This document shows positions 1-55,502 of a stretch of DNA of 55,502 bases, piece after piece. The stretch's first letter is position 1, and every line of letters begins with the position of its first letter. A program made the position numbers and the translations under genes. The notes under the pieces are model-generated. The model was not told the origin of the DNA and did no database searches. It saw only the letters and a program-made list of their open reading frames with translations. Source of the DNA: a virus; the IMG/VR virus record IMGVR_UViG_3300009594_000005, positions 1-55,502 of that record, one strand, 5' to 3'.

Positions 1-156
1 CATTCCATTCCATATTCTGCGAGTATATCCTTCTACGTTTCTTTCATAGCTGCGTTTTTTAGCACGGCAGGCATCACATGTGCCATAGATTTTGCCAGTT
101 CGAGGGTTTACCGAGAAGGCTTCGAGGTTGGTTTCTTTGCAAGAATGACACTTCAT
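1..156 (-). CDS. Partial zinc-ribbon miniprotein (runs off left edge)
   Basis: An open frame starts at the ATG at 156 and runs leftwards off the window with at least 52 residues visible. It has two CxxC knuckles, CHSC at residues 3-6 and CDAC about 25 residues later, followed by a basic stretch (RAKKRSYERN). This spacing fits a single zinc ribbon, as found in small phage nucleic-acid-binding proteins. No catalytic domain is visible in the part seen. The function is unknown; DNA or RNA binding is inferred only from the zinc knuckles and basic charge. Confidence 0.6.
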   Translation of the reverse strand, partial: MKCHSCKETNLEAFSVNPRTGKIYGTCDACRAKKRSYERNVEGYTRRIWNGM

Positions 157-202
157 GGCTAGATTTTAATAAAGCGAATCTAGCAAATGCAAGCGAGGCG
201 TA

Positions 203-495
203 CTAGTTCCTGTTATGCCTACGAATACGCCGTTGTCCTTTACGACGTTCACGGCCCAGGATAGCTCGCATGATCTTGCGAAGTGCCCGCCACTGCATGT
301 CGGTCATAGCGAAGTGGAAATCGCAGCCGCCGTGTCCACCGCCACTGTTGACTTCTATATTGAAACCTTTGCCGTTTCCCCAGCGGGTTGCAGAGACGTG
401 TCCGTAGTCATCGAGATGATCAGAATAGGTAGCACTGACGATGAGTAGCTTTTTTGTTCGAGACTGTTGACGCCGAATTCTTTTTTCTTGCTCAT
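203..495 (-). pseudogene. Small basic hypothetical protein, frameshifted near its start
   Basis: A protein-like reading frame of about 95 codons ends at the TAG at 203-205. It encodes a globular segment (...SATYSDHLDDYGHVSATRW...) and an Arg-rich tail. That frame has no usable start codon. The only well-placed start is the ATG at 493-495, preceded by AGGA, and it lies in a different frame. The two frames join if one A is added to the AAAAAA run about 10 bases after that ATG. The gene is therefore either disrupted by a one-base deletion, miscalled in a homopolymer, or read by a -1 slip on the A run. The opposite-strand open frame here looks like a shadow. Function unknown. Confidence 0.45.
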
Positions 496-551
496 TGTTT
501 CCTAGGATCGGGCCAGAAGATGAGTAGAGCTAGGCAGCCTACTATAGCCAT
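492..551 (-). CDS. Possible 19-residue membrane miniprotein
   Basis: A short frame starts at the ATG at 551 and its TGA overlaps the next start codon in an ATGA arrangement (492-495). It encodes a hydrophobic stretch (IVGCLALLIFW) followed by a short charged end. A one-base deletion upstream would extend it to a start overlapping the end of the preceding gene. The tight overlap with its neighbours and the hydrophobicity favour a real peptide, but the length is too small for confidence. Confidence 0.25.
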   Translation of the reverse strand: MAIVGCLALLIFWPDPRKQ

Positions 552-574
552 CCAGATGGCTTCGCTTTATAAGC

Positions 575-847
575 TCAAACATCTCTGAACTCCAATCCCA
601 TCAATTCCCTAAATACGTCCCACATATCGATGAAACTGTCAAACTGGTCGCTGAAGACATCGGCAGTTTCACCCACGCTATCAGTTCTCTCCCAATCTAG
701 CTGATAGCGTTTATCCTGTGTGCGAGTGATTGTGAAGTCGGCCCAACCGTCTTCTACCTCCCCACTTTCGCTATATGGTTTTCCTCCTGCCTTTAGCAGT
801 TTTTTGAGGAGGGCGTTTTTTAGCCCCATCTCTTGTTCTTGGTTCAT
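575..847 (-). CDS. Hypothetical protein, 90 aa
   Basis: An intact frame of 90 residues with a strongly acidic C-terminal half and mixed charge in the N-terminal 20 residues (LKNALLKKLLKAGGKPYSES). The middle reads like a small beta-rich fold (GWADFTITRTQDKRYQLDW), and the C-terminal half looks helical. I do not recognise a family. It lies in a minus-strand string of very short, tightly packed genes, several of which look frameshifted, so its open frame stands out as maintained. No membrane segment, signal peptide or Cys motif is present. Confidence 0.6.
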   Translation of the reverse strand: MNQEQEMGLKNALLKKLLKAGGKPYSESGEVEDGWADFTITRTQDKRYQLDWERTDSVGETADVFSDQFDSFIDMWDVFRELMGLEFRDV

Positions 848-911
848 TCTTCAACCTCAAGCTGACAATGATTACCTTATTCATTGACTTTACTGCCGCC
901 TCCTGATCGCT

Positions 912-986
912 TCAGCGTGCGTACTTGAACAGGAGTTCTATCACAGGCCAGATGAGCGTGGATGCTGGGCGGTTAGGCACAGCCAT
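912..986 (-). CDS. Possible 24-residue miniprotein
   Basis: A short frame begins at an ATG (984-986) preceded by GGGAAGAAG and ends at TGA (912-914). It has a hydrophobic patch near its end (STLIWPVIELLFKYAR). Its start overlaps the likely end of the disrupted gene upstream, the packing style seen elsewhere in this cluster. The assignment rests only on position, ribosome-binding context and composition. Confidence 0.25.
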   Translation of the reverse strand: MAVPNRPASTLIWPVIELLFKYAR

Positions 987-1117
987 CTTCTTCCCGCCGA
1001 ACCCTCCGATGCCAAGGATAGTTCAGCCATCGGCATCGCAGTGACCGATCTCTCGCAGTGTGATATATAGTCGGTTCGTCTACTTGATCTCGGTGCCAGT
1101 AATCTCAACTACTTCAT
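975..1117 (-). pseudogene. Disrupted small ORF (several apparent indels)
   Basis: From the ATG at 1115-1117, which overlaps the TGA of the gene upstream, the literal frame stops after two codons (ATG AAG TAG). Protein-like segments continue in alternating frames: VVEITGTEIK, then VDEPTIY, then ITLREIGHCDADG. They can be joined only by adding or removing single bases at three or four places. In one frame the segments run on through an in-frame TAG (1080-1082) and TGA (1023-1025). I read this as a decayed gene; stop-codon reassignment is unlikely because TAG and TGA end many intact genes in this window. Confidence 0.35.
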
Positions 1118-1416
1118 TTTCCCTGGCAGTTTTCGTCTTCGTCTTTCCCACGGCATGTCTCCCTGATGGTAGAGTTCCACAGTTCATCCATCGACAGGCC
1201 ATGTTCCTCGCACATGACCTGCATACGAAAATGAACAACCTCTCGAACGGCTGGGTCCGCCGCTTCTGGCGTGCGACGTGCAAACCATTTGTACCATTGG
1301 AGGAAGTTGAAAGCGGACGGGATGGACTGGCGAGGAATCAATTTTCCGTGATTTTGGTTTCCTTCGTCCGTGAACATCCCCCACTGTCCAGCTTTAAGAT
1401 AGTGAAAGTGTCCCAT
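1114..1416 (-). CDS. Hypothetical protein, 100 aa
   Basis: An intact 100-residue frame with aromatic N-terminal residues (GHFHYLKAGQWGMF), a middle rich in Trp, Phe and Arg (FNFLQWYKWFARRTPEAA), then a helical and acidic C-terminal end (KDEDENCQGK). Its stop overlaps the next ATG in an AATGA arrangement, indicating translational coupling to the disrupted gene that follows. No recognisable catalytic motif, membrane segment or zinc site. Function unknown; the composition argues for a real soluble protein, not a shadow. Confidence 0.55.
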   Translation of the reverse strand: MGHFHYLKAGQWGMFTDEGNQNHGKLIPRQSIPSAFNFLQWYKWFARRTPEAADPAVREVVHFRMQVMCEEHGLSMDELWNSTIRETCRGKDEDENCQGK

Positions 1417-1419
1417 AAC

Positions 1420-1665
1420 TCAATCCCGAATAATTGCGATTTTGCGTTCTGGCCTCATTCCGATAGTGTACCGTTCGGAGCATACATGATCGCAGTGAGC
1501 GAAGAGCTTCACCGTGAACTTAATTATATCAGGATGGGGTTGGTCATTGATAGAGAGAATTCTACCGATCAAGTGTATGCCTCGTTCGGCTTCTTCGTTG
1601 TGAATGGCAATCGTGATGATGTCGTTGACCAGGGTATTCGCCGCCATATCAATCAGTATTTTCAT
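1420..1665 (-). CDS. Hypothetical protein, 81 aa
   Basis: The frame starts at the ATG at 1665, which has a good AAGGAG six bases upstream, and ends at 1420. It encodes a small alpha/beta-like protein (MKILIDMAANTLVNDII start). It is in frame with the gene before it only because that gene appears to lack one A in a run at about 1690-1693; with that base restored, the upstream gene would stop at 1649 and overlap this start. I therefore treat 1420-1974 as two genes, not one 184-residue protein. Function unknown. Confidence 0.5.
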   Translation of the reverse strand: MKILIDMAANTLVNDIITIAIHNEEAERGIHLIGRILSINDQPHPDIIKFTVKLFAHCDHVCSERYTIGMRPERKIAIIRD

Positions 1666-1943
1666 CAGCATCTCCTTCCGTGAGTACCCTTTTCCTGATG
1701 AGATGGGCCGTAGTTCAACACCGTGCCCAGGATCGGGCCGTTTGATAGTGCGTGGCTTGGGAAGGGGTTCGGGCTGGGTGACTTTTCTATAGCCGAGACT
1801 CACCAGAACTTCAAAGATTTCACTCCAGGTGGGGAAGGATCGGCGGTTGTTCTCCTTGTATTGTTGCATGGCGTTCATGAATACCAATTCTTCGTCTGTG
1901 TATTCCGGCTCGCCTGTAGCAGGATGGGGTTTTTGCGGTCCAT
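1649..1943 (-). pseudogene. Small conserved-type protein (FPTWSE motif) with two apparent frameshifts
   Basis: The best start is the ATG at 1941-1943, directly after GGAGGAG, but its frame is wrong by one base. The protein-like frame (…TGEPEYTDEELVFMNAM…, then SFPTWSEIFEVLVSLGYRKV, then a Pro/Lys linker) is reached only by adding one A to the A5 run at 1930-1934. A second missing A at 1690-1693 would close the gene at a TGA at 1649-1651. I associate the FPTWSE/LGYRKV segment with small planctomycete proteins, from memory only. Alternatively the frame opens at 1974 and reads through the ribosome-binding site, which seems less natural. Confidence 0.45.
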
Positions 1944-2013
1944 TGCATCTCCTCCGAGAGAAGTGATCTCGCATAGATTATATCAAGACATGCACATAAT
2001 TGTACTCCAGAAA

Positions 2014-2052
2014 TGAAAAAGGCCCCGACCTCTCTAACCTAGAGGCCGGGGC
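2014..2052 (-). terminator. Strong intrinsic terminator of the structured RNA
   Basis: A 12-bp hairpin (GCCCCGGCCTCT with AGAGGTCGGGGC, one mismatch) and a 7-base loop is followed on the minus strand by CTTTTTC. The T tract is on the minus side only, which fixes the transcription direction of the structured RNA upstream of it. Confidence 0.85.
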
Positions 2053-2120
2053 GGTATTGGGCAGGCGTTATGCGAGGCTGCAAGCATTCTCCGTTTAATC
2101 CGCACTGTGAGTCTGACATC

Positions 2121-2205
2121 GCCAGTGTGTTACCATTACACCACCCCCTCAGTAGTAGTAGTTGGGCGAAAGTGAGGGAGATCGAAATTGAATCGACATC
2201 CCGGC
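2121..2205 (-). ncRNA. Permuted tRNA-like domain B (no anticodon loop)
   Basis: Read in transcript order: a 3' anticodon-stem strand GCCGG (2205-2201), a T arm with loop TTCAATT (2197-2181), a 3' acceptor strand CTCCCTC and discriminator A (2180-2173), a 22-base spacer, a 5' acceptor strand GAGGGGG (2150-2144), TG, a D arm GTGT/ACAC with A14 and GG in the loop (2141-2127), and a 5' anticodon-stem strand CTGGC (2125-2121). All four stems pair (one G-U in the acceptor stem, one in the anticodon stem). The break is at the anticodon loop, and the flanking bases pair instead (2227-2220 with 2106-2099). There is no encoded CCA, and the acceptor is not of alanine type. Confidence 0.7.
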
Positions 2206-2295
2206 GAGCTTTGTTTTTAAGTGCGAACCTCGATTTCGCAGCCCTGCCCTGAGTTTAACCTAGAGTGATAGCTTGACACTGCGTTTCCAGTGAGA

Positions 2296-2635
2296 TGTAA
2301 CGAGGCTTATGACGCCCCGTTGCCTTCCAATCAGCCACCCCACGATAAGGGTTGAGGGAACAATCCGTGTTCCACAGCACCGTTCAGAGTGCCAGTCTAT
2401 ATCATTAGACGCTCAACCTTTCGAGACTATCCTAGTCTCTGCGGCCTTCCGTGGTTGCCATCCGTAGACTTCACCATCCTTGGTATGAGCATCCTCGCTC
2501 ATTTGGGTTTGTGCCTGTCCTGGCCGAGCCATCCAACGCTCGCCGTTGAGCAATACCTTCCTTGGAAACGGTGGCCTTCCTAGCTCTACAAACCCTGCTC
2601 TCCAAAGCAGTCGTGGGGGCAGGAATCGAACCTGC
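2296..2635 (-). tRNA. Circularly permuted tRNA-like gene A, CAU anticodon
   Basis: The T arm GCAGG-TTCGATT-CCTGC (2635-2619) and 3' acceptor CCCCACG plus A (2618-2611) come first. After 266 bases come the 5' acceptor CGTGGGG (2344-2338), TG, a D arm (2335-2319, one C-A mismatch), and an anticodon arm GGGGC-GTCATAA-GCCTC (2317-2301) with CAT at 34-36, then GTTAC. Joined the other way round, this is a full 74-base cloverleaf with seven Watson-Crick acceptor pairs, T33, A37 and canonical T54 T55 C56 and A58. No CCA is encoded. It would be a Met or Ile (CAU) tRNA if it is circularised and processed; otherwise it is a tRNA-shaped domain of the larger RNA. Confidence 0.6.
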
Positions 2636-2706
2636 ATATTCACCACACCAAAATGAAACTAAGCCTAAGCCTGTCACTCAATACACACTTGTCAGTGTGC
2701 TTCCCT

Positions 2707-2734
2707 AAAATATCGTCCTTCGCCGAACTGTCTA
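2707..2734 (-). promoter_or_regulatory. Putative promoter for the structured RNA
   Basis: On the minus strand, TAGACA (2734-2729) and TATTTT (2712-2707) are separated by 16 bases, a fair sigma70-type match. This would start transcription near 2700, just before the first hairpin. An inverted repeat TTCGCCGA/TCGGCGAA (2758-2751 and 2726-2719) brackets the -35 element and could be an operator. Confidence 0.4.
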
Positions 2735-2772
2735 TAGTAATTTGCCAAGATCGGCGAATTGTTGTTTTGTTA

Positions 2773-2798
2773 GGGCTGGCGGCTGCCGCCGCCAGCCC
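2773..2798 (-). terminator. GC-rich hairpin after the DUF7873-like gene
   Basis: A perfect 11-bp stem (GGGCTGGCGGC with GCCGCCAGCCC) and a 4-base loop lies 75 bases downstream of the minus-strand gene that ends at 2872. It has no T tract on the minus side, so termination is only probable. Apart from this hairpin and the promoter region, I see nothing else between 2735 and 2871. Confidence 0.4.
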
Positions 2799-2871
2799 CA
2801 GAGTCTAAGAATCCAAAGGCCCGTCCTCCCTCAGATTCTTCGACTCACAGATACGTCCAGGCCCACTCGAC

Positions 2872-3612
2872 CTAGACGGCTGTTCTTGTGATGAAGTCCC
2901 AGATTTCACGACCGATCTTGACCGGCGTGACATTCAGTTGGTTCGCCTCCTCACGAGCGGACTTCACCGCCTCGATCAGTTGACGAACACGAGCCAACAT
3001 CAGGTTTTTCTTTTGTACGGGAATCGCCCCGCTGAACTTGATCGTGGTCCATTCGCCGATCTTCACGTCTTCCGTGAAGACCTCGACCTGGGCTGGATGC
3101 TTGTCGGTCGCCTCGGCCTTGACGTGGTTCTTCATCACCTTCTTGGTCTTGTTGGAGGTCGAAGGCTCCGACTTGAAACACGCCGCCGCTTCATCCCACT
3201 TCCAGGTCTCGGCGAGGTCCAGCGTTGGTAGATGCGAAAGGAAGGTCTGGATGTCCACCAACTGCTTCTCAAGGAACATCAAATGCGTCACCGGCACCTG
3301 TTCCTTGATGACCTTGCCATCTACCTTGATGTCCGCCTTGGCTTCGCAGTTGGCATAATCCTGCGTAGCCGTGCAGTCAAGTAGATCGGTCATCACTTCC
3401 GAGAAGGCGTCGATGGCCTCCTTGAGGCTATATTGAATGTTTTTCTTCTCTGGCGGAAACGTCTCGCCGTCCTCGTTCAAAGGACGATACGTGCGGGTCA
3501 GGCCGTCGAACAGCGAGGCCTTCTGGATTTGCTTGTAGATCAAGTCCCGCTCCTTCTTCAAGCGAGACTTCTTCCCCGTCGTCACGGCTACTATCTGGCA
3601 CAGCTTCGCCAT
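2872..3612 (-). CDS. Conserved protein of unknown function (DUF7873-like), 246 aa
   Basis: The 246 residues match, from memory, a widespread bacterial family of about 250 residues. Its hallmark segments are visible: KKSRLKKERDLIYK near the start, ATQDYANCEAKADI in the middle, VTHLMFLEKQLVDI, then NHVKAEATDKHPAQVEV and GEWTTIKFSG. The domain is complete, mostly helical at both ends, and ends in a REEAN-containing helix. No enzyme motif is evident and the role of the family is unknown. The start is supported by GGAG upstream. It is a single-gene unit facing away from the next plus-strand genes. Presence in a phage suggests acquisition from a host. Confidence 0.7.
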   Translation of the reverse strand: MAKLCQIVAVTTGKKSRLKKERDLIYKQIQKASLFDGLTRTYRPLNEDGETFPPEKKNIQYSLKEAIDAFSEVMTDLLDCTATQDYANCEAKADIKVDGKVIKEQVPVTHLMFLEKQLVDIQTFLSHLPTLDLAETWKWDEAAACFKSEPSTSNKTKKVMKNHVKAEATDKHPAQVEVFTEDVKIGEWTTIKFSGAIPVQKKNLMLARVRQLIEAVKSAREEANQLNVTPVKIGREIWDFITRTAV

Positions 3613-3722
3613 TGTTCTACTCCGTTCAAGTCAAATGAGTCCTTCGCTCGATTACGAGAGCCAAGTCTACCTGATTGAAAATCGGCGTCAATAGCTTTTC
3701 CACCGAAACCAGAAATCAGAAA

Positions 3723-4214
3723 TCAATCTTTTCCAAATGGCACAGGCCCAGGTGCATCATATATCTCTGGAACCAAACGCCACTGATCTTCACCGATACG
3801 TCGATATACTAAAACCCCACCGTTTCTAATAGTCGGGGCCGAGTCTGACAAAAATTCGTGTTCGTATACGCTCTTCGCCTTCACACGAAACATGTTCGGC
3901 AAACTCTCCCCCATCGCCTGCTCCAACACATTCCAACGAAACATGATTTCCTCTTCACCCAGGTTCTCCACCCGGTAATAGTAGACAAACTTGTTTTTCG
4001 TTTTGTCAAAACGCACACGATGCACCGCCTTCACATGCGACGTTCCTAGAGAATTGCTGATTTCGTAATGCGTCGGATACAGCAGTGGGGCCATAGGCTT
4101 CTCAGCCAAGAATTGATAGTACATGACCGCACACACAAACGCAGCCGTCAATAGCCCGCAAATGGCAATTAGCATTTTCCACAATCTACGATTTGGCTTC
4201 TGATTCGCTTTCAT
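3723..4214 (-). CDS. Membrane-anchored hypothetical protein, 163 aa
   Basis: I chose the ATG at 4214 because it follows GGAGGGCAAGAG at good spacing; a longer frame to 4334 lacks such a site. The protein has a basic N-terminus (KANQKPNRRLWK), one membrane segment (MLIAICGLLTAAFVCAVMYY) and then about 125 residues outside, probably beta-rich (FVYYYRVENLGEEEIMFRW). The layout fits a signal-anchored periplasmic or envelope protein, perhaps involved in superinfection exclusion, but that role is a guess. It is divergent from the gene at 4272. Confidence 0.6.
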   Translation of the reverse strand: MKANQKPNRRLWKMLIAICGLLTAAFVCAVMYYQFLAEKPMAPLLYPTHYEISNSLGTSHVKAVHRVRFDKTKNKFVYYYRVENLGEEEIMFRWNVLEQAMGESLPNMFRVKAKSVYEHEFLSDSAPTIRNGGVLVYRRIGEDQWRLVPEIYDAPGPVPFGKD

Positions 4215-4271
4215 CTCTTGCCCTCCTAGCGTATATAAAGCAACCCTATTTATCCAACAGAGGGAGAGATT

Positions 4272-4538
4272 ATGGCTATTACCGTACAGCAACACGGTGA
4301 ATTCGTCCAAATTAACGAATCCAGAATTCGCCATCGAGACCTAATAAATTACATTGGCTCCGATAACGAAGGCTACGGCGGCAAAGGCCGCTATACCCTC
4401 AAAGTAGTCTACAAAGCTACCGGCAACGAACTCTACCAACTCAAAGTCCCTGCCGAGTCCAAAAACGACCTAGCCAATGCCCTCGATGCATTTGATGAAA
4501 TCATGCGGAAAGTCTCCCAGCCTAACCCGCAGACTTAG
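4272..4538 (+). CDS. Hypothetical protein, 88 aa
   Basis: An intact 88-residue frame preceded by AGAGGGAGAG. The sequence suggests two or three beta strands (GEFVQINESRIRHRD, RYTLKVVYKATGNELYQLKV) followed by a C-terminal helix (DLANALDAFDEIMRKV). No known motif. It stands between a divergent membrane protein and the promoter of the heat-shock gene, so it is probably its own transcription unit. Soluble and cytoplasmic by composition; function unknown. Confidence 0.6.
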   Translation: MAITVQQHGEFVQINESRIRHRDLINYIGSDNEGYGGKGRYTLKVVYKATGNELYQLKVPAESKNDLANALDAFDEIMRKVSQPNPQT

Positions 4539-4543
4539 AATTT

Positions 4544-4573
4544 TTGAAACTTTTCTTGAACCGCAACTATAAT
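4544..4573 (+). promoter_or_regulatory. Sigma70-type promoter for the small heat-shock gene
   Basis: TTGAAA (4544-4549) and a consensus TATAAT (4568-4573) are separated by 18 bases. It is the clearest promoter in the window and lies about 90 bases upstream of the hsp20 start codon. Confidence 0.75.
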
Positions 4574-4596
4574 ATATCGTATAGTTTCTATAGAAG

Positions 4597-4620
4597 GGCT
4601 AGACCCCGGTGGGGCTAGCC
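4597..4620 (+). promoter_or_regulatory. Leader hairpin upstream of hsp20
   Basis: GGCTAG-CCCC pairs with GGGG-CTAGCC around a 3-base loop with one bulged A, in the predicted 5' leader between the promoter and the start codon. It has no T tract, so it is unlikely to terminate. It may stabilise the leader; it is too far from the ribosome-binding site to mask it directly. Confidence 0.4.
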
Positions 4621-4664
4621 AACGACTGGATGTATATCACAACAGTTACAGAAAGGAGAATAAC

Positions 4665-5141
4665 ATGACCAGTCTAATTCGTCGTAACGACAAATTGTCT
4701 ACGCTCCGAGAAGATATCTTCTGGCCGCTGGAGCAACATTTCAACAACTTCTTCAACGAATTCTTCAAAGGGTCCAGCCTTCTCGACGGCGTTAAAGCCA
4801 GTTCTGGCTATCCACGCATGGATGTGCTGGTAGAGGACGACTATCTAACCGTTAAAATTGCTGTGCCGGGACTCAGCAGAGATAATCTCAAGGTCGAAGT
4901 TCTTCCCGACCGCATTCTACGAATCAGCGGCCAAATGTCCGAAGAATACCACTCGTCCAAAGACGCCAAAATGTATGTACAAGAACTCCGTAAAGGCCAG
5001 TTCTCTAGACAACTCGCTCTGCCTGATTGGGTAGAAGGCGATCCGCAAGCAAGTCTCAAAGACGGTATCTTGAAACTCCAATGGAAGGTACAAGAACCAG
5101 CCAAAGAAGAAACGAAACTGATCGAAGTGAAGGCAGAATAA
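4665..5141 (+). CDS. Small heat-shock protein, Hsp20/alpha-crystallin family
   Basis: 158 residues, the usual size for the family. The N-terminal 45 residues are Phe-rich (WPLEQHFNNFFNEFFKG), as expected of the substrate-binding arm. The alpha-crystallin domain spans about residues 48-145, from PRMDVLVEDDYLTVKIAVPGLS through ILRISGQM to GILKLQWKV. The C-terminal I/L-x-I/V oligomerisation motif is represented only loosely (LIEVKAE). It holds unfolding proteins for refolding by chaperones. Hsp20 genes occur in cyanophages and other large phages, where a role in assembly or host stress is assumed. It has its own promoter, leader hairpin and terminator. Confidence 0.9.
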   Translation: MTSLIRRNDKLSTLREDIFWPLEQHFNNFFNEFFKGSSLLDGVKASSGYPRMDVLVEDDYLTVKIAVPGLSRDNLKVEVLPDRILRISGQMSEEYHSSKDAKMYVQELRKGQFSRQLALPDWVEGDPQASLKDGILKLQWKVQEPAKEETKLIEVKAE

Positions 5142-5146
5142 CAAAA

Positions 5147-5181
5147 ACGCCCGCCGCAAAGCGGCGGGCGTTTCTATATTA
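5147..5181 (+). terminator. Intrinsic terminator after hsp20
   Basis: ACGCCCGCCGC and GCGGCGGGCGT form an 11-bp stem around AAA, followed by TTTCTATATT. An almost identical stem-loop terminates the methyltransferase operon at 6410-6438. Confidence 0.8.
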
Positions 5182-5185
5182 CCCT

Positions 5186-5317
5186 ATGAAACAAGACCAC
5201 TCCATCGACATCGGCCTCGCCATCGTCTTCCTGCTCCTCGTCACTACATACCTAATCATGGAAGCCATCGCCCCAAGTAGCGGCCCACTCTGCTGCGGAT
5301 CGCCAATTTGTAGATAA
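5186..5317 (+). CDS. Single-pass membrane miniprotein, 43 aa
   Basis: The frame from the ATG at 5186 encodes a charged start (MKQDHSID), one membrane helix (IGLAIVFLLLVTTYLIM) and a short tail with three cysteines (LCCGSPIC). It sits between the hsp20 terminator and the next gene, 16 bases before its start. A longer frame starting inside hsp20 includes this peptide but reads through the terminator and is rejected. Function unknown; small membrane proteins of this kind are common in large phages. Confidence 0.55.
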   Translation: MKQDHSIDIGLAIVFLLLVTTYLIMEAIAPSSGPLCCGSPICR

Positions 5318-5333
5318 CCCAACTACATATCTC

Positions 5334-5786
5334 ATGAACTTCAAACTGTGGCTCGAAGCTCGATCCAAATGGCTCCCCTTCGAGGAACTTAACCCAACAC
5401 AACAAGCTGCCGTCCTCCAAAGCACCAAAGGACTCCTCCCCCTCCACTGGCTCTACGATACCGACCGCTGGCGGCAACATGTCACCGACTACGCCCAACA
5501 ACCCCAAGCCACCTTCGAGTTCAACGTCCAAACTATACCAACCCAACAACTCATCGACCGCTTCGCCAAATGGGATTGGACCGAAGATGTCCTAGATAAA
5601 AAAGATTGGCAGCGTATCAAGAAAATCATGAAACTCCCCCGCTGGCCCTACGTCTCCTTCCTCGCCCCTAACTTCAAAAGTATCGAAGAACCATTCTTTC
5701 ACGGCGATGGCTATCACAGAGTTTGGGCTGCTTATTTTAATAAGGAGCCAAGCATAGAAATCATCTACATCAGGAAAAAGAAATGA
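5334..5786 (+). CDS. Hypothetical protein with capsid-targeting-like N-terminus, 150 aa
   Basis: The first residues MNFKLWLEARS share the aromatic-Lys-x-Trp-Leu pattern of four other proteins in this window and place an L-W-L-E|A site at residue 8, like the T4 prohead-protease consensus. The body is mixed alpha/beta. The C-terminal segment FFHGDGYHRVWAAYF recalls the D-G-x-H-R motif of ParB/sulfiredoxin-like folds, but the rest of that domain is not clear to me. The gene overlaps the methyltransferase downstream by four bases (ATGA), so the two are co-translated. A possible packaged virion protein. Confidence 0.6.
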   Translation: MNFKLWLEARSKWLPFEELNPTQQAAVLQSTKGLLPLHWLYDTDRWRQHVTDYAQQPQATFEFNVQTIPTQQLIDRFAKWDWTEDVLDKKDWQRIKKIMKLPRWPYVSFLAPNFKSIEEPFFHGDGYHRVWAAYFNKEPSIEIIYIRKKK

Positions 5787-6403
5787 ACGATAAAGTCAAA
5801 CAACGCCACGAACTACGCCCCGCCAGCCGCTACACCCCAGATGTCAAATCCTGCCGAGGCTCCATTCCCGGTATCGCTAACGGTTGGTGCCATACCCTCG
5901 ATGCCGCCGAATACCAACGCCTAGCTTCCCTAGTCTCTAACGGCAATATCATCGAAATCGGTTCCTACGAGGGCCTCTCCCTCTACCATATCAAAGATAT
6001 CTGTAAAGCTAATAACGCCAAACTCTATTGCGTCGATTTCATCGCTTGGCCCAAATTAGTAGAAAATTGCGAAGCCTGGGGCATCCCTTTTATTAACAAG
6101 CCCTCCGTGGATGCCGCCCTCGATTTCCCCGACGACTTCTTCGATCTAGTCTATATCGACGCCGATCATCATAAGTCGGAGTGTGCCTGGGATATCTGGG
6201 CTTGGCTGCCGAAACTCAAAAAGACCGGAACCATCTGCGGCCACGATTTTGATAACAAGAATGTCCGCAGGGCACTCAAGTACGTCTTCGGCACCATAGA
6301 ACCGGATGTGATAAACGTAGGAGGGTTCGTGTGGTCGGTCACTAATCCACACGAAAAAGTGAAATGCTGGCCCGAACAGGCCAAGTATAATGATGCAAAG
6401 TGA
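5783..6403 (+). CDS. Class I SAM-dependent methyltransferase (Methyltransf_24-like)
   Basis: The 206 residues carry the SAM-binding motif I (IIEIGSYEGLS, near residue 55), an acidic second strand end (LYCVDF) and the motif IV-like segment LVYIDADHHKSE, followed by LKKTGTICGHDF. This is the arrangement of the Methyltransf_24 group found next to sugar, O-antigen and glycan genes. The substrate is unknown. It is translationally coupled to the preceding gene. The first 45 residues lie outside the catalytic core. In phages such enzymes modify nucleic acid, protein or surface sugars. Confidence 0.8.
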   Translation: MNDKVKQRHELRPASRYTPDVKSCRGSIPGIANGWCHTLDAAEYQRLASLVSNGNIIEIGSYEGLSLYHIKDICKANNAKLYCVDFIAWPKLVENCEAWGIPFINKPSVDAALDFPDDFFDLVYIDADHHKSECAWDIWAWLPKLKKTGTICGHDFDNKNVRRALKYVFGTIEPDVINVGGFVWSVTNPHEKVKCWPEQAKYNDAK

Positions 6404-6409
6404 AATGCA

Positions 6410-6438
6410 GACGCCCCGCCGCAAAGCGGCGGGGCGTC
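6410..6438. terminator. Bidirectional terminator between convergent genes
   Basis: A perfect 13-bp stem (GACGCCCCGCCGC with GCGGCGGGGCGTC) around AAA lies between the plus-strand methyltransferase and the minus-strand membrane protein gene. Its core matches the hsp20 terminator. Confidence 0.7.
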
Positions 6439-6443
6439 CTTCC

Positions 6444-6641
6444 TTAGTCCAATACTAGTTTGTAGAAGGCGACTCCTATCACACAAACCACCGCCAAAGC
6501 AACCAACCCGCCAACCAGTCCCACGGCCATTGCCCTCGTCGGCAAATCCGGCTTGTATTGTACCTGCCGGGGTGGTAACGGCGGTTGATAGTTGGAATAG
6601 TTCCGAGAATCGTCCTGCCGCCAGCGTTCGTGAACTACCAC
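6444..6641 (-). CDS. Single-pass membrane protein, 65 aa
   Basis: The frame opens with GTG at 6641 after AGGGTA. The first 38 residues are hydrophilic and rich in Pro, Gln and Tyr (QPPLPPRQVQYKP). A single strong membrane helix follows (AMAVGLVGGLVALAVVCVIG), ending four residues from the C-terminus. This is a tail-anchored topology with the Pro-rich part probably in the cytoplasm. No family recognised. It ends inside the shared terminator stem. Confidence 0.5.
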   Translation of the reverse strand: MVVHERWRQDDSRNYSNYQPPLPPRQVQYKPDLPTRAMAVGLVGGLVALAVVCVIGVAFYKLVLD

Positions 6642-6664
6642 TACCCTAAAGGGTAGCGTCAGCC

Positions 6665-6880
6665 GACTGATAGTTCAGCCGGATCGTATCTGAGTCCGTG
6701 GGTTTTGCGGATGGTGTTTTGTCCTATTTGACCAAGTGTTACTCTGCTTCAAAAGGACTGAGTTTTTCGAGGCGATCTTTAGTCCATCGCCTTCATCCCC
6801 TCCCCTAAAGGGCTTTTGGCTCCGAAGAATGGTAAAGTTGCTCCCGTTCTTCCCAGATCGTCATCTGACCCTTCATTGGT
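6665..6880 (-). pseudogene. Decayed small genes
   Basis: The minus strand shows protein-like fragments in alternating frames: from the ATG at 6880, MTIWEEREQLYHSSEP; then TKDRLEKLSPFEAE; then VTLGQIGQNTIRKTHGLRYD ending at a TGA near 6665. Single-base changes at a CCAAAAGC run (about 6813) and near a GAGTA (about 6740) would join them into one or two small genes. As the sequence stands no frame longer than about 35 codons is open. No promoter or repeat explains this stretch. Confidence 0.35.
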
Positions 6881-7038
6881 GTTGCTAGGACAAGCACGCC
6901 GCCGTAGGCGGCGTGCTATTTCAGTGTGCGATAGCTCGTGCTATTTGATCATCATCTGACCCTTCATTGATGTTGCTAGGACAAGCACGCCGCCTACGGC
7001 GGCGTGCTATTTCAGTGTGCGATAGCTCGTGCTATTTG
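6857..7038. repeat. 91-bp tandem duplication with an inverted hairpin core
   Basis: Two copies (6857-6947 and 6948-7038) differ at two single bases and in the hairpin loop: GCACGCCGCC-GTA-GGCGGCGTGC in the first, -TAC- in the second. The hairpin has therefore been inverted in one copy. The second copy overlaps the last nine codons of the gene at 7012-7299, so the first copy is a duplicated gene end plus its downstream hairpin. Confidence 0.85.
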
Positions 7039-7299
7039 ATCGTAGCTCCAGTTCTCCATGACGGCCTGTAGAAATAGGTCAGGATGCTCCCGAATAGCGT
7101 TGACCCACGCCAAAGCGAAGAAACACTTGTGTGCTTCTACCCGTTCATGCGTAGCGAACTGAGACACAGTGCCGCCACGCTTCACGAATGTTAGCACCCT
7201 GTGACCGCCTTCTAGCAAAATGTCCGCTACAGTCGCTTCATATGCTTGTGAGCATTGAACAGGAGTTTTGTCGCCAATGGCTTTGACGTTGCCTAGCAT
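7012..7299 (-). CDS. Hypothetical protein, 95 aa
   Basis: An intact 95-residue frame following the membrane protein gene by three bases. The N-terminal half contains PVQCSQAYEATVADILLEGG, and the C-terminal half is helical (FFALAWVNAIREHPDLFLQAV). A GGAGATAAACC site precedes the start. Its last nine codons lie inside the 91-bp tandem duplication. No known domain, membrane segment or signal. It is probably co-transcribed with the membrane protein upstream. Confidence 0.55.
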   Translation of the reverse strand: MLGNVKAIGDKTPVQCSQAYEATVADILLEGGHRVLTFVKRGGTVSQFATHERVEAHKCFFALAWVNAIREHPDLFLQAVMENWSYDQIARAIAH

Positions 7300-7302
7300 G
7301 GT

Positions 7303-8418
7303 TTATCTCCATAGGAAAAGTTGCGGGTAGGTCTTAGCAAATATGTAGAACCCGTAGAGAATTCCAGCAAGGCCCAGCATGGACCAAGCCCAGCCAGCAC
7401 TCTTCCAGGGAATTTCGTAATACCTTTCCAGCAGCCAGATGTAGAAGAACGTCCCGGCTACACCCAGCAGCGTTGGCAACTGGAAAACTGAGCCGAGATA
7501 GATGGCAGCAATGCCGGAAAGTATGGCTAATAGCGTTGTAGCAATGTAAGCGGAATCGTTTTGGTAACAGTACCATTTGTTGGCAACGATCAGCAGACCC
7601 AAGAAGTAGATGAAACAACCGATAAATACGAAGCTCGCCTTGAACGTCTGGTAGTGCGGAAAAGCGAAGTTACCGATCTCCATCACAAGGTAAACTACCA
7701 GCATTGTGAGAGCGGCAAACATGGTTCGTGGGATATAAGCATCCTTCTCGAAGCCGATGCCTATACAACCTGGGATCATGAAAGCTGAAAACCCCAGATA
7801 GACCATCAAAGCGAGAACGCTGATGAAGCCGAGTACTTGACTGCCATAGAAAATGGCGGCGGCTGCCCAGGCCACGGCGATAGTCAAAAAGGAGACGCTG
7901 CTGGTCAGTTCTAGTTCACGGCGAGTGATGGAGTAAGCGAGAACGCCGTAAAGTGCCAGACACGCTGGGAATGCGACAAGCATTTGCCAGTCTTCACCCA
8001 TGAAGAACTTCGGCAAAATTATTCCGGCTGCCACACCAGCGTACATAAGAAATTCGAGGATCGGGGGCGGAATTGCCAAGACAAGTTCGAGTATGTAGAT
8101 GCCGAAAAGCCAGCAGATGGCGATTGTCATAAAGATGCCAGCCGTGACCCAAAGGATGTTGGCGAAAGTGACAAAGCCGACGAGCTTATCCCACATGCTG
8201 GGTGGGGTTTCGCTCAGTTGCATGAACTCATCGACCGTGACTTTTTTGCCGATGATCTCTTGTGCTCTTTTTTCGAGGGGAGCTATAGTTTCGGGTGGGA
8301 TATAGCCACGCTGTTCTAGCCTGCGGAATGCTTCAACGTCTTTGCGAATCTCCTGCATCTCAGGCGAGGGTGTTTGCCCTATGAGTGCGGCGGTCAGCAA
8401 TAATGCGGTTGCGTTCAT
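7303..8418 (-). CDS. Polytopic membrane protein with signal peptide, 371 aa
   Basis: The first 16 residues form a typical signal peptide (NATALLLTAALIGQTPSP). About 70 charged helical residues follow (EIRKDVEAFRRLEQRG, PLEKRAQEIIGKK), then eight to ten membrane helices to the end, beginning at VGFVTFANILWVTAGIFM. The architecture is that of a cell-envelope membrane protein and not of a holin, being far too long and polytopic. I recognise no transporter signature. It is unusual cargo for a phage and probably acquired from a host. It may alter the infected cell membrane; this is inference. Confidence 0.6.
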   Translation of the reverse strand: MNATALLLTAALIGQTPSPEMQEIRKDVEAFRRLEQRGYIPPETIAPLEKRAQEIIGKKVTVDEFMQLSETPPSMWDKLVGFVTFANILWVTAGIFMTIAICWLFGIYILELVLAIPPPILEFLMYAGVAAGIILPKFFMGEDWQMLVAFPACLALYGVLAYSITRRELELTSSVSFLTIAVAWAAAAIFYGSQVLGFISVLALMVYLGFSAFMIPGCIGIGFEKDAYIPRTMFAALTMLVVYLVMEIGNFAFPHYQTFKASFVFIGCFIYFLGLLIVANKWYCYQNDSAYIATTLLAILSGIAAIYLGSVFQLPTLLGVAGTFFYIWLLERYYEIPWKSAGWAWSMLGLAGILYGFYIFAKTYPQLFLWR

Positions 8419-8473
8419 GGCGTGTCTCTTAAATGGTGTGAATCAAAGGAGTCTACGTTTTATTCTTCCTAAA

Positions 8474-9184
8474 TCATTGCATGTTCTCCAAAAAGCATCG
8501 TATGTTGTCACGAGCCTTAGCCTCGAAGTTCTCACGGAAATACGGTGTGCGGTAGATGGTTGGCTTGTCAGCCATTTTCTTTATGAAGACCGCACGGCCC
8601 TTCTTGAAGTCTTTATCGGAAATGTGGGCAAATTCCTGGCGAACTAACTCGCCCATGCACAGGAACGTGTCGTAGTCGGCTGAGAAACTCCAGATGTCCA
8701 AATCTAGAATTTGCTCATCTGTGCTGGGGTAGGGCATGGCTGAGTCGTGAAACGCCGTCGCCATGATAAACCGACGTACTTCTAGAGCGGACTCACTTTT
8801 CAACCAGGGTGTCAGCAATGCGGCAGCGAAATCCGCACTCTGCGTTTCGTTAAAGCCGAACGGTGCATTGGGCAAGTAGATGGCGTCGTGAAACCACAGA
8901 GCTAGATGCTGCGTGTTGCTCAGGGGCGGTGGGTTGTCGGCATTCTGATAGAATTGATGAATGCCCAGGATATGAACGGGCGTGTGATAGTGCAAGCTGC
9001 TATCGCCCATGCGGAATAGCAGACTGAAGGCGATGGCCTCTGCGGTACTGAGTGGAACATCAAACGATTCGCAGAGCAACCCCACTAGGTTGTTCACAAA
9101 ATCGTCTTGTGTCGCATTACGTTCGTACTGCGAGGCAGTAGCCAGATCGAAGCATGTTGTGTAAGAGAGGTTGAAATCGTACAT
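8474..9184 (-). CDS. HD-superfamily phosphohydrolase (COG4339-like)
   Basis: I place the start at the ATG at 9184 (MYDFNLSYTTCFDL), because upstream sequence in this frame overlaps a separate zinc-ribbon gene. The 236 residues show the pattern of predicted metal-dependent HD hydrolases: a metal-binding His in YHTPVHILGIHQFY, the HD pair in LALWFHDAIYLPN, NETQSADFAA, ATAFHDS, and the second metal-site region ILDLDIWSF, ending with a conserved helix (FEAKARDNIRCFLENM). Relatives are expected to hydrolyse phosphate esters, possibly nucleotides; the substrate is unknown. In a phage it may serve nucleotide metabolism or signalling. Confidence 0.75.
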   Translation of the reverse strand: MYDFNLSYTTCFDLATASQYERNATQDDFVNNLVGLLCESFDVPLSTAEAIAFSLLFRMGDSSLHYHTPVHILGIHQFYQNADNPPPLSNTQHLALWFHDAIYLPNAPFGFNETQSADFAAALLTPWLKSESALEVRRFIMATAFHDSAMPYPSTDEQILDLDIWSFSADYDTFLCMGELVRQEFAHISDKDFKKGRAVFIKKMADKPTIYRTPYFRENFEAKARDNIRCFLENMQ

Positions 9185-9185
9185 A

Positions 9186-9350
9186 TTACATCGGCTGTGA
9201 CCAGTCCCATAATTGTTCTTTTTGCTCCCGGTCGCACTTGCTACAGTGCGTGCTCTCCAGAGGCTCGTCACACCTTGGGCATTTGCGGATTTCCTTGGGT
9301 ATCCTAACCTCTTTCGGCTTCTTGTCAAGGTATTCTATTAGCCGTTCCAT
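9186..9350 (-). CDS. Zinc-ribbon miniprotein, 54 aa
   Basis: The frame from the ATG at 9350 ends with a TAA at 9186-9188, two bases before the HD hydrolase start. It encodes a basic N-terminal half (DKKPKEVRIPKEIRK) and a compact zinc ribbon with CPRC and CSKC pairs 8 residues apart, then an acidic and aromatic tail (KEQLWDWSQPM). The tight spacing suggests coupling to the hydrolase. The fold is a rubredoxin-like knuckle pair; the partner is unknown. Confidence 0.6.
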   Translation of the reverse strand: MERLIEYLDKKPKEVRIPKEIRKCPRCDEPLESTHCSKCDREQKEQLWDWSQPM

Positions 9351-9377
9351 AGTCCGTTACCCCTTTAGGAAACTACG

Positions 9378-9833
9378 TTAGTTAGGCACCTTTGGGTAGA
9401 CCGGGTAGGCAAACTGTTTCCAATAGTTTCGGCTTCTGACATCAACTTCTTTTTCGGCTTCTAGCCAGAAGTTCTTGCCGTCGCCTTCTGGTCTACCGGC
9501 TTGTTCCCATTTTTGATAGGCAAGTTCTCTGATTTCTGCCTCCTTGCACGCTTTCAGTTCCAGCGTGGGCTGGCAGAGGTTTAGAGGCGGCAATGGTGGA
9601 AGGACTATGTTTTCCGGTATCTTGATCTTACAGGGAATGTCTGGGGGCACTGGAAGACTAAAAACTTCAGGCACAGGCTCCGGTATTTTATCAAGGATGA
9701 TCTGCGGCATTCCTTCCGGAGGCAGCGTAATAGGAATCTGTTGAGGCGGATCGACCTTTTTCTCTTTCTTGCCGAAAAGTAGTTTGTTGAGGGCACAAAT
9801 GCTGTTGGCTAGTTCCCTGGTTAAATCACCCAT
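9378..9833 (-). CDS. Proline-rich protein with C-terminal DUF2934-like domain, 151 aa
   Basis: The N-terminal 25 residues form a helix, followed by a long Pro-rich linker (about residues 28-90, with many PLP and PPL steps). The C-terminal 55 residues resemble DUF2934: IRELAYQKWEQAGRPEGDG, then FWLEAEKEV. That small helical domain is common in soil bacteria and of unknown function. The start has AGGAAATACT upstream and overlaps the helicase gene by 13 bases, so the two form one operon. Confidence 0.65.
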   Translation of the reverse strand: MGDLTRELANSICALNKLLFGKKEKKVDPPQQIPITLPPEGMPQIILDKIPEPVPEVFSLPVPPDIPCKIKIPENIVLPPLPPLNLCQPTLELKACKEAEIRELAYQKWEQAGRPEGDGKNFWLEAEKEVDVRSRNYWKQFAYPVYPKVPN

Positions 9834-10900
9834 AGTATTTCCTCTCTTGCTCTAGATGCTGCCGTATAGGTCCAGCGTTTGTGGTCCCATTTCGAGCAAA
9901 ATTGCTCAAATACCATGATCCTGTTCCACTCATCTCCCTGTGATTTGTGGCAGGTAATGGCATCAGCGAAGTCAAACGGGTCCGGGTCATCATGGTTCGG
10001 TGAGAAGTCGTACTTCTCTTTGTTGAACTGCGAGGGATCGTAGAACACCTGATAGGCGTTACCATCCGACAGGAACTCCATTTTAGGAGACCCGAATCTA
10101 GAATTGGCAACCCATTCAACCGTGCCCTGCATCCCGTTGAAGAGGCCCTTCATGCGGTTGTTCCGCAGACACATGACCTTATCACCGACTTGCGGCTCGT
10201 CGCCTTTGAATCCCTTGACCTCTCGAACCTGGAAGTTCAACCCAACCCTGGTTTTGTTGAATGCACAGATGATTTGGTCCACCGACGCCATATGGGGTAT
10301 TGCTTGGCGGTTCGTTAGGAATTTTATCTTGCCCTCGTACTCCGGTTGCTTCTTGAAATCGAGGGTGGGTTTCCCCATTCGCAACCACTCGGCAAAGTGA
10401 GCGATCTCGCCAGCGTTTCGGTGAATCTGCTCTAACTTATAGTCAGGATTTTGCATCAGGAATACGTCCTGACCCACCGGCTCTAGTTGGCCGTGATCGC
10501 CGACGAAAATGATCGGTCTACAGAAAGAGAGTAGGTCTTGGTGGATTTCCTTTGAGACCATTGAAGCTTCATCCACGATGAAGCCTTCGCAGAGTAGATC
10601 GCTGGGATGCTTGAGTACCCAAACGGTCCTGCCGCCGTAATCGACGGCCTTGTAGATTAGGCTATGTATAGTTTGAGCGGAGGGGAGGCCCTTCTTGCGA
10701 AGGATATTGGCCGCTTTACCGGTAAAAGCACAGACGGCGAAATTGGGCAGCAACCTTGATAGATGACTGATAACAGTCGTCTTACCGGTGCCTGCATAAC
10801 CGCCGAGTGTCTGCACTCGCTTGTTGAACTTCAGAAGCGAGTGGAGAACCTGTTTTTGTTCGCCGGTCAATTCTACAGAGACACTATCAAGGGTATCCAT
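9821..10900 (-). CDS. SF1B DNA helicase, Dda/RecD2-like
   Basis: 359 residues with the standard superfamily 1B motifs in order: Walker A GGYAGTGKTT (about residue 33), motif Ia AFTGKAA, Walker B IVDEASM, motif III FVGDHGQLEPVG, the HRN segment of motif IV, a C-terminal CHKSQGDEW and motif VI TYTAASRAREEILWV. The size matches T4 Dda (about 440) without its longer tower insertion. It would unwind DNA 5' to 3' during replication start, recombination or protein displacement. It is first in a short operon with the DUF2934-like protein. Confidence 0.9.
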   Translation of the reverse strand: MDTLDSVSVELTGEQKQVLHSLLKFNKRVQTLGGYAGTGKTTVISHLSRLLPNFAVCAFTGKAANILRKKGLPSAQTIHSLIYKAVDYGGRTVWVLKHPSDLLCEGFIVDEASMVSKEIHQDLLSFCRPIIFVGDHGQLEPVGQDVFLMQNPDYKLEQIHRNAGEIAHFAEWLRMGKPTLDFKKQPEYEGKIKFLTNRQAIPHMASVDQIICAFNKTRVGLNFQVREVKGFKGDEPQVGDKVMCLRNNRMKGLFNGMQGTVEWVANSRFGSPKMEFLSDGNAYQVFYDPSQFNKEKYDFSPNHDDPDPFDFADAITCHKSQGDEWNRIMVFEQFCSKWDHKRWTYTAASRAREEILWVI

Positions 10901-10930
10901 CAGCTTCCTCTCTATTCAAGAGGGTCTACC

Positions 10931-11554
10931 TTAACCGAAACCAAAAGTCATGTCTACTGTAATTTTGGTCGTGAAGAATGGAACCTTAATGTGATTTGCT
11001 AGTTTATGCTTCTTGACTTCGGCGGCTGGCAAGAACCAGTCAGCGTGTTTCTTGCTATCAACTATCTTTAAGAAGTAGTCTGAGTCTTGATGGCCGCAGT
11101 TCTTCGCCATCTTGTGAAAGATATACGTGTTGAGACGATCTGCTTCCTTGGTCCTAGCCTTCATTTCCTCGATTTTGCCAAATTCCATCGAGCTTACTTC
11201 ATGGATCATCACTGTGGCGTTGGCATCGATGTAACGATGTCCTTCGGTGCCACAGGAGAAGAGGACTGATCCGCAACTCATAGCTTTGCCAACTGCTATA
11301 GTTGCTACAGGTAATTTGGCGTTTTCTATATCTGCAATCATGGCAAGCAAACTGTAGACTTGCCCGCCATAGGAATCGATGACTACAGGAATAATTGGCT
11401 GTCCTGTGTTGTGGGCTTTTGCCATAGCAACGGAAAACTCTTCTGCCGCCTTCTCGTTAAACTCCTTTACACGAACGACAACTGGCTCAGCTATAAGCTC
11501 TTCATGCTTCGACCGTATTTTGGGGTCTACCTTTAGGTGATGTTTCATTATCAT
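10931..11554 (-). CDS. ClpP-like serine protease
   Basis: 207 residues with a ClpP/crotonase fold: an oxyanion-forming SYGGQVYSLL (about 61-70), the nucleophile Ser in GKAMSCGSVLFS (Ser93), the catalytic His in VMIHEVSS (His118), and a late helix with DADWFLPA-type sequence carrying the probable acid residue. Phage ClpP homologues act as prohead proteases or modify host proteolysis. Here the gene lies away from any head gene, beside host-interaction genes, so either role is possible. No partner ATPase is visible in the window. The start overlaps the end of the phosphatase gene by about 50 bases. Confidence 0.8.
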   Translation of the reverse strand: MIMKHHLKVDPKIRSKHEELIAEPVVVRVKEFNEKAAEEFSVAMAKAHNTGQPIIPVVIDSYGGQVYSLLAMIADIENAKLPVATIAVGKAMSCGSVLFSCGTEGHRYIDANATVMIHEVSSMEFGKIEEMKARTKEADRLNTYIFHKMAKNCGHQDSDYFLKIVDSKKHADWFLPAAEVKKHKLANHIKVPFFTTKITVDMTFGFG

Positions 11555-12200
11555 AGCCTTTATCGCACACGAAGTCGTGCCTCCCCATCCATATCAATTT
11601 AGGTCCATCTAGATAAGTCACACTGGTCTTTGGAAGGTAGTGCTTCCATTCTGGATGTTTCTCTACGTCGCAACCGTAGCACGCACGTACTAGATTTGCG
11701 ATTAGATTGCAGTGTGACACGATTATACTCCTACTAAACAGATTCCTCAAGACAGATTTCACCCGATTGAGGAAATCGTGTTCCGACTCATCGGGCACGA
11801 CATCCATCAAGTCGTAGTTTACCTCGAAATCTATGTTAAGGAACTTTGAAAACACTTCGGCAGTTTCTACACACCGTCTAGCTGGACTACAAACACCTTG
11901 GAAGGTATTTATTTCTCGAATCTGTTGTTTAATGAAAAAGGCCGCACGTTCTGAATGTATGCGGCCTTCGTCGTTGATTCCTGGGTCTTCTTCGTTGTCA
12001 ATCTCGGAGTGCCTGAAGCAGATCAGCTTCTTGGCATAGAACTCGATTTCGTCTGACATGAACTTACCAGTGATAGGGTCGAGGAATCCAGAGATCAACT
12101 CGTTGCGTTCGGTGTCAGACAGTTTGCCAAACGCTTCACCGTGATGAATCCCTGTTACCACTCTACCCGCTGCTGTGTAGAGAGCGGCAACGTACTGCAT
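11502..12200 (-). CDS. Histidine phosphatase (phosphoglycerate mutase superfamily)
   Basis: The catalytic His lies in ICFRHSE, a variant of the usual RHGE. The second motif GVCSPARRCVETAEVF carries the conserved S-x-x-x-R and T-A, and the C-terminal His is in IIVSHCNLIANL. These are the phosphate-pocket residues of the family. An N-terminal extension of about 60 residues precedes the core, and the last 20 residues are in the overlap with the ClpP gene. Substrates in this family vary widely (sugar phosphates, nucleotides, phosphoproteins), so none can be named. A strong AAAGGAGG precedes the start. Confidence 0.75.
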   Translation of the reverse strand: MQYVAALYTAAGRVVTGIHHGEAFGKLSDTERNELISGFLDPITGKFMSDEIEFYAKKLICFRHSEIDNEEDPGINDEGRIHSERAAFFIKQQIREINTFQGVCSPARRCVETAEVFSKFLNIDFEVNYDLMDVVPDESEHDFLNRVKSVLRNLFSRSIIVSHCNLIANLVRACYGCDVEKHPEWKHYLPKTSVTYLDGPKLIWMGRHDFVCDKGYDNETSPKGRPQNTVEA

Positions 12201-12243
12201 GATTCCCTCCTTTTGTTACTATAGATTCTTACTAGTAACAAAA

Positions 12244-13089
12244 TCAATCGTGCTTCTTATAGGAACGCACGACTTTTTGTACAAAGTCCGTGTTTGAAGT
12301 CGGATTTTGTTCTAGCAGTGCCTCCATTGGGTCGTCATTACCGATGGTGAAAATTGTACCCTGGTAGTCATAGGCGAAATATTTCTTATGAAAAACTGGC
12401 GGTAGTCCGAATTTGTAGTGGATGAAGTTGATTTCGGGGGTGTCGTGTAATAGTGAGGTCTCCATCTTCTTAGCCATACCGCTAATCCTCGCAAGATAAT
12501 CATACATTGTCAATATCCAGGCCCCACGCTCCGCCCACTTCTCAGGGCCATATTCATCTAGCAGCTTTTCCATGCGGACGCCAACTCGATAGAAGAAAGC
12601 CGTAGGTATGTCCTTCAAGAAAGCTATAACATCGCCCAAAGGAATCCAGGGCACGGAATCTTTTGATAGTCCTATGTCACTCTTGATTCGCAGAATTTCC
12701 GATTCTAGTTTGTCCTTGAGATTCTCGTCTTCCGAGTAGTCGAAGATGAGGTTATGTGTAGTATCTTCTTTGAAGTCCAGCGGATTCTGCAAAATCATAT
12801 CCGGGTGAATCATTGCGAAAGGCTGCTTTAGCAAACCATTCTCTAGTGCAATGATGACGGCGAAGGTCTTGTTGAGCGGCAGGTATTTTCTGTCACGACC
12901 TACATTCTCATGTAGAAACTTGTTCTTGTGGGCCGTGATATTCTTGGACCAGATTCCCCTAGAATCGTCATTCTTGGCAACCCCAATGACCAACTGATCT
13001 TCTAGTTTTTGCATCTTGAAACTTTCGATCAACAACTCAACCTGCCAATGGTGGTATGGAGTGTTCTCTATGCTTACGAAGTATTGCAT
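12244..13089 (-). CDS. Glycosyltransferase-like protein, 281 aa
   Basis: The start at 13089 follows AAAGGTGAAC; upstream codons in frame have no such site. The N-terminus (YFVSIENTPYHHWQVELLIE, then LVIGVAKND) reads like the first Rossmann unit of a GT-A fold. FAMIHPDMIL contains a P-D-M that could be a degenerate DxD metal site. LPLNKTFAVIIALE before it matches the substrate-helix region of hydroxyproline-arabinosyl and related transferases. A glycosyltransferase acting on host or virion sugars or on DNA is my best guess; the catalytic residues are not certain. Confidence 0.5.
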   Translation of the reverse strand: MQYFVSIENTPYHHWQVELLIESFKMQKLEDQLVIGVAKNDDSRGIWSKNITAHKNKFLHENVGRDRKYLPLNKTFAVIIALENGLLKQPFAMIHPDMILQNPLDFKEDTTHNLIFDYSEDENLKDKLESEILRIKSDIGLSKDSVPWIPLGDVIAFLKDIPTAFFYRVGVRMEKLLDEYGPEKWAERGAWILTMYDYLARISGMAKKMETSLLHDTPEINFIHYKFGLPPVFHKKYFAYDYQGTIFTIGNDDPMEALLEQNPTSNTDFVQKVVRSYKKHD

Positions 13090-13126
13090 GTTCACCTTTC
13101 TTGATTCTTCCCTTGAAGGAATAGAG

Positions 13127-13459
13127 TTATTCAATGCAAAACTTTTGCTCAAAGATGCAGTACACTTCAGAATAAGCTACACCCCAAGCAGCGTCATGCA
13201 CCTTTTCGCTAAATTCGTTTGCATCCATTGAATCATGGAGATGGTTCCAGGCACGAGCATGTGCCCATTCGTGTAGGAGGGCGTCGATGGCTCGATGCTC
13301 ATCGACTATTTTTCTATTTATGCGGATATAGAACTTATTCTTGTGCTTGCTGCAATCACCGTCATCACCGTCCGCCATCCGAACCCTCCTAACCGTCACC
13401 GGGTACGCACAAGGACATTCTCTTTTCAAGAAATAGATCAGTCTACGAAAGTTGGTCAT
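13127..13459 (-). CDS. Short zincin-like protein (HExxH), 110 aa
   Basis: The 110 residues contain HEWAH (about residue 64) in the helix AIDALLHEWAHARAWN, the zinc-binding and catalytic motif of zincin metalloproteases. A C-P-C pair occurs near residue 16. Length and order recall minimal SprT- or WSS1-like phage zincins. A third zinc ligand cannot be assigned with certainty; His and Asp residues follow in VHDAAWG. The start has TGGGAGG upstream and is divergent from the gene at 13506. Confidence 0.6.
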   Translation of the reverse strand: MTNFRRLIYFLKRECPCAYPVTVRRVRMADGDDGDCSKHKNKFYIRINRKIVDEHRAIDALLHEWAHARAWNHLHDSMDANEFSEKVHDAAWGVAYSEVYCIFEQKFCIE

Positions 13460-13505
13460 GTCAAACCTCCCAAGACATCCATACTATATCTGACAGGAGG
13501 TTGGT

Positions 13506-14442
13506 ATGAAAAGTGATACAATTCTAAGGCTAGTTTGCTGTAGCTTGCCGTTTCTATTAACTTTCGCCCTGCTCTACAAACTACACCTGAAATCACGGTT
13601 AGCCCCGCCGCTGGTAGAGAGGCCCAATCCGTTTGTACATCCTCATATCCAGCCGCCAGCAGACCCGCCCAAGCCACCTAAAGTCCTACCGCCACAGAAG
13701 ATAGAGCCAGAATGGACGAACTACCCCCCCGCTCAGGAATGTAACTGACGCTAGGTTAGGCAGGGTGTTGGCGGACATCGAATCACACATGCCCGCTGGT
13801 CATATCTATAAGGACAACGATTTAATTACTTGGGGTCATGAAACCACCCACGGTATCAATAGTCATCTTCGCATGAAATTCCAGCGGGGAGGTTACGGCT
13901 GGGATGGCAAGCAATGGCTAATCACTCAACAGGCCAGAATCAATGGATTTTACGTTCTAGAGAATCGGGCTGCAATCATTAACGAGCCAAACACCACTAT
14001 TAGGGCAGCCGCCGCCCTGGTGCCGAGAACGCTACGTAGCGGGGTCTATAACCTCTACATGGTACAACAAGCCGGTCAATGGAATGATACCCCTCTCTAT
14101 GTGTTCGATGAGTGGGTAGCTTATACAAATGGATCGGCTGTGAGACTTAACCTCAAGATCACCAGCAGAGGGGAAACAGTTCTCTACATGCTAGAGTTCA
14201 ACAACTACGCCATTGCTGTAGCAATGGCTTGTAAGACCGAGAATCAGCAGTTCAAGAAGTTCCTTATGTGGCACTTGGAGAGGACGATGGAGTTGTACCG
14301 CCAGAATTTGTTGCTTGGCGACGTTTCTCAGGCCACAGCCTACTTAGAAAAGACGAAGACTTCGCCGGACGCTGAGGAGCTTCGGGCGTTTGCTCGCCAG
14401 TATTTTGGGACAGAGTGGACGCAGCGAGTGTTGGGATACTAG
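13506..14442 (+). pseudogene. Membrane-anchored HETTH zincin-like protein, frameshifted at a C6 run
   Basis: The first frame (13506-13748) starts after GGAGG and encodes a membrane anchor (VCCSLPFLLTFALLYKL) and a Pro-rich linker. It stops at 13748. A second frame, open from a GTG at 13765 to 14442, encodes LADIESHMPAGHIY, then LITWGHETTHGINSH, a clear zincin-type motif, and about 180 further residues. Removing one C from the run at 13725-13730 fuses them smoothly (NYPPLRNVTDARLGRVLADI). I therefore read one secreted or membrane-tethered metallopeptidase-like gene with a frameshift. An alternative is two genes, the second with a weak GTG start. Confidence 0.6.
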
Positions 14443-15565
14443 GTTGTGGGTGGGCCACGGTCTGCGGAAGCAGTTTCAATATCTTCCTGGCGAACTCGCC
14501 GTGTTCCGGGTGGTCCTTCATATTCTCTGCCCACTGGCCCATGTAAAAGTAACCATAGGAAACAGCCTTCGCTAGACCGGCAGCTATAGCTTCGCCAATG
14601 CCCGGAGCAATCGCAGCCCCTACTAGCATGGCTAGAGGTATAGTCGCACCACTATAGACGCTTAGCTTGCCTACTTCGGACATCCAATGAAGGAGATTTT
14701 CACGATTGCCTCTATCTAGCGGGTTCTTCATAAATTTGGCTAGAGCAAACACAAACATAATTTTGGCATAGATTGCTTTGGGCAACGTGGCAAGAAACTT
14801 CTTCAACCCAACCCATTTATCTACTTTGCCAATGAGTCCAAAGAATCTACTAACTGCATTCTCAACATTTTGTGCGACCTCTGGATCGACCACGGCTACA
14901 CCGAACTCGATAGCTCCCTGGGTAAACATTTCTTGAATGAATGTCACATCTTGCTCTAGTTCCATCCACTCCTTGAAGTTCAATGGTGCAACTGGAATTG
15001 GAGGATTCGTTGATTGGTTGTTGATAGGTGGAACATGTTCTTTGGCTGGCGGGTGTCCCGGTTTGTTAGATGTCCACGGCGAGTCATCCGCTGCCAGTGT
15101 GTATTTCAGCGTGATCTTACCAAACATCCTGTTGAGTTCATTTGTTTTAATAGACTGGTCAGGTCCGATGATCTTCTGAATGATATCATCGGCACGTTGA
15201 CCATAGCCTCTCAAGAAGAGTTCGGCTTTATTGTCGATAATGAGATTGGGTCTACTGTCTGGCCTGTGAGTCCAAAACTCCTCTTTCTCCCCCGGCATGG
15301 TATTTGATTTTATAGTGGTGAAATGCTGATTGATGATCGGGTCGATGTCCATATTGATGAATTTTCGACCAGCCTCCCTATCCATTTTCCACCTAGACTG
15401 AAGGAACAGGTAATCGCCAGGATACGGCTGTGCGTATTGCCAATCAAATGCGTCGGTAGGGTAAAGATAGCTGCCGAAGAACCAGTCCGAGCCGCTATCG
15501 TCAAATCCGGCCTCAGACAGTACCTTCTCCTTCTTTGCCAGCCACTCTTTGAAACTCATCCCCAT
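14264..15565 (-). CDS. Candidate packaged protein with capsid-targeting-like N-terminus, 433 aa
   Basis: The protein begins M-GMSFKEWLAKKEKVLSE|A, with a V-L-S-E|A site at residues 16-19; the real start may be the second ATG two codons on. A second copy of the motif, LNFKEWMELEQ, lies near residue 197. This suggests a fusion of two originally separate units. The C-terminal half has an amphipathic and hydrophobic section (IPLAMLVGAAIAPGIGEAI) that could insert in membranes. The last 60 residues are Ser/Thr/Pro-rich and overlap the opposite-strand gene by 179 bases; a missing C near 14445 could be hiding an earlier stop. Function unknown. Confidence 0.55.
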   Translation of the reverse strand: MGMSFKEWLAKKEKVLSEAGFDDSGSDWFFGSYLYPTDAFDWQYAQPYPGDYLFLQSRWKMDREAGRKFINMDIDPIINQHFTTIKSNTMPGEKEEFWTHRPDSRPNLIIDNKAELFLRGYGQRADDIIQKIIGPDQSIKTNELNRMFGKITLKYTLAADDSPWTSNKPGHPPAKEHVPPINNQSTNPPIPVAPLNFKEWMELEQDVTFIQEMFTQGAIEFGVAVVDPEVAQNVENAVSRFFGLIGKVDKWVGLKKFLATLPKAIYAKIMFVFALAKFMKNPLDRGNRENLLHWMSEVGKLSVYSGATIPLAMLVGAAIAPGIGEAIAAGLAKAVSYGYFYMGQWAENMKDHPEHGEFARKILKLLPQTVAHPQPSIPTLAASTLSQNTGEQTPEAPQRPAKSSSFLSRLWPEKRRQATNSGGTTPSSSPSAT

Positions 15566-15568
15566 GCG

Positions 15569-16198
15569 TTATTTAGGTGGGTTGCGAGGAATTATCATAG
15601 TTCTAGGGTAAACGTCGATGCTGAAAAGGAGCTTGTACAGCATCTCGTTCTCGCATCTGTTTCCATTCATGTCGTGCGTGAACCTCCAAGCGTTGTCGAG
15701 TGTCTCTATGTCTATCTGGTATTTGGTCCCGCTCGCCGGGTCTGCGATAGTGAATTGCTTCTCGTTGAAGCCGATAACTACAACAAAATGCCACGTCGTC
15801 TCACTGCTCCTCAGCAAAACAATGACGGGCCTGTCGTCAGAAATGAAGTGCTTTATGTTCGTTGTGCTACCCCACCTGAGTTGAGCCGGAACGCCTAGAT
15901 CGTTCATGGCTTTCTTGACCATAGATGGAGCGGTCATGCCTACGGGGGTTCCCTTCCAGGTGAACCATTCTGTTTTGGCGGCTTTCTCCACTTCCTTTAT
16001 GGTCACGTCTTTACCATAATACTGTAGAACCATCGCACAGCTAGTTGGGCCACATGTTATATTATTTGGCTGTACTAGCAGTTTGTCGAAACCATCTAAC
16101 TCTTTTTCAGGTAGATGTGTTTCAAAGTGAGCATGGTATAAACCCAGCCCAATGAAACCGGCAACGCAAATAGCTAACAAAATAAAGGTCTTTCTCAT
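15569..16198 (-). CDS. Membrane-anchored C39-type cysteine peptidase
   Basis: An N-terminal signal anchor (TFILLAICVAGFIGLGLYHA) precedes a papain-like C39 domain. The catalytic Cys is in NNITCGPTSCAMVLQYYG (Cys49), the His in TTWHFVVVIGF (about 141) and the Asp in FTIADPASG. C39 domains cleave double-glycine leaders or act as standalone envelope peptidases. Here there is no ABC transporter fusion, so a secreted, membrane-tethered protease is likely. Its start codon overlaps that of the opposite-strand HAD gene (CATG at 16196-16199). Confidence 0.75.
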   Translation of the reverse strand: MRKTFILLAICVAGFIGLGLYHAHFETHLPEKELDGFDKLLVQPNNITCGPTSCAMVLQYYGKDVTIKEVEKAAKTEWFTWKGTPVGMTAPSMVKKAMNDLGVPAQLRWGSTTNIKHFISDDRPVIVLLRSSETTWHFVVVIGFNEKQFTIADPASGTKYQIDIETLDNAWRFTHDMNGNRCENEMLYKLLFSIDVYPRTMIIPRNPPK

Positions 16199-16865
16199 GA
16201 GATTAGTCGTTTACGATTTCGATGGCACCCTTGCCACTGTACCAACCAAGCCAGACAAGGCTACTGCCAAACAGATCGGCTGGGATGGTAAAGATTGGTG
16301 GGGCAGCGAAGCATCGCTAGTCCTCGAAAGTATAGTACCCAACGAAGAAGTAATCTCTGCGATGAAAGCAGACAAGCTAGACTCTAGTACCAAAGTTATT
16401 TTGGCAACGGGTCGTCGTGGGGTAGTAGCCCACCTTGTCAGAGCCTTCTTGCGGAGCCAGGGACTCTACGGAAAAAGGATGATTCCAGAAAGCAACAAGG
16501 ATGCTCTTCGCAGGTTTCAACAGAGACTAGAGGCTGGCAAAGACTTGATCCATCCAGAAGAGACCCACCTGGAATACTTCTGTGGAGATTTCGGGACCGA
16601 GGATGATTTCCCGAAGGGGAAGAAGGGCAAGCCCATTAGCGATACCATAGTCCACAAAAAGTATGTGATTGCCAAACACCTGCCGGTCAAGAAACTAGAG
16701 TTCTGGGAGGATCGAGACGACCACGTTCCGTTCTTCATTCGGATGGGACTCGACTGGCTTAAAAAGGGACTAGCAGAGGAGGTCTTGCTACACAAGGTCT
16801 TCGAGGTTCCTGAGAACCAGCCATACGTTCAACACATCCCGATCAAAGACGGGATGAAGAAATGA
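16197..16865 (+). CDS. HAD-family phosphatase
   Basis: 222 residues from the ATG at 16197, preceded by AAAGGT inside the opposing gene. The nucleophile motif is VYDFDGTLA (Asp7, Asp9), motif II is VILATGRR with the conserved Thr, and motif III/IV is probably LEFWEDRDDHV with paired acids. The long insertion between motifs (residues 80-165) resembles the cap of the SAK RNA-repair HAD group, which I suggest with low confidence. It hydrolyses phosphate monoesters; the substrate is unknown. It is a single-gene unit ending in a bidirectional terminator. Confidence 0.75.
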   Translation: MRLVVYDFDGTLATVPTKPDKATAKQIGWDGKDWWGSEASLVLESIVPNEEVISAMKADKLDSSTKVILATGRRGVVAHLVRAFLRSQGLYGKRMIPESNKDALRRFQQRLEAGKDLIHPEETHLEYFCGDFGTEDDFPKGKKGKPISDTIVHKKYVIAKHLPVKKLEFWEDRDDHVPFFIRMGLDWLKKGLAEEVLLHKVFEVPENQPYVQHIPIKDGMKK

Positions 16866-16901
16866 AAAAACGCCCGGCTTCGCCGGGCGTTTTTTCATTT
16901 C
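16860..16901. terminator. Symmetrical bidirectional terminator containing both stop codons
   Basis: A long inverted repeat centred near 16880: AAATGAAAAAACGCCCGGC, a TTC loop, and its mirror ending in TTTTTTCATTT. It gives a hairpin with a T run in both directions. Both converging genes end in Lys-Lys-stop inside the arms. Confidence 0.85.
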
Positions 16902-17059
16902 TTCAAGGCTTTTGCTTTCAGTGCCGCCTGCTGCCTCTGTTGTAGTTGTTGCAACGTAATCAGTGGCACAAGGGCATTGGTTTTTCTAGGTGGGGCAGCG
17001 TTGTTTCTACTCCCACAGCCTCTACAGCATCCCATAGGATTTACCCCGCAACAAGTCAT
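16895..17059 (-). CDS. Cys-rich miniprotein, 54 aa
   Basis: The start (ATG at 17059) overlaps the stop of the nucleotidyltransferase-like gene (TAATG), indicating coupled translation. The first 16 residues hold five cysteines (TCCGVNPMGCCRGCG), and the rest is a Gln/Ala/Lys-rich helix (LQQLQQRQQAALKAKALKK). This could be a zinc knuckle followed by a coiled-coil or DNA-binding tail. No family recognised. It ends in the shared terminator. Confidence 0.6.
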   Translation of the reverse strand: MTCCGVNPMGCCRGCGSRNNAAPPRKTNALVPLITLQQLQQRQQAALKAKALKK

Positions 17060-18528
17060 TAGTCGTCTTTCATGAACTTTTCGACTTCCATATCGTCCAC
17101 GATCTTGTTCTTCTTGAACTCGTCCTCATCGCCCTTGGCTTTACCAGATTTTACGGCGTCATCGAACTTCGTGGTCTTTCTCCAACCGGCAAACTTCTTG
17201 ACGTGTTTAGCCCACCAAGGTCTCCGGTTTCTCTCTGTGCCTTTGATCTTGAACATATCTACCCAATCTTCGATCTGTTGTTTGGATAGACCGGTTCCTT
17301 CTCGCTGAGCCATCATCTTCGGCAGATGTTCTGGTGCGAATTCCTTAAGCTTCAACAGGAAGCAAACGGCATTCTTTTCGTCGTCGCCCCAGCCCGACTT
17401 TTTTATCTGGCCGTTGTCGTCTTCGTAATCACCAGCTAGAGCCTTCTCGACGGCTTCGACAGGATTGTGTTGGAGCAACCATGCCAAGGCAAGGGCTTTG
17501 TCCTTCTTGTCGGAAATCTCAACCGGGACGCCCGAAGGCGGATCGAACTTGAGTCCTGGGAAGACCTTTTTGAGTAGATCGGTCTTCTTGTACATGTTGA
17601 TATAGCACTTTGGATCGATATCTGGGTGTAGCAGACCCTTGAGAAACTCTTCTTTCACCTGATCCCCTGGCACGCCGTCTAGGTCACGGAATCTGCCGAT
17701 AGCTTTCTCGATCTTCTCGTCCATTGGACCCTTACCATAGCGGCAATGCAGTCTCACGGCACGCATGACACGAATCTTGTCTTCCTTGAATTTCTGCTCT
17801 GGGTCGCCGATTGTCTTGATAACACCTTGCATTGTGTCGTAGTGCCCAGTCTCGGTTGGATCGTATAACTTAGTGTTGGGGCCGTCCGATTTACTCAACT
17901 CGATGTAATTTGCGTTCATGGTCAAGTCACGGCCTTGGGCGTCATCCTTGGGGTTATCGGTGAAATCGGCGTTAGCCGAGCCAAACGAAACCTTGGGGTC
18001 ACGTCTCATGGTATTGATGTCAAACTCCTCGCCCTCGACCGTGGCCTTGATAGAGTATGCCTTCTTCTCCTTGCTATTGTCTTTGGCTCCGCAGTTCCAG
18101 ATGAGCTTGTCACCTTCCTTTGCCACTTCTGGCTTAAAGGTGAGTTTGAGGTTTTCAGTCGGACAATCCCCAGCCATCTTGAAGCCAGCGGAGTGTAAAA
18201 TCTGTGCGGTTTGTTCAGGAGTGGCGTTTGTTACCAAGCTGTATTTTCTAACAGACTTGCCACGGAGGAAGTCACGCACAGAGCCTCCGGTGAGGAAGAG
18301 ACTCTTCTTAGGCATCGTCATTTCCTTAGTGGTGTCGCCCATGATCTTTACTTCGGCACTCTTCACGAATGCATCAATAATCGGACGTAGTTTCGGGGGT
18401 GGAACGAAACCTGGATCAATCTGGGTGAACTTCTTCTTCCAGTCTTTGTCGGCTCCACTTTCGCCACTTCCAGAAGGGTTGTCGCCTTCCTTCAGCAACA
18501 CATAGTCTTTGAATGATTTGAAACTCAT
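17059..18528 (-). CDS. CCA/poly(A) polymerase-like nucleotidyltransferase, catalytic Asp pair absent, 489 aa
   Basis: After a capsid-targeting-like N-terminus (MSFKSFKDYVLLKE|G) the protein follows the class II nucleotidyltransferase family: GGSVRD (81-86), GEEFDINTMRRD, GRDLTMNANYIE, YDPTETGHYDTMQG, then GDPEQKFKEDKIRVMRAVRL. The Asp-x-Asp that should follow GGSVRD by about ten residues is replaced by K-Y-S (95-97). Two of the three metal-binding carboxylates are therefore missing and polymerisation is unlikely. It may bind tRNA 3' ends or be a structural remnant. The Lys-rich C-terminal third is unlike bacterial relatives. It is coupled to the Cys-rich miniprotein downstream. Confidence 0.75.
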   Translation of the reverse strand: MSFKSFKDYVLLKEGDNPSGSGESGADKDWKKKFTQIDPGFVPPPKLRPIIDAFVKSAEVKIMGDTTKEMTMPKKSLFLTGGSVRDFLRGKSVRKYSLVTNATPEQTAQILHSAGFKMAGDCPTENLKLTFKPEVAKEGDKLIWNCGAKDNSKEKKAYSIKATVEGEEFDINTMRRDPKVSFGSANADFTDNPKDDAQGRDLTMNANYIELSKSDGPNTKLYDPTETGHYDTMQGVIKTIGDPEQKFKEDKIRVMRAVRLHCRYGKGPMDEKIEKAIGRFRDLDGVPGDQVKEEFLKGLLHPDIDPKCYINMYKKTDLLKKVFPGLKFDPPSGVPVEISDKKDKALALAWLLQHNPVEAVEKALAGDYEDDNGQIKKSGWGDDEKNAVCFLLKLKEFAPEHLPKMMAQREGTGLSKQQIEDWVDMFKIKGTERNRRPWWAKHVKKFAGWRKTTKFDDAVKSGKAKGDEDEFKKNKIVDDMEVEKFMKDD

Positions 18529-18566
18529 ATCTGCTCCTGTGCTATTTAGAACGCCGCCTGCTAGTT

Positions 18567-19268
18567 TTAGAACCTATTGGCACCTATATTTCTCCTTTGA
18601 CCTGCCGTGTCCTGAGATTGGGCACCAACCTTGTCGAAGTTCAAGGCATCGCTCAATTGATTGCCGTAGAAGATGTCGTCTCTCGGCCAACGGTATTGTC
18701 CGTATGCCACGATTTTCCACTGCCCGTTCCCTAAGTCCTGTTCATCGCCGTACTCGTTATGGTGTGGCGGCTTGTGTGCCAACAACACGGCTGCATTGGG
18801 CTGAACTGGTTTGTACTCACCTTCTTTCCAGAAAGCGGGTTTACCACCGCTGCCGGAAAAGTTGCCCAGGTATTGATCTCGCATGAAGTCATTCATCTTT
18901 CGATGCAACTCCAATCTCATCTGCTTGGCTTCGTTGACATCCCTGGCCTGAACGGTCTCTTCTTTTTCTAGAGTAAAGTAGTTCTGACTTCGGCTGGATT
19001 GTAGCTCATAATCGCTGAAGAAAGGCTGGAACATCCCAGAGTTAGGCACTTCCGTACTGCCGCCACGAGCTTTATCAATAGCACCGAATAAAGCACCGGT
19101 TGCAATGTTCATGGTGTCTAGGCCGGGACGAATTCTCTGTCTATTACGCCAGTAGTCGTAGGCATCACCGCCTTGTCCTTGGCTCCAGAGGGTACTGCCT
19201 CTCACTTTGTAGCCGTGCTCCGGTGCTTCTTCTTGTTCCCGAAGCCAATCCTTGAATGAAATGTTCAT
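18567..19268 (-). CDS. Hypothetical protein with capsid-targeting-like N-terminus, 233 aa
   Basis: I start it at the ATG at 19268, giving MNISFKDWLREQEEAPE. The longer frame to 19301 would put 11 residues before the shared SFKDWL motif. An L-R-E site follows at residues 9-11. The rest is hydrophilic and aromatic (GDAYDYWRNRQRIRPG, SQNYFTLEKEET), with no enzyme motif I can name. It lies directly upstream of the nucleotidyltransferase-like gene on the same strand. I infer that the two are co-expressed and perhaps packaged together. Confidence 0.55.
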   Translation of the reverse strand: MNISFKDWLREQEEAPEHGYKVRGSTLWSQGQGGDAYDYWRNRQRIRPGLDTMNIATGALFGAIDKARGGSTEVPNSGMFQPFFSDYELQSSRSQNYFTLEKEETVQARDVNEAKQMRLELHRKMNDFMRDQYLGNFSGSGGKPAFWKEGEYKPVQPNAAVLLAHKPPHHNEYGDEQDLGNGQWKIVAYGQYRWPRDDIFYGNQLSDALNFDKVGAQSQDTAGQRRNIGANRF

Positions 19269-19344
19269 GTTGGTATTTATGATCTGCTTGGGGAAAACCA
19301 CTTTACGCAGAGCCTTTTTGCACTAGAATGGAGATGGAGGTTAT

Positions 19345-19605
19345 ATGGCTACGTTTCAAGCAGTCCGGTGTTCGGTTTGCGGGCTAACAGTTCGGCCCGG
19401 CAATTACGGCGACCAGAAACAGGCGATTCCTGGCCCTCACTGGCCTGTTACGAACGAAGATACGTTTATGGCGTACCAATCGGACTATTGGGGCGATGCC
19501 GACTTCAGCACGTTCTGCCAGGGGAGTGACAAACCGGGGCCAGTTGTGAATTGTGAGTTGCTCTCGCCGCCCGAATCGTTCATCCCTTTCTTGGATGAGA
19601 ATTAG
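19345..19605 (+). CDS. Hypothetical protein, 86 aa
   Basis: An intact frame after GGAGATGGAGG. It begins ATFQAVRCSVCGLTVRP, with a single CxxC pair, then a Gly/Pro-rich middle and an acidic end (FIPFLDEN). A third Cys occurs at FSTFCQG and a fourth at VVNCELL, which could complete a metal site. The fold is unknown. Its stop overlaps the end of the opposite-strand gene by four bases. Confidence 0.5.
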   Translation: MATFQAVRCSVCGLTVRPGNYGDQKQAIPGPHWPVTNEDTFMAYQSDYWGDADFSTFCQGSDKPGPVVNCELLSPPESFIPFLDEN

Positions 19606-20003
19606 GGTACTGCTGGTGCCTGAAGCCCCAACTTGAACAGCAAGTAAGCCGCCAGCAAGACCCAAAGAATCTGCAAAACGAACCCGCCTATAGTCTTCCA
19701 CCGGTTCTCGGAAGCGGCGGTAGATTTCTCTACACCCGCCATCTTCAGTTCCATCTGATGGAACGATTCTTTCATCTTCTCTACATCGTTCTGCATGGCA
19801 GCACCATTCCGTGACTCCAACATCGTCACTCGGATTGCCAAGGCATTGATCTCTTTCAGTTGTGCATCGATCTTATCCTCTAGGTCTTCTTGTTTCTTCA
19901 TCATGAGTTGAACCCTTTCATCAACCCTCGTAGTCAACTCGAAGATAGATTGGATGGATTCTTGCACTTGTGAGTAATACGAGGCTTCATTTTGATTCGG
20001 CAT
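19602..20003 (-). CDS. Coiled-coil protein with C-terminal membrane anchor, 133 aa
   Basis: The ATG at 20003, five bases after GGAG, is preferred over the GTG six bases upstream. Residues 15-95 are a predicted coiled coil (ERVQLMMKKQEDLEDKIDAQ and KMKESFHQMELKMAGVEKS). A single membrane helix near the end (GGFVLQILWVLLAAYLLFKL) completes a tail-anchored layout, as in some phage spanins, holin-associated or membrane-tethering proteins. Class assignment is uncertain. It lies between the accessory and virion blocks. Confidence 0.55.
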   Translation of the reverse strand: MPNQNEASYYSQVQESIQSIFELTTRVDERVQLMMKKQEDLEDKIDAQLKEINALAIRVTMLESRNGAAMQNDVEKMKESFHQMELKMAGVEKSTAASENRWKTIGGFVLQILWVLLAAYLLFKLGLQAPAVP

Positions 20004-20053
20004 TGCCACTCCACAAGGTTAAGATTCCTAGTTGTCACCGTATATATCATGTT

Positions 20054-20542
20054 ATGACTAAAGAAGACCGAGCAGAAACCAAAATTGAGGAGAAGACACC
20101 ACTTTCGACGCCGGAATTAGAAAAACTACTTCCAACTATGAATGTGGGCATGGTCCCGCAGAAACAAGAAGAGGGTGGCGAACTATCTCGCCTCATCAGC
20201 GACGACGCTCTTCTAGGGGTCTATGCAGAGATCATGGGCAACCTTCGTGACGACCGCAAAGAGCTAGATGAATACATATCAACTTTCGCCAACATGGTCC
20301 TGAATGACGGTGATGCTACTACATCAAGTAAAGAGGCGTTGGTGAATCTGGTGAAGATCAAGAGTGACATCCCAGACAAGATGGCGAAGGTCGCCGATCT
20401 GATGACCAGGATCAAGCTGAAAGAGCGTGATACTTTCCCAAGATATTTGGCGGCACACCAGAACAACACCATCAACATAGGCGAAGGCGGCTCCAAGCGA
20501 GCCTTGTTAGAAGCCATCGAACAAGCGAAGAAGGGCAAGTAA
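20054..20542 (+). CDS. Hypothetical helical protein heading the virion block, 162 aa
   Basis: I start it at the ATG at 20054, since upstream in-frame codons overlap a divergent gene. The sequence is acidic at first (TKEDRAETKIEEKTPLSTPE), then mostly helical (LLGVYAEIMGNLRDDRKELD, then LVNLVKIKSDIPDKMAKVA) with a basic end (LEAIEQAKKGK). It is directly followed by the next start codon with no gap. The composition and position could fit a small terminase or a scaffold-like component; there is no decisive motif. Confidence 0.55.
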   Translation: MTKEDRAETKIEEKTPLSTPELEKLLPTMNVGMVPQKQEEGGELSRLISDDALLGVYAEIMGNLRDDRKELDEYISTFANMVLNDGDATTSSKEALVNLVKIKSDIPDKMAKVADLMTRIKLKERDTFPRYLAAHQNNTINIGEGGSKRALLEAIEQAKKGK

Positions 20543-21853
20543 ATGAGAGACTATATCATTCAGGACTGGCTTAAAACTCTAAAGGAGGCTGACATACCCG
20601 CTGCCGGTGGTCAACCTGATCCTGCCGCTGGTGGACCGCCCGCTAGCGATTCAGGGCTAGCCAATGCCGGAAACCCGATGCCCGGCGATCCCAATGTAGC
20701 GGCTCAACCCGCACCCGACATGGGCCAGGGTGGACCGGCACCTGTAGATGTAAACCAAGACCCGGCTACGCCAGATATGCCCGACGAGGAGCCACAGGCC
20801 AAAGACTTTGAGGTATGGAAGAAGAACTACCTCAAGGAGTCAGTTAAGGGTGATGTAAACATACTGAAGAGTCTGTTGAGTCAGGTTCGTGACAAAGAAC
20901 TAGATGCTTACCAAACCAAGTTTGTTGAAGATAATTGGAGCGTCCAGTTGATCCGTGAGAACGCCAATGTGCTGAAGTGTTCCAAAGAAGTACGTTCAAT
21001 GTTGAAGGATCAACTTGATAGAAACAATCCAGCTACTTCTTTGGTAAACCACATCACCACGTCGCTAGAAACGGTGCCGATGCTGTCCACCATCTTCTTA
21101 AAGCTCGCTGGTTACGGAGCGTTGAAGGGCGATTTACACCGCAAGTTTGTCTGTGCCTTGATGGGCGGCGTTCAAGTCGGCAGTGGAGCCAATCTGGAAG
21201 ACCTTATCTACAACGAGAAAGACTTCGCTATCCTTATCTCCACTCGATTCAATTCTCAGTGGGGCGACGTAATGTTGGGAGACTGGTCCCTGAAAGAAGA
21301 CGACCCCAAGAAGTACCTGTCGGCCCCGGAACTAAAAAAGCTCACGTCCGGCAGCCCAGAAGAGAAAGATGTCCTTCGACGCCGTGTGGTGGTCGAATCG
21401 ATAGCGAAGCAGTTCGAGACCAGAGCATTCATCATCAGCGTTGTTGACGAAGACGGGACAATCTACTGGTTTGGTTGGGATATAGCCAACTCTCTGAGGA
21501 CGGCCTACTCCGATGGCAAACTGGTGGTCAGAACTAAGGCTTCCGACAACAGCGAGGCCATGATAAACGGCAAGGGTGAGATAATTCCTCTGCTTGGTCT
21601 AAGTCTGCATTATGTCAAGAAGACCGGACGGCAGGGCGAGGACGGCTTACCTGAGAAAGAAGAGTTGGAGTTCCTAGAGAGGAAGCAGGGCACTTTGTTC
21701 CTGTCGGCTAGTCTACAGACACTCAAAGAGGCTTCGATGTCTTTGGCCGGGGCTGTGTTCAAGGGAGTGCCCTACAACGGCAATCCGAGTGATTTGAAAG
21801 TGCTGAAGAGATGCGTTTACTCGGCACACGACCTAATTATGAGGCAGTGCTAA
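20543..21853 (+). CDS. Putative virion protein with capsid-targeting-like N-terminus, 436 aa
   Basis: It begins RDYIIQDWLKTLKE|AD, with an L-K-E|A site at residues 13-15, then a Pro/Ala/Gly-rich linker to about residue 85. The body of about 340 residues is mixed: helical (LLSQVRDKELDAYQTKFVED, LVNHITTSLETVPMLSTIF), then beta-rich (FIISVVDEDGTIYWFGWDI). No family recognised. The gene abuts its neighbours (it starts right after the previous stop, and its own stop TAA overlaps the next ATG), so it belongs to the late structural operon. Confidence 0.6.
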   Translation: MRDYIIQDWLKTLKEADIPAAGGQPDPAAGGPPASDSGLANAGNPMPGDPNVAAQPAPDMGQGGPAPVDVNQDPATPDMPDEEPQAKDFEVWKKNYLKESVKGDVNILKSLLSQVRDKELDAYQTKFVEDNWSVQLIRENANVLKCSKEVRSMLKDQLDRNNPATSLVNHITTSLETVPMLSTIFLKLAGYGALKGDLHRKFVCALMGGVQVGSGANLEDLIYNEKDFAILISTRFNSQWGDVMLGDWSLKEDDPKKYLSAPELKKLTSGSPEEKDVLRRRVVVESIAKQFETRAFIISVVDEDGTIYWFGWDIANSLRTAYSDGKLVVRTKASDNSEAMINGKGEIIPLLGLSLHYVKKTGRQGEDGLPEKEELEFLERKQGTLFLSASLQTLKEASMSLAGAVFKGVPYNGNPSDLKVLKRCVYSAHDLIMRQC

Positions 21854-22377
21854 TGACTCACAAGAAAAAGAAGACCTTCAGGGAGTTCATTGACAAGAAG
21901 ACCAGAGAAACCAAACGGCAACTCGGTATCGTGCAAAAGATACTAGAGCAGCATGGTTTTGTTGTTACTGATTACTTGAAAGAGTCCGATCCATACATCT
22001 TCGTTAGGTCTTCTGAGAAACGTCTATCTTTTGACGGCGTTAGAGTCTACAAGGTCGGAAAGTGCATGGCTTTTCGTGTGCAGAAGGAGTCTCAGACTCA
22101 TCCTTACGGGGAGCCGTATTCGTTAGACGTAGAAGAAATGTACAACGACCTTATCTCCGAAGATAAGTACGACGAGGAACGGGCAGGCAAGGCTGTAATT
22201 AAGGCAGTGGTTGCCGAGATCAAGAATTTCTTTGCCAAGAGTGCCGAAGCCGAAAAAGAAAACGACGCCGATAAAGCCGATGGTGTGGATGATCCGCTAA
22301 GTAGAGTGGCTCTCAAGGTTACAGGAACCGATTACGCTACCCAGGTAAGCTCGAAGGCGTTCTCTAGGATACCGTAA
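21853..22377 (+). CDS. Hypothetical virion-block protein, 174 aa
   Basis: The start ATG at 21853 overlaps the preceding TAA (TAATG). The N-terminus is very basic (THKKKKTFREFIDKKTRETK), and a small alpha/beta domain follows (KILEQHGFVVTDYLKESDPY, FDGVRVYKVGKCMAFRV). The end is acidic and Ala/Asp-rich. The opening KTFREFI recalls the packaged-protein motif seen in other genes here, but no L-x-E site follows, so I leave it outside that group. Possibly a DNA-binding structural protein. Confidence 0.5.
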   Translation: MTHKKKKTFREFIDKKTRETKRQLGIVQKILEQHGFVVTDYLKESDPYIFVRSSEKRLSFDGVRVYKVGKCMAFRVQKESQTHPYGEPYSLDVEEMYNDLISEDKYDEERAGKAVIKAVVAEIKNFFAKSAEAEKENDADKADGVDDPLSRVALKVTGTDYATQVSSKAFSRIP

Positions 22378-22386
22378 TGGAGATAG

Positions 22387-23028
22387 ATGCCACCACTACC
22401 GCAGCCACAAACGCCGCAGGCCCCGAACTCTCAAACCGCTGCGGTGGGACAACTCTTTACACCGGCCAGTCGCCAGACGCCTCTTAACAACACGGTGCGT
22501 CGTGGGGCGATCATAATGTTCACCTACCAAAACTGGATGCACGATCCTTCTCCTATGGTTTTGGTAACTGATGTACAACCTGGGAACCGGGTTCGTGGCG
22601 TCAATTTGCACTACTTGACGTTTCCAGTCATCAAGCAACTGTTGAACACTGCTAAGATGTCACTTGGGGGTATTTCATACCGAAATATCACAGGACAGCA
22701 ATATATAGTAAGTGCATTTCGCAGCTATAAATGGCAGTCAATTCGACAGCTAAAAGTCCTAGACGTTAATTACGTCCTCAATGCTCTCGCCACGGTCAGA
22801 AGTTTTGATCCCGCCGAAGTGGAAAAGATGAGGAGAGTAATCCAAGAGCAGCTTAGGAGACAGGTAAATCCACGAGCCGAAGGCCCAGAGCCGGAAGCCG
22901 AGGGCATAAATACCCAGCAGCCTCAGATTGAATCAGCAGGCACTAATTTAGTTCCAACTGCTGCACCTAATGTACCAACAGTTGGTACGGTCCCTGTCGT
23001 CGGACAGCCACAGCAGGGCATCGAGTAA
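22387..23028 (+). CDS. Phage structural protein with central SH3-like domain, 213 aa
   Basis: A Pro/Gln-rich N-terminal 35 residues lead to a conserved core: RRGAIIMFTYQNWMHDPSP, VLVTDVQPGNRV, GVNLHYLTFPVIKQLL. I know this 'K/H-DP-x-P-x-V-x-V ... G-x-NLHYL' pattern from T4-like and jumbo-phage structural proteins of unassigned role. The C-terminal 60 residues are again Pro/Gln-rich and disordered. It lies immediately upstream of the tape measure gene, where tail assembly chaperones or adaptors are usual, but the sequence does not look like a frameshifted chaperone pair. Confidence 0.55.
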   Translation: MPPLPQPQTPQAPNSQTAAVGQLFTPASRQTPLNNTVRRGAIIMFTYQNWMHDPSPMVLVTDVQPGNRVRGVNLHYLTFPVIKQLLNTAKMSLGGISYRNITGQQYIVSAFRSYKWQSIRQLKVLDVNYVLNALATVRSFDPAEVEKMRRVIQEQLRRQVNPRAEGPEPEAEGINTQQPQIESAGTNLVPTAAPNVPTVGTVPVVGQPQQGIE

Positions 23029-23037
23029 CGGAGAAAA

Positions 23038-26000
23038 ATGGCACAAATTGAAGACCTATTAGGAAGGGTAGTAGAGAACACGCAGCCTATTGCAGAAATG
23101 CGAGAGTTCCTGCGTTCGTTGCTCAAAGCTCCTGCCCCGAACAAGACGGTCATGCCAGAAACGAAAGGACCGGAAGAAGAGACTCCGACCGATGCGAGAC
23201 GAAATGAAATCTTGGGCGACATTCAGAAGATTCTTGAAAGGTCCGAAGAGAACTTCAAAGAGCAAATGAAAGAAGGCCAGAAGGCCGTAGATGACACTAA
23301 GGCACTTCTAGAAGAGATCGCAGCAGCCAAAGCAGCCCAGGGTGGAGATAAGCCCTCAACAACTAACGTGACGGTAGTTGTGCCCGCTGCCCAGCCAATC
23401 GAAGCAGGTGCAAGCGGTCTGACCGACAAACTCTTGGCTGGTCTTCTGGATATTCAGAAAAACATGCTCAGGTCTACATTGGACCTGAATGCTACTAGTA
23501 GATCAGTCGAGAAAACGCTGGCCTTCCTAACCAAAGAAGCAACTACACAGGGGTCAATTTGGGTCAAGGGCACAGTCACCGTCCTTTCTCCAACTATAGA
23601 AAGTGGCATAAGGAGTGTAACCGAAGCCATTAAAAGTGTCAAGACAGCAATGGCCTCTTCTCCAGTGGCTATGCCGGTGCCGCCTGTAGCTACCCCTGTG
23701 CCCACTCCACCAGCCCCAGCAGCGGCAACCAAACCAGTTACATCACTCCTTGGCAAACTCAAGGCGATGATCCCGGCAATGATCCGGCCAAAGGCACCTG
23801 CTCCACCCGCACCACCGAAGCCGCCTGCTCCACCAGGAGGAGTGGCCCCAGAAGGAGGCGGTGGTAAACCGGTGAAGGTAGGCGTAGACCTTCCGGACGA
23901 GAAGAAAGGTAAGAAAGCTGCCGATGATATCGGTGCAGGTTTTTCCAAGGGGATCGACGATTGGCGGGCTGAATGGAAGAAGATGCTCCTAGACCCCTTC
24001 AACATCATGGCTAAGTCATGGATGGAGGTTCAAAAAGCAATCTTCGGAGGCATCGAAGAGGAACTAGAGTACCAAAAGCAAATTAGAGCTATAGCTTTCC
24101 AGACCCAAGGGGTGACAAGAGCCACAGAAGACCTGCAAAGACAGTTTGTTGATCTAGGAAAAACTGTTGGTGAAACCGGCCAAAATCTGACCGCCATGCA
24201 GCAAGAATATCTAAAGAACCTCCGTAAAGGCAACATGAGTCGGAAGCAAGCTCTGACTATGACCAAAATTGGTCTTAACCTAGAAACCATGATTGGTGCG
24301 GAAGGGCAGGGCGTCTCCGAGACCCTGTACGATTGGAGTTTGCATCTTAGGCTCTCTGTGAACCAATCAGCACAAATCAGCAGAGAAGTTCAAGACGTTG
24401 CTCGGTGGACTGGAATAACCGGGGATAAACTAGCAGGTGCCGTCAAGAAGGCAACTGAACTGGCAAAGGTTCTAGACCACGCCGGTACAGCAACAGCACA
24501 GTCCGTAGCCAACCTCATTAGGTTGAATGCCATCGCCGAAAAATTCAACGTCGGTGATGCGGTGAATGACCTTAACTCTGCTCTTACTAGTAGCCACACA
24601 CTGTTCATGAAGGCAAGCCCACAGGTCCAAAACCTGCTATTCGGGGCAACAGCCGCCGTTGGCAAACTAGGGCAATTGAAGCAAGGCATCATCCTTCAAA
24701 GCCGTGAAGGTATGAGGGATATGGCCCAGGGTATGGAAATGATGCTGAGTAGGTTCGGCGTCACCTTGGAGGAAATTGAAAATCTAGACCCAGAGAGATT
24801 GATGAGACTCAACCTGCAACTAGGTGAAGCCTATGGTATGCAGGCCAATGAGATCAAGAAGGTCATCGAAACCTATCGTGAGGCCAGCAAGGGGTTCGGC
24901 GATCGAATGTGGGATATCAATAAGGAGCTTGAGAATGGCAACCTCACAGCACAAGAAAGACTGAAACTGGAAAGAGATCGTCAGCAGTTGGTGATGGGCG
25001 AGGGCTTCAGATTCCTCACCATGTTTGATGAGGCTGCCAAGAAGGGCGGTGATATGGCGTCGGTCATGGCGAACATGACCGGCAAGATGTCTACTGATAT
25101 AAGGAAAGACCTAGAACAAATGGGCGTCTCTGTGACCGGCGATGCCAAAATGATGGGTCAAATCTTCAACCTAACCACCAAAAAACTCAAGGAAGCAGGA
25201 AGTAAGGTAGATTTTACTCCTCAGATCGAGGAGGCAATGGCATCGGGCAATGTCATCAAGATGCGTGAAGTCCTCGAAAAGATGAACGAGGAACAAAGGA
25301 AGTTGGGTGTCGAGACCGCCAAGAAGCTCGACCCGATGGCCGAGATAGCACACACCCTCAATAAGATCAACGAGTACACTAGAACCCTGGGCGGCAAGAT
25401 GATAATGGGCATTGCCGCTCTCATGGGGCCTTTGGGCATCATTGCCTTCCACACAGGCGTAATGGCTGCCGCTATGATGCCAAGTGGTTTGTTTACTAGC
25501 TTGTTTGGAAAACTAGGAGGAATGTTCAAGGGTGGGGCAGGAGCCGCCGCCACTGGAGCAGGTAAGGCCGCTGCAAATGTCGGTGATGGTGCCATCGCAC
25601 TGGCACCCGCTGCCGCTCAACAGGCCATCAAAAGCACCGCCCCGACGATAGCAAAAACCATCACTCCAGCGGTCACAAATGCCGCCACTCAAAATGCATC
25701 TGCCGCCATCACACAATCTACAATTGCTGCTTCTAGTACCGTTGCCGCCAAAGCCGCTCCTGCTGCTGCCGAACAAATGAGCCAAGCACTCGGCAAGGCT
25801 CCTAAAGGCTTTAAGTTCCCAGCAATGAACATCAAGGGCATGGGCAGTTTCGCTGCACAACTAGCTCTTGGTGCGTTGGCACTAACCGCAGTAGCCGTGG
25901 GCTTGGTTGCTATGGCTTTGGTCATCATCAAAGTCACCGACGCAATACTAGGCATCGGTGGAATGGATGCCGAGAAGGCTGCGAAGGCCGCACTAAACAT

Positions 26001-29000
26001 CGCAGCCCTCATGGGTGCAATGGCTGTGTTGATGGGTGCCGTCACGGTCAACGCCGCACTCATGACCGGCGTTGGGTATGCTTTGACACAAGTAGAGTTC
26101 ATTGCACCGGCCTTGATAGCTGGTGCCCTGGCTCTAGCCGTTCTAACCCCTGCAATGATTTTGATGGCTGTCGCCATCATCAAAATAGCTGACGCCTGTG
26201 CCGGTCTCGGCGTAGACTTCAAGACCGGCCTAGAAGTGGCACGTAAAGTCGGCGAATTGATCGGTGTTGCAGCACTTATCTCCGGTGCTGTTGTGGCAGC
26301 CGCCGCTGGTCTAACCGGCGTTGGTATGCTGTACCCGTATGTTGGCTATATGCTTCTGGGTGCCGCTACCCTTCTATTGTTGACACCTGCCATCATCAAA
26401 CTAGCTCTTGCCATCATAAATTTAGCAAATGGTCTGAGCAAAGGATTTGATCCTAAATACGGAGCAGTGGTTGGAAAACAAGTTGCCGACATTCTCATAG
26501 CTGCTGGGAAGATAACAGGAGCTATTTTGCTTGCCGGTGGTGCTTTGGTCGGTATTAGCCTGTTGTCCATACTAACGCCATTCATGTATATCGGTGCCGT
26601 GGTTCTATATGGCATGACAGATGGCATCATTAGATTAGCCCAAGCCATCATAAATCTGTCCGACAAGCTCATCAAAAAACTCAAGATGGACCCGGCTGCC
26701 GTCGCAAAGACGGCAAAACAGGTAGCGGTCATATTTGAAGCAGTTGGGCAAATTACCAGTGCTGTAACCTCTTATGCGGGCAAACTGATTGGCCTTGGCT
26801 CTATGGGTCTACTTGGCCAGATCATGAGCCTGGGGGCAAGTCAACTGGAAAGTATCATCCCGAAGATGAAAAAGTTGGCTATTGCTGTAGCCACAATGGG
26901 AGCGGAGCTTCGTGAAGCGACTGGAGAGATGAGCGGCGAGGATATAGTCAAGAGCGTGCAACAGATGCAGAAGGTCTTAATGGCCGTAACAGCGGTCATG
27001 AGCGACTTGATCGATAATGTTGCACCTATGGCCCAGAGTTTCCTCTGGTGGGATTCGCCACTAGAAGACCTAGAAGAATCTATCGATCCATTCGTTGCCA
27101 GCTTTAAGAACGTCGGCAAGATGTTCAGAAAGTTGATCGAAGTAATACAGAGCGACTTTGGAACGATCAGGGACATGGCAGACCTTGTGCCGCAAATTCA
27201 GGGTGCGGGCAAAGTGCTTATGACTGTTACTGCCGTCATGCAAGATATGATCGATAAAGTAACTCCTATGGCAGATAGTTTCTTGTGGTTTGATTCGCCG
27301 CTAGAAGACTTGGACGAGGCCATGCCTTCATTCTTGTCGAGCTTCAAGAAGGTCGGCACCCTATTCAAAGAATTGCTCAAGGTAGTGCAGTCGAGCTTCG
27401 GACCAATTGAATCGGTGAAAGAGATAGTGCCTGTAATTGAGGGTGCAGGCAAAATTCTTATGACTATAACTGCGGTCATGACCGACATGATCGAGAAAGT
27501 AGCCCATCTTGCAGACAGTTACCTCTGGTTTGATTCGCCACTAGAAGACCTAGATAAAGCCGTGGGTCCATTTCTTGCGAGCTTTGAGAAGGTCGGCGGT
27601 CTTTTCAAAGACATCATGATGGTTGTCAGGGAAAACTTCGCCGCCGCCGAGAATGCCAAGGAGATAGTTCCTATTGTACAAGGGGCCGCTCAGATTCTAT
27701 CTGCAACCGCAGCTATGGTTACAGAGTTGGCCGATGTCATTCCTGCGTTGACTGATGGTTTCTTGTGGTTCTATTCTCCAGTAGAAGACCTTGTAGAAGG
27801 TATGCCTGCTTTCCTCGACGCCTTCGAGCAAGTAGGTACATTCTTCAGCGGCATCATCGAAGTGGTACAACAGAACTTTACCGCTGGTGAGGCAGTCAAA
27901 GAAATTCTCCCCATCATACAAGGGGCCGCACAAATCATCGCCGCCACTACCTCAATGGTCACTACGCTGGCGGATGTGATCCCCGGCTTGACCAATGGCT
28001 TCTTGTGGTTCGGCTCACCGGTAAAAGACTTGAAAGAAGGTATGCCCATCTTCCTAGCAGCCTTCAGGGAAGTGGGTACGTTCTTCACCAACTTAGTTGC
28101 AGTAGTGCAAGAGAACTTTGGTGCTGGCGAGGCTGCTAAAGAAATCTTGCCGGTCATCCAGGGAGCAGCTTCAATCATTGCTGCTACGACCAACATCATC
28201 ACCCAGCTAACTCAAACTATACCTCCTCTCACCAAGAGCTTCTTGTGGTCTGACTCGCCAATAGAAGACATGAAAGAAGGTATGCCGGTATTCCTCGATG
28301 CCTTCGAGGAGGTCGGTACATTCTTTACCAATCTCGTAGACGTGGTACAACAGAGTTTCGGTGCGGGCGAAGCCGTTAAAGAGATCGTACCCATGATTCA
28401 GGGTGTGTCTCAAATTCTAACCGCTGTCACCGATGTCATGAATGTAATGACGAGTGCCATCGTGCCGCTCACCCAGGGCAGTTGGTTTACTGACTCGCCA
28501 GTAGAAAATATCCGTGAGGCCATTAACGAGTTTGGCAACTTCTTCTGGGCTGTGGGCAATTTTATCAGCACTGGCATCGTGAAACCTATTGCTTCTACAT
28601 TCGGCGATGCCGCAGGCTTGAAGCAAGTGGCCGAGAGTGCAAAAGCAATGTCTGTTGTGTTGACCAGCATTAGCGATGTTATGGACACAATGCTATACGC
28701 CATCGTGCCACTAACCGAGGGAAGTTGGTTCAGCGACTCGCCAGCAGAAAGAATACTGGAGGCAAAAGATGAGTTCGGTGATTTCTTCTGGTCGGTGTCT
28801 TCGTTCATTGCCTCTGGCATCATAGAACCAATTGCACATAGCTTTGGAGAGGCCAAAGACCTAGCTCCTGTAGCTGAAACTGCAAAGGCTATGGGTGTAG
28901 TTCTACAATCCGTAGCCGCCATGATGGATGTGTTGACCTACTCGATCATCCCGTTGGTAAGCGGTGGTTGGTGGTTCAGTGCAGCACCAGCAGACAAGAT

Positions 29001-32000
29001 CAAAGAATACCTGCCGAAATTCGCCGCATTCTTCTGGGCTACTTCAGGCTTACTGAGAGATGGTATTGTACTGCCGATCATGATGAATTTCGGTGAGGCT
29101 AAGAATCTAGAGCCTGCTGCGGCGACGGCAAACGCAATGGCAACGGTCCTGACTTCGGTAGCAACCGTAATGGATACGCTAACCAAGTCCATTATCCCAT
29201 TGACGAGAGAAGGTTGGTGGTTCAAGAAGTCGCCGGTCGAGAAAATATACGAAGGCGTCATCAAGTTCAGTAGTTTCTTCCAGGCCATCGCTTGGTTCTT
29301 GAGAATGGGTATCGTAAACCCGATCCAGGCATATTTCGGTGATGCCAAGGAACTTGAGTCGGCTGCCGCATCCGCACAGGCTATGGCTAAGGTTATCCAG
29401 GCCATTCCGCCAATGATGGATGCTATGACCCCAACACTATCGGTTATGACTAACAAAAGTTGGTGGAGCAAGAAGACACCGGCTGATAAGATTCGAGAAG
29501 CCATCCCATTGTTTGAACCGTTCTTCCTAGAACTGTCTAGGTTCCTGCGTGATGGTATCATTACCCCAATTCGTGCCTACCTGCCTAACGATCAAGAGGT
29601 CACGAGCGTTGCACAGTCCGTAGTAGCGATGGCTACTATATTGACCGAGATTCCAAAGATGTTCGCAGCTTTGGACCCGGTGCTAAGGACGGTAACACAC
29701 AGAGACTTCTGGAGCCGAATGACGCCTGCTGAAAGAATGCAGAAGGCTATGCCGCCGTTCAAAGATTTCTTCTTCGGTCTAGCTCAGTTTTTGCGTGACG
29801 GAGTTATCACACCGATCCGTGCCTACCTGCCTAACGATCAGGAGGTCACAAATGTTGCACAGTCCGTAGTCGCCATGTCTACCATTTTGACTGAAATCCC
29901 AAAGATGATGGCGGCGTTGGACCCTGTTCTATCAGACATCTCCGATAGAGGCTCGTGGTGGTTCCCGCAAAGAAAGAAGTCCGAACGTATTCTAAAAGCT
30001 GCCAAGGAATATCAACCATTCTTCCTAAGCCTCTCACAGTTCATGCGTGATGGCATCGTTACTCCGATCCGTGCCTACCTGCCAAATGATCAAGAAGTCA
30101 CCAGCGTAGCCGCCTCTGTAGTGGCTATGGCGAAGATTCTACAAGAAATCCCGAAGATGATGACAGCCTTGGAGGGCACCTTGTCTGTTGTCAGCGACAG
30201 AGGAACTCGTTGGTTCCCGAAGCCAGCCAAGTCCAAAAGACTGTTAGCCGCTGCCGATGAGTTTCAACCATTCTTCTTCAACCTAGCTCAGTTCTTGAGA
30301 GACGGGGTGATAACTCCGATCCGTGCTTACCTGCCCAACGACCAGGAAGTAACGAGCGTTGCTGAATCCGTAGTGGCAATGGCGAAGATTCTAGAAGCTC
30401 TACCAAAAGTCTTTGATAGTATCATGACCGGCCTCATCCCACTTATGCAGGCCGATAGATGGACTGGTCAGGTTCCGGCTCACAGAATCAGTGCGATGAT
30501 GCCTGTGTTCAACAAGTGGTTCATGAACATCTCAATGTTGTTGAGAGACGGCGTTATCACTCCGATTAGGGCCTTCTTCCCGAACCCGCAGGAAATACAG
30601 ACGGTTGCCCAGCAAATTGCTGAAATGGCTACGATCATTGAGAACCTCAGCAAGTTCCTCAACTACGTCAGCACTAAGTTGATGATTATGTTAACCGGTT
30701 GGTGGTGGGGCGAGTCCTCCATTGTCCAAACGGCAAGCAGAGTATCTGAGTTCTCCGCATACTTCACTGGTATAGCGAAAGGTCTGGGCGAGGGTATTAT
30801 TATCCCGATTCGCACAACCTTCCCGCAACCAGGCGAGTTAATGACCATCATCCAGCAGCTTGATGGTATGCTGCAAGTTCTAGACATTCTACCAGTCTTC
30901 CTAAATCTGCTGTCTGAAAGAATGAAACAGATCAACGAAGGTTGGTGGTGGGGCCTACAGTTCCAGGTTGGCTCGTTCTCAACTTTCTTCTCCGACATAG
31001 CAACTGCTCTTGGAATGGGCATCATAGAGCCGATCAGACAATTCCCACCGGCTGAGGAGATCAACACCATTGTTGAGACGTTAGACGCCGTAAGCAATGT
31101 GTTGATGGCTTTGCCGGGGTTCCTTGCTAATTTGGCAACCACCATGCAACAAATCAACCAGGGTTGGTGGTGGGGTATGAGATGGGACACGGCGGTTGTA
31201 ACTTATTGGTTCGGTGGTCTAGTCACCACGATCAATACCGGCATCATCCAGCCGATTATACCGCTACCATCCGCAGAAGACATTACGGCTCAGGTAAGCA
31301 AGCTAGAAGCCCTACAGAATGTACTGACACTTCTGCCAACTGTTTTGGACACACTCGCCAAGGCAATGGAGAGAATGAATCGTGGCTGGTGGTGGGATCA
31401 GCGTTGGGAAGTCCGTCGGTTCGGTTATTGGTTTAGAGGAATGGCAGAAGCCATTGGTGGTGGAATTCTAACACCGATCAGAGATGGTCTGCCTAAGACC
31501 GAGGAAGTACAAGCCGCAGCCGACAAGATGCAAGTCCTTGCCGATGTCATGGATAACTTGGTCCATGTCTTCGAGACACTCGCCGAGGTAATGGAGAGAT
31601 TCAAGAGTGGCGAGTTTGAAGGTATCAAGGGCATGGCAGACGCCATCAATCCAATGCTCGAAGAGGTTAAGGCTCTTAACCTTGGTGCATTCGATTTGAA
31701 CCTGCCAAAAGAGGCTATGGCTATTGGCACGGAACTAAAGGTTGCCAAGACTGCCTTTGATGCATCCCTCGAAGAAGGCGATCAAGTAACAGCGGCAGCC
31801 GCAGAGGGTCTCAAGAAGATCGGAGTAACTGCATCTGGTGTAGGCGGTGAAACCGCCATCAAGGAGGCCACGGTAGCGGGTGCAGCGGAAGCAGCAGACA
31901 TGAGTGCTGTTGAGGAGGCCGAGAAAATGGCCCTCGAACTCATGGAAGTTGAAAAGCTCAAGGTCGAAGAAATCGTAGCCGAAAAGCTTAAGATTGAGAA

Positions 32001-35000
32001 TGTAGAAGCAACTGCACCTGCTACTGCGGCGGTTCAAACTATACCGGTTGCTGGATCGGGCGTAGTTCCTGGCAGCGTCTATATGCAAACGCCTAGTATT
32101 CAGGGTGTAATCCCTCCAGGCCCAATGGCGGCACAACGAGCGGTCCAGACTGCCCCGGCACCAACCGGTCCACTTTCTCAAGCTCTACAACAGAGGGACA
32201 TGATACCGCAGGCTGTTACACCTGCCCCGCAGCAGGCGGTTCAGGCTCCACAGCAAGTAGTTCAGACCCCGGCTGGACCGATGACACAGGCTCTACAACA
32301 ACGAGGCATGATGCCTACGGCTGTAGCAGCCCCGGCACAGGTTCAACAGAATGTTGTTGTGCCTGCCCCGGCACCCGCTGCCCAGGCCGCAACTGCTCCG
32401 ACCGTTCCTGGTGTGTATGGTGCTACTACGTCCGCCGTAGAGTTTGCTCCAGCGACTTCGGTTAGACTGCCAGTTTTGGCCGCTCCGACAGCAGTTTCGA
32501 GGGCAGCAGCTAGCACTCAGACCAATCAGTACGAACAACTGATTGCCGGGCAACACGCTAGAAACGATCAGGCTGTAGTCAATCTACAAGCCGGGACTGT
32601 TCAGAGAACAGCGGCCATGTTGGGACAGCCAGTTCCACCAGCACAACAAATGGCGGGTACTACACCGGCACCTGCCCCGGTGAGAACTTGGAATGATGTA
32701 GCTGCAATGCAGGCCACTCAGGATCAGGGAATCCTATTGAGTCAAATTTCGGCCAACATGGTTCCATCAACCGCCACTCGTGGTTTCGCTCCGCAACAGG
32801 GCCAGCCTGTAAGCACCCAGACGAGTGCTTATGAACAGATGATCGCCAACCACAGGGCGGCTAAAAATCAAGCTGTAGCCAATCTACAAGCTGGAACCGC
32901 ACAGAGAACGGCTGCTATGTTAGGCCAACCGCTTCCAGCGGCTACACCTGCCGCAGCAACTACTCCAGCGGTGCCAACGCCTCCAGCTATGCCAATGGCT
33001 TCTGCTGCTACTTTGGCTAACCTCCAATTCCAGAGACCGGGCACGGTCAACCCAGGTACCCAGCTTTACAACGCTGGCACACCAACGGCAGTACCGACGT
33101 CAACTGGAGGACAGCCGCCGCTATCTAACATGTTGAACCCTCTGGCACAAGCACAGAGAAACATGCAAGTTCAGCAGGATGTAAACAACAGGGCACGGTT
33201 CGATGCGGCCATGACATCTGCACGGCAACAAGCGGCTCTTGCGGCCAGCACTCAGACAAATGCATATGAGCAGATGATTGCTAACCAGCACACGGCTAAC
33301 AATCAGGCTGTGACTAACCTACAAAATGCTACAGCACAAAAGACTGCTGGCATCTTGAATCAGCCTCTACCTGTGACTGCGGCTCAGGCTGTGCCTCCTG
33401 CCGCTGTTCAGCAGGCCGGAAACGTCACCGGCCAGTTGACGGCTTCTCTGCAAGGCCCGAATTCACCTACCCGGCAAATAGTTTCTCAAGCTGCCAGTAC
33501 CGTTGCAACCTCGTTGGTCAATCAGGCCAGCAACATGCAAAGTATGGATAGTGTTGTTACAGCCCAGAGAGAAGTTGAGAGAACTGCCAGAGAAACCGAA
33601 CAGCTAGGTGCCAAGGCTAATAGCAAGTTGGCCCAGACTGTTACCAACATCAGTAAGAATGCCAGGACTGGAGCATTCGACTCCAATCATGTTGTCACTG
33701 ACAACATGAAAATCACGAAAACTAGGTCCGAGAGCTTTATTACCAGACTATGGGATACGCTGACTGGTATTTCTACACAAAGTAACCAGTTGGCAGAGCA
33801 GGCAAACCAGACAGGTCAAGCCGTACAACAAGCTCAGCAGGCCCAGCAGAACCTACAGCAACAGGTCCAGCAGGCCACGCAGCAACAGCAGGTTTTACAG
33901 CAACAGCAACAGCAACAGGCGTTGAATCAAACGCTACAACAGACCATTCAGCAGGGTGGGGATGCACAGTATGCACAATTGGCACAGCAAGGCGGTCAGG
34001 CCAACCAAACCCCAATGTCGGCTGGCGAGGAAGCGATCAGGCAGGCAGGTGCGAGTTATAACTATCGTCCGCAGGCAAATGTAGATGAAGCTACCAGACA
34101 AGCCCTGCTACAGAAGGGTTATACCGAAGATGGCATTCTAGCTCAATTAGGTCATGCTCAAGGTCCGCAGGCGACCGCTCCGTTGGCAAGTCAACTAAAT
34201 CCTTTGGCTCAAGCTCAAAGGGACATACAAGTTCAGACCGATGTGAATAACAGGGCTGCCTTTGACACTGCTATAGCACAAGCACAAGCACAAGCTAACA
34301 TGGCACGTCCTGCTGGGCCTGTCGCACCTACTGCTTATGAACAGATAATCGCCAACCACAGGGCGGCTAAAAATCAAGCTGTAGCCAACCAGAGGGCGGC
34401 TAACGATCAAGCTGTAGCCAATCTACAAGCTAGAACGGCTCAAAAAACAGCGGCCATGCTTGGACAGGCTCCGACTACCACCTTTCCAATTCCTGCTCAT
34501 GCTGAAGGTGGTGAATTCCTAGTCAACAACCCAAGACTAATCATGGTCGGCGAGAAGGGTCCAGAGCGTGTAAATATAGTTCCGCAACAGATGGCGGCTG
34601 CCGCTACCGGTCAGCCTCTATCGTCTGGTGCGGCTGTAGCCAAGGAGAAGAGCGAGCGTGCTGCTCTAACTGCTCAAACTACATCCGCCATAGCTGATGC
34701 TACTAACATGACTGCCGACGTACAAGGCAGTGTGTGTGCTATACCCCCTGCAATCACCCAGGTAAGTCAATCGGTTTCGGCTATTCCGGCTATCATCCAA
34801 GACATAGCTACTCAGATCACCGAACAGATCGCCGCTATCCCTGTTCAGGCAGAAGCTCCTGAAGCCCAAGTACAGAATCAAGCCGGACAAGCTGCTGCGG
34901 CTGAAACGGCCCAGACAATGGGTGCCGAGCAACAAGCGGCAAATGCAGCTATGGCCGATCAGAGGGCAACACAACAAGCAACTGGCAGGACGAGAGTAAA

Positions 35001-35466
35001 TATACCTCTCGCTCCAGTAGAGGTTACCCCAGAGGAACCGGCACTGTTCGGACCACGCAACGTGCCAGCAGCAGGTGCGGTTGTGACTGGTCAACCAGTC
35101 AACCCGCAACTTTCAGAGCCGGTACAGGCAAGGGCAACCTCGCTTGTAGATGAACATGAAAGGATGCAGGAACAGTATGCAAGCGAACAGGCTGGTGCCG
35201 ATGTTAGCGGTGGTAACAAAGATTTGGCGGTCATAGCTAATCTAAATGAGCGACAACTTGAGATGTTGTCCACCATCCACGACGATCTGCAAGAGCTTGT
35301 TGCTCTATTCCAGCCAAGCGAGGCATCCGGCGATACTGGCAATATGATGGCTGGTTCTACTAGAACACAAACCCTATCGCCAAAGAACCCATCTGATTAC
35401 GGCAATTGGCAGTTCGGTAGATACAACGGTAACGCCAACAAGAACGTATTGAACCCAGGCACATAA
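23038..35466 (+). CDS. Giant tail tape measure protein, 4142 aa
   Basis: Residues 1-210 are charged and coiled-coil-like, 215-290 Pro/Ala-rich. A helical region follows (about 330-790), then a strongly hydrophobic region (about 795-1200) with several possible membrane helices (ALGALALTAVAVGLVAMALV). From about 1270 to 2850 come roughly 19 tandem units of 75-85 residues with Trp-rich cores (FLWFDSPLEDLDE type). Gln/Ala/Pro linkers with repeated AYEQMIANHRAAKNQAVANL units fill about 2960-3800. Near the C-terminus GGEFLVNNPRLIMVGEKGPE (about 3823) is the usual tape measure signature. At about 0.15 nm per residue it would template a tail of several hundred nanometres. No frameshifts in 12.4 kb. 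Confidence 0.92.
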   Translation: MAQIEDLLGRVVENTQPIAEMREFLRSLLKAPAPNKTVMPETKGPEEETPTDARRNEILGDIQKILERSEENFKEQMKEGQKAVDDTKALLEEIAAAKAAQGGDKPSTTNVTVVVPAAQPIEAGASGLTDKLLAGLLDIQKNMLRSTLDLNATSRSVEKTLAFLTKEATTQGSIWVKGTVTVLSPTIESGIRSVTEAIKSVKTAMASSPVAMPVPPVATPVPTPPAPAAATKPVTSLLGKLKAMIPAMIRPKAPAPPAPPKPPAPPGGVAPEGGGGKPVKVGVDLPDEKKGKKAADDIGAGFSKGIDDWRAEWKKMLLDPFNIMAKSWMEVQKAIFGGIEEELEYQKQIRAIAFQTQGVTRATEDLQRQFVDLGKTVGETGQNLTAMQQEYLKNLRKGNMSRKQALTMTKIGLNLETMIGAEGQGVSETLYDWSLHLRLSVNQSAQISREVQDVARWTGITGDKLAGAVKKATELAKVLDHAGTATAQSVANLIRLNAIAEKFNVGDAVNDLNSALTSSHTLFMKASPQVQNLLFGATAAVGKLGQLKQGIILQSREGMRDMAQGMEMMLSRFGVTLEEIENLDPERLMRLNLQLGEAYGMQANEIKKVIETYREASKGFGDRMWDINKELENGNLTAQERLKLERDRQQLVMGEGFRFLTMFDEAAKKGGDMASVMANMTGKMSTDIRKDLEQMGVSVTGDAKMMGQIFNLTTKKLKEAGSKVDFTPQIEEAMASGNVIKMREVLEKMNEEQRKLGVETAKKLDPMAEIAHTLNKINEYTRTLGGKMIMGIAALMGPLGIIAFHTGVMAAAMMPSGLFTSLFGKLGGMFKGGAGAAATGAGKAAANVGDGAIALAPAAAQQAIKSTAPTIAKTITPAVTNAATQNASAAITQSTIAASSTVAAKAAPAAAEQMSQALGKAPKGFKFPAMNIKGMGSFAAQLALGALALTAVAVGLVAMALVIIKVTDAILGIGGMDAEKAAKAALNIAALMGAMAVLMGAVTVNAALMTGVGYALTQVEFIAPALIAGALALAVLTPAMILMAVAIIKIADACAGLGVDFKTGLEVARKVGELIGVAALISGAVVAAAAGLTGVGMLYPYVGYMLLGAATLLLLTPAIIKLALAIINLANGLSKGFDPKYGAVVGKQVADILIAAGKITGAILLAGGALVGISLLSILTPFMYIGAVVLYGMTDGIIRLAQAIINLSDKLIKKLKMDPAAVAKTAKQVAVIFEAVGQITSAVTSYAGKLIGLGSMGLLGQIMSLGASQLESIIPKMKKLAIAVATMGAELREATGEMSGEDIVKSVQQMQKVLMAVTAVMSDLIDNVAPMAQSFLWWDSPLEDLEESIDPFVASFKNVGKMFRKLIEVIQSDFGTIRDMADLVPQIQGAGKVLMTVTAVMQDMIDKVTPMADSFLWFDSPLEDLDEAMPSFLSSFKKVGTLFKELLKVVQSSFGPIESVKEIVPVIEGAGKILMTITAVMTDMIEKVAHLADSYLWFDSPLEDLDKAVGPFLASFEKVGGLFKDIMMVVRENFAAAENAKEIVPIVQGAAQILSATAAMVTELADVIPALTDGFLWFYSPVEDLVEGMPAFLDAFEQVGTFFSGIIEVVQQNFTAGEAVKEILPIIQGAAQIIAATTSMVTTLADVIPGLTNGFLWFGSPVKDLKEGMPIFLAAFREVGTFFTNLVAVVQENFGAGEAAKEILPVIQGAASIIAATTNIITQLTQTIPPLTKSFLWSDSPIEDMKEGMPVFLDAFEEVGTFFTNLVDVVQQSFGAGEAVKEIVPMIQGVSQILTAVTDVMNVMTSAIVPLTQGSWFTDSPVENIREAINEFGNFFWAVGNFISTGIVKPIASTFGDAAGLKQVAESAKAMSVVLTSISDVMDTMLYAIVPLTEGSWFSDSPAERILEAKDEFGDFFWSVSSFIASGIIEPIAHSFGEAKDLAPVAETAKAMGVVLQSVAAMMDVLTYSIIPLVSGGWWFSAAPADKIKEYLPKFAAFFWATSGLLRDGIVLPIMMNFGEAKNLEPAAATANAMATVLTSVATVMDTLTKSIIPLTREGWWFKKSPVEKIYEGVIKFSSFFQAIAWFLRMGIVNPIQAYFGDAKELESAAASAQAMAKVIQAIPPMMDAMTPTLSVMTNKSWWSKKTPADKIREAIPLFEPFFLELSRFLRDGIITPIRAYLPNDQEVTSVAQSVVAMATILTEIPKMFAALDPVLRTVTHRDFWSRMTPAERMQKAMPPFKDFFFGLAQFLRDGVITPIRAYLPNDQEVTNVAQSVVAMSTILTEIPKMMAALDPVLSDISDRGSWWFPQRKKSERILKAAKEYQPFFLSLSQFMRDGIVTPIRAYLPNDQEVTSVAASVVAMAKILQEIPKMMTALEGTLSVVSDRGTRWFPKPAKSKRLLAAADEFQPFFFNLAQFLRDGVITPIRAYLPNDQEVTSVAESVVAMAKILEALPKVFDSIMTGLIPLMQADRWTGQVPAHRISAMMPVFNKWFMNISMLLRDGVITPIRAFFPNPQEIQTVAQQIAEMATIIENLSKFLNYVSTKLMIMLTGWWWGESSIVQTASRVSEFSAYFTGIAKGLGEGIIIPIRTTFPQPGELMTIIQQLDGMLQVLDILPVFLNLLSERMKQINEGWWWGLQFQVGSFSTFFSDIATALGMGIIEPIRQFPPAEEINTIVETLDAVSNVLMALPGFLANLATTMQQINQGWWWGMRWDTAVVTYWFGGLVTTINTGIIQPIIPLPSAEDITAQVSKLEALQNVLTLLPTVLDTLAKAMERMNRGWWWDQRWEVRRFGYWFRGMAEAIGGGILTPIRDGLPKTEEVQAAADKMQVLADVMDNLVHVFETLAEVMERFKSGEFEGIKGMADAINPMLEEVKALNLGAFDLNLPKEAMAIGTELKVAKTAFDASLEEGDQVTAAAAEGLKKIGVTASGVGGETAIKEATVAGAAEAADMSAVEEAEKMALELMEVEKLKVEEIVAEKLKIENVEATAPATAAVQTIPVAGSGVVPGSVYMQTPSIQGVIPPGPMAAQRAVQTAPAPTGPLSQALQQRDMIPQAVTPAPQQAVQAPQQVVQTPAGPMTQALQQRGMMPTAVAAPAQVQQNVVVPAPAPAAQAATAPTVPGVYGATTSAVEFAPATSVRLPVLAAPTAVSRAAASTQTNQYEQLIAGQHARNDQAVVNLQAGTVQRTAAMLGQPVPPAQQMAGTTPAPAPVRTWNDVAAMQATQDQGILLSQISANMVPSTATRGFAPQQGQPVSTQTSAYEQMIANHRAAKNQAVANLQAGTAQRTAAMLGQPLPAATPAAATTPAVPTPPAMPMASAATLANLQFQRPGTVNPGTQLYNAGTPTAVPTSTGGQPPLSNMLNPLAQAQRNMQVQQDVNNRARFDAAMTSARQQAALAASTQTNAYEQMIANQHTANNQAVTNLQNATAQKTAGILNQPLPVTAAQAVPPAAVQQAGNVTGQLTASLQGPNSPTRQIVSQAASTVATSLVNQASNMQSMDSVVTAQREVERTARETEQLGAKANSKLAQTVTNISKNARTGAFDSNHVVTDNMKITKTRSESFITRLWDTLTGISTQSNQLAEQANQTGQAVQQAQQAQQNLQQQVQQATQQQQVLQQQQQQQALNQTLQQTIQQGGDAQYAQLAQQGGQANQTPMSAGEEAIRQAGASYNYRPQANVDEATRQALLQKGYTEDGILAQLGHAQGPQATAPLASQLNPLAQAQRDIQVQTDVNNRAAFDTAIAQAQAQANMARPAGPVAPTAYEQIIANHRAAKNQAVANQRAANDQAVANLQARTAQKTAAMLGQAPTTTFPIPAHAEGGEFLVNNPRLIMVGEKGPERVNIVPQQMAAAATGQPLSSGAAVAKEKSERAALTAQTTSAIADATNMTADVQGSVCAIPPAITQVSQSVSAIPAIIQDIATQITEQIAAIPVQAEAPEAQVQNQAGQAAAAETAQTMGAEQQAANAAMADQRATQQATGRTRVNIPLAPVEVTPEEPALFGPRNVPAAGAVVTGQPVNPQLSEPVQARATSLVDEHERMQEQYASEQAGADVSGGNKDLAVIANLNERQLEMLSTIHDDLQELVALFQPSEASGDTGNMMAGSTRTQTLSPKNPSDYGNWQFGRYNGNANKNVLNPGT
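27061..31500 (+). repeat. Tandem 240-nt units inside the tape measure gene
   Basis: The codons after the Trp-rich core recur at exact 240-base steps from 27061 through 28501 (27061, 27301, 27541, 27781, 28021, 28261, 28501), then at 243 and more variable steps to about 31500. DNA identity between units is modest, so the period is preserved by selection on the protein. Confidence 0.8.
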
Positions 35467-35481
35467 GGAGTGTGATTAGAA

Positions 35482-36015
35482 ATGCCCAAGGCAACAATTC
35501 CTGGCGGTGGGTTAATCAATATCCCGCAATGTTACGTTTTCGTACCAGGATATGGCAACATAATCATAAATAATCTACCCGACATTAGTGATTCAAAGAG
35601 TGCGTTGTACAACGACGAAACTATTATCGGTAGGTCTTTTCCTATGAAGACTTACTCGCACTCTGAGAACCGGTCTATATCGGTTCAGTTTCACTTCTTC
35701 ATCGTAGACCAATTCGACGCCGCCGAGAACCTACAGAAATTAAGGGCTTTGGCTAGTGCTTGCTATCCAAGAAACGGAGCAGCCGGTGTGCCTTATTTAC
35801 CTCCTCCTATCTGTAGGATCAAATGCGGCAGGTTGCTTGCTGACGACGAGTTGTGTGTAATTCTGAAACAATACTCAGTTAAGTTTCCGACCGATGTACC
35901 GTGGGACGAAAACCTATTTACCCCGTACAAGTTCGATGTGGATACGACGTGGGAAGTAGTCTACACGAGTTTCGATCTACCTGGACAAAACAGAATCTTG
36001 AGAACTGGAGGATAG
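35482..36015 (+). CDS. Baseplate/tube adaptor, CIS-tube-like, 177 aa
   Basis: The sequence reads as a beta-barrel tube-type domain: GRSFPMKTYSHSENRSISVQ followed by FHFFIVDQFDAAENLQKL is typical of the N-terminal domain of contractile-injection-system tube adaptors (Afp7/gp53-gp54 class). A Cys/Pro-rich loop (YLPPPICRIKCGR) and a C-terminal beta portion (WEVVYTSFDLPGQ) complete it. It lies right after the tape measure gene, where tube-baseplate adaptors are encoded. I expect it to link the tube end to the hub. The exact T4 counterpart is uncertain. Confidence 0.6.
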   Translation: MPKATIPGGGLINIPQCYVFVPGYGNIIINNLPDISDSKSALYNDETIIGRSFPMKTYSHSENRSISVQFHFFIVDQFDAAENLQKLRALASACYPRNGAAGVPYLPPPICRIKCGRLLADDELCVILKQYSVKFPTDVPWDENLFTPYKFDVDTTWEVVYTSFDLPGQNRILRTGG

Positions 36016-36016
36016 T

Positions 36017-36349
36017 ATGGCGAACAAAATACTGCTGAGTGATATAAGAACCAGGGATTTGGTCACAGTAACCAGTCGGTATGCCGACTCTAGTGTGATT
36101 TACTATGGCGACCAACACAAAACCACCTTCAAAACCTACAAGAAGAAGGTGCTTAGGGACTCTGCTGCCGATAAGTACATGGAGATCACGGCTGGCTACG
36201 AGTATCGTCCAGACAAGGTATCACAACTGGCATATGGCACAGTTGATTTTTGGTGGTTGATTATGGAGGCCAACAATATCAAGGATATCTTTGATTTCAA
36301 GGTCGGTATCACCGTTAAAGTTCCCTCGACTATGTTTAGCTTTGGATAA
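36017..36349 (+). CDS. Baseplate wedge protein, gp53-like
   Basis: 110 residues ending in the hallmark of the T4 gp53 family: YRPDKVSQLAYGTVDFWWLI, MEANNIKDIFDFKVG and KVPSTMF, a LysM-like fold. The N-terminal part (LLSDIRTRDLVTVTSRYADS) is short, as in gp53 relatives. It would join wedges around the hub. It starts one base after the previous stop (TAGTATG) and lies within the baseplate operon. Confidence 0.75.
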   Translation: MANKILLSDIRTRDLVTVTSRYADSSVIYYGDQHKTTFKTYKKKVLRDSAADKYMEITAGYEYRPDKVSQLAYGTVDFWWLIMEANNIKDIFDFKVGITVKVPSTMFSFG

Positions 36350-36357
36350 AGGAGACC

Positions 36358-37857
36358 ATGCCACTATTAGCTGGATGTGCTGCAAACTTTGAATGTGAAC
36401 CCGTCAACTTTCCGGTTAATGGGCACGTAGTAGGTCCGTGGGTGGTAGTCAGATTTGCAAGCAACGATGGCATGATGATAACTGTAGGCAATCAGTCATT
36501 TCCTGGTAGCCCGCACACAGCTATTGTCAAGAGTTTCGAGTATGGTACATCGAATGGTCACAAAGCAACCATCGAAATAGTAGACGAGGAAGGTGGTGCC
36601 TTCAACAAGTTCGTGGACAAGATCAACAAATGTATCGAACGCACCACCGCCGACACCATTCTTCAATGCCAATGGGGATGGATCAAGGACTTTTGTAGAG
36701 GGGGTCCACAGGTCTATCCTTCTCCTATCGTTACATTGTTACCACTTAACATCGACGTAGCTTTCTCTTCCGGCATTGTAAAGTACACGATCACGGCTGT
36801 TGACGGTATGCAAACGGTATTCACTGCTAGAGAGGATGAAACTGTTGGTACAGATAGCAACCCGATGCCGTTGAAGCAGGCCATACAAAGTTTTATGAAC
36901 GATAGAGAGCCTCGTTTCATCACCGAATTCTTCCGCAAGAACCCAGACGGTTCACTCAGCACATGGGAGTTCCAGCCCAACCCAAGTCAGGCTTGGAAGT
37001 GCGACAACCAGAACAAGCTCGCATGTGTCCAAAAGTGGATCGAACCTTTCAAAACGGATGGCAACAAAGGAATCATGCCGACTATAGACAACACGGCGAA
37101 CGCAGGTTTGTTACTATTTGGGGCATCTGGATATACGCCAACCGTTATCTTTTGGGAAGACTTAATGCCGGGATGCAATGAAAGCAAAGCATGTGCCCAC
37201 ACGCTAGGCACTTTCATTGTGAACGGTGGTAGATTTAGCAACGTCATTAGTTTCAACCCAAACATCAACTGGCCTGCTGCCTTCGGCAAGATGTCTCGTG
37301 GCGGTAACTCCGGTGCTGCTGTAACAGGTAGAACCCAAGCTCAAGTACGTAGATGCAATGTACAAGGCGGGCCAACAAGTACAGCCGGTATCCAGCAAAG
37401 TATTGCAGTCACCGATCAGGCTAGAAACACCTTCGGTGAGGATGCCGCTGCTCAACAGGCACAAGGACAAAACGCACACGACAGGGCTAATTCTGTGAAC
37501 ACAGAGGGCCTTCAACCCATCAATGCAGAACTCAAGATACAAGGCAACCCATATCAGTCATTTGTTGATTTGAAGCTGATTGTAGGAACCACCTGTGCTA
37601 TCGTGGTCATTAACCCTTTCCGTCTAGTAGGTGGAGGCACCGCAGGATTTTGCGAGTGGCTTGCCGAACCTCAATGCAATGAGGTATTGAGTAATAAATC
37701 ATGGATGGTCAAAGGAGTGAGCCACTCTATTAAAGAGGGTTCCTACGTCACAACACTGAATCTATTCCTGGCAACTCCAGGCGTGGATATAGACGCTGGA
37801 CTTCGTTTGGGCGGTCCTGGCTCTGGAAGTACATTCCAACTCAACAATACATGCTAA
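36358..37857 (+). CDS. Baseplate hub protein, gp27/gpD-like
   Basis: 499 residues. The N-terminal half has the beta-barrel character of gp27-type hubs (VVGPWVVVRFASNDGMMI, ATIEIVDEEGGAFNKF, VKYTITAVDGMQTVF). The C-terminal segment carries the conserved SWMVKGVSHSIKEGSYVTTL, where the last barrel closes. A long low-complexity loop of Ala/Gln (about 345-400) is inserted before it. It would form the trimeric hub under the tube and hold the spike encoded next. Several Cys residues may stabilise it. Confidence 0.8.
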   Translation: MPLLAGCAANFECEPVNFPVNGHVVGPWVVVRFASNDGMMITVGNQSFPGSPHTAIVKSFEYGTSNGHKATIEIVDEEGGAFNKFVDKINKCIERTTADTILQCQWGWIKDFCRGGPQVYPSPIVTLLPLNIDVAFSSGIVKYTITAVDGMQTVFTAREDETVGTDSNPMPLKQAIQSFMNDREPRFITEFFRKNPDGSLSTWEFQPNPSQAWKCDNQNKLACVQKWIEPFKTDGNKGIMPTIDNTANAGLLLFGASGYTPTVIFWEDLMPGCNESKACAHTLGTFIVNGGRFSNVISFNPNINWPAAFGKMSRGGNSGAAVTGRTQAQVRRCNVQGGPTSTAGIQQSIAVTDQARNTFGEDAAAQQAQGQNAHDRANSVNTEGLQPINAELKIQGNPYQSFVDLKLIVGTTCAIVVINPFRLVGGGTAGFCEWLAEPQCNEVLSNKSWMVKGVSHSIKEGSYVTTLNLFLATPGVDIDAGLRLGGPGSGSTFQLNNTC

Positions 37858-37867
37858 GGATAACAAT

Positions 37868-39841
37868 ATGGCTGATAGTATACTTGACCAAGTTGCAGAA
37901 CTGAATGAGCGTCTCATGGTCATAGAAGAAAGGTTTGCCGAACTCGGCTATGACATGAGAAAGATGGTGGTATCTGAAACCAATAAGCGGTGGAAGATAC
38001 AACCCCAGGCTGAGACCCAATTTGGCTTGTTCACGGCCCTATGCATCGACACTATAGACCCCTGGAAGCAAAACCGGGTCCGATTCTTCAGCCCGTTATT
38101 CCACACTAAGGATACGCCCATCAAGGCATTGCCTTGGTGTGATGCCATTTCTGTTCTTGGCGGTTTCGATGACAGCGGCTCGAATTGGGTTCCGCCTGCC
38201 GGTTCTACTTTGTGCATCCTGTTCGAGAACGGCTCTCGTGCAACCCCATTCTATGTTGGGACCACTTGGCATAGAAATAGAGGACCAGACGGGGATCACA
38301 ATTGGGGTTACCCCATTCAAGAATACTACGAACTTCATGAAGGCAGAAGGAAGGGTTATCTGGTTGGTCCAAATGACGGCTCTCAGGTGTTACCGCAATG
38401 GAATACCGAAAACTACAACGGTTTTGACATCACTTCGATAGCCGATTTCGAGGATGACCCAGATGCCCAGGACAAGATCACCAACCCCCACATCTATGGT
38501 TTTAAGACCGTAGGTAAGCACCACTTCAAATTGGTAGATGGCGATCCGAAGTGCAAACACCGATGGGCCAGAGGAGAATGGCAATCGGCGACCGGCAATA
38601 TCATCATCATGAAAGACGACCACCTGCGGCCTTGTGGTCAGTGGGCACACCCTCAGTGTGCTTGTGGTGGGGGCGATCTAAGCAAGTGCCCTGAGAAGGA
38701 CGAAGAAGCTGATAAATGCGAACAAGGAGTTTGCGAGAAGCCGAAGTGTGCCAATCCCTACTTCAAGCACGAGAACGAGTGCAGGCTTTATAGAGGCCCG
38801 CAAACGCCACAGAACAACAAATGCGAACTCTGCCAAAGCGGTATTCAGTTCATGTCTGTTTCAGGCCACACTTTCTGGATGGACGATTCGGTAGAAGAGC
38901 CGAAGGGCGAACCAGATTGGATGAGGGCTATGAGGCCGTTCGATTTTGGCTGCACCGATTTATTCCTTGGAAAAACCGCTTGGGTTTCGGCAACCGGGCA
39001 CCGTATAGAAATGAATGACAAGGAGGAAAGGACTCAACTTCGTGGCGAAGAAAACTACATCAGGATCATCAGTGCCAACGGCAACAAGATCGAACTAAAT
39101 GACCACACAGTAGGCATCGAGGACTGCCCTGGTTGCCCGCCGAACGTCGCTGGCGAAAAGCGTGGCATCCACCTACAGAGTACCAGCAACCACACGATTG
39201 ACATGGTTGACGAAGAGAACGAACAGTGTGCCCCTTGCCGTAGAGAAGGCGGTTTACCGATCAATAAGGCCAAGAAGGGTTACGTTCGCATCAGGACTGG
39301 TTACGGTCTAATGATAACTATGCAAGATGACTTCAACCAACAGAACACCGAGCAACAGCACATAATGATATTCTGTCCTCACTATGATAATGAAGAACGT
39401 GGACCGCACATTATGCGGTTCCAAGAAGTGCCAACCGGTCCAGGGTACGTATTTTTGAAGGTGGGTGGAGACTACATATGCATGACATACGACAACCACT
39501 TTACTATAGTTGGCGACCTGGAACAGAACCCGTCGAACAAAATAGTATATGTGACAGACAGTTACTTCGAGATCACGGAACAGATTTACGTCAACATGGC
39601 TAAGAATCATATGTTCATTGCCGACGAAATCATAGCCCTGATCGCTGGAACGGAGCTTGACCCTAGATGTAAAACACCCACTGGCGGCTGTTCCGCCTGC
39701 GTGTGGCCTGTGCTGTGTTTGTCGCCAAAAGGCATCACAATTAGCGATAGAGTATTCGTAAGTGCCTCGCCGGATTCGGCATGTGCAAGCATTATGCAGC
39801 TAATTCCGTTCCACAAGTGTCCGCCAATGCCAGCTTGCTAA
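37868..39841 (+). CDS. Cell-puncturing spike protein, gp5/VgrG-like, 657 aa
   Basis: An OB-fold region (about residues 50-150) shows WKQNRVRFFSPLFH, LPWCDAIS and GSNWVPPAGSTLCILFENGS, as in gp5/gpV spikes. The distal part repeats short beta-prism or helix units (GHTFWMDD, GHRIEMND, GNKIELND, NHTIDMVD, GLMITMQD). There is no lysozyme domain. A Cys-rich insert (about 265-330, with CxxC pairs) and a Cys-rich tip (CSACVWPVLC, HKCPPMPAC) suggest bound metal, as in known spike tips. It forms the membrane-piercing needle below the hub. Confidence 0.85.
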   Translation: MADSILDQVAELNERLMVIEERFAELGYDMRKMVVSETNKRWKIQPQAETQFGLFTALCIDTIDPWKQNRVRFFSPLFHTKDTPIKALPWCDAISVLGGFDDSGSNWVPPAGSTLCILFENGSRATPFYVGTTWHRNRGPDGDHNWGYPIQEYYELHEGRRKGYLVGPNDGSQVLPQWNTENYNGFDITSIADFEDDPDAQDKITNPHIYGFKTVGKHHFKLVDGDPKCKHRWARGEWQSATGNIIIMKDDHLRPCGQWAHPQCACGGGDLSKCPEKDEEADKCEQGVCEKPKCANPYFKHENECRLYRGPQTPQNNKCELCQSGIQFMSVSGHTFWMDDSVEEPKGEPDWMRAMRPFDFGCTDLFLGKTAWVSATGHRIEMNDKEERTQLRGEENYIRIISANGNKIELNDHTVGIEDCPGCPPNVAGEKRGIHLQSTSNHTIDMVDEENEQCAPCRREGGLPINKAKKGYVRIRTGYGLMITMQDDFNQQNTEQQHIMIFCPHYDNEERGPHIMRFQEVPTGPGYVFLKVGGDYICMTYDNHFTIVGDLEQNPSNKIVYVTDSYFEITEQIYVNMAKNHMFIADEIIALIAGTELDPRCKTPTGGCSACVWPVLCLSPKGITISDRVFVSASPDSACASIMQLIPFHKCPPMPAC

Positions 39842-39849
39842 GGATATAG

Positions 39850-40311
39850 ATGAAGGAAAAATTCTTTGGATGTCCATATCCGATTGTTAGAGACCCAAGG
39901 GGTCTTCTGAGGACTCAGAACGGAGTCCAACAGATCAAATCCGATCTACTGGTGTTGTTGCTGACAAACCCAGGCGAACGGGTAATGCTTCCTGGGTTCG
40001 GTACTCCCCTCAGAAAACTCATGTTCGAGCAGAACGACGAGACGTTAATTGGACTGGCAAGGCAGATGATTATCGACTCTATCAGAACATGGGAACCGAG
40101 GGTAACGGTCCAACAACTAGAGGTCGGATTTGCCGATGACGATGATGATCTAAATCCGAATGAAGAGGGTGCCAAAGAACACATCCTGTTCATCAAGATA
40201 CAGTTTGTGGACCCTGAAAACATAAAGGAAGTGCAGGTTCTAACACTTGAAGTACCATTGGCCGGTAACATCAACCTATCAATCGATCAATCTGCACCGG
40301 TCGGAGGTTAA
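39850..40311 (+). CDS. Baseplate wedge protein, gp25/gpW-like
   Basis: 153 residues with the gp25 signature LLTNPGERVMLPGFGTPLRK preceded by QQIKSDLLVL and followed by LARQMIIDSIRTWEPRV, covering the whole small lysozyme-like fold of the family without its active site. The acidic loop DDDDDLNPNEEGAKE is an insertion. It forms the sheath-starting platform with the J-like protein. Gene order (spike, gp25, gp6/J) matches other contractile phages. Confidence 0.9.
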   Translation: MKEKFFGCPYPIVRDPRGLLRTQNGVQQIKSDLLVLLLTNPGERVMLPGFGTPLRKLMFEQNDETLIGLARQMIIDSIRTWEPRVTVQQLEVGFADDDDDLNPNEEGAKEHILFIKIQFVDPENIKEVQVLTLEVPLAGNINLSIDQSAPVGG

Positions 40312-40313
40312 TA

Positions 40314-41888
40314 ATGCCAGAAAATTGTCCTATTGAGATAACACCATATGCAAAGGCGGAACTACCGCCTGCACAGAAAGTATTCAACCTTAACTACACG
40401 AATCAGGATTTCTGGTCGTTGAAGAGTAGACTGGTTGATTTTACCAAGGAACGGTTCGGCCCAACTGGTACTATCATACCAAACACATTCAACGATCTCG
40501 TGGAGTCTTCGATTGCTGTGATGCTCATAGAGAATTGGGCATTTCTGGCCGATACTCTATCGTTCAAAATGGACCAGATTGTAAACGAGTTGTTCATCGA
40601 TACTGTCACCGAGGTAGAGAATGCCTTTAGACTAGCAAGACTAGTTGGCTTCAGCCCGCAACCGCCGATTGCTGGCAGATCAATGTGGACCGCTATCATT
40701 ACCAATCCTCAAAACACGGATTTGGTGATAGAGACGCCAGTTGTAATTGACATAGTTTCCGAACAAACGGCCACGGCCATAGAACTGTTCCCAGCGGATT
40801 CAGAAAACCAACCGAGATTCGGCGAAGACATCATCCTTCCTGCTGGGGCCTCCATCAATCAAAGTATCATCGGCCTGGAGGGTCGCACCTTCCTTGATAC
40901 TTTCACAGGATCGGGAGCGGTCAGTCAGACAATTCAGCTATCGAAAATGCCGGTTATTTGGGACTCGGTGAAAGTACAAGTAGATGGCATCATGTGGGAC
41001 AAGGTTGATTACTTCACCGACAGCCAGCCGAGAAGGGAGTTTCGCATAGAGTTTGATTCAGAATGGCGGGCTTTCGTGATCTTTGGTAACAATCGGGCCG
41101 GTCTAATCCCGGCACCAGGGTCCAGAATCCAAGTGCAATATAGAGTCGGCGGTGGTACTCTTGGCAATATCGTTACCGGCTTTATCGAAACGCAAAGACA
41201 GGTAGAAGTCCCTGGAAAGAAGTTCTCCATCCCTGTGACTTTTAGGAACTATACCAGAGGCGAATTCGGCTACGACGGCGATAACATCGAAGATATCAGA
41301 AGGAAACTACCACTTTGGTTGAGAACCCAAAACAGGGCTGTGTCAGGAGGAGATTACAAGACCTTGGCGGACCAATTTGCTACGCCGTACAGCGGGCAAA
41401 TCGGCAAGTCAACGGCTGTGTTGAGAAATCATGGCTGTGCAGGCAACATAGTAGACATCTATATTTTAGCAAGAGAAGGTGCTGACAAATTGGCAAGAGC
41501 ATCCAACGAACTCAAAATAAAGCTCAACGAAGAGTTGGACAAAAAAAAGATGCTAACAGATTTCATCTGTATCAGAGACGGCGTGGTGTTAGAAGTAGAT
41601 GTTATGGTAGATTTGACCCTGGACAAGTTCTACAGGAAATTTGAACTTGAATATCGAGAGAACATCTTGAGGAGAATCAATAGATTTTTCTCGCTGAACA
41701 ATTGGGAATACAATCAGGACTTGAAAAACACCAACTTGATAAAAGAGATATCCGACATCAAGGAAATCAACTCGGTCGAGACAACTTTTGTTACCAGTAA
41801 CCCAGATAATTCAGGGGATGTGGTAACAACTAGATTCTACGAAATCATCAGGCCGGGCGATGTCACAATATCCTTCCTGTACGTGTAA
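40314..41888 (+). CDS. Baseplate wedge protein, gp6/J-like
   Basis: 524 residues with the N-terminal pattern of J-like proteins: ESSIAVMLIENWAFLADTLS, FKMDQIVNELFIDTVTEVEN, then RLARLVGFSPQPP, a beta middle domain and the conserved region YDGDNIEDIRRKLPLWLRTQ, NRAVSGGDYKTLADQF. It forms the wedge core ring of the baseplate and follows gp25 as usual. No truncation is seen. Confidence 0.9.
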   Translation: MPENCPIEITPYAKAELPPAQKVFNLNYTNQDFWSLKSRLVDFTKERFGPTGTIIPNTFNDLVESSIAVMLIENWAFLADTLSFKMDQIVNELFIDTVTEVENAFRLARLVGFSPQPPIAGRSMWTAIITNPQNTDLVIETPVVIDIVSEQTATAIELFPADSENQPRFGEDIILPAGASINQSIIGLEGRTFLDTFTGSGAVSQTIQLSKMPVIWDSVKVQVDGIMWDKVDYFTDSQPRREFRIEFDSEWRAFVIFGNNRAGLIPAPGSRIQVQYRVGGGTLGNIVTGFIETQRQVEVPGKKFSIPVTFRNYTRGEFGYDGDNIEDIRRKLPLWLRTQNRAVSGGDYKTLADQFATPYSGQIGKSTAVLRNHGCAGNIVDIYILAREGADKLARASNELKIKLNEELDKKKMLTDFICIRDGVVLEVDVMVDLTLDKFYRKFELEYRENILRRINRFFSLNNWEYNQDLKNTNLIKEISDIKEINSVETTFVTSNPDNSGDVVTTRFYEIIRPGDVTISFLYV

Positions 41889-41897
41889 AGGAAAACG

Positions 41898-44800
41898 ATG
41901 GGAATTAAGAGACTAGACGAGTCGCCAACTATAGCCGATAAGGTTGTCATAGATGTGCTGACTCCAGACGAGGATGGATGCTTTCTTGCCAACCCCTATA
42001 AGGTTGACAAGGTGCAGATATTCTACGTAGCAAGAAGTTTCTTTACCAACAACCAATTCTCTTACATCGAACGAATAGAAGATAGCGAACTGGTCGAGAA
42101 ACTAGAGAAGGCAAAAAAAGAATACTGCGACGATCCAACAGCGGAAAATTTGGCCGAGGTTGAGTTGATCCAAAAAGAAATCGATGCCTCTGTAAAGACA
42201 ACGGATTTCAACTATAGCGATGCTAGAGCAGTGGCAACCTTTGGAGCCGATGATTTCCCAGCTTGGCTTTCCACAGACATACCGAATGCCCTGATAACAA
42301 ACATACCAGAAGATGCTGATGGAAATCCTCAATACGGAGTCTTCGAGCTTGAGTGGAATCCGGTCGGGATGCGAGAGGGAGACTATTTCGTTTGCTGGAC
42401 ATGGACGCCGCTAGTAGGAGGACAGAAACTCTCGGCCCACCGACGCTTCATGCTCTTCGGTAGCACGCAGCTAACAACCAGTATCCCCACCCATTACACG
42501 AATCCAAAAAAGTATCCAACACTACAAGAAAGATACCTGCCGGAAATGTTCAAGAACTACATTTCCGACAACGATTTAACACCAGAGGTACTACAGGAAC
42601 TCAATTTGTCCGTAGCCAAAGGCTTCACGTTTGTGGAGGACATGGCAAATCAAATGCAGGATTTGCTAGATGCCAACTCCACACACGAGTCATTGATACC
42701 ATTTCTAAGCAACCTCTTCGGCCTAAAATTGCGATCTAGCGACCCTACTTTGTGGAGGAGGCAAATAAAGAGGGCCGTGCCTCTCTTCAAAAAAAAGGGC
42801 ACACTAGATGGTTTGAAGGAGGCTATGGCTCAAGCCGGTATGGTCTTGACCAAATTTGTTCGCTTGTGGCAATTGGTGTCTCCTTATACTTACCAGGAAC
42901 ACTTCACAGTCGAAGACAGTGGTGAATTTATTCTGTCCAAGACACCAATACTTCCAATCGATGTCAACAACTTCGAGCTTTACTACAGGGGCATAGATGA
43001 TGAAAACTGGCAACAACTAACCAGTGATTATGTCAGCATTGCTATGGTGAGCGGTGTGCCAACTATGACGTGGGTTGGAGACCAACTCTCAATTGACCCC
43101 ATAGAGCTTGAAGAAGGCGATGGCATCAGGGTGGTGTACGAAATAATCAATGTACCAAGTGCCCCTGAGCAACAAAAAGAAGATTATATCAGGGCGTTGC
43201 CGCTGATGGATCAACGGGACGAGCGAGAGATAGCCTATCCATTGAAGAATTGGAATGTAAGGGTAATCGAGGAAGACGACCCGATGTTCGATACCCTTGT
43301 ACCAGATCGACACCCTCACTACGACCCTATTATCTACGGCAAGATAAGGACCGAGTTCCCGTACTCCGAGAATGTTTACAACATGGAAGAGTACAACGGC
43401 AGTAAACGAGACTCTTATAATCCCTGCGACATCGACCGAGATTTCTTGGACGCATGTAGTGCCTGCCTTAGTAGCAAGTACAACGTCGTCATTGAAATCA
43501 GCGAACTATCCAACGATAGGCTGTTGGAGGCTATGGAAATACTTGAAGAATTCACTCCATTCCATGCCGTATTACACACAATCACGTTCCAAGGCGGTTT
43601 CCACGATTTCATCCAGTCGCCGGTCGAACAGATAGAGGCGTACATTAAGTATCACCAGGAAGACCTTACCATTTCTGGCAATGCACAAATGATATTCAAT
43701 AGAGACATGGCGTTCCATGATGACCCATCGCTAATTAAGAGAAATGCCCTGGCTAACAGCACAACTGCGGTGTCCTCAGCAAGTGGCACGGCCAAAAACG
43801 ATTCTATAGTCCTGTTTTCGCCCGATGTAAAACTGAGCCACATAGCCATCGACAAGAGCAATCCTAGTCTTACTTTCCTTGAAATACTAGGGGCACATCC
43901 TCACGCTGGCGAGTATTCTATAAAGAACGTGAAACTGCATCACGCCGACATAATCGGCTCTGTTTCCGAGCCAATCAACCAAACATCCTTTAACTTCAGG
44001 CTCTCTAATGAAAAGTTAAAGAAGGTGTCGGCTAGTGTCACTAGAGACAACATAGCCAAACTCTCAGATGAGGAGGTCAATTTTGGTTTGCTTGGCACCA
44101 AATCACAATGGGATATCGACAACGGCGGCTACTCAGGTGGTCCTTGGAAGATAGATTTCATTTCTCCGATTACAGGCACTTATGATATTCTGGATGTCCT
44201 GCCGGACGGTAGCGTTTCGCTATACGATCCGTCGAACACTTTGCCCACCAGCAACATGAGCGACCTTGAGTATGAATTGCTCGATAACGCCGCCACTCCT
44301 TCGGTTCAGGCGAGTAGCACCACTGGCAAGCTAACCATACACAAGCGTGGCCGAGTAGAGATTGCCAACCCAATACTAGTCAGAGGGGCATCATCGACGG
44401 TGGGCGACATACGCAATCTAATGGAGCCTGGGTATTACGCTCTCATTGGGACGCCTATTGACCAACAATATAAGGTAAGCGGATTTGTAGAAAGTGAGAC
44501 CGATCAATTTTACATCGACGCCTACGATGGCCCTACTAGTGGCGGTATCACCGTGACGGTCTATCAGCGGGTTGTAGACAATCAGATAGGCTATTTGCAC
44601 TACAAGGGCCTTACCTTGTTAACTGTTGCTAACCATGAAACCGGCCTGCCTATAGTCAATGGACAGAATCCTCCAGCGACACCGCTAGAGAATGACAGGT
44701 TCAAAGAAAACTACCTTGTGGTGATAGACACCGACTATTTCGCCATCGAGGACATAGATGGCACTACGATCACCTTATCTGGTCCACAAAAGTATTGGAC

Positions 44801-45071
44801 GGTTGCTGGAACGGCTGTAACCTACAGCATCCTACACTTTGAAAAATTAGGAGCAACCATACCTGAGCGAGAATCTCCATATACGCCAGGACACACTTTT
44901 GAATTCATAGATAGAAGAGGCAACGATGTGATTGAGGTCGTTACCGAAACTGGCATGTCAATGATGGCAATGGCATCTACCCTTAACGCCGCAAACAACG
45001 ACCAGTTTGTAGACAACATAGGGCAGAAGGAATCCATCACATTCTCGATTAACTGGAAGGAAGAGAAATGA
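41898..45071 (+). CDS. Large baseplate protein with P2 I-like domain, 1057 aa
   Basis: Residues about 205-315 match the tail protein I family: RYLPEMFKNYISDNDLTPEV, ESLIPFLSNLFGLKLRSSD, WRRQIKRAVPLFKKKGTLDG. The N-terminal 180 residues are beta-rich. Beyond residue 340, about 700 residues of beta domains appear unique to this phage and may play the part of gp7/gp10-like wedge periphery. Its ATGA overlap with the next gene shows coupling. It is probably the wedge component that carries fibres. Confidence 0.75.
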   Translation: MGIKRLDESPTIADKVVIDVLTPDEDGCFLANPYKVDKVQIFYVARSFFTNNQFSYIERIEDSELVEKLEKAKKEYCDDPTAENLAEVELIQKEIDASVKTTDFNYSDARAVATFGADDFPAWLSTDIPNALITNIPEDADGNPQYGVFELEWNPVGMREGDYFVCWTWTPLVGGQKLSAHRRFMLFGSTQLTTSIPTHYTNPKKYPTLQERYLPEMFKNYISDNDLTPEVLQELNLSVAKGFTFVEDMANQMQDLLDANSTHESLIPFLSNLFGLKLRSSDPTLWRRQIKRAVPLFKKKGTLDGLKEAMAQAGMVLTKFVRLWQLVSPYTYQEHFTVEDSGEFILSKTPILPIDVNNFELYYRGIDDENWQQLTSDYVSIAMVSGVPTMTWVGDQLSIDPIELEEGDGIRVVYEIINVPSAPEQQKEDYIRALPLMDQRDEREIAYPLKNWNVRVIEEDDPMFDTLVPDRHPHYDPIIYGKIRTEFPYSENVYNMEEYNGSKRDSYNPCDIDRDFLDACSACLSSKYNVVIEISELSNDRLLEAMEILEEFTPFHAVLHTITFQGGFHDFIQSPVEQIEAYIKYHQEDLTISGNAQMIFNRDMAFHDDPSLIKRNALANSTTAVSSASGTAKNDSIVLFSPDVKLSHIAIDKSNPSLTFLEILGAHPHAGEYSIKNVKLHHADIIGSVSEPINQTSFNFRLSNEKLKKVSASVTRDNIAKLSDEEVNFGLLGTKSQWDIDNGGYSGGPWKIDFISPITGTYDILDVLPDGSVSLYDPSNTLPTSNMSDLEYELLDNAATPSVQASSTTGKLTIHKRGRVEIANPILVRGASSTVGDIRNLMEPGYYALIGTPIDQQYKVSGFVESETDQFYIDAYDGPTSGGITVTVYQRVVDNQIGYLHYKGLTLLTVANHETGLPIVNGQNPPATPLENDRFKENYLVVIDTDYFAIEDIDGTTITLSGPQKYWTVAGTAVTYSILHFEKLGATIPERESPYTPGHTFEFIDRRGNDVIEVVTETGMSMMAMASTLNAANNDQFVDNIGQKESITFSINWKEEK

Positions 45072-45553
45072 ACAACGACAATATCAAAGAATGCTTGAAG
45101 CCGAGAGGCGATGTAGAGATAATCGTGAGGTACAAGGATGGTAGGGAGGAACGGTTCGAGTTCCACAACACGGTTCTAAAAACGGGATGTGAGGCCCTCG
45201 CAGCCAGTCTAGCCAACGAAATAGGCGATACTTACGATTTCTTCATCTGTAGAATGTTGTTTGGCAACAATGGCACTACTGGCGGCGTTCCCAAGTACGT
45301 GAACGCAGATAGAAGCGGCCTATTCGGTCCCACCATTCTAACAAAACCGGTGGTGTCCAATATAGACGCTCAGATACCATCACAGGTTGTGTTTACCTCC
45401 GTCATTGACTTCGATGAGGTAAATGGGTTTGTCCTTAACGAAATAGCTTTGCAGATGTCCAATAACGATTTGTACAGCATGGCTACCTTCGCTGATCTCA
45501 ACAAAACATCTCTCATGCAGATCACTTGGAATTGGAGGCTGAGTTTTGTCTAA
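45068..45553 (+). CDS. Tail-associated protein, 161 aa
   Basis: 161 residues, starting in an ATGA overlap with the preceding gene. The pattern NTVLKTGCEALAASLANEIG, then a beta-rich middle (VVFTSVIDFDEVNGFVLNEI) and an aromatic end (ITWNWRLSFV) resembles small proteins next to baseplate and fibre genes in other large phages, but I cannot name a family. Likely a baseplate or fibre attachment component. Confidence 0.55.
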   Translation: MNNDNIKECLKPRGDVEIIVRYKDGREERFEFHNTVLKTGCEALAASLANEIGDTYDFFICRMLFGNNGTTGGVPKYVNADRSGLFGPTILTKPVVSNIDAQIPSQVVFTSVIDFDEVNGFVLNEIALQMSNNDLYSMATFADLNKTSLMQITWNWRLSFV

Positions 45554-45590
45554 CGGATTGATTGGTTAAAACAACAAAGGATTTAGAGAG

Positions 45591-45968
45591 ATGGGACCAC
45601 TAGAAGGAATCATGTGCCATCGTAAGTTTAGATGGTATTTCGATGCACACGACAAGTACGGTAAAGAAATCTGCCCGGCGATGCATGTCAAGTTCGAGGA
45701 GAGACCGTCAAAAGAAAGGAACATCATTTTATTCAAGATGTACTTTCTGAAGGACAACGAAGCCCAAACTTGCAAAGATAACTTCGCCTATGTCTGCGAT
45801 GGTTATGCTACTGCTAGTCTCTACGATGGAACCGGCAATCTGCTTGAAACCTGGGACTTTGATCTAATTACAACAATCCATTCAAGAATTATGGTAGACG
45901 GCGATGCATATCTGATTGAAGTCGGTATGCAATACATCGATGTCTATCACACCATTAGGAAGATATGA
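45591..45968 (+). CDS. Small beta-rich tail protein, 125 aa (paralogue of 48898 gene)
   Basis: The frame begins after AAAGGATTTAGAGAG. Features shared with the protein at 48898-49287 are an opening [R/K]WYF followed by GKEI, and a VC-x(n)-L-Y-D or V-Y-D step followed by LLETWDF or LLEEWEF. This suggests two divergent copies of one small beta-sandwich protein flanking the SET-like genes. It also has several Cys. Function unknown; its position suggests a baseplate accessory protein. Confidence 0.55.
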   Translation: MGPLEGIMCHRKFRWYFDAHDKYGKEICPAMHVKFEERPSKERNIILFKMYFLKDNEAQTCKDNFAYVCDGYATASLYDGTGNLLETWDFDLITTIHSRIMVDGDAYLIEVGMQYIDVYHTIRKI

Positions 45969-46365
45969 AAAGAGACAACATCAACTGGATGAGAAGTAGG
46001 CTACTCCATGTAGCTAACCGAGCCAAGGAGCGGCTGAATATAAAGCTCGATGTACATAGTTACTTCAGGCTTTGCGACATGATTAAGAATAGCAGGAGGA
46101 AATCCAAGCACGCTAAGCTGGTGAGAGAAGAGTCCTCGTGCAGACAAATATGGAAGGTTTACTTTAATAGTCTGTGGTTTTTGTCGTCTATGACAGAGAC
46201 AACAACCTTCTGATAACCTACAAGTGCGGCTGCGGTCTTGAGATGGATCGGGACTTGAATGCTGCGTGTAATTTGAGAAATACCGTCAGTTCGACGGCAG
46301 GTGGTCGTCGTAGAAATGAGAATCAAACGCAAAATCTATCACTGTTAGATTTTGGTAGGTTTTGA
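45965..46365 (+). pseudogene. Frameshifted phage gene fused to a TnpB C-terminal remnant
   Basis: The first frame (45965-46213) starts in an ATGA overlap and encodes a basic helical protein (NINWMRSRLLHVANRAKERL). Near 46170 it slips; adding one G restores …FNSLVVFVVYDRDNNLLITYK. After that point the sequence becomes KCGCGLEMDRDLNAACNLRN and a TVSST…GGRRR tail, the zinc-finger and catalytic C-terminus of IS200/IS605 TnpB. No transposase upstream part or TnpA is present. I read it as a transposon relic captured by, and damaging, a phage gene. Confidence 0.65.
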
Positions 46366-46380
46366 GGAACGGTAAGAAGA

Positions 46381-47013
46381 ATGAAGGCAAAGGTAGAGAT
46401 CAAAGAGTACCAGACCGAGGAAGGTACGGTCTGCAAAGCGATATGGGTAGACGATACACCGTTTGACTGGTACATCGACCCGTCCTACATCATAGGGGCT
46501 GCCGTTCGCAGCAACCAAAGCGAGTTTGTGAAGAAGGGCGTGGAAGGCAGTCTGCAAAATCACTTCACCAAATCTTTTTCCGAGTTCATGGGAAGGGAGA
46601 TTTCCCTGGGCGAAATAGTTTTGGCACTGAGGGATGGGCAGATAGAAAAACAGCCCTTCAGAAACCCTGTTGTCTCTGAAGATGACGGCAGGTTCTACAC
46701 AAAAGACACTGGCGGTTTATTTGCAACCGCCGATCTCAAGGAGGGCGACTTCTTTGAGGTCGTGGGCACGCTCATCGGACGGGGCACCGCAGCCGATAAA
46801 TGCACCAAGTCGGTTCGTCGTTTCACAACCAAGCCAGACAACACGTTTAAGTACCTCCTGATTCCGGCAGGCTGGGGAAACGTGATACGGGTAACTAAAA
46901 AAGGCCAAACACCCAACGCTCAAATTGTTTACGACGAAGAATCTAGTTCTTGTGCTGTTGCCATCATTCTACTACGAGACATCAAAAAAGATGAGGAAGT
47001 GCTTGTATCATGA
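46381..47013 (+). CDS. Degenerate SET-like domain protein, 210 aa
   Basis: The C-terminal half mirrors the next gene segment by segment: GRFYTKDTGGLFATADLKEG, FFEVVGTLI, DKCTKS, YLLIPAGWGNVI, then LLRDIKKDEEVLVS. The Asn-His and Tyr residues that complete a SET active site are missing (it reads NVIRVTKKG). The first 90 residues are a separate beta-rich domain with an acidic loop. It may be an inactive or structural paralogue. It overlaps the next gene by four bases. Confidence 0.5.
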   Translation: MKAKVEIKEYQTEEGTVCKAIWVDDTPFDWYIDPSYIIGAAVRSNQSEFVKKGVEGSLQNHFTKSFSEFMGREISLGEIVLALRDGQIEKQPFRNPVVSEDDGRFYTKDTGGLFATADLKEGDFFEVVGTLIGRGTAADKCTKSVRRFTTKPDNTFKYLLIPAGWGNVIRVTKKGQTPNAQIVYDEESSSCAVAIILLRDIKKDEEVLVS

Positions 47014-47549
47014 TGCTGGTAGAAGAAACCGATACTAGGTTTTACATCAAGGAATCTACTATCCCGAACGCTGGTTCTGGCCTGTTCGCCAAGGAACCTC
47101 TCAAAAAAGACGACTTTCTAGAAGTTATCGGCATCCAGGTTCCGAAGAACGGCGAGTCGGATAAGTGTACGCACTACGCAGGCAACTATAAGTTTGCCGC
47201 CCAGCAGAAACCCGGTTTCGATAGGTTGGTCATTCCCCTCGGATATGCAGGCATGATTAACCACACTGATGACAAGTCCAAGCAAAACGTCGAGATGACC
47301 AACATCAACCATTCTGTAAGAAACTCGGCTGGTTCCTCGCTTGTCTATCAATTCATGCGTGACATAGAAAAGGACGAAGAACTTCTGGGAAGTTACGGTG
47401 CGGAGTGGGCACACATACTTGATTGGGCTGCCAAAAACTCCAAAACGGACGATCAGAAGGCGCAACTGGTGAAAACTGATTGGGAAACCTTGCTATCCTA
47501 TGACCTATATAACCTGAACGATCTCGTCAGAAGGATAAACAAGGAGTGA
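47010..47549 (+). CDS. SET-domain protein (putative lysine methyltransferase), 179 aa
   Basis: The motif run is that of SET domains: IPNAGSGLFAKEPLKKDDFL (G-x-G-L-F-A), GYAGMINHTDD (the N-H pair), QFMRDIEKDEELLGSYG with the terminal Tyr of the active site. About 30 helical residues follow. SET proteins transfer methyl from SAM to protein lysine. They are rare in phages. No pre-SET or post-SET zinc site is seen. The target is unknown; virion proteins or host proteins are both possible. Confidence 0.7.
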   Translation: MMLVEETDTRFYIKESTIPNAGSGLFAKEPLKKDDFLEVIGIQVPKNGESDKCTHYAGNYKFAAQQKPGFDRLVIPLGYAGMINHTDDKSKQNVEMTNINHSVRNSAGSSLVYQFMRDIEKDEELLGSYGAEWAHILDWAAKNSKTDDQKAQLVKTDWETLLSYDLYNLNDLVRRINKE

Positions 47550-47550
47550 T

Positions 47551-48333
47551 ATGCCGCAAATAGAGCTAATACCAGAAGTTTTCTACCAGGGCCTTCAGCC
47601 TTACCATGTAGAATACGACAACCTGCCGCTAAAGAACATCATCGATAGAACCGAGTTAATCAATGCGGCGGTTGACATAGCGTTGCAGATTCTAAAGGAA
47701 TCTGTAGGAACACAAGGAACACTGGCTAACAGACTTGCACAATCTATCGAGGATGATGGCGATCTGAAGGCCACAGCTATAGACGAAGCCGCTCACAACA
47801 TCGGTGCCCATACAGATGGCTTATACCTGGGAGTGGATTATGTGAGAATGCTTCAAAGCGAACGAGACAAGCTCTCGCTGATCTCGGACGAAGCCACGGC
47901 TTTGAGACTGACTGTAGATGCAGACCTTCCTTCCACGACCACGGTGAATTTTATTGATGAACAGGTTGAATTAGAACCTTCAGATACTATAAAATGGCAG
48001 TTCGTCAGTCCCAATAAGGTGAGAGCGATAACAACATTCCCATCGACTGCCGCACACCAACATTTTTACGATGGCGATCCGGTTCTCGAAACTGACAGCA
48101 CCTACAAGGTGAACAGTATTGCCACACCCTACGTCGAAGGCACTCTTCGTGTCTACGTAAACGGCATACGCCTAAGCCAGACCGATTCGGTTTATGTTCC
48201 TCCACACACAGGACCGGATGGCACTTGGATTCTGACGACCTATACCGAAGATGCTGCAAACGGCAGATTCACGGTTAATAGAACGCTCAACGCAGCCGAC
48301 ATTATCAAGGTGGATTACGACAGGCTGTACTGA
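47551..48333 (+). CDS. Phage structural protein near fibres, 260 aa
   Basis: The first 100 residues have the pattern PEVFYQGLQPYHVEYDNLPL, KNIIDRTELINAAVDIALQI, which I know from structural genes of other large phages, usually next to fibres. The C-terminal 120 residues form a beta domain (TLRVYVNGIRLSQTDSVYV, IIKVDYDRLY) typical of fibre or collar modules. It begins two bases after the SET gene stop. Probably an attachment point for fibres. Confidence 0.6.
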   Translation: MPQIELIPEVFYQGLQPYHVEYDNLPLKNIIDRTELINAAVDIALQILKESVGTQGTLANRLAQSIEDDGDLKATAIDEAAHNIGAHTDGLYLGVDYVRMLQSERDKLSLISDEATALRLTVDADLPSTTTVNFIDEQVELEPSDTIKWQFVSPNKVRAITTFPSTAAHQHFYDGDPVLETDSTYKVNSIATPYVEGTLRVYVNGIRLSQTDSVYVPPHTGPDGTWILTTYTEDAANGRFTVNRTLNAADIIKVDYDRLY

Positions 48334-48346
48334 TAGGAAGTACAAA

Positions 48347-48901
48347 ATGCCAAATCTAGAACCCGACTTCGGGTTTGTGATTGTATCTCCAGATCACAAC
48401 TTCGGGCTAATTCGCTCTACGGCTGCTGGTCTGAGAAATCATTACCCAACCAAACATGTTACGTGTGCGGTTCCTGACAAGACTGCCAAGATTGATATAG
48501 ATGAAATCAAGACGGTCTGCCCAAATGTAGTCAAGGGCAAAGCTACCGTAACCTCTCTTATTAACGTAGGCATCAAGAAAGGGTTCAAGGGGTGGAACAT
48601 ACTGCTCATGGAGGGAAGTCTGATACGGAAGGACATCCACAAGAAATTGATGTACTTCGTGAAAGGCGAAAAGGACATCCTTTTCCCAATCGTGACCGAC
48701 TACGATTACCAGGGAAAACCAATTAGAATCTATGGCAATATTGTAGATAGTACGCTGAATGGGTTTACGATCCATCAGAAAACCTTCAAAGAGATTGGAG
48801 ACTTCAGCGACAACCCAATGGAAATCTCAAGACTGTTTTGGGCACTAAACGCAGTAGATAAGGGGTGTAACTTCAAAGGAATACTAGGTGCTAAGATATG
48901 A
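48347..48901 (+). CDS. GT-A-like protein (possible glycosyltransferase), 184 aa
   Basis: The start at 48347 follows AGGAAG; an upstream frame overlaps the previous gene and is rejected. The sequence reads as a minimal nucleotide-sugar fold: FGFVIVSPDHNFGLIRSTAA, then GWNILLMEGSLIRKDIHKKL, ILFPIVTDYDYQ, and LNGFTIHQKTFKEIG, ending in CNFKGILGAK. A classic DxD is absent; MEGS occupies its place. It may be a virion or tail glycosylation enzyme, or an inactive structural version. Confidence 0.45.
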   Translation: MPNLEPDFGFVIVSPDHNFGLIRSTAAGLRNHYPTKHVTCAVPDKTAKIDIDEIKTVCPNVVKGKATVTSLINVGIKKGFKGWNILLMEGSLIRKDIHKKLMYFVKGEKDILFPIVTDYDYQGKPIRIYGNIVDSTLNGFTIHQKTFKEIGDFSDNPMEISRLFWALNAVDKGCNFKGILGAKI

Positions 48902-49287
48902 TGTGGCCCATAGACACTGCGACGGTTAAATGGTACTTCCGAGGCGAAACGCTACGTGGCAAAGAGATAATCAAGAACACACTGCTAACCCCAGAGATTA
49001 TATTCGTGGAAGAGGACGGCTCCAAACACCTGAAACTGCTCTTTATCAGACCATCTGAAGACTTTACGAAGTCAATGGACCTATGTGAAGTCTGCTATCT
49101 TCAAGTATACGACAGCAAGAAGAAACTATTAGAGGAATGGGAGTTTGTTGGGCTGAAGCTAGAGGCGGTCCAACACCCCGTCTATCTTCTACAGTTCGAG
49201 GACATGACCCTAGTGGGCGGCTCCTCACTGGAGAAGGCATTCAGAATGAAGGTGAACAACTTCTGGCTGGATTACACCAAGCCATAA
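48898..49287 (+). CDS. Small beta-rich tail protein, 129 aa (paralogue of 45591 gene)
   Basis: ATGATG start overlapping the previous stop. It carries VKWYFRGETLRGKEI, a VCYLQVYDSKKKLLEEWEF core and a Trp-rich end. See the gene at 45591-45968 for the similarities. The C-terminal 16 bases overlap the opposite-strand gene that begins the inserted deoxyribosyltransferase unit. Confidence 0.55.
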   Translation: MMWPIDTATVKWYFRGETLRGKEIIKNTLLTPEIIFVEEDGSKHLKLLFIRPSEDFTKSMDLCEVCYLQVYDSKKKLLEEWEFVGLKLEAVQHPVYLLQFEDMTLVGGSSLEKAFRMKVNNFWLDYTKP

Positions 49288-49787
49288 ACGTAGTCCCATC
49301 GGTCGTATACACCCCGATATTTACCCGCATTCACATCCCACAGGTACGAAAACAGTTGTTCCCATGAGTCGAACATGGACTCATGAGGGATGAAACCGTA
49401 GTACCACAGCGGGATGTATTCTTTCCCCTGCTCGCAAACCAGCAAAGTCGGCTTCTTAGCGTTACTGCTATTGATGATCTCGTGGTGCGTTCCGGTCGTC
49501 GGTACAGGATATGGTAGATTTGCGATGATAAAGTCGCTTCTATCAACCATACATAAGTCTTTACGGACGAAAGCCCTGGCGATCCTCGCCATCGTCTCGT
49601 AGTCCTTGCTCTCCCTGGCCTTGTATAGATCGGCAGCCCATTGCTGCTTGGGGTCGGCGAACGGGTCGAACAAATCTACCCCGAACTCTTCTACTAGCAC
49701 TTTTCTAGGTAGATCACGCCAGTTATGACCGGCCCCATGCTCAATAGGGCCAGATAGATAGCACCGCTTGCCTCGTAGAACAGACAT
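49272..49787 (-). CDS. Nucleoside 2-deoxyribosyltransferase-like protein
   Basis: 171 residues with the family pattern: CYLSGPIEHGAGHNWRDLPR near the start, LFDPFADPKQ, RKDLCMVDRSDFIIANL, and GTHHEIINSSNAKKPTLLVC with the catalytic-Glu region. The C-terminal Trp/Tyr-rich segment is longer than usual. Such enzymes exchange or release nucleobases and serve phage nucleotide metabolism. It is the only minus-strand gene in the 35-kb virion block, and so looks like an inserted cargo gene. Confidence 0.75.
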   Translation of the reverse strand: MSVLRGKRCYLSGPIEHGAGHNWRDLPRKVLVEEFGVDLFDPFADPKQQWAADLYKARESKDYETMARIARAFVRKDLCMVDRSDFIIANLPYPVPTTGTHHEIINSSNAKKPTLLVCEQGKEYIPLWYYGFIPHESMFDSWEQLFSYLWDVNAGKYRGVYDRWDYVYGLV

Positions 49788-49841
49788 TTCAACCTCCTCT
49801 AACTCTACTAGGATGCCGCATTATCTTTGAAAGGGAATAAA

Positions 49842-50606
49842 ATGTCAATCTCTGAAATAGTACCTGTTACCCCTGTAGTAGCCCTTCAGAAAATAGATGA
49901 AGTCCTCAAGCTAGACCCTGTGGATAGACACAGCTTCTTTCAACTCAAATACTTCGTCATTAACAAGGAGCCTACCCACCAATCCAAACTCTGGAGATGT
50001 GTTCGAGAAATATCCTCTAGGAAAGATGCTATAGAAGCCATTTTGTTGGAATTAGACGAACAAAAGGACCAACTAGAACTGGCAGGAATTGAAGAAGCAC
50101 GACTCCACGGCAAGCCTAGTGCTTTTGGAATAGAGCCGCCCGACGACGAACTATATCAGCGAGAAAAAGAAATCAAGTTACGTCAAGTCAATCGCAAGAA
50201 AGACTCGATACAGAAGAACATACATAATCTAGAAGTGCGGCTCAAGTATGCACAAGAGGAAGCATTGTTCTTCGTTGAGGCATTCAAATCCTTGGAGAAA
50301 AAGGAGGAAATCAAGCCCTTCGATGACCTGGAATCGCAGAAGGAATACTGGAACGAGAAGTTCAAACATAAGTTCAGGTTGAGCAGTATCTTGGGATTCC
50401 GCCCCGATCTTGATTTGGTCGAAACCATTTTGACTCTCAACGATGATGCCCCTGTGAAGAGAGAAATCGTCGGAATGATAGCCGAAATTCAAAACAGGGC
50501 ATTAACAGCAGCGAGGGAAAGGCCCCAACAACAGAAAGCTCTTACCCCGCTGCCGGAAGAGCCGCTGACCCTTAGTACGGTAGATAAGGAAAGAAATGCC
50601 AACTAG
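49842..50606 (+). CDS. Coiled-coil hypothetical protein, 254 aa
   Basis: I prefer the ATG at 49842 (after AAAGGGAATAAA) to the TTG at 49827. Residues about 60-150 form a long charged helix pair (EAILLELDEQKDQLELAGIE, KKDSIQKNIHNLEVRLKYAQ). A C-terminal domain (FRLSSILGFRPDLDLVETIL) follows, with a Gln/Pro tail. It stands just before three related fibre genes, where chaperones or adaptors of fibres are expected; that role is inferred from position. No family recognised. Confidence 0.55.
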   Translation: MSISEIVPVTPVVALQKIDEVLKLDPVDRHSFFQLKYFVINKEPTHQSKLWRCVREISSRKDAIEAILLELDEQKDQLELAGIEEARLHGKPSAFGIEPPDDELYQREKEIKLRQVNRKKDSIQKNIHNLEVRLKYAQEEALFFVEAFKSLEKKEEIKPFDDLESQKEYWNEKFKHKFRLSSILGFRPDLDLVETILTLNDDAPVKREIVGMIAEIQNRALTAARERPQQQKALTPLPEEPLTLSTVDKERNAN

Positions 50607-51648
50607 AGTTTCAAGTCTAGACAGTGGGTATGTCGCTGGGGATTTGTCGATCTACCCGCAAACCCTTGATGACAAAGAGACGTTGTACGAAGCCCGCAAC
50701 AATGCCGAAACCACGCTCAAGCAGAGCATGACCTACAACGCCAAGAATATAGTTGTTGAAGATGCTTCTGGGTTTCCTCCCAACGGCCTTCTCCGTATTG
50801 GCCCCAAGAGCGGCGTCCCTGGAATGGCCGAGCTTGTGTACTACGGCAAGAAGGCTGGGAACGTATTCGGTGAATTGATTCGGGGCTTCGCTGGTTCTAG
50901 ACAAAACTCGTGGCCTGCGGGGGGCTATGTAGCCAATTCTGTAATGGCAGAACACCATAATGCCTTGAAAGATGCATTGCTCAATATAGAACACAACATA
51001 GGGCTGAAGGATTTCCCAGACCCGCTATCCCTGAATGGCATGTTGAAAAATTTGGAAAGTAGATTCCTCGCACCAAAGCCTATTTTTCGTGGGTTCCCCT
51101 TGAAAGGACCGCCCGGCCTGAAGGTGAGATTCCAAAACTTCTCAGGAGGGGATGTCATTCGTTTTCTATGGGATTTTGGAGACGGCACAACCTCAATCGA
51201 GAGGAACCCAACTCATGCATACCCTCAAAAGGGTTTCTATACGATCAAGTTGAACATCATCACCAGCACTGGTGCCCAAGGGATAGCGGTGAAAAGCAAC
51301 TATGTGAAGATTTCAGAAGATGAAAACATACCTTTCTTCTATGTGGAGAAAATTAGTGGCGACGAAGATTCGCAAGGGAGGGGCTATTCGGTAGAGTCGG
51401 CTATGGCCGAAGGCAAGCAGCCAGCGGTATACAGGTTCGTAGACCAAACCGATGGAGACATCTTCCAAAGGTATTGGGTGTTCGATGACGGCACCAACTT
51501 GAGTGTGACCGACCCAAACATACACACCACTACCTACTCTTACCCAAGCCCTAATGTCAATGGGTACGAGCCATCGTTGCTGATCGTATTTGCGAACCAG
51601 CAGCTAAAGCGTGTGTTCTTAAACACCCCGCCAATCAAGGTCGTCTAG
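50596..51648 (+). CDS. Tail fibre protein 1 with PKD domain, 350 aa
   Basis: The N-terminal 140 residues form a module shared with the next two genes (NIVVEDASGFPPNGLLRIG, then NVFGELIRGFAGS and NSVMAEHHNALKDALLNIE). A PKD domain follows at about 170-235, with IRFLWDFGDGTTSIERNPTH and KGFYTIKLN. A second, degenerate PKD-like repeat (FQRYWVFDDGTNLSVTDPN) lies near 300. It probably forms part of a fibre for surface recognition. Co-operonic with its paralogues. Confidence 0.75.
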   Translation: MPTRVSSLDSGYVAGDLSIYPQTLDDKETLYEARNNAETTLKQSMTYNAKNIVVEDASGFPPNGLLRIGPKSGVPGMAELVYYGKKAGNVFGELIRGFAGSRQNSWPAGGYVANSVMAEHHNALKDALLNIEHNIGLKDFPDPLSLNGMLKNLESRFLAPKPIFRGFPLKGPPGLKVRFQNFSGGDVIRFLWDFGDGTTSIERNPTHAYPQKGFYTIKLNIITSTGAQGIAVKSNYVKISEDENIPFFYVEKISGDEDSQGRGYSVESAMAEGKQPAVYRFVDQTDGDIFQRYWVFDDGTNLSVTDPNIHTTTYSYPSPNVNGYEPSLLIVFANQQLKRVFLNTPPIKVV

Positions 51649-51655
51649 GAGAAAT

Positions 51656-54004
51656 ATGACTATACCCAAACCAAGTGAATTTCCAACCAAGTTTGATTCA
51701 GACGACAATCTATTTCTCGTCCACGATTCGCTCCGGCTGGTACTGGCAGAAGACTACAACCCAGGAGATGCCAAGATAACGGTGGATGGCGATGCAGATG
51801 TTTTTCTGAAGTACCCGCCTACTGGAATCATCACTCTCACCGAACAGTGTAGCCACATCGATCAGAGAGCGATCACGTTTTATTACGGAGCCAAAGGAGC
51901 GGTCAACACCTTTGAGAAACTAGAACTCTTGGTGGGCTTCCCAGATGTAGTAAAGCCAAAACGGGCTACAAATGTAACCCAGAACGTGATGGCCCAACAC
52001 CATAACTATTTGAAGGATGCCGTCATAGCGATCCAGAAGTTTCTTGGCGTAAAAGGCACAGTAGACACAAAACCGCTTGGTGAAACCATCGAGGGCAGAA
52101 TCAACTTCCTCCGCAAGCTGGTACTCACGCCAAAAGCGTGGTTCTCGGTCAACAAAAGAGTTGGCCTAATCCCATTAGAAGTTGAATTCACAGAGCAAGC
52201 ATTCAGAACCGGCAATGGCTCTGATGTCACGTTCATCTGGGACTTCGAGGATCACACATGCTCTGCCATATCGATCATATCTACCGTCTCTGGGATTTCG
52301 ATTATTTCGGGAGCATCGTGCATCTGCACGCTCTCAACCATATCAGTTACTAACGTAGTCCCAATCAGCGAAACCAATGTAAGCGTCATCGACATAGACG
52401 GAGGCACGTTAAAGAAGACTTATACCGTCCCAGGGAAGTACAGTGTAAAACTCACGGTGAGAAATCAATATGGTGAGGACTCCGTGCTATTTGAAGATTT
52501 GATTAACGCAAGGATTCCAGCACCAGATGAGGCGGTAATCAACTTCATTTCTAGGTCGGGGCAGATAATTACTCCTGGCTCACCATCCGGTGGTCCCTAC
52601 ACAACGCCGCCTAGAATCAGGTCGGCAGCCAATGCATTCATCGACATGCGGGTGGGTGCCGAAGACCCAGAAGACAATTCCAGTTTCAATCCGGCTACAG
52701 GCAGATCGTATGGTGGTGAGTTACTGGAAGATTTCAGTTCGGTAGACCCCATTATCGAATATACTTGGAATCTCGCCGATGATCTAGAACACCAAAACCT
52801 GCCTACGGCGAGGGCCGGATACAGCATTGGTGGTATCTACGATCTGGTGTTGAGAGTGGATACGCAATTGGGTGCATACAGAATTACAACCTATGAAGAC
52901 GCAATAGATGTCATTGAACGCAACAACATGTGGTTGTGGCTCTATGGGTCTGATGCCTTGACCGTGACCTCTTACGAGTTTGGCCTGCTAAGTGAGACTT
53001 TCAAGAAGTCGGTAGCGGGATTGCCGGTGGTCAAAAGTAATGCATTCCTAACAGGAACACATAACGAGACAGCGGCAAAGAGGGAATTTGAGAGAAATAC
53101 CGGCTTCACTCCCAGAGGCACTACACCTTCTGGCAGTGGCGGGTCAGCGTATTTGTTTTGGGCCAGTGGCGGCTCGCTTGCATCACAAACGATCAAGACG
53201 AGTGAGTACAACGGTTTTACAGACCTGTACTCCGATCCGGGCGACTTCCCTGTTACTATTACTCGCCCCTGGAATTGGGTATTCCTTAGTTCGGGCGAAA
53301 AGGCTTATTTTGTACTAGGTTCTGATGATACTCCGACGCCGTTCACAAACGAATCCCTACAGAAAATCGGCAGACTAGATTTAGCATCTAATGTGTTCTC
53401 GACCGATCTCATTTCGCTAGCCTTCTACAAAAACGGTGCAAACGAGTTACAGAATCACCCGGTAGGGACGCTGGGATACGATGGGTCTGGCGAGCCATTG
53501 GCTGGCAGGTTTGCAGTCTATCGGTCGGCCTGGAAGGATAATGTAGGGTACTTCTTGAGAAACGACAATGTAGGCAGCTTCTTTAAGATCAAAAACTTCT
53601 ACAGAACAGAGGGAACAACAGGTGATCCATTCTTAGCTTTGAAGAAGCTCCCAGATATGAGCGGTCCTGTAAGGGTGGAAGGACAGTTGATCCCGCTATC
53701 CAATGGCGTCTACTTCTTCGGTAATTCTGGAAGCATATCTGCCTACAACGACTCCGCTGGTGTCTGGGAAACTGGTGGTCCTAGTTCAAATTCGGTCTCG
53801 TTCCGTTCGGTACAGGACGTGACCACAAGTGGTTTTGATAACCCTGCTAACACGCTCCTGGGTACTTCAGACAGCGACAAGGTTGTATACCTGAGCTTTG
53901 ACTATAGCCCCAATGCTTTCGTGAAGTTCAACGCACAAGAATTAACTTTCACCAACATGGGCGGCAGACCTAGTGGAACTCAGTGGATAATGGGAGTCTT
54001 CTGA
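51656..54004 (+). CDS. Tail fibre protein 2 with interrupted PKD domain and beta-propeller-like end, 782 aa
   Basis: Module 1 (about 1-140) matches the previous gene, including TQNVMAQHHNYLKDAVIAI. The PKD domain starts with VTFIWDFEDH and resumes with KTYTVPGKYSVKLTVRN; between them sits a 50-residue Ile/Ser/Val-rich insert. A further PKD-like unit lies at about 280-420. The last 330 residues (LSSGEKAYFVLGSDD, YFFGNSGSISAYND) look like Kelch-type propeller blades. Likely the receptor-binding fibre. Confidence 0.7.
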   Translation: MTIPKPSEFPTKFDSDDNLFLVHDSLRLVLAEDYNPGDAKITVDGDADVFLKYPPTGIITLTEQCSHIDQRAITFYYGAKGAVNTFEKLELLVGFPDVVKPKRATNVTQNVMAQHHNYLKDAVIAIQKFLGVKGTVDTKPLGETIEGRINFLRKLVLTPKAWFSVNKRVGLIPLEVEFTEQAFRTGNGSDVTFIWDFEDHTCSAISIISTVSGISIISGASCICTLSTISVTNVVPISETNVSVIDIDGGTLKKTYTVPGKYSVKLTVRNQYGEDSVLFEDLINARIPAPDEAVINFISRSGQIITPGSPSGGPYTTPPRIRSAANAFIDMRVGAEDPEDNSSFNPATGRSYGGELLEDFSSVDPIIEYTWNLADDLEHQNLPTARAGYSIGGIYDLVLRVDTQLGAYRITTYEDAIDVIERNNMWLWLYGSDALTVTSYEFGLLSETFKKSVAGLPVVKSNAFLTGTHNETAAKREFERNTGFTPRGTTPSGSGGSAYLFWASGGSLASQTIKTSEYNGFTDLYSDPGDFPVTITRPWNWVFLSSGEKAYFVLGSDDTPTPFTNESLQKIGRLDLASNVFSTDLISLAFYKNGANELQNHPVGTLGYDGSGEPLAGRFAVYRSAWKDNVGYFLRNDNVGSFFKIKNFYRTEGTTGDPFLALKKLPDMSGPVRVEGQLIPLSNGVYFFGNSGSISAYNDSAGVWETGGPSSNSVSFRSVQDVTTSGFDNPANTLLGTSDSDKVVYLSFDYSPNAFVKFNAQELTFTNMGGRPSGTQWIMGVF

Positions 54005-54054
54005 AATAGGTCACAGGGAGGGTAAATAGAAAGTAACAGGTTAAGAGGAAAAGA

Positions 54055-55502
54055 ATGCCAATAGGTTATCCGCCGCTACCAGTATTTCCTTTAGCGTTGG
54101 ACTCCGACAGAACCCTATTTCTCGTTCACAACACAGCGGAGGCAGAACTAGCTGCCGACAATCAGCCGTGGGCCGAAGAAATTCAGGTTGTACCGGTGAA
54201 CGCTGATGCTTCGGAGCAATGGGCGGACAACGGGTTTGCCAACCTAAACGGCGAACTATTCTACTATGATGCTGTAGAAAAAAATGGCTTTGGCAAGGTC
54301 TTTAAGCTCAAACGGTGTGCTAGAAACCTGGGGGGCAAAAAGACACAATTCAACGCTGCTGGAAGGGGTAGTATCGTTAGAGGCTATGTTATAGCCGAAC
54401 ACCATAATCAAATCGTTCAGGCGGTTTTGAACATCGAGGAGTTCGTTGGCAAGAACTTGTCAGAAGACCCGGAAACCATCGATTTCAAGATCAGGAACCT
54501 AGCTGACGAGCCGGATTGCATCGATGATCATGAGTGCCCAGATGTAACCTTTAACTTCCAGATAGTGGAAGAAGGAAGCGATAATTGCACAGGCACGCTG
54601 GCAAGGTACGATGTCGATGTACAGGGTAACTTCACTAGTTTTAGAATAGACTTCGGCGACGGCAACTTTACAACTTCGGAACAATCTGGAGAACACAGAT
54701 ACCCGCCTAATGCCACAATCGATCCCGTAGTAACCGTCTCGAACAACAAATGCGAGGTAGTTCAGACGCCTATCGAGCGAACCAACCCAGAGGAGCCGCC
54801 GAAAGCCGACAAGCCTGAGTTGTTCACGGTCCCGATTCCAGAGATTGTAATACCGCCGTTTGTGACACCGGACATTACAACCCCTGAAACGACGTTAACC
54901 ACGCCGCCAATTGTGTTGCCCTGCATAAGTGGCACCACTGGTCAAACCGACATTACGATCCCGTCAATAATTCAGATCGACCCACCGATCCCCACAGTCA
55001 TCAGTATAAGCATAGTTTTGCCTACGCTTACTCCAATCAGTTTGGTTGTGCCAGAGATTACGCCAATCTCGGTAACGGGGCCTCAATTCAGCCCTATCAC
55101 CATTGCTGGGCCAAGCTACAGTCCGTTTAGCATCAGTGGGCCAAGCTACAGTCCGTTCAGCATCAGTGGGCCAAGTTATAGTCCGTTCTCGATCACAGGA
55201 CCGAGTTATTCTCCGTTCTCGATCACAGGACCGAGCTATTCTCCGTTCTCAATTACAGGGCCTACTTACACCCCGTTCTCGATCACAGGACCAGAATACA
55301 GTCCGTTCAGCATTACAGGACCGAGTTATTCTCCGTTCTCGATCACAGGGCCGGAGTACAGTCCGATTAGCATCACAGGGCCGACGTATACTCCGTTCTC
55401 GATTACAGGACCAGAATACAGTCCATTCAGCATCACAGGGCCGGAGTACAGTCCGATTAGCATCACAGGGCCGACGTACACCCCGTTCTCGATCACAGGA
55501 CC
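54055..55502 (+). CDS. Tail fibre protein 3 with decapeptide repeats (runs off right edge)
   Basis: The frame opens at the ATG at 54055 after AAGAGGAAAAGA and is still open at the window end (482 codons). Residues 1-150 match the shared fibre module ([38 protein letters not shown]). A PKD-like unit follows ([16 protein letters not shown], about 200), then a Thr/Pro/Ile-rich stalk and 14 exact decapeptide repeats (55078 onwards). The C-terminal tip is outside the window. Confidence 0.75.
55078..55502 (+). repeat. Fourteen 30-bp repeats encoding a decapeptide
   Basis: Units of exactly 30 bases encode GP-x-[YF]-[ST]-P-[FI]-[ST]-I-[TSA], with the third residue S, E, T or Q. There are 14 complete units and 5 bases of the next before the edge. 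Codons vary (TAC/TAT, AGC/TCG), so some units have diverged while others are near-identical and recently duplicated. Confidence 0.95.

What the first reader, a model, noticed from the sequence alone, without database searches (positions are those of the whole stretch)
2296..2635. A circularly permuted tRNA-like gene with a complete CAU cloverleaf in a phage
T arm and 3' acceptor strand (2635-2611) precede the 5' acceptor, D arm and anticodon arm (2344-2301) on the transcribed strand. Rejoined, all seven acceptor pairs are Watson-Crick and the conserved bases T8, A14, G18-G19, T33, A37, T54-T55-C56 and A58 are in place. To my knowledge permuted tRNA genes are known from some algae and one archaeon, not from phages. 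The chance of this pattern arising in random sequence is very small.
Basis: partly seen in the sequence, partly recalled or inferred. Interest (0 to 1): 0.92.

Follow-up and report, generated by a model that had tools for sequence, protein, structure and literature searches.

The report
Phage Y-RNA-like tRNA mimics, permuted order
A stretch of a giant phage's DNA does encode the pieces of a tRNA in swapped order, twice in a row, and the best reading is not a scrambled tRNA gene but a Y-RNA-type tRNA look-alike (the phage also carries the gene for Ro60, the protein that binds Y RNAs), with one unit built in a way not described before.

Summary
On the minus strand a T arm plus 3' acceptor strand (2635-2611) precedes the 5' acceptor strand, D arm and CAU hairpin (2344-2299). 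The rejoined halves are called tRNA-Met(CAU) by ARAGORN, and no such pattern arose in 245 simulated genomes. Both units lie in one noncoding stretch ending in a strong terminator, each closed by a long outer helix. The window is part of a 436-kb huge phage with 62 ordinary tRNAs. The order 'outer stem, T arm, capped acceptor hairpin, D arm, outer stem' is that of the bacterial Y RNA YrlA, a known tRNA mimic. This phage encodes Ro60 (TROVE), and B is its only such module outside ordinary tRNAs. The same permuted units turned up in Ro-encoding phages of Microbacterium (where Rfam YrlA matches), Gordonia, Vibrio, and Bacillus phage G. A matured permuted tRNA is therefore less likely than a Ro/Y-RNA-type mimic. 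A is a new variant: it keeps an anticodon-like hairpin, and its acceptor stem carries a 266-nt domain. Weak points: A and B have no homologues, Rfam's YrlA model misses both, and the Ro gene lies about 227 kb away.

The parts
2641..2679 (-). Unit A, 5' strand of the long outer helix (pairs with 2263-2297; about 29 bp in six blocks)
   Evidence: RNA fold of 2016-2870, pair probabilities 0.67-0.95
2619..2635 (-). Unit A, T arm GCAGG-TTCGATT-CCTGC
   Evidence: sequence; same T-arm form as the phage's own tRNAs
2611..2618 (-). Unit A, 3' acceptor strand CCCCACG plus A73
   Evidence: 7/7 Watson-Crick with 2344-2338; helix probability 0.97
2345..2610 (-). 266-nt domain that caps the acceptor stem of unit A (several predicted hairpins; noncoding)
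   Evidence: z = -2.0 alone, -3.1 for 2296-2640; no coding signal
2338..2344 (-). Unit A, 5' acceptor strand CGTGGGG
   Evidence: sequence; identical to the 5' acceptor strand of the phage's tRNA-Met(CAU) at 165134 of the 436-kb contig
2322..2335 (-). Unit A, D arm (3 bp GCT/GGC, loop GATTGGAA with G18-G19)
   Evidence: sequence; helix probability 0.68
2299..2321 (-). Unit A, anticodon-like hairpin AACGGGGC-GTCATAA-GCCTCGTT (CAU in the loop, 8-bp stem)
   Evidence: helix probability 0.95
2263..2297 (-). Unit A, 3' strand of the outer helix
2220..2249 (-). Unit B, 5' strand of the outer helix (GGGCAG, GGCTGCGA, TCG, GGTTCGCACT)
   Evidence: pairs with 2064-2059, 2083-2076, 2093-2091 and 2106-2097; probabilities 0.52-0.96
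2201..2207 (-). Unit B, TCGCCGG, pairs with CTGGCGA 2125-2119 in the position of the anticodon stem
   Evidence: constrained fold -63.0 against -65.2 kcal/mol for the free minimum
2181..2197 (-). Unit B, T arm GTCGA-TTCAATT-TCGAT
   Evidence: CM R1 match
2174..2180 (-). Unit B, 3' acceptor strand CTCCCTC
   Evidence: 7 pairs (one G-U) with 2150-2144
2151..2173 (-). Unit B, 23-nt loop capping the acceptor stem
   Evidence: sequence; phage G has a 25-nt cap in the same place
2144..2150 (-). Unit B, 5' acceptor strand GAGGGGG
2127..2141 (-). Unit B, D arm GTGT-AATGGTA-ACAC
2119..2125 (-). Unit B, CTGGCGA, 3' partner of 2207-2201
2059..2106 (-). Unit B, 3' strand of the outer helix
2022..2052 (-). 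intrinsic terminator after unit B (12-bp stem, then CTTTTTC)
2707..2734 (-). promoter-like site upstream of unit A (weak; 9 of 12 consensus positions)

Best explanation
The locus makes one noncoding RNA (about 700 nt if it starts near the weak promoter at 2734-2707; terminator at 2052-2022) with two tRNA-mimic modules of the Y RNA (YrlA) type. In each, the RNA enters through a long outer helix, folds a T arm, then an acceptor stem that is a closed hairpin (capped by 23 nt in B, by a 266-nt structured domain in A), then a D arm, and leaves through the outer helix. Inferred mechanism: the outer helix is held by the phage's own Ro60/TROVE protein, and the mimic module engages a tRNA-recognising or RNA-decay partner. 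In bacterial YrlA that partner is PNPase, with tRNA-modifying enzymes acting on the mimic. This would steer RNA decay or repair, or shield tRNAs from host anticodon nucleases, during infection. Shown: architecture of A and B, Ro gene in the same genome, co-occurrence with Ro in other phages. Inferred: transcription, Ro binding, partner and effect.
For: Permuted architecture of A and B with outer helices. B is the only capped permuted module outside ordinary tRNAs in the whole 436-kb genome. That genome encodes a 641-aa TROVE protein, Pfam E 9e-19, with solved TROVE proteins as best PDB matches. Permuted modules in other phages with a TROVE match: Microbacterium FuzzBuster and SM23 beside the Ro gene, Gordonia Sixama, Vibrio TDDLMA, Bacillus phage G 2.8 kb from its weakly matching TROVE gene. 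Phage G's module was found by going to its TROVE gene first; the same prediction failed for Atu_ph07. Rfam RF02553 (YrlA) has the same order T arm, acceptor hairpin, D arm and matches FuzzBuster and SM23 at E 2e-4 and 1e-5, where model R1 gives 38-41 bits against 35.6 for B. FuzzBuster and SM23 differ by compensatory changes in the acceptor and outer stems. Literature: YrlA is a basal stem plus a D/T/acceptor-like domain (PMC8394870); YrlA reported in phages (PMC7765460); TROVE in some jumbo phages (PMC7824862).
Against: Rfam's YrlA model does not match A or B even at E 10. The Ro gene is about 227 kb from A and B. No homologues, so no covariation for A or B. Atu_ph07 has TROVE but no module was found within about 9 kb of it. 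Two huge phages with good permuted candidates, LR756511 and LR756501, show no TROVE, so permuted units are not always Y RNAs. A keeps an anticodon-like hairpin and a 266-nt acceptor insert unlike any YrlA known to me.
Confidence: 0.56

Rival explanations
1. Relics: two tandem tRNA duplications decayed, leaving the 3' half of one copy and the 5' half of the next, so the acceptor strands still match by descent.
For: A's 5' half aligns with the phage's own tRNA-Met(CAU) well above shuffled halves. Huge phages carry many odd tRNA-like genes. Adjacent tRNAs of one isotype can have compatible acceptors.
Against: A and B lie far from the tRNA arrays, side by side, both with intact acceptor, T and D arms and long outer helices. 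Acceptors of different tRNAs of this phage are compatible in only 0.7% of ordered pairs. Relative to tRNA-Met, A has gained pairing (C1-G72, T3-A70) and an extra anticodon-stem pair.
Confidence: 0.2
2. A (and perhaps B) is a genuine circularly permuted tRNA gene: RNase P and 3' processing cut at the acceptor end, a ligase joins the ends at the variable region, and the phage CCA enzyme adds CCA.
For: Complete rejoined cloverleaf. The phage encodes a CCA-adding enzyme (window 17059-18528) and a PF09414 RNA ligase. LR756511 has a permuted tRNA-Lys(UUU) with a canonical anticodon arm and LR756501 one joined in the anticodon loop.
Against: Anticodon stem of 7-8 bp in A, no anticodon hairpin in B. 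No RtcB and no tRNA-splicing endonuclease found. The phage already has CAU tRNAs. No bulge-helix-bulge motif seen at the junction. The Y-RNA reading explains the layout without joining.
Confidence: 0.12
3. The tRNA-like folds are parts of a large structured phage RNA of another, unknown class, without Ro.
For: 855-nt region folds better than all 20 shuffles, z -5; a 266-nt structured domain sits on A's acceptor stem.
Against: The terminator and two strong hairpins contribute much of that stability; no other copy and no Rfam match; the Ro gene and the YrlA layout fit better.
Confidence: 0.09
4. Chance pairing.
For: Short motifs; a single genome.
Against: 0 of 245 simulated genomes for either A-like or B-like units; two units side by side.
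Confidence: 0.03

Closest known systems
YrlA bacterial Y RNA (Rfam RF02553), partner of Rsr/Ro60
   Same: Outer stem from the RNA ends, then T arm, acceptor-like hairpin, D arm, outer stem; Ro/TROVE protein in the same genome; found in other phages
   Different: A and B fall below detection by the Rfam model; two modules in one transcript; A has an extra anticodon-like hairpin and a 266-nt acceptor cap; Ro gene not adjacent
Circularly permuted tRNA genes (Cyanidioschyzon, green algae, nucleomorph, Thermofilum; PMC3978253, PMC3218864)
   Same: 3' half precedes 5' half; acceptor strands pair
   Different: Published intervening sequences are 1-74 bp against 266 here; those use bulge-helix-bulge motifs and splicing endonuclease, absent here; anticodon stem not canonical
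tRNA-like domain of two-piece (permuted) tmRNA
   Same: 3' acceptor before 5' acceptor; the best Rfam match of B is the tRNA-like part of cyano_tmRNA, though only 8.9 bits, E 1.6
   Different: No tag frame recognised; the phage has an ordinary one-piece tmRNA elsewhere
Lak megaphage tRNAs with introns (PMC6784885)
   Same: Odd tRNA-like genes in huge phages
   Different: Normal order with inserts, not permuted

Membership tests
YrlA Y RNA | Order T arm, acceptor hairpin, D arm inside one outer stem | tested here: met
   A and B; A has an additional anticodon-like hairpin
YrlA Y RNA | Match to Rfam RF02553 | tested here: not met
   No YrlA hit for A or B up to E 10, whereas FuzzBuster and SM23 hit at E 2e-4 and 1e-5
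YrlA Y RNA | Ro60/TROVE protein encoded by the same genome | tested here: met
   641-aa TROVE protein, contig 153053-154978
YrlA Y RNA | Ro gene adjacent (usual, not obligatory) | tested here: not met
   Ro gene about 227 kb away
YrlA Y RNA | Binds Ro through the outer stem | not testable with these tools
   needs pull-down or gel shift
Permuted tRNA gene | 3' half before 5' half, complete cloverleaf when rejoined | tested here: met
   A: ARAGORN tRNA-Met(CAU); B weaker
Permuted tRNA gene | Canonical 5-bp anticodon stem and 7-nt loop | tested here: inconclusive
   A: 7-nt loop with T33 and A37 but 7-8 bp stem; B: no anticodon hairpin
Permuted tRNA gene | Junction motif and splicing machinery (bulge-helix-bulge, endonuclease, RtcB) | tested here: not met
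   No PF01974, no RtcB in the phage; host not known
Permuted tRNA gene | Mature, charged tRNA product | not testable with these tools
   needs RNA from infected cells
Two-piece tmRNA | Match to a permuted tmRNA model | tested here: not met
   cyano_tmRNA 8.9 bits against gathering score 70

The most novel reading that the evidence does not exclude
A is a true circularly permuted CAU tRNA gene of a phage: an initiator-type tRNA whose halves are encoded in reverse order around a 266-nt domain and are joined at the variable region by phage or host enzymes. It would be the first such gene known outside algae and archaea.
Probability: 0.12. Interest if true: 0.9.

Novelty: new variant of a known kind. 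Interest (0 to 1): 0.52.

Why it matters
It suggests that huge phages carry their own Ro60 together with tRNA-mimicking Y-RNA-like RNAs, and that such modules sit largely unannotated in cultured phages (Bacillus phage G; Vibrio, Gordonia and Microbacterium phages) where they can be tested. Host defences attack tRNAs, and YrlA's tRNA-like domain has been suggested as a competitive inhibitor of an anticodon nuclease (PMC7790460), so a phage version is a concrete candidate for counter-defence or for redirecting PNPase. It also warns that 'permuted tRNA' patterns in phages should be checked against Y RNAs first.

Tried and rejected
Ordinary tRNA, or tRNA with intron in normal order: ARAGORN without introns finds none; with introns allowed it offers a weak tRNA-Val(aac) with a 101-nt insert that I judged spurious. 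Group I or II intron, GOLLD, ROOL or another Rfam RNA: no hits. Homologues of the region by blastn in phages, of DUF7873 and the next ORF in viral contigs, and by exact patterns: only the phage itself, an unrelated tRNA-Ser and chance matches. DNA search in 37 related contigs: only short matches, some to tRNA arms, and strays. The tRNA nucleotidyltransferase gave no further relatives. LR756508 +437322 and G024 +81403 looked permuted but remain ambiguous. A degenerate pattern for the LR756511 unit found nothing. BHB splicing as maturation: no endonuclease found. R1 cannot score A as a whole because of the 266-nt cap; only its 3' part matches (16.3 bits).

Full report
WHERE IT IS. The window is identical to positions 379234-434735 of the 435,946-bp huge-phage contig IMGVR_UViG_3300017388_000001. 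That genome has about 62 ordinary tRNA genes and a one-piece tmRNA. The closest GenBank relative by one baseplate protein is LR756511.1, a 595-kb uncultured phage (45% identity); IMG/VR holds hundreds of contigs with related proteins. The finding lies on the minus strand in a noncoding gap between a DUF7873 gene (2872-3612) and ORF 1420-1974. The small ORFs inside have no coding signal (0.01 bits per codon or less, against 0.34-0.37 for two clear genes; some neighbouring ORFs score little better). The gap ends in a strong terminator (2052-2022), and a promoter-like site lies at 2734-2707.

The acceptor pairs are 7/7 Watson-Crick. ARAGORN calls the rejoined halves tRNA-Met(CAU). The 5' half is clearly related to the phage's initiator-like tRNA-Met (local score 45, against a maximum of 35 for 200 shuffled halves). 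In the fold of the region the acceptor stem (probability 0.97) closes a structured 266-nt domain, and an imperfect outer helix of about 29 pairs closes the unit at the variable-arm position. Non-canonical points: D stem of 3 bp and anticodon stem of 7-8 bp.

2197-2181 T arm, 2180-2174/2150-2144 acceptor (23-nt cap), 2141-2127 D arm. A covariance model made from in-silico permuted phage tRNAs gives 35.6 bits, E 1.3e-11. Instead of an anticodon hairpin, CTGGCGA (2125-2119) can pair with TCGCCGG (2207-2201) across the junction and an outer helix of about 27 bp follows. That fold lies 2.2 kcal/mol above the unconstrained minimum.

CHANCE AND RELICS. 245 Markov genomes gave no A-like unit with anticodon arm and no unit with a gap up to 25 nt. 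Acceptor strands of different tRNAs of the phage are compatible in 0.7% of ordered pairs, so two decayed pairs that both fit are unlikely unless each pair was a duplicate of one tRNA. I keep 20% for relics.

WHAT IT IS. Scanning tRNA-rich phages for such units outside ordinary tRNAs gave more: LR756511 (tRNA-Lys-like, GCAA cap, 10-bp outer helix), LR756501 (junction in the anticodon loop; rejoined it is called tRNA-Tyr), and cultured phages: Vibrio TDDLMA, Gordonia Sixama (5-bp acceptor capped by UUCG), Microbacterium FuzzBuster and SM23. In FuzzBuster the unit lies just upstream of the annotated 'Ro-like RNA binding protein' gene, in SM23 just upstream of an 'RNA-binding protein' gene that matches TROVE. 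Rfam's YrlA model matches both at E 2e-4 and 1e-5 and has the same order (T arm, acceptor hairpin, D arm inside an outer stem). The two differ by compensatory changes in the acceptor cap pair (A-T to C-G) and the outer stem. YrlA is a tRNA-mimicking Y RNA bound by Rsr/Ro60, with PNPase as effector (PMC8394870). The window's phage encodes a 641-aa TROVE protein (E 9e-19), and B is its only short-capped permuted module outside ordinary tRNAs. Going first to the TROVE gene of Bacillus phage G (a match below the Pfam cut-off) led to a permuted module 2.8 kb away (7/7 acceptor pairs, 25-nt cap, 42 bits). The same prediction failed within about 9 kb of the Ro gene of Atu_ph07.

MECHANISM. Most likely a Ro-bound Y-RNA-like RNA with two tRNA-mimic modules; the outer helices bind Ro and the mimics engage tRNA-reading partners or an RNA-decay machine. 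Shown: layout, Ro gene, co-occurrence. Inferred: transcription, binding, function. Membership in YrlA proper is not claimed: the Rfam model misses A and B and the Ro gene is about 227 kb away.

PERMUTED tRNA READING. Not excluded for A (complete cloverleaf; CCA enzyme in the window; RNA ligase in the genome), and more attractive for LR756511 and LR756501, which show no TROVE. Against it for A: long anticodon stem, no RtcB or splicing endonuclease, a 266-nt intervening sequence against 1-74 bp in published cases (PMC3978253). The open-access papers I searched report no permuted tRNA gene in phages; most subscription papers, including the main YrlA papers, could not be read, so statements about them rest on the reviews cited and on my own knowledge.

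Noticed in passing
LR756511.1 287950-291410, minus strand (L236 and neighbours): A short RNA motif (ACTTGGA..hairpin..TCCCC(A/T/G)A(C/T)..(C/A)(T/A)TACAAAC) occurs about 14 times in and around tRNAs, both in direct order (inside tRNA D loops) and split in reverse order around whole tRNA units, like a permuted intron-exon arrangement. No Rfam match.
   Followed up: partly
LR756511.1 290804-290734, minus strand: Permuted tRNA-Lys(UUU) unit with a canonical anticodon arm, acceptor capped by GCAA, flanked by the two halves of that motif and a perfect 10-bp outer helix; no TROVE gene found in this phage.
   Followed up: partly
LR756501.1 364460-364387, minus strand: Permuted unit whose junction lies in the anticodon loop, directly between two tRNA-like genes; joining AAA and CTAT gives a 7-nt loop and ARAGORN calls tRNA-Tyr(ata).
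   Followed up: partly
IMGVR_UViG_3300017388_000001 about 166625-166815, plus strand: Interleaved tRNA-like halves in the order X5', Y3', Y5', X3'; Y scores 37.6 bits as a permuted unit.
   Followed up: partly
Bacillus phage G NC_023719.1 405242-405330; Vibrio phage PP083315.1 65393-65369; Gordonia phage MN484601.1 88145-88206; Microbacterium phages MN062720.1 and PQ655446.1: Y-RNA-like permuted units in cultured phages; no annotation under the Vibrio, Gordonia and FuzzBuster units, SM23's is partly labelled tRNA-Asn, phage G's annotation was not read.
   Followed up: partly
436-kb contig 170815, 206777, 95839; IMGVR_UViG_3300020172_001601 101019, 70804, 106134: Normal-order tRNA-like genes with large anticodon-loop or other inserts; two in different phages share the motif TTATAGTTGCC.
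   Followed up: no
window 46174-46365, plus strand: Short ORF ending in a DRDLNAACN motif, looks like the C-terminal remnant of a TnpB-type protein (by eye).
   Followed up: no
window 6856-7041: Two adjacent copies of a 95-bp repeat, 95% identical.
   Followed up: no
window 23038-35466, plus strand: A 4142-aa ORF between tail genes, probably a giant tape-measure protein (by eye).
   Followed up: no
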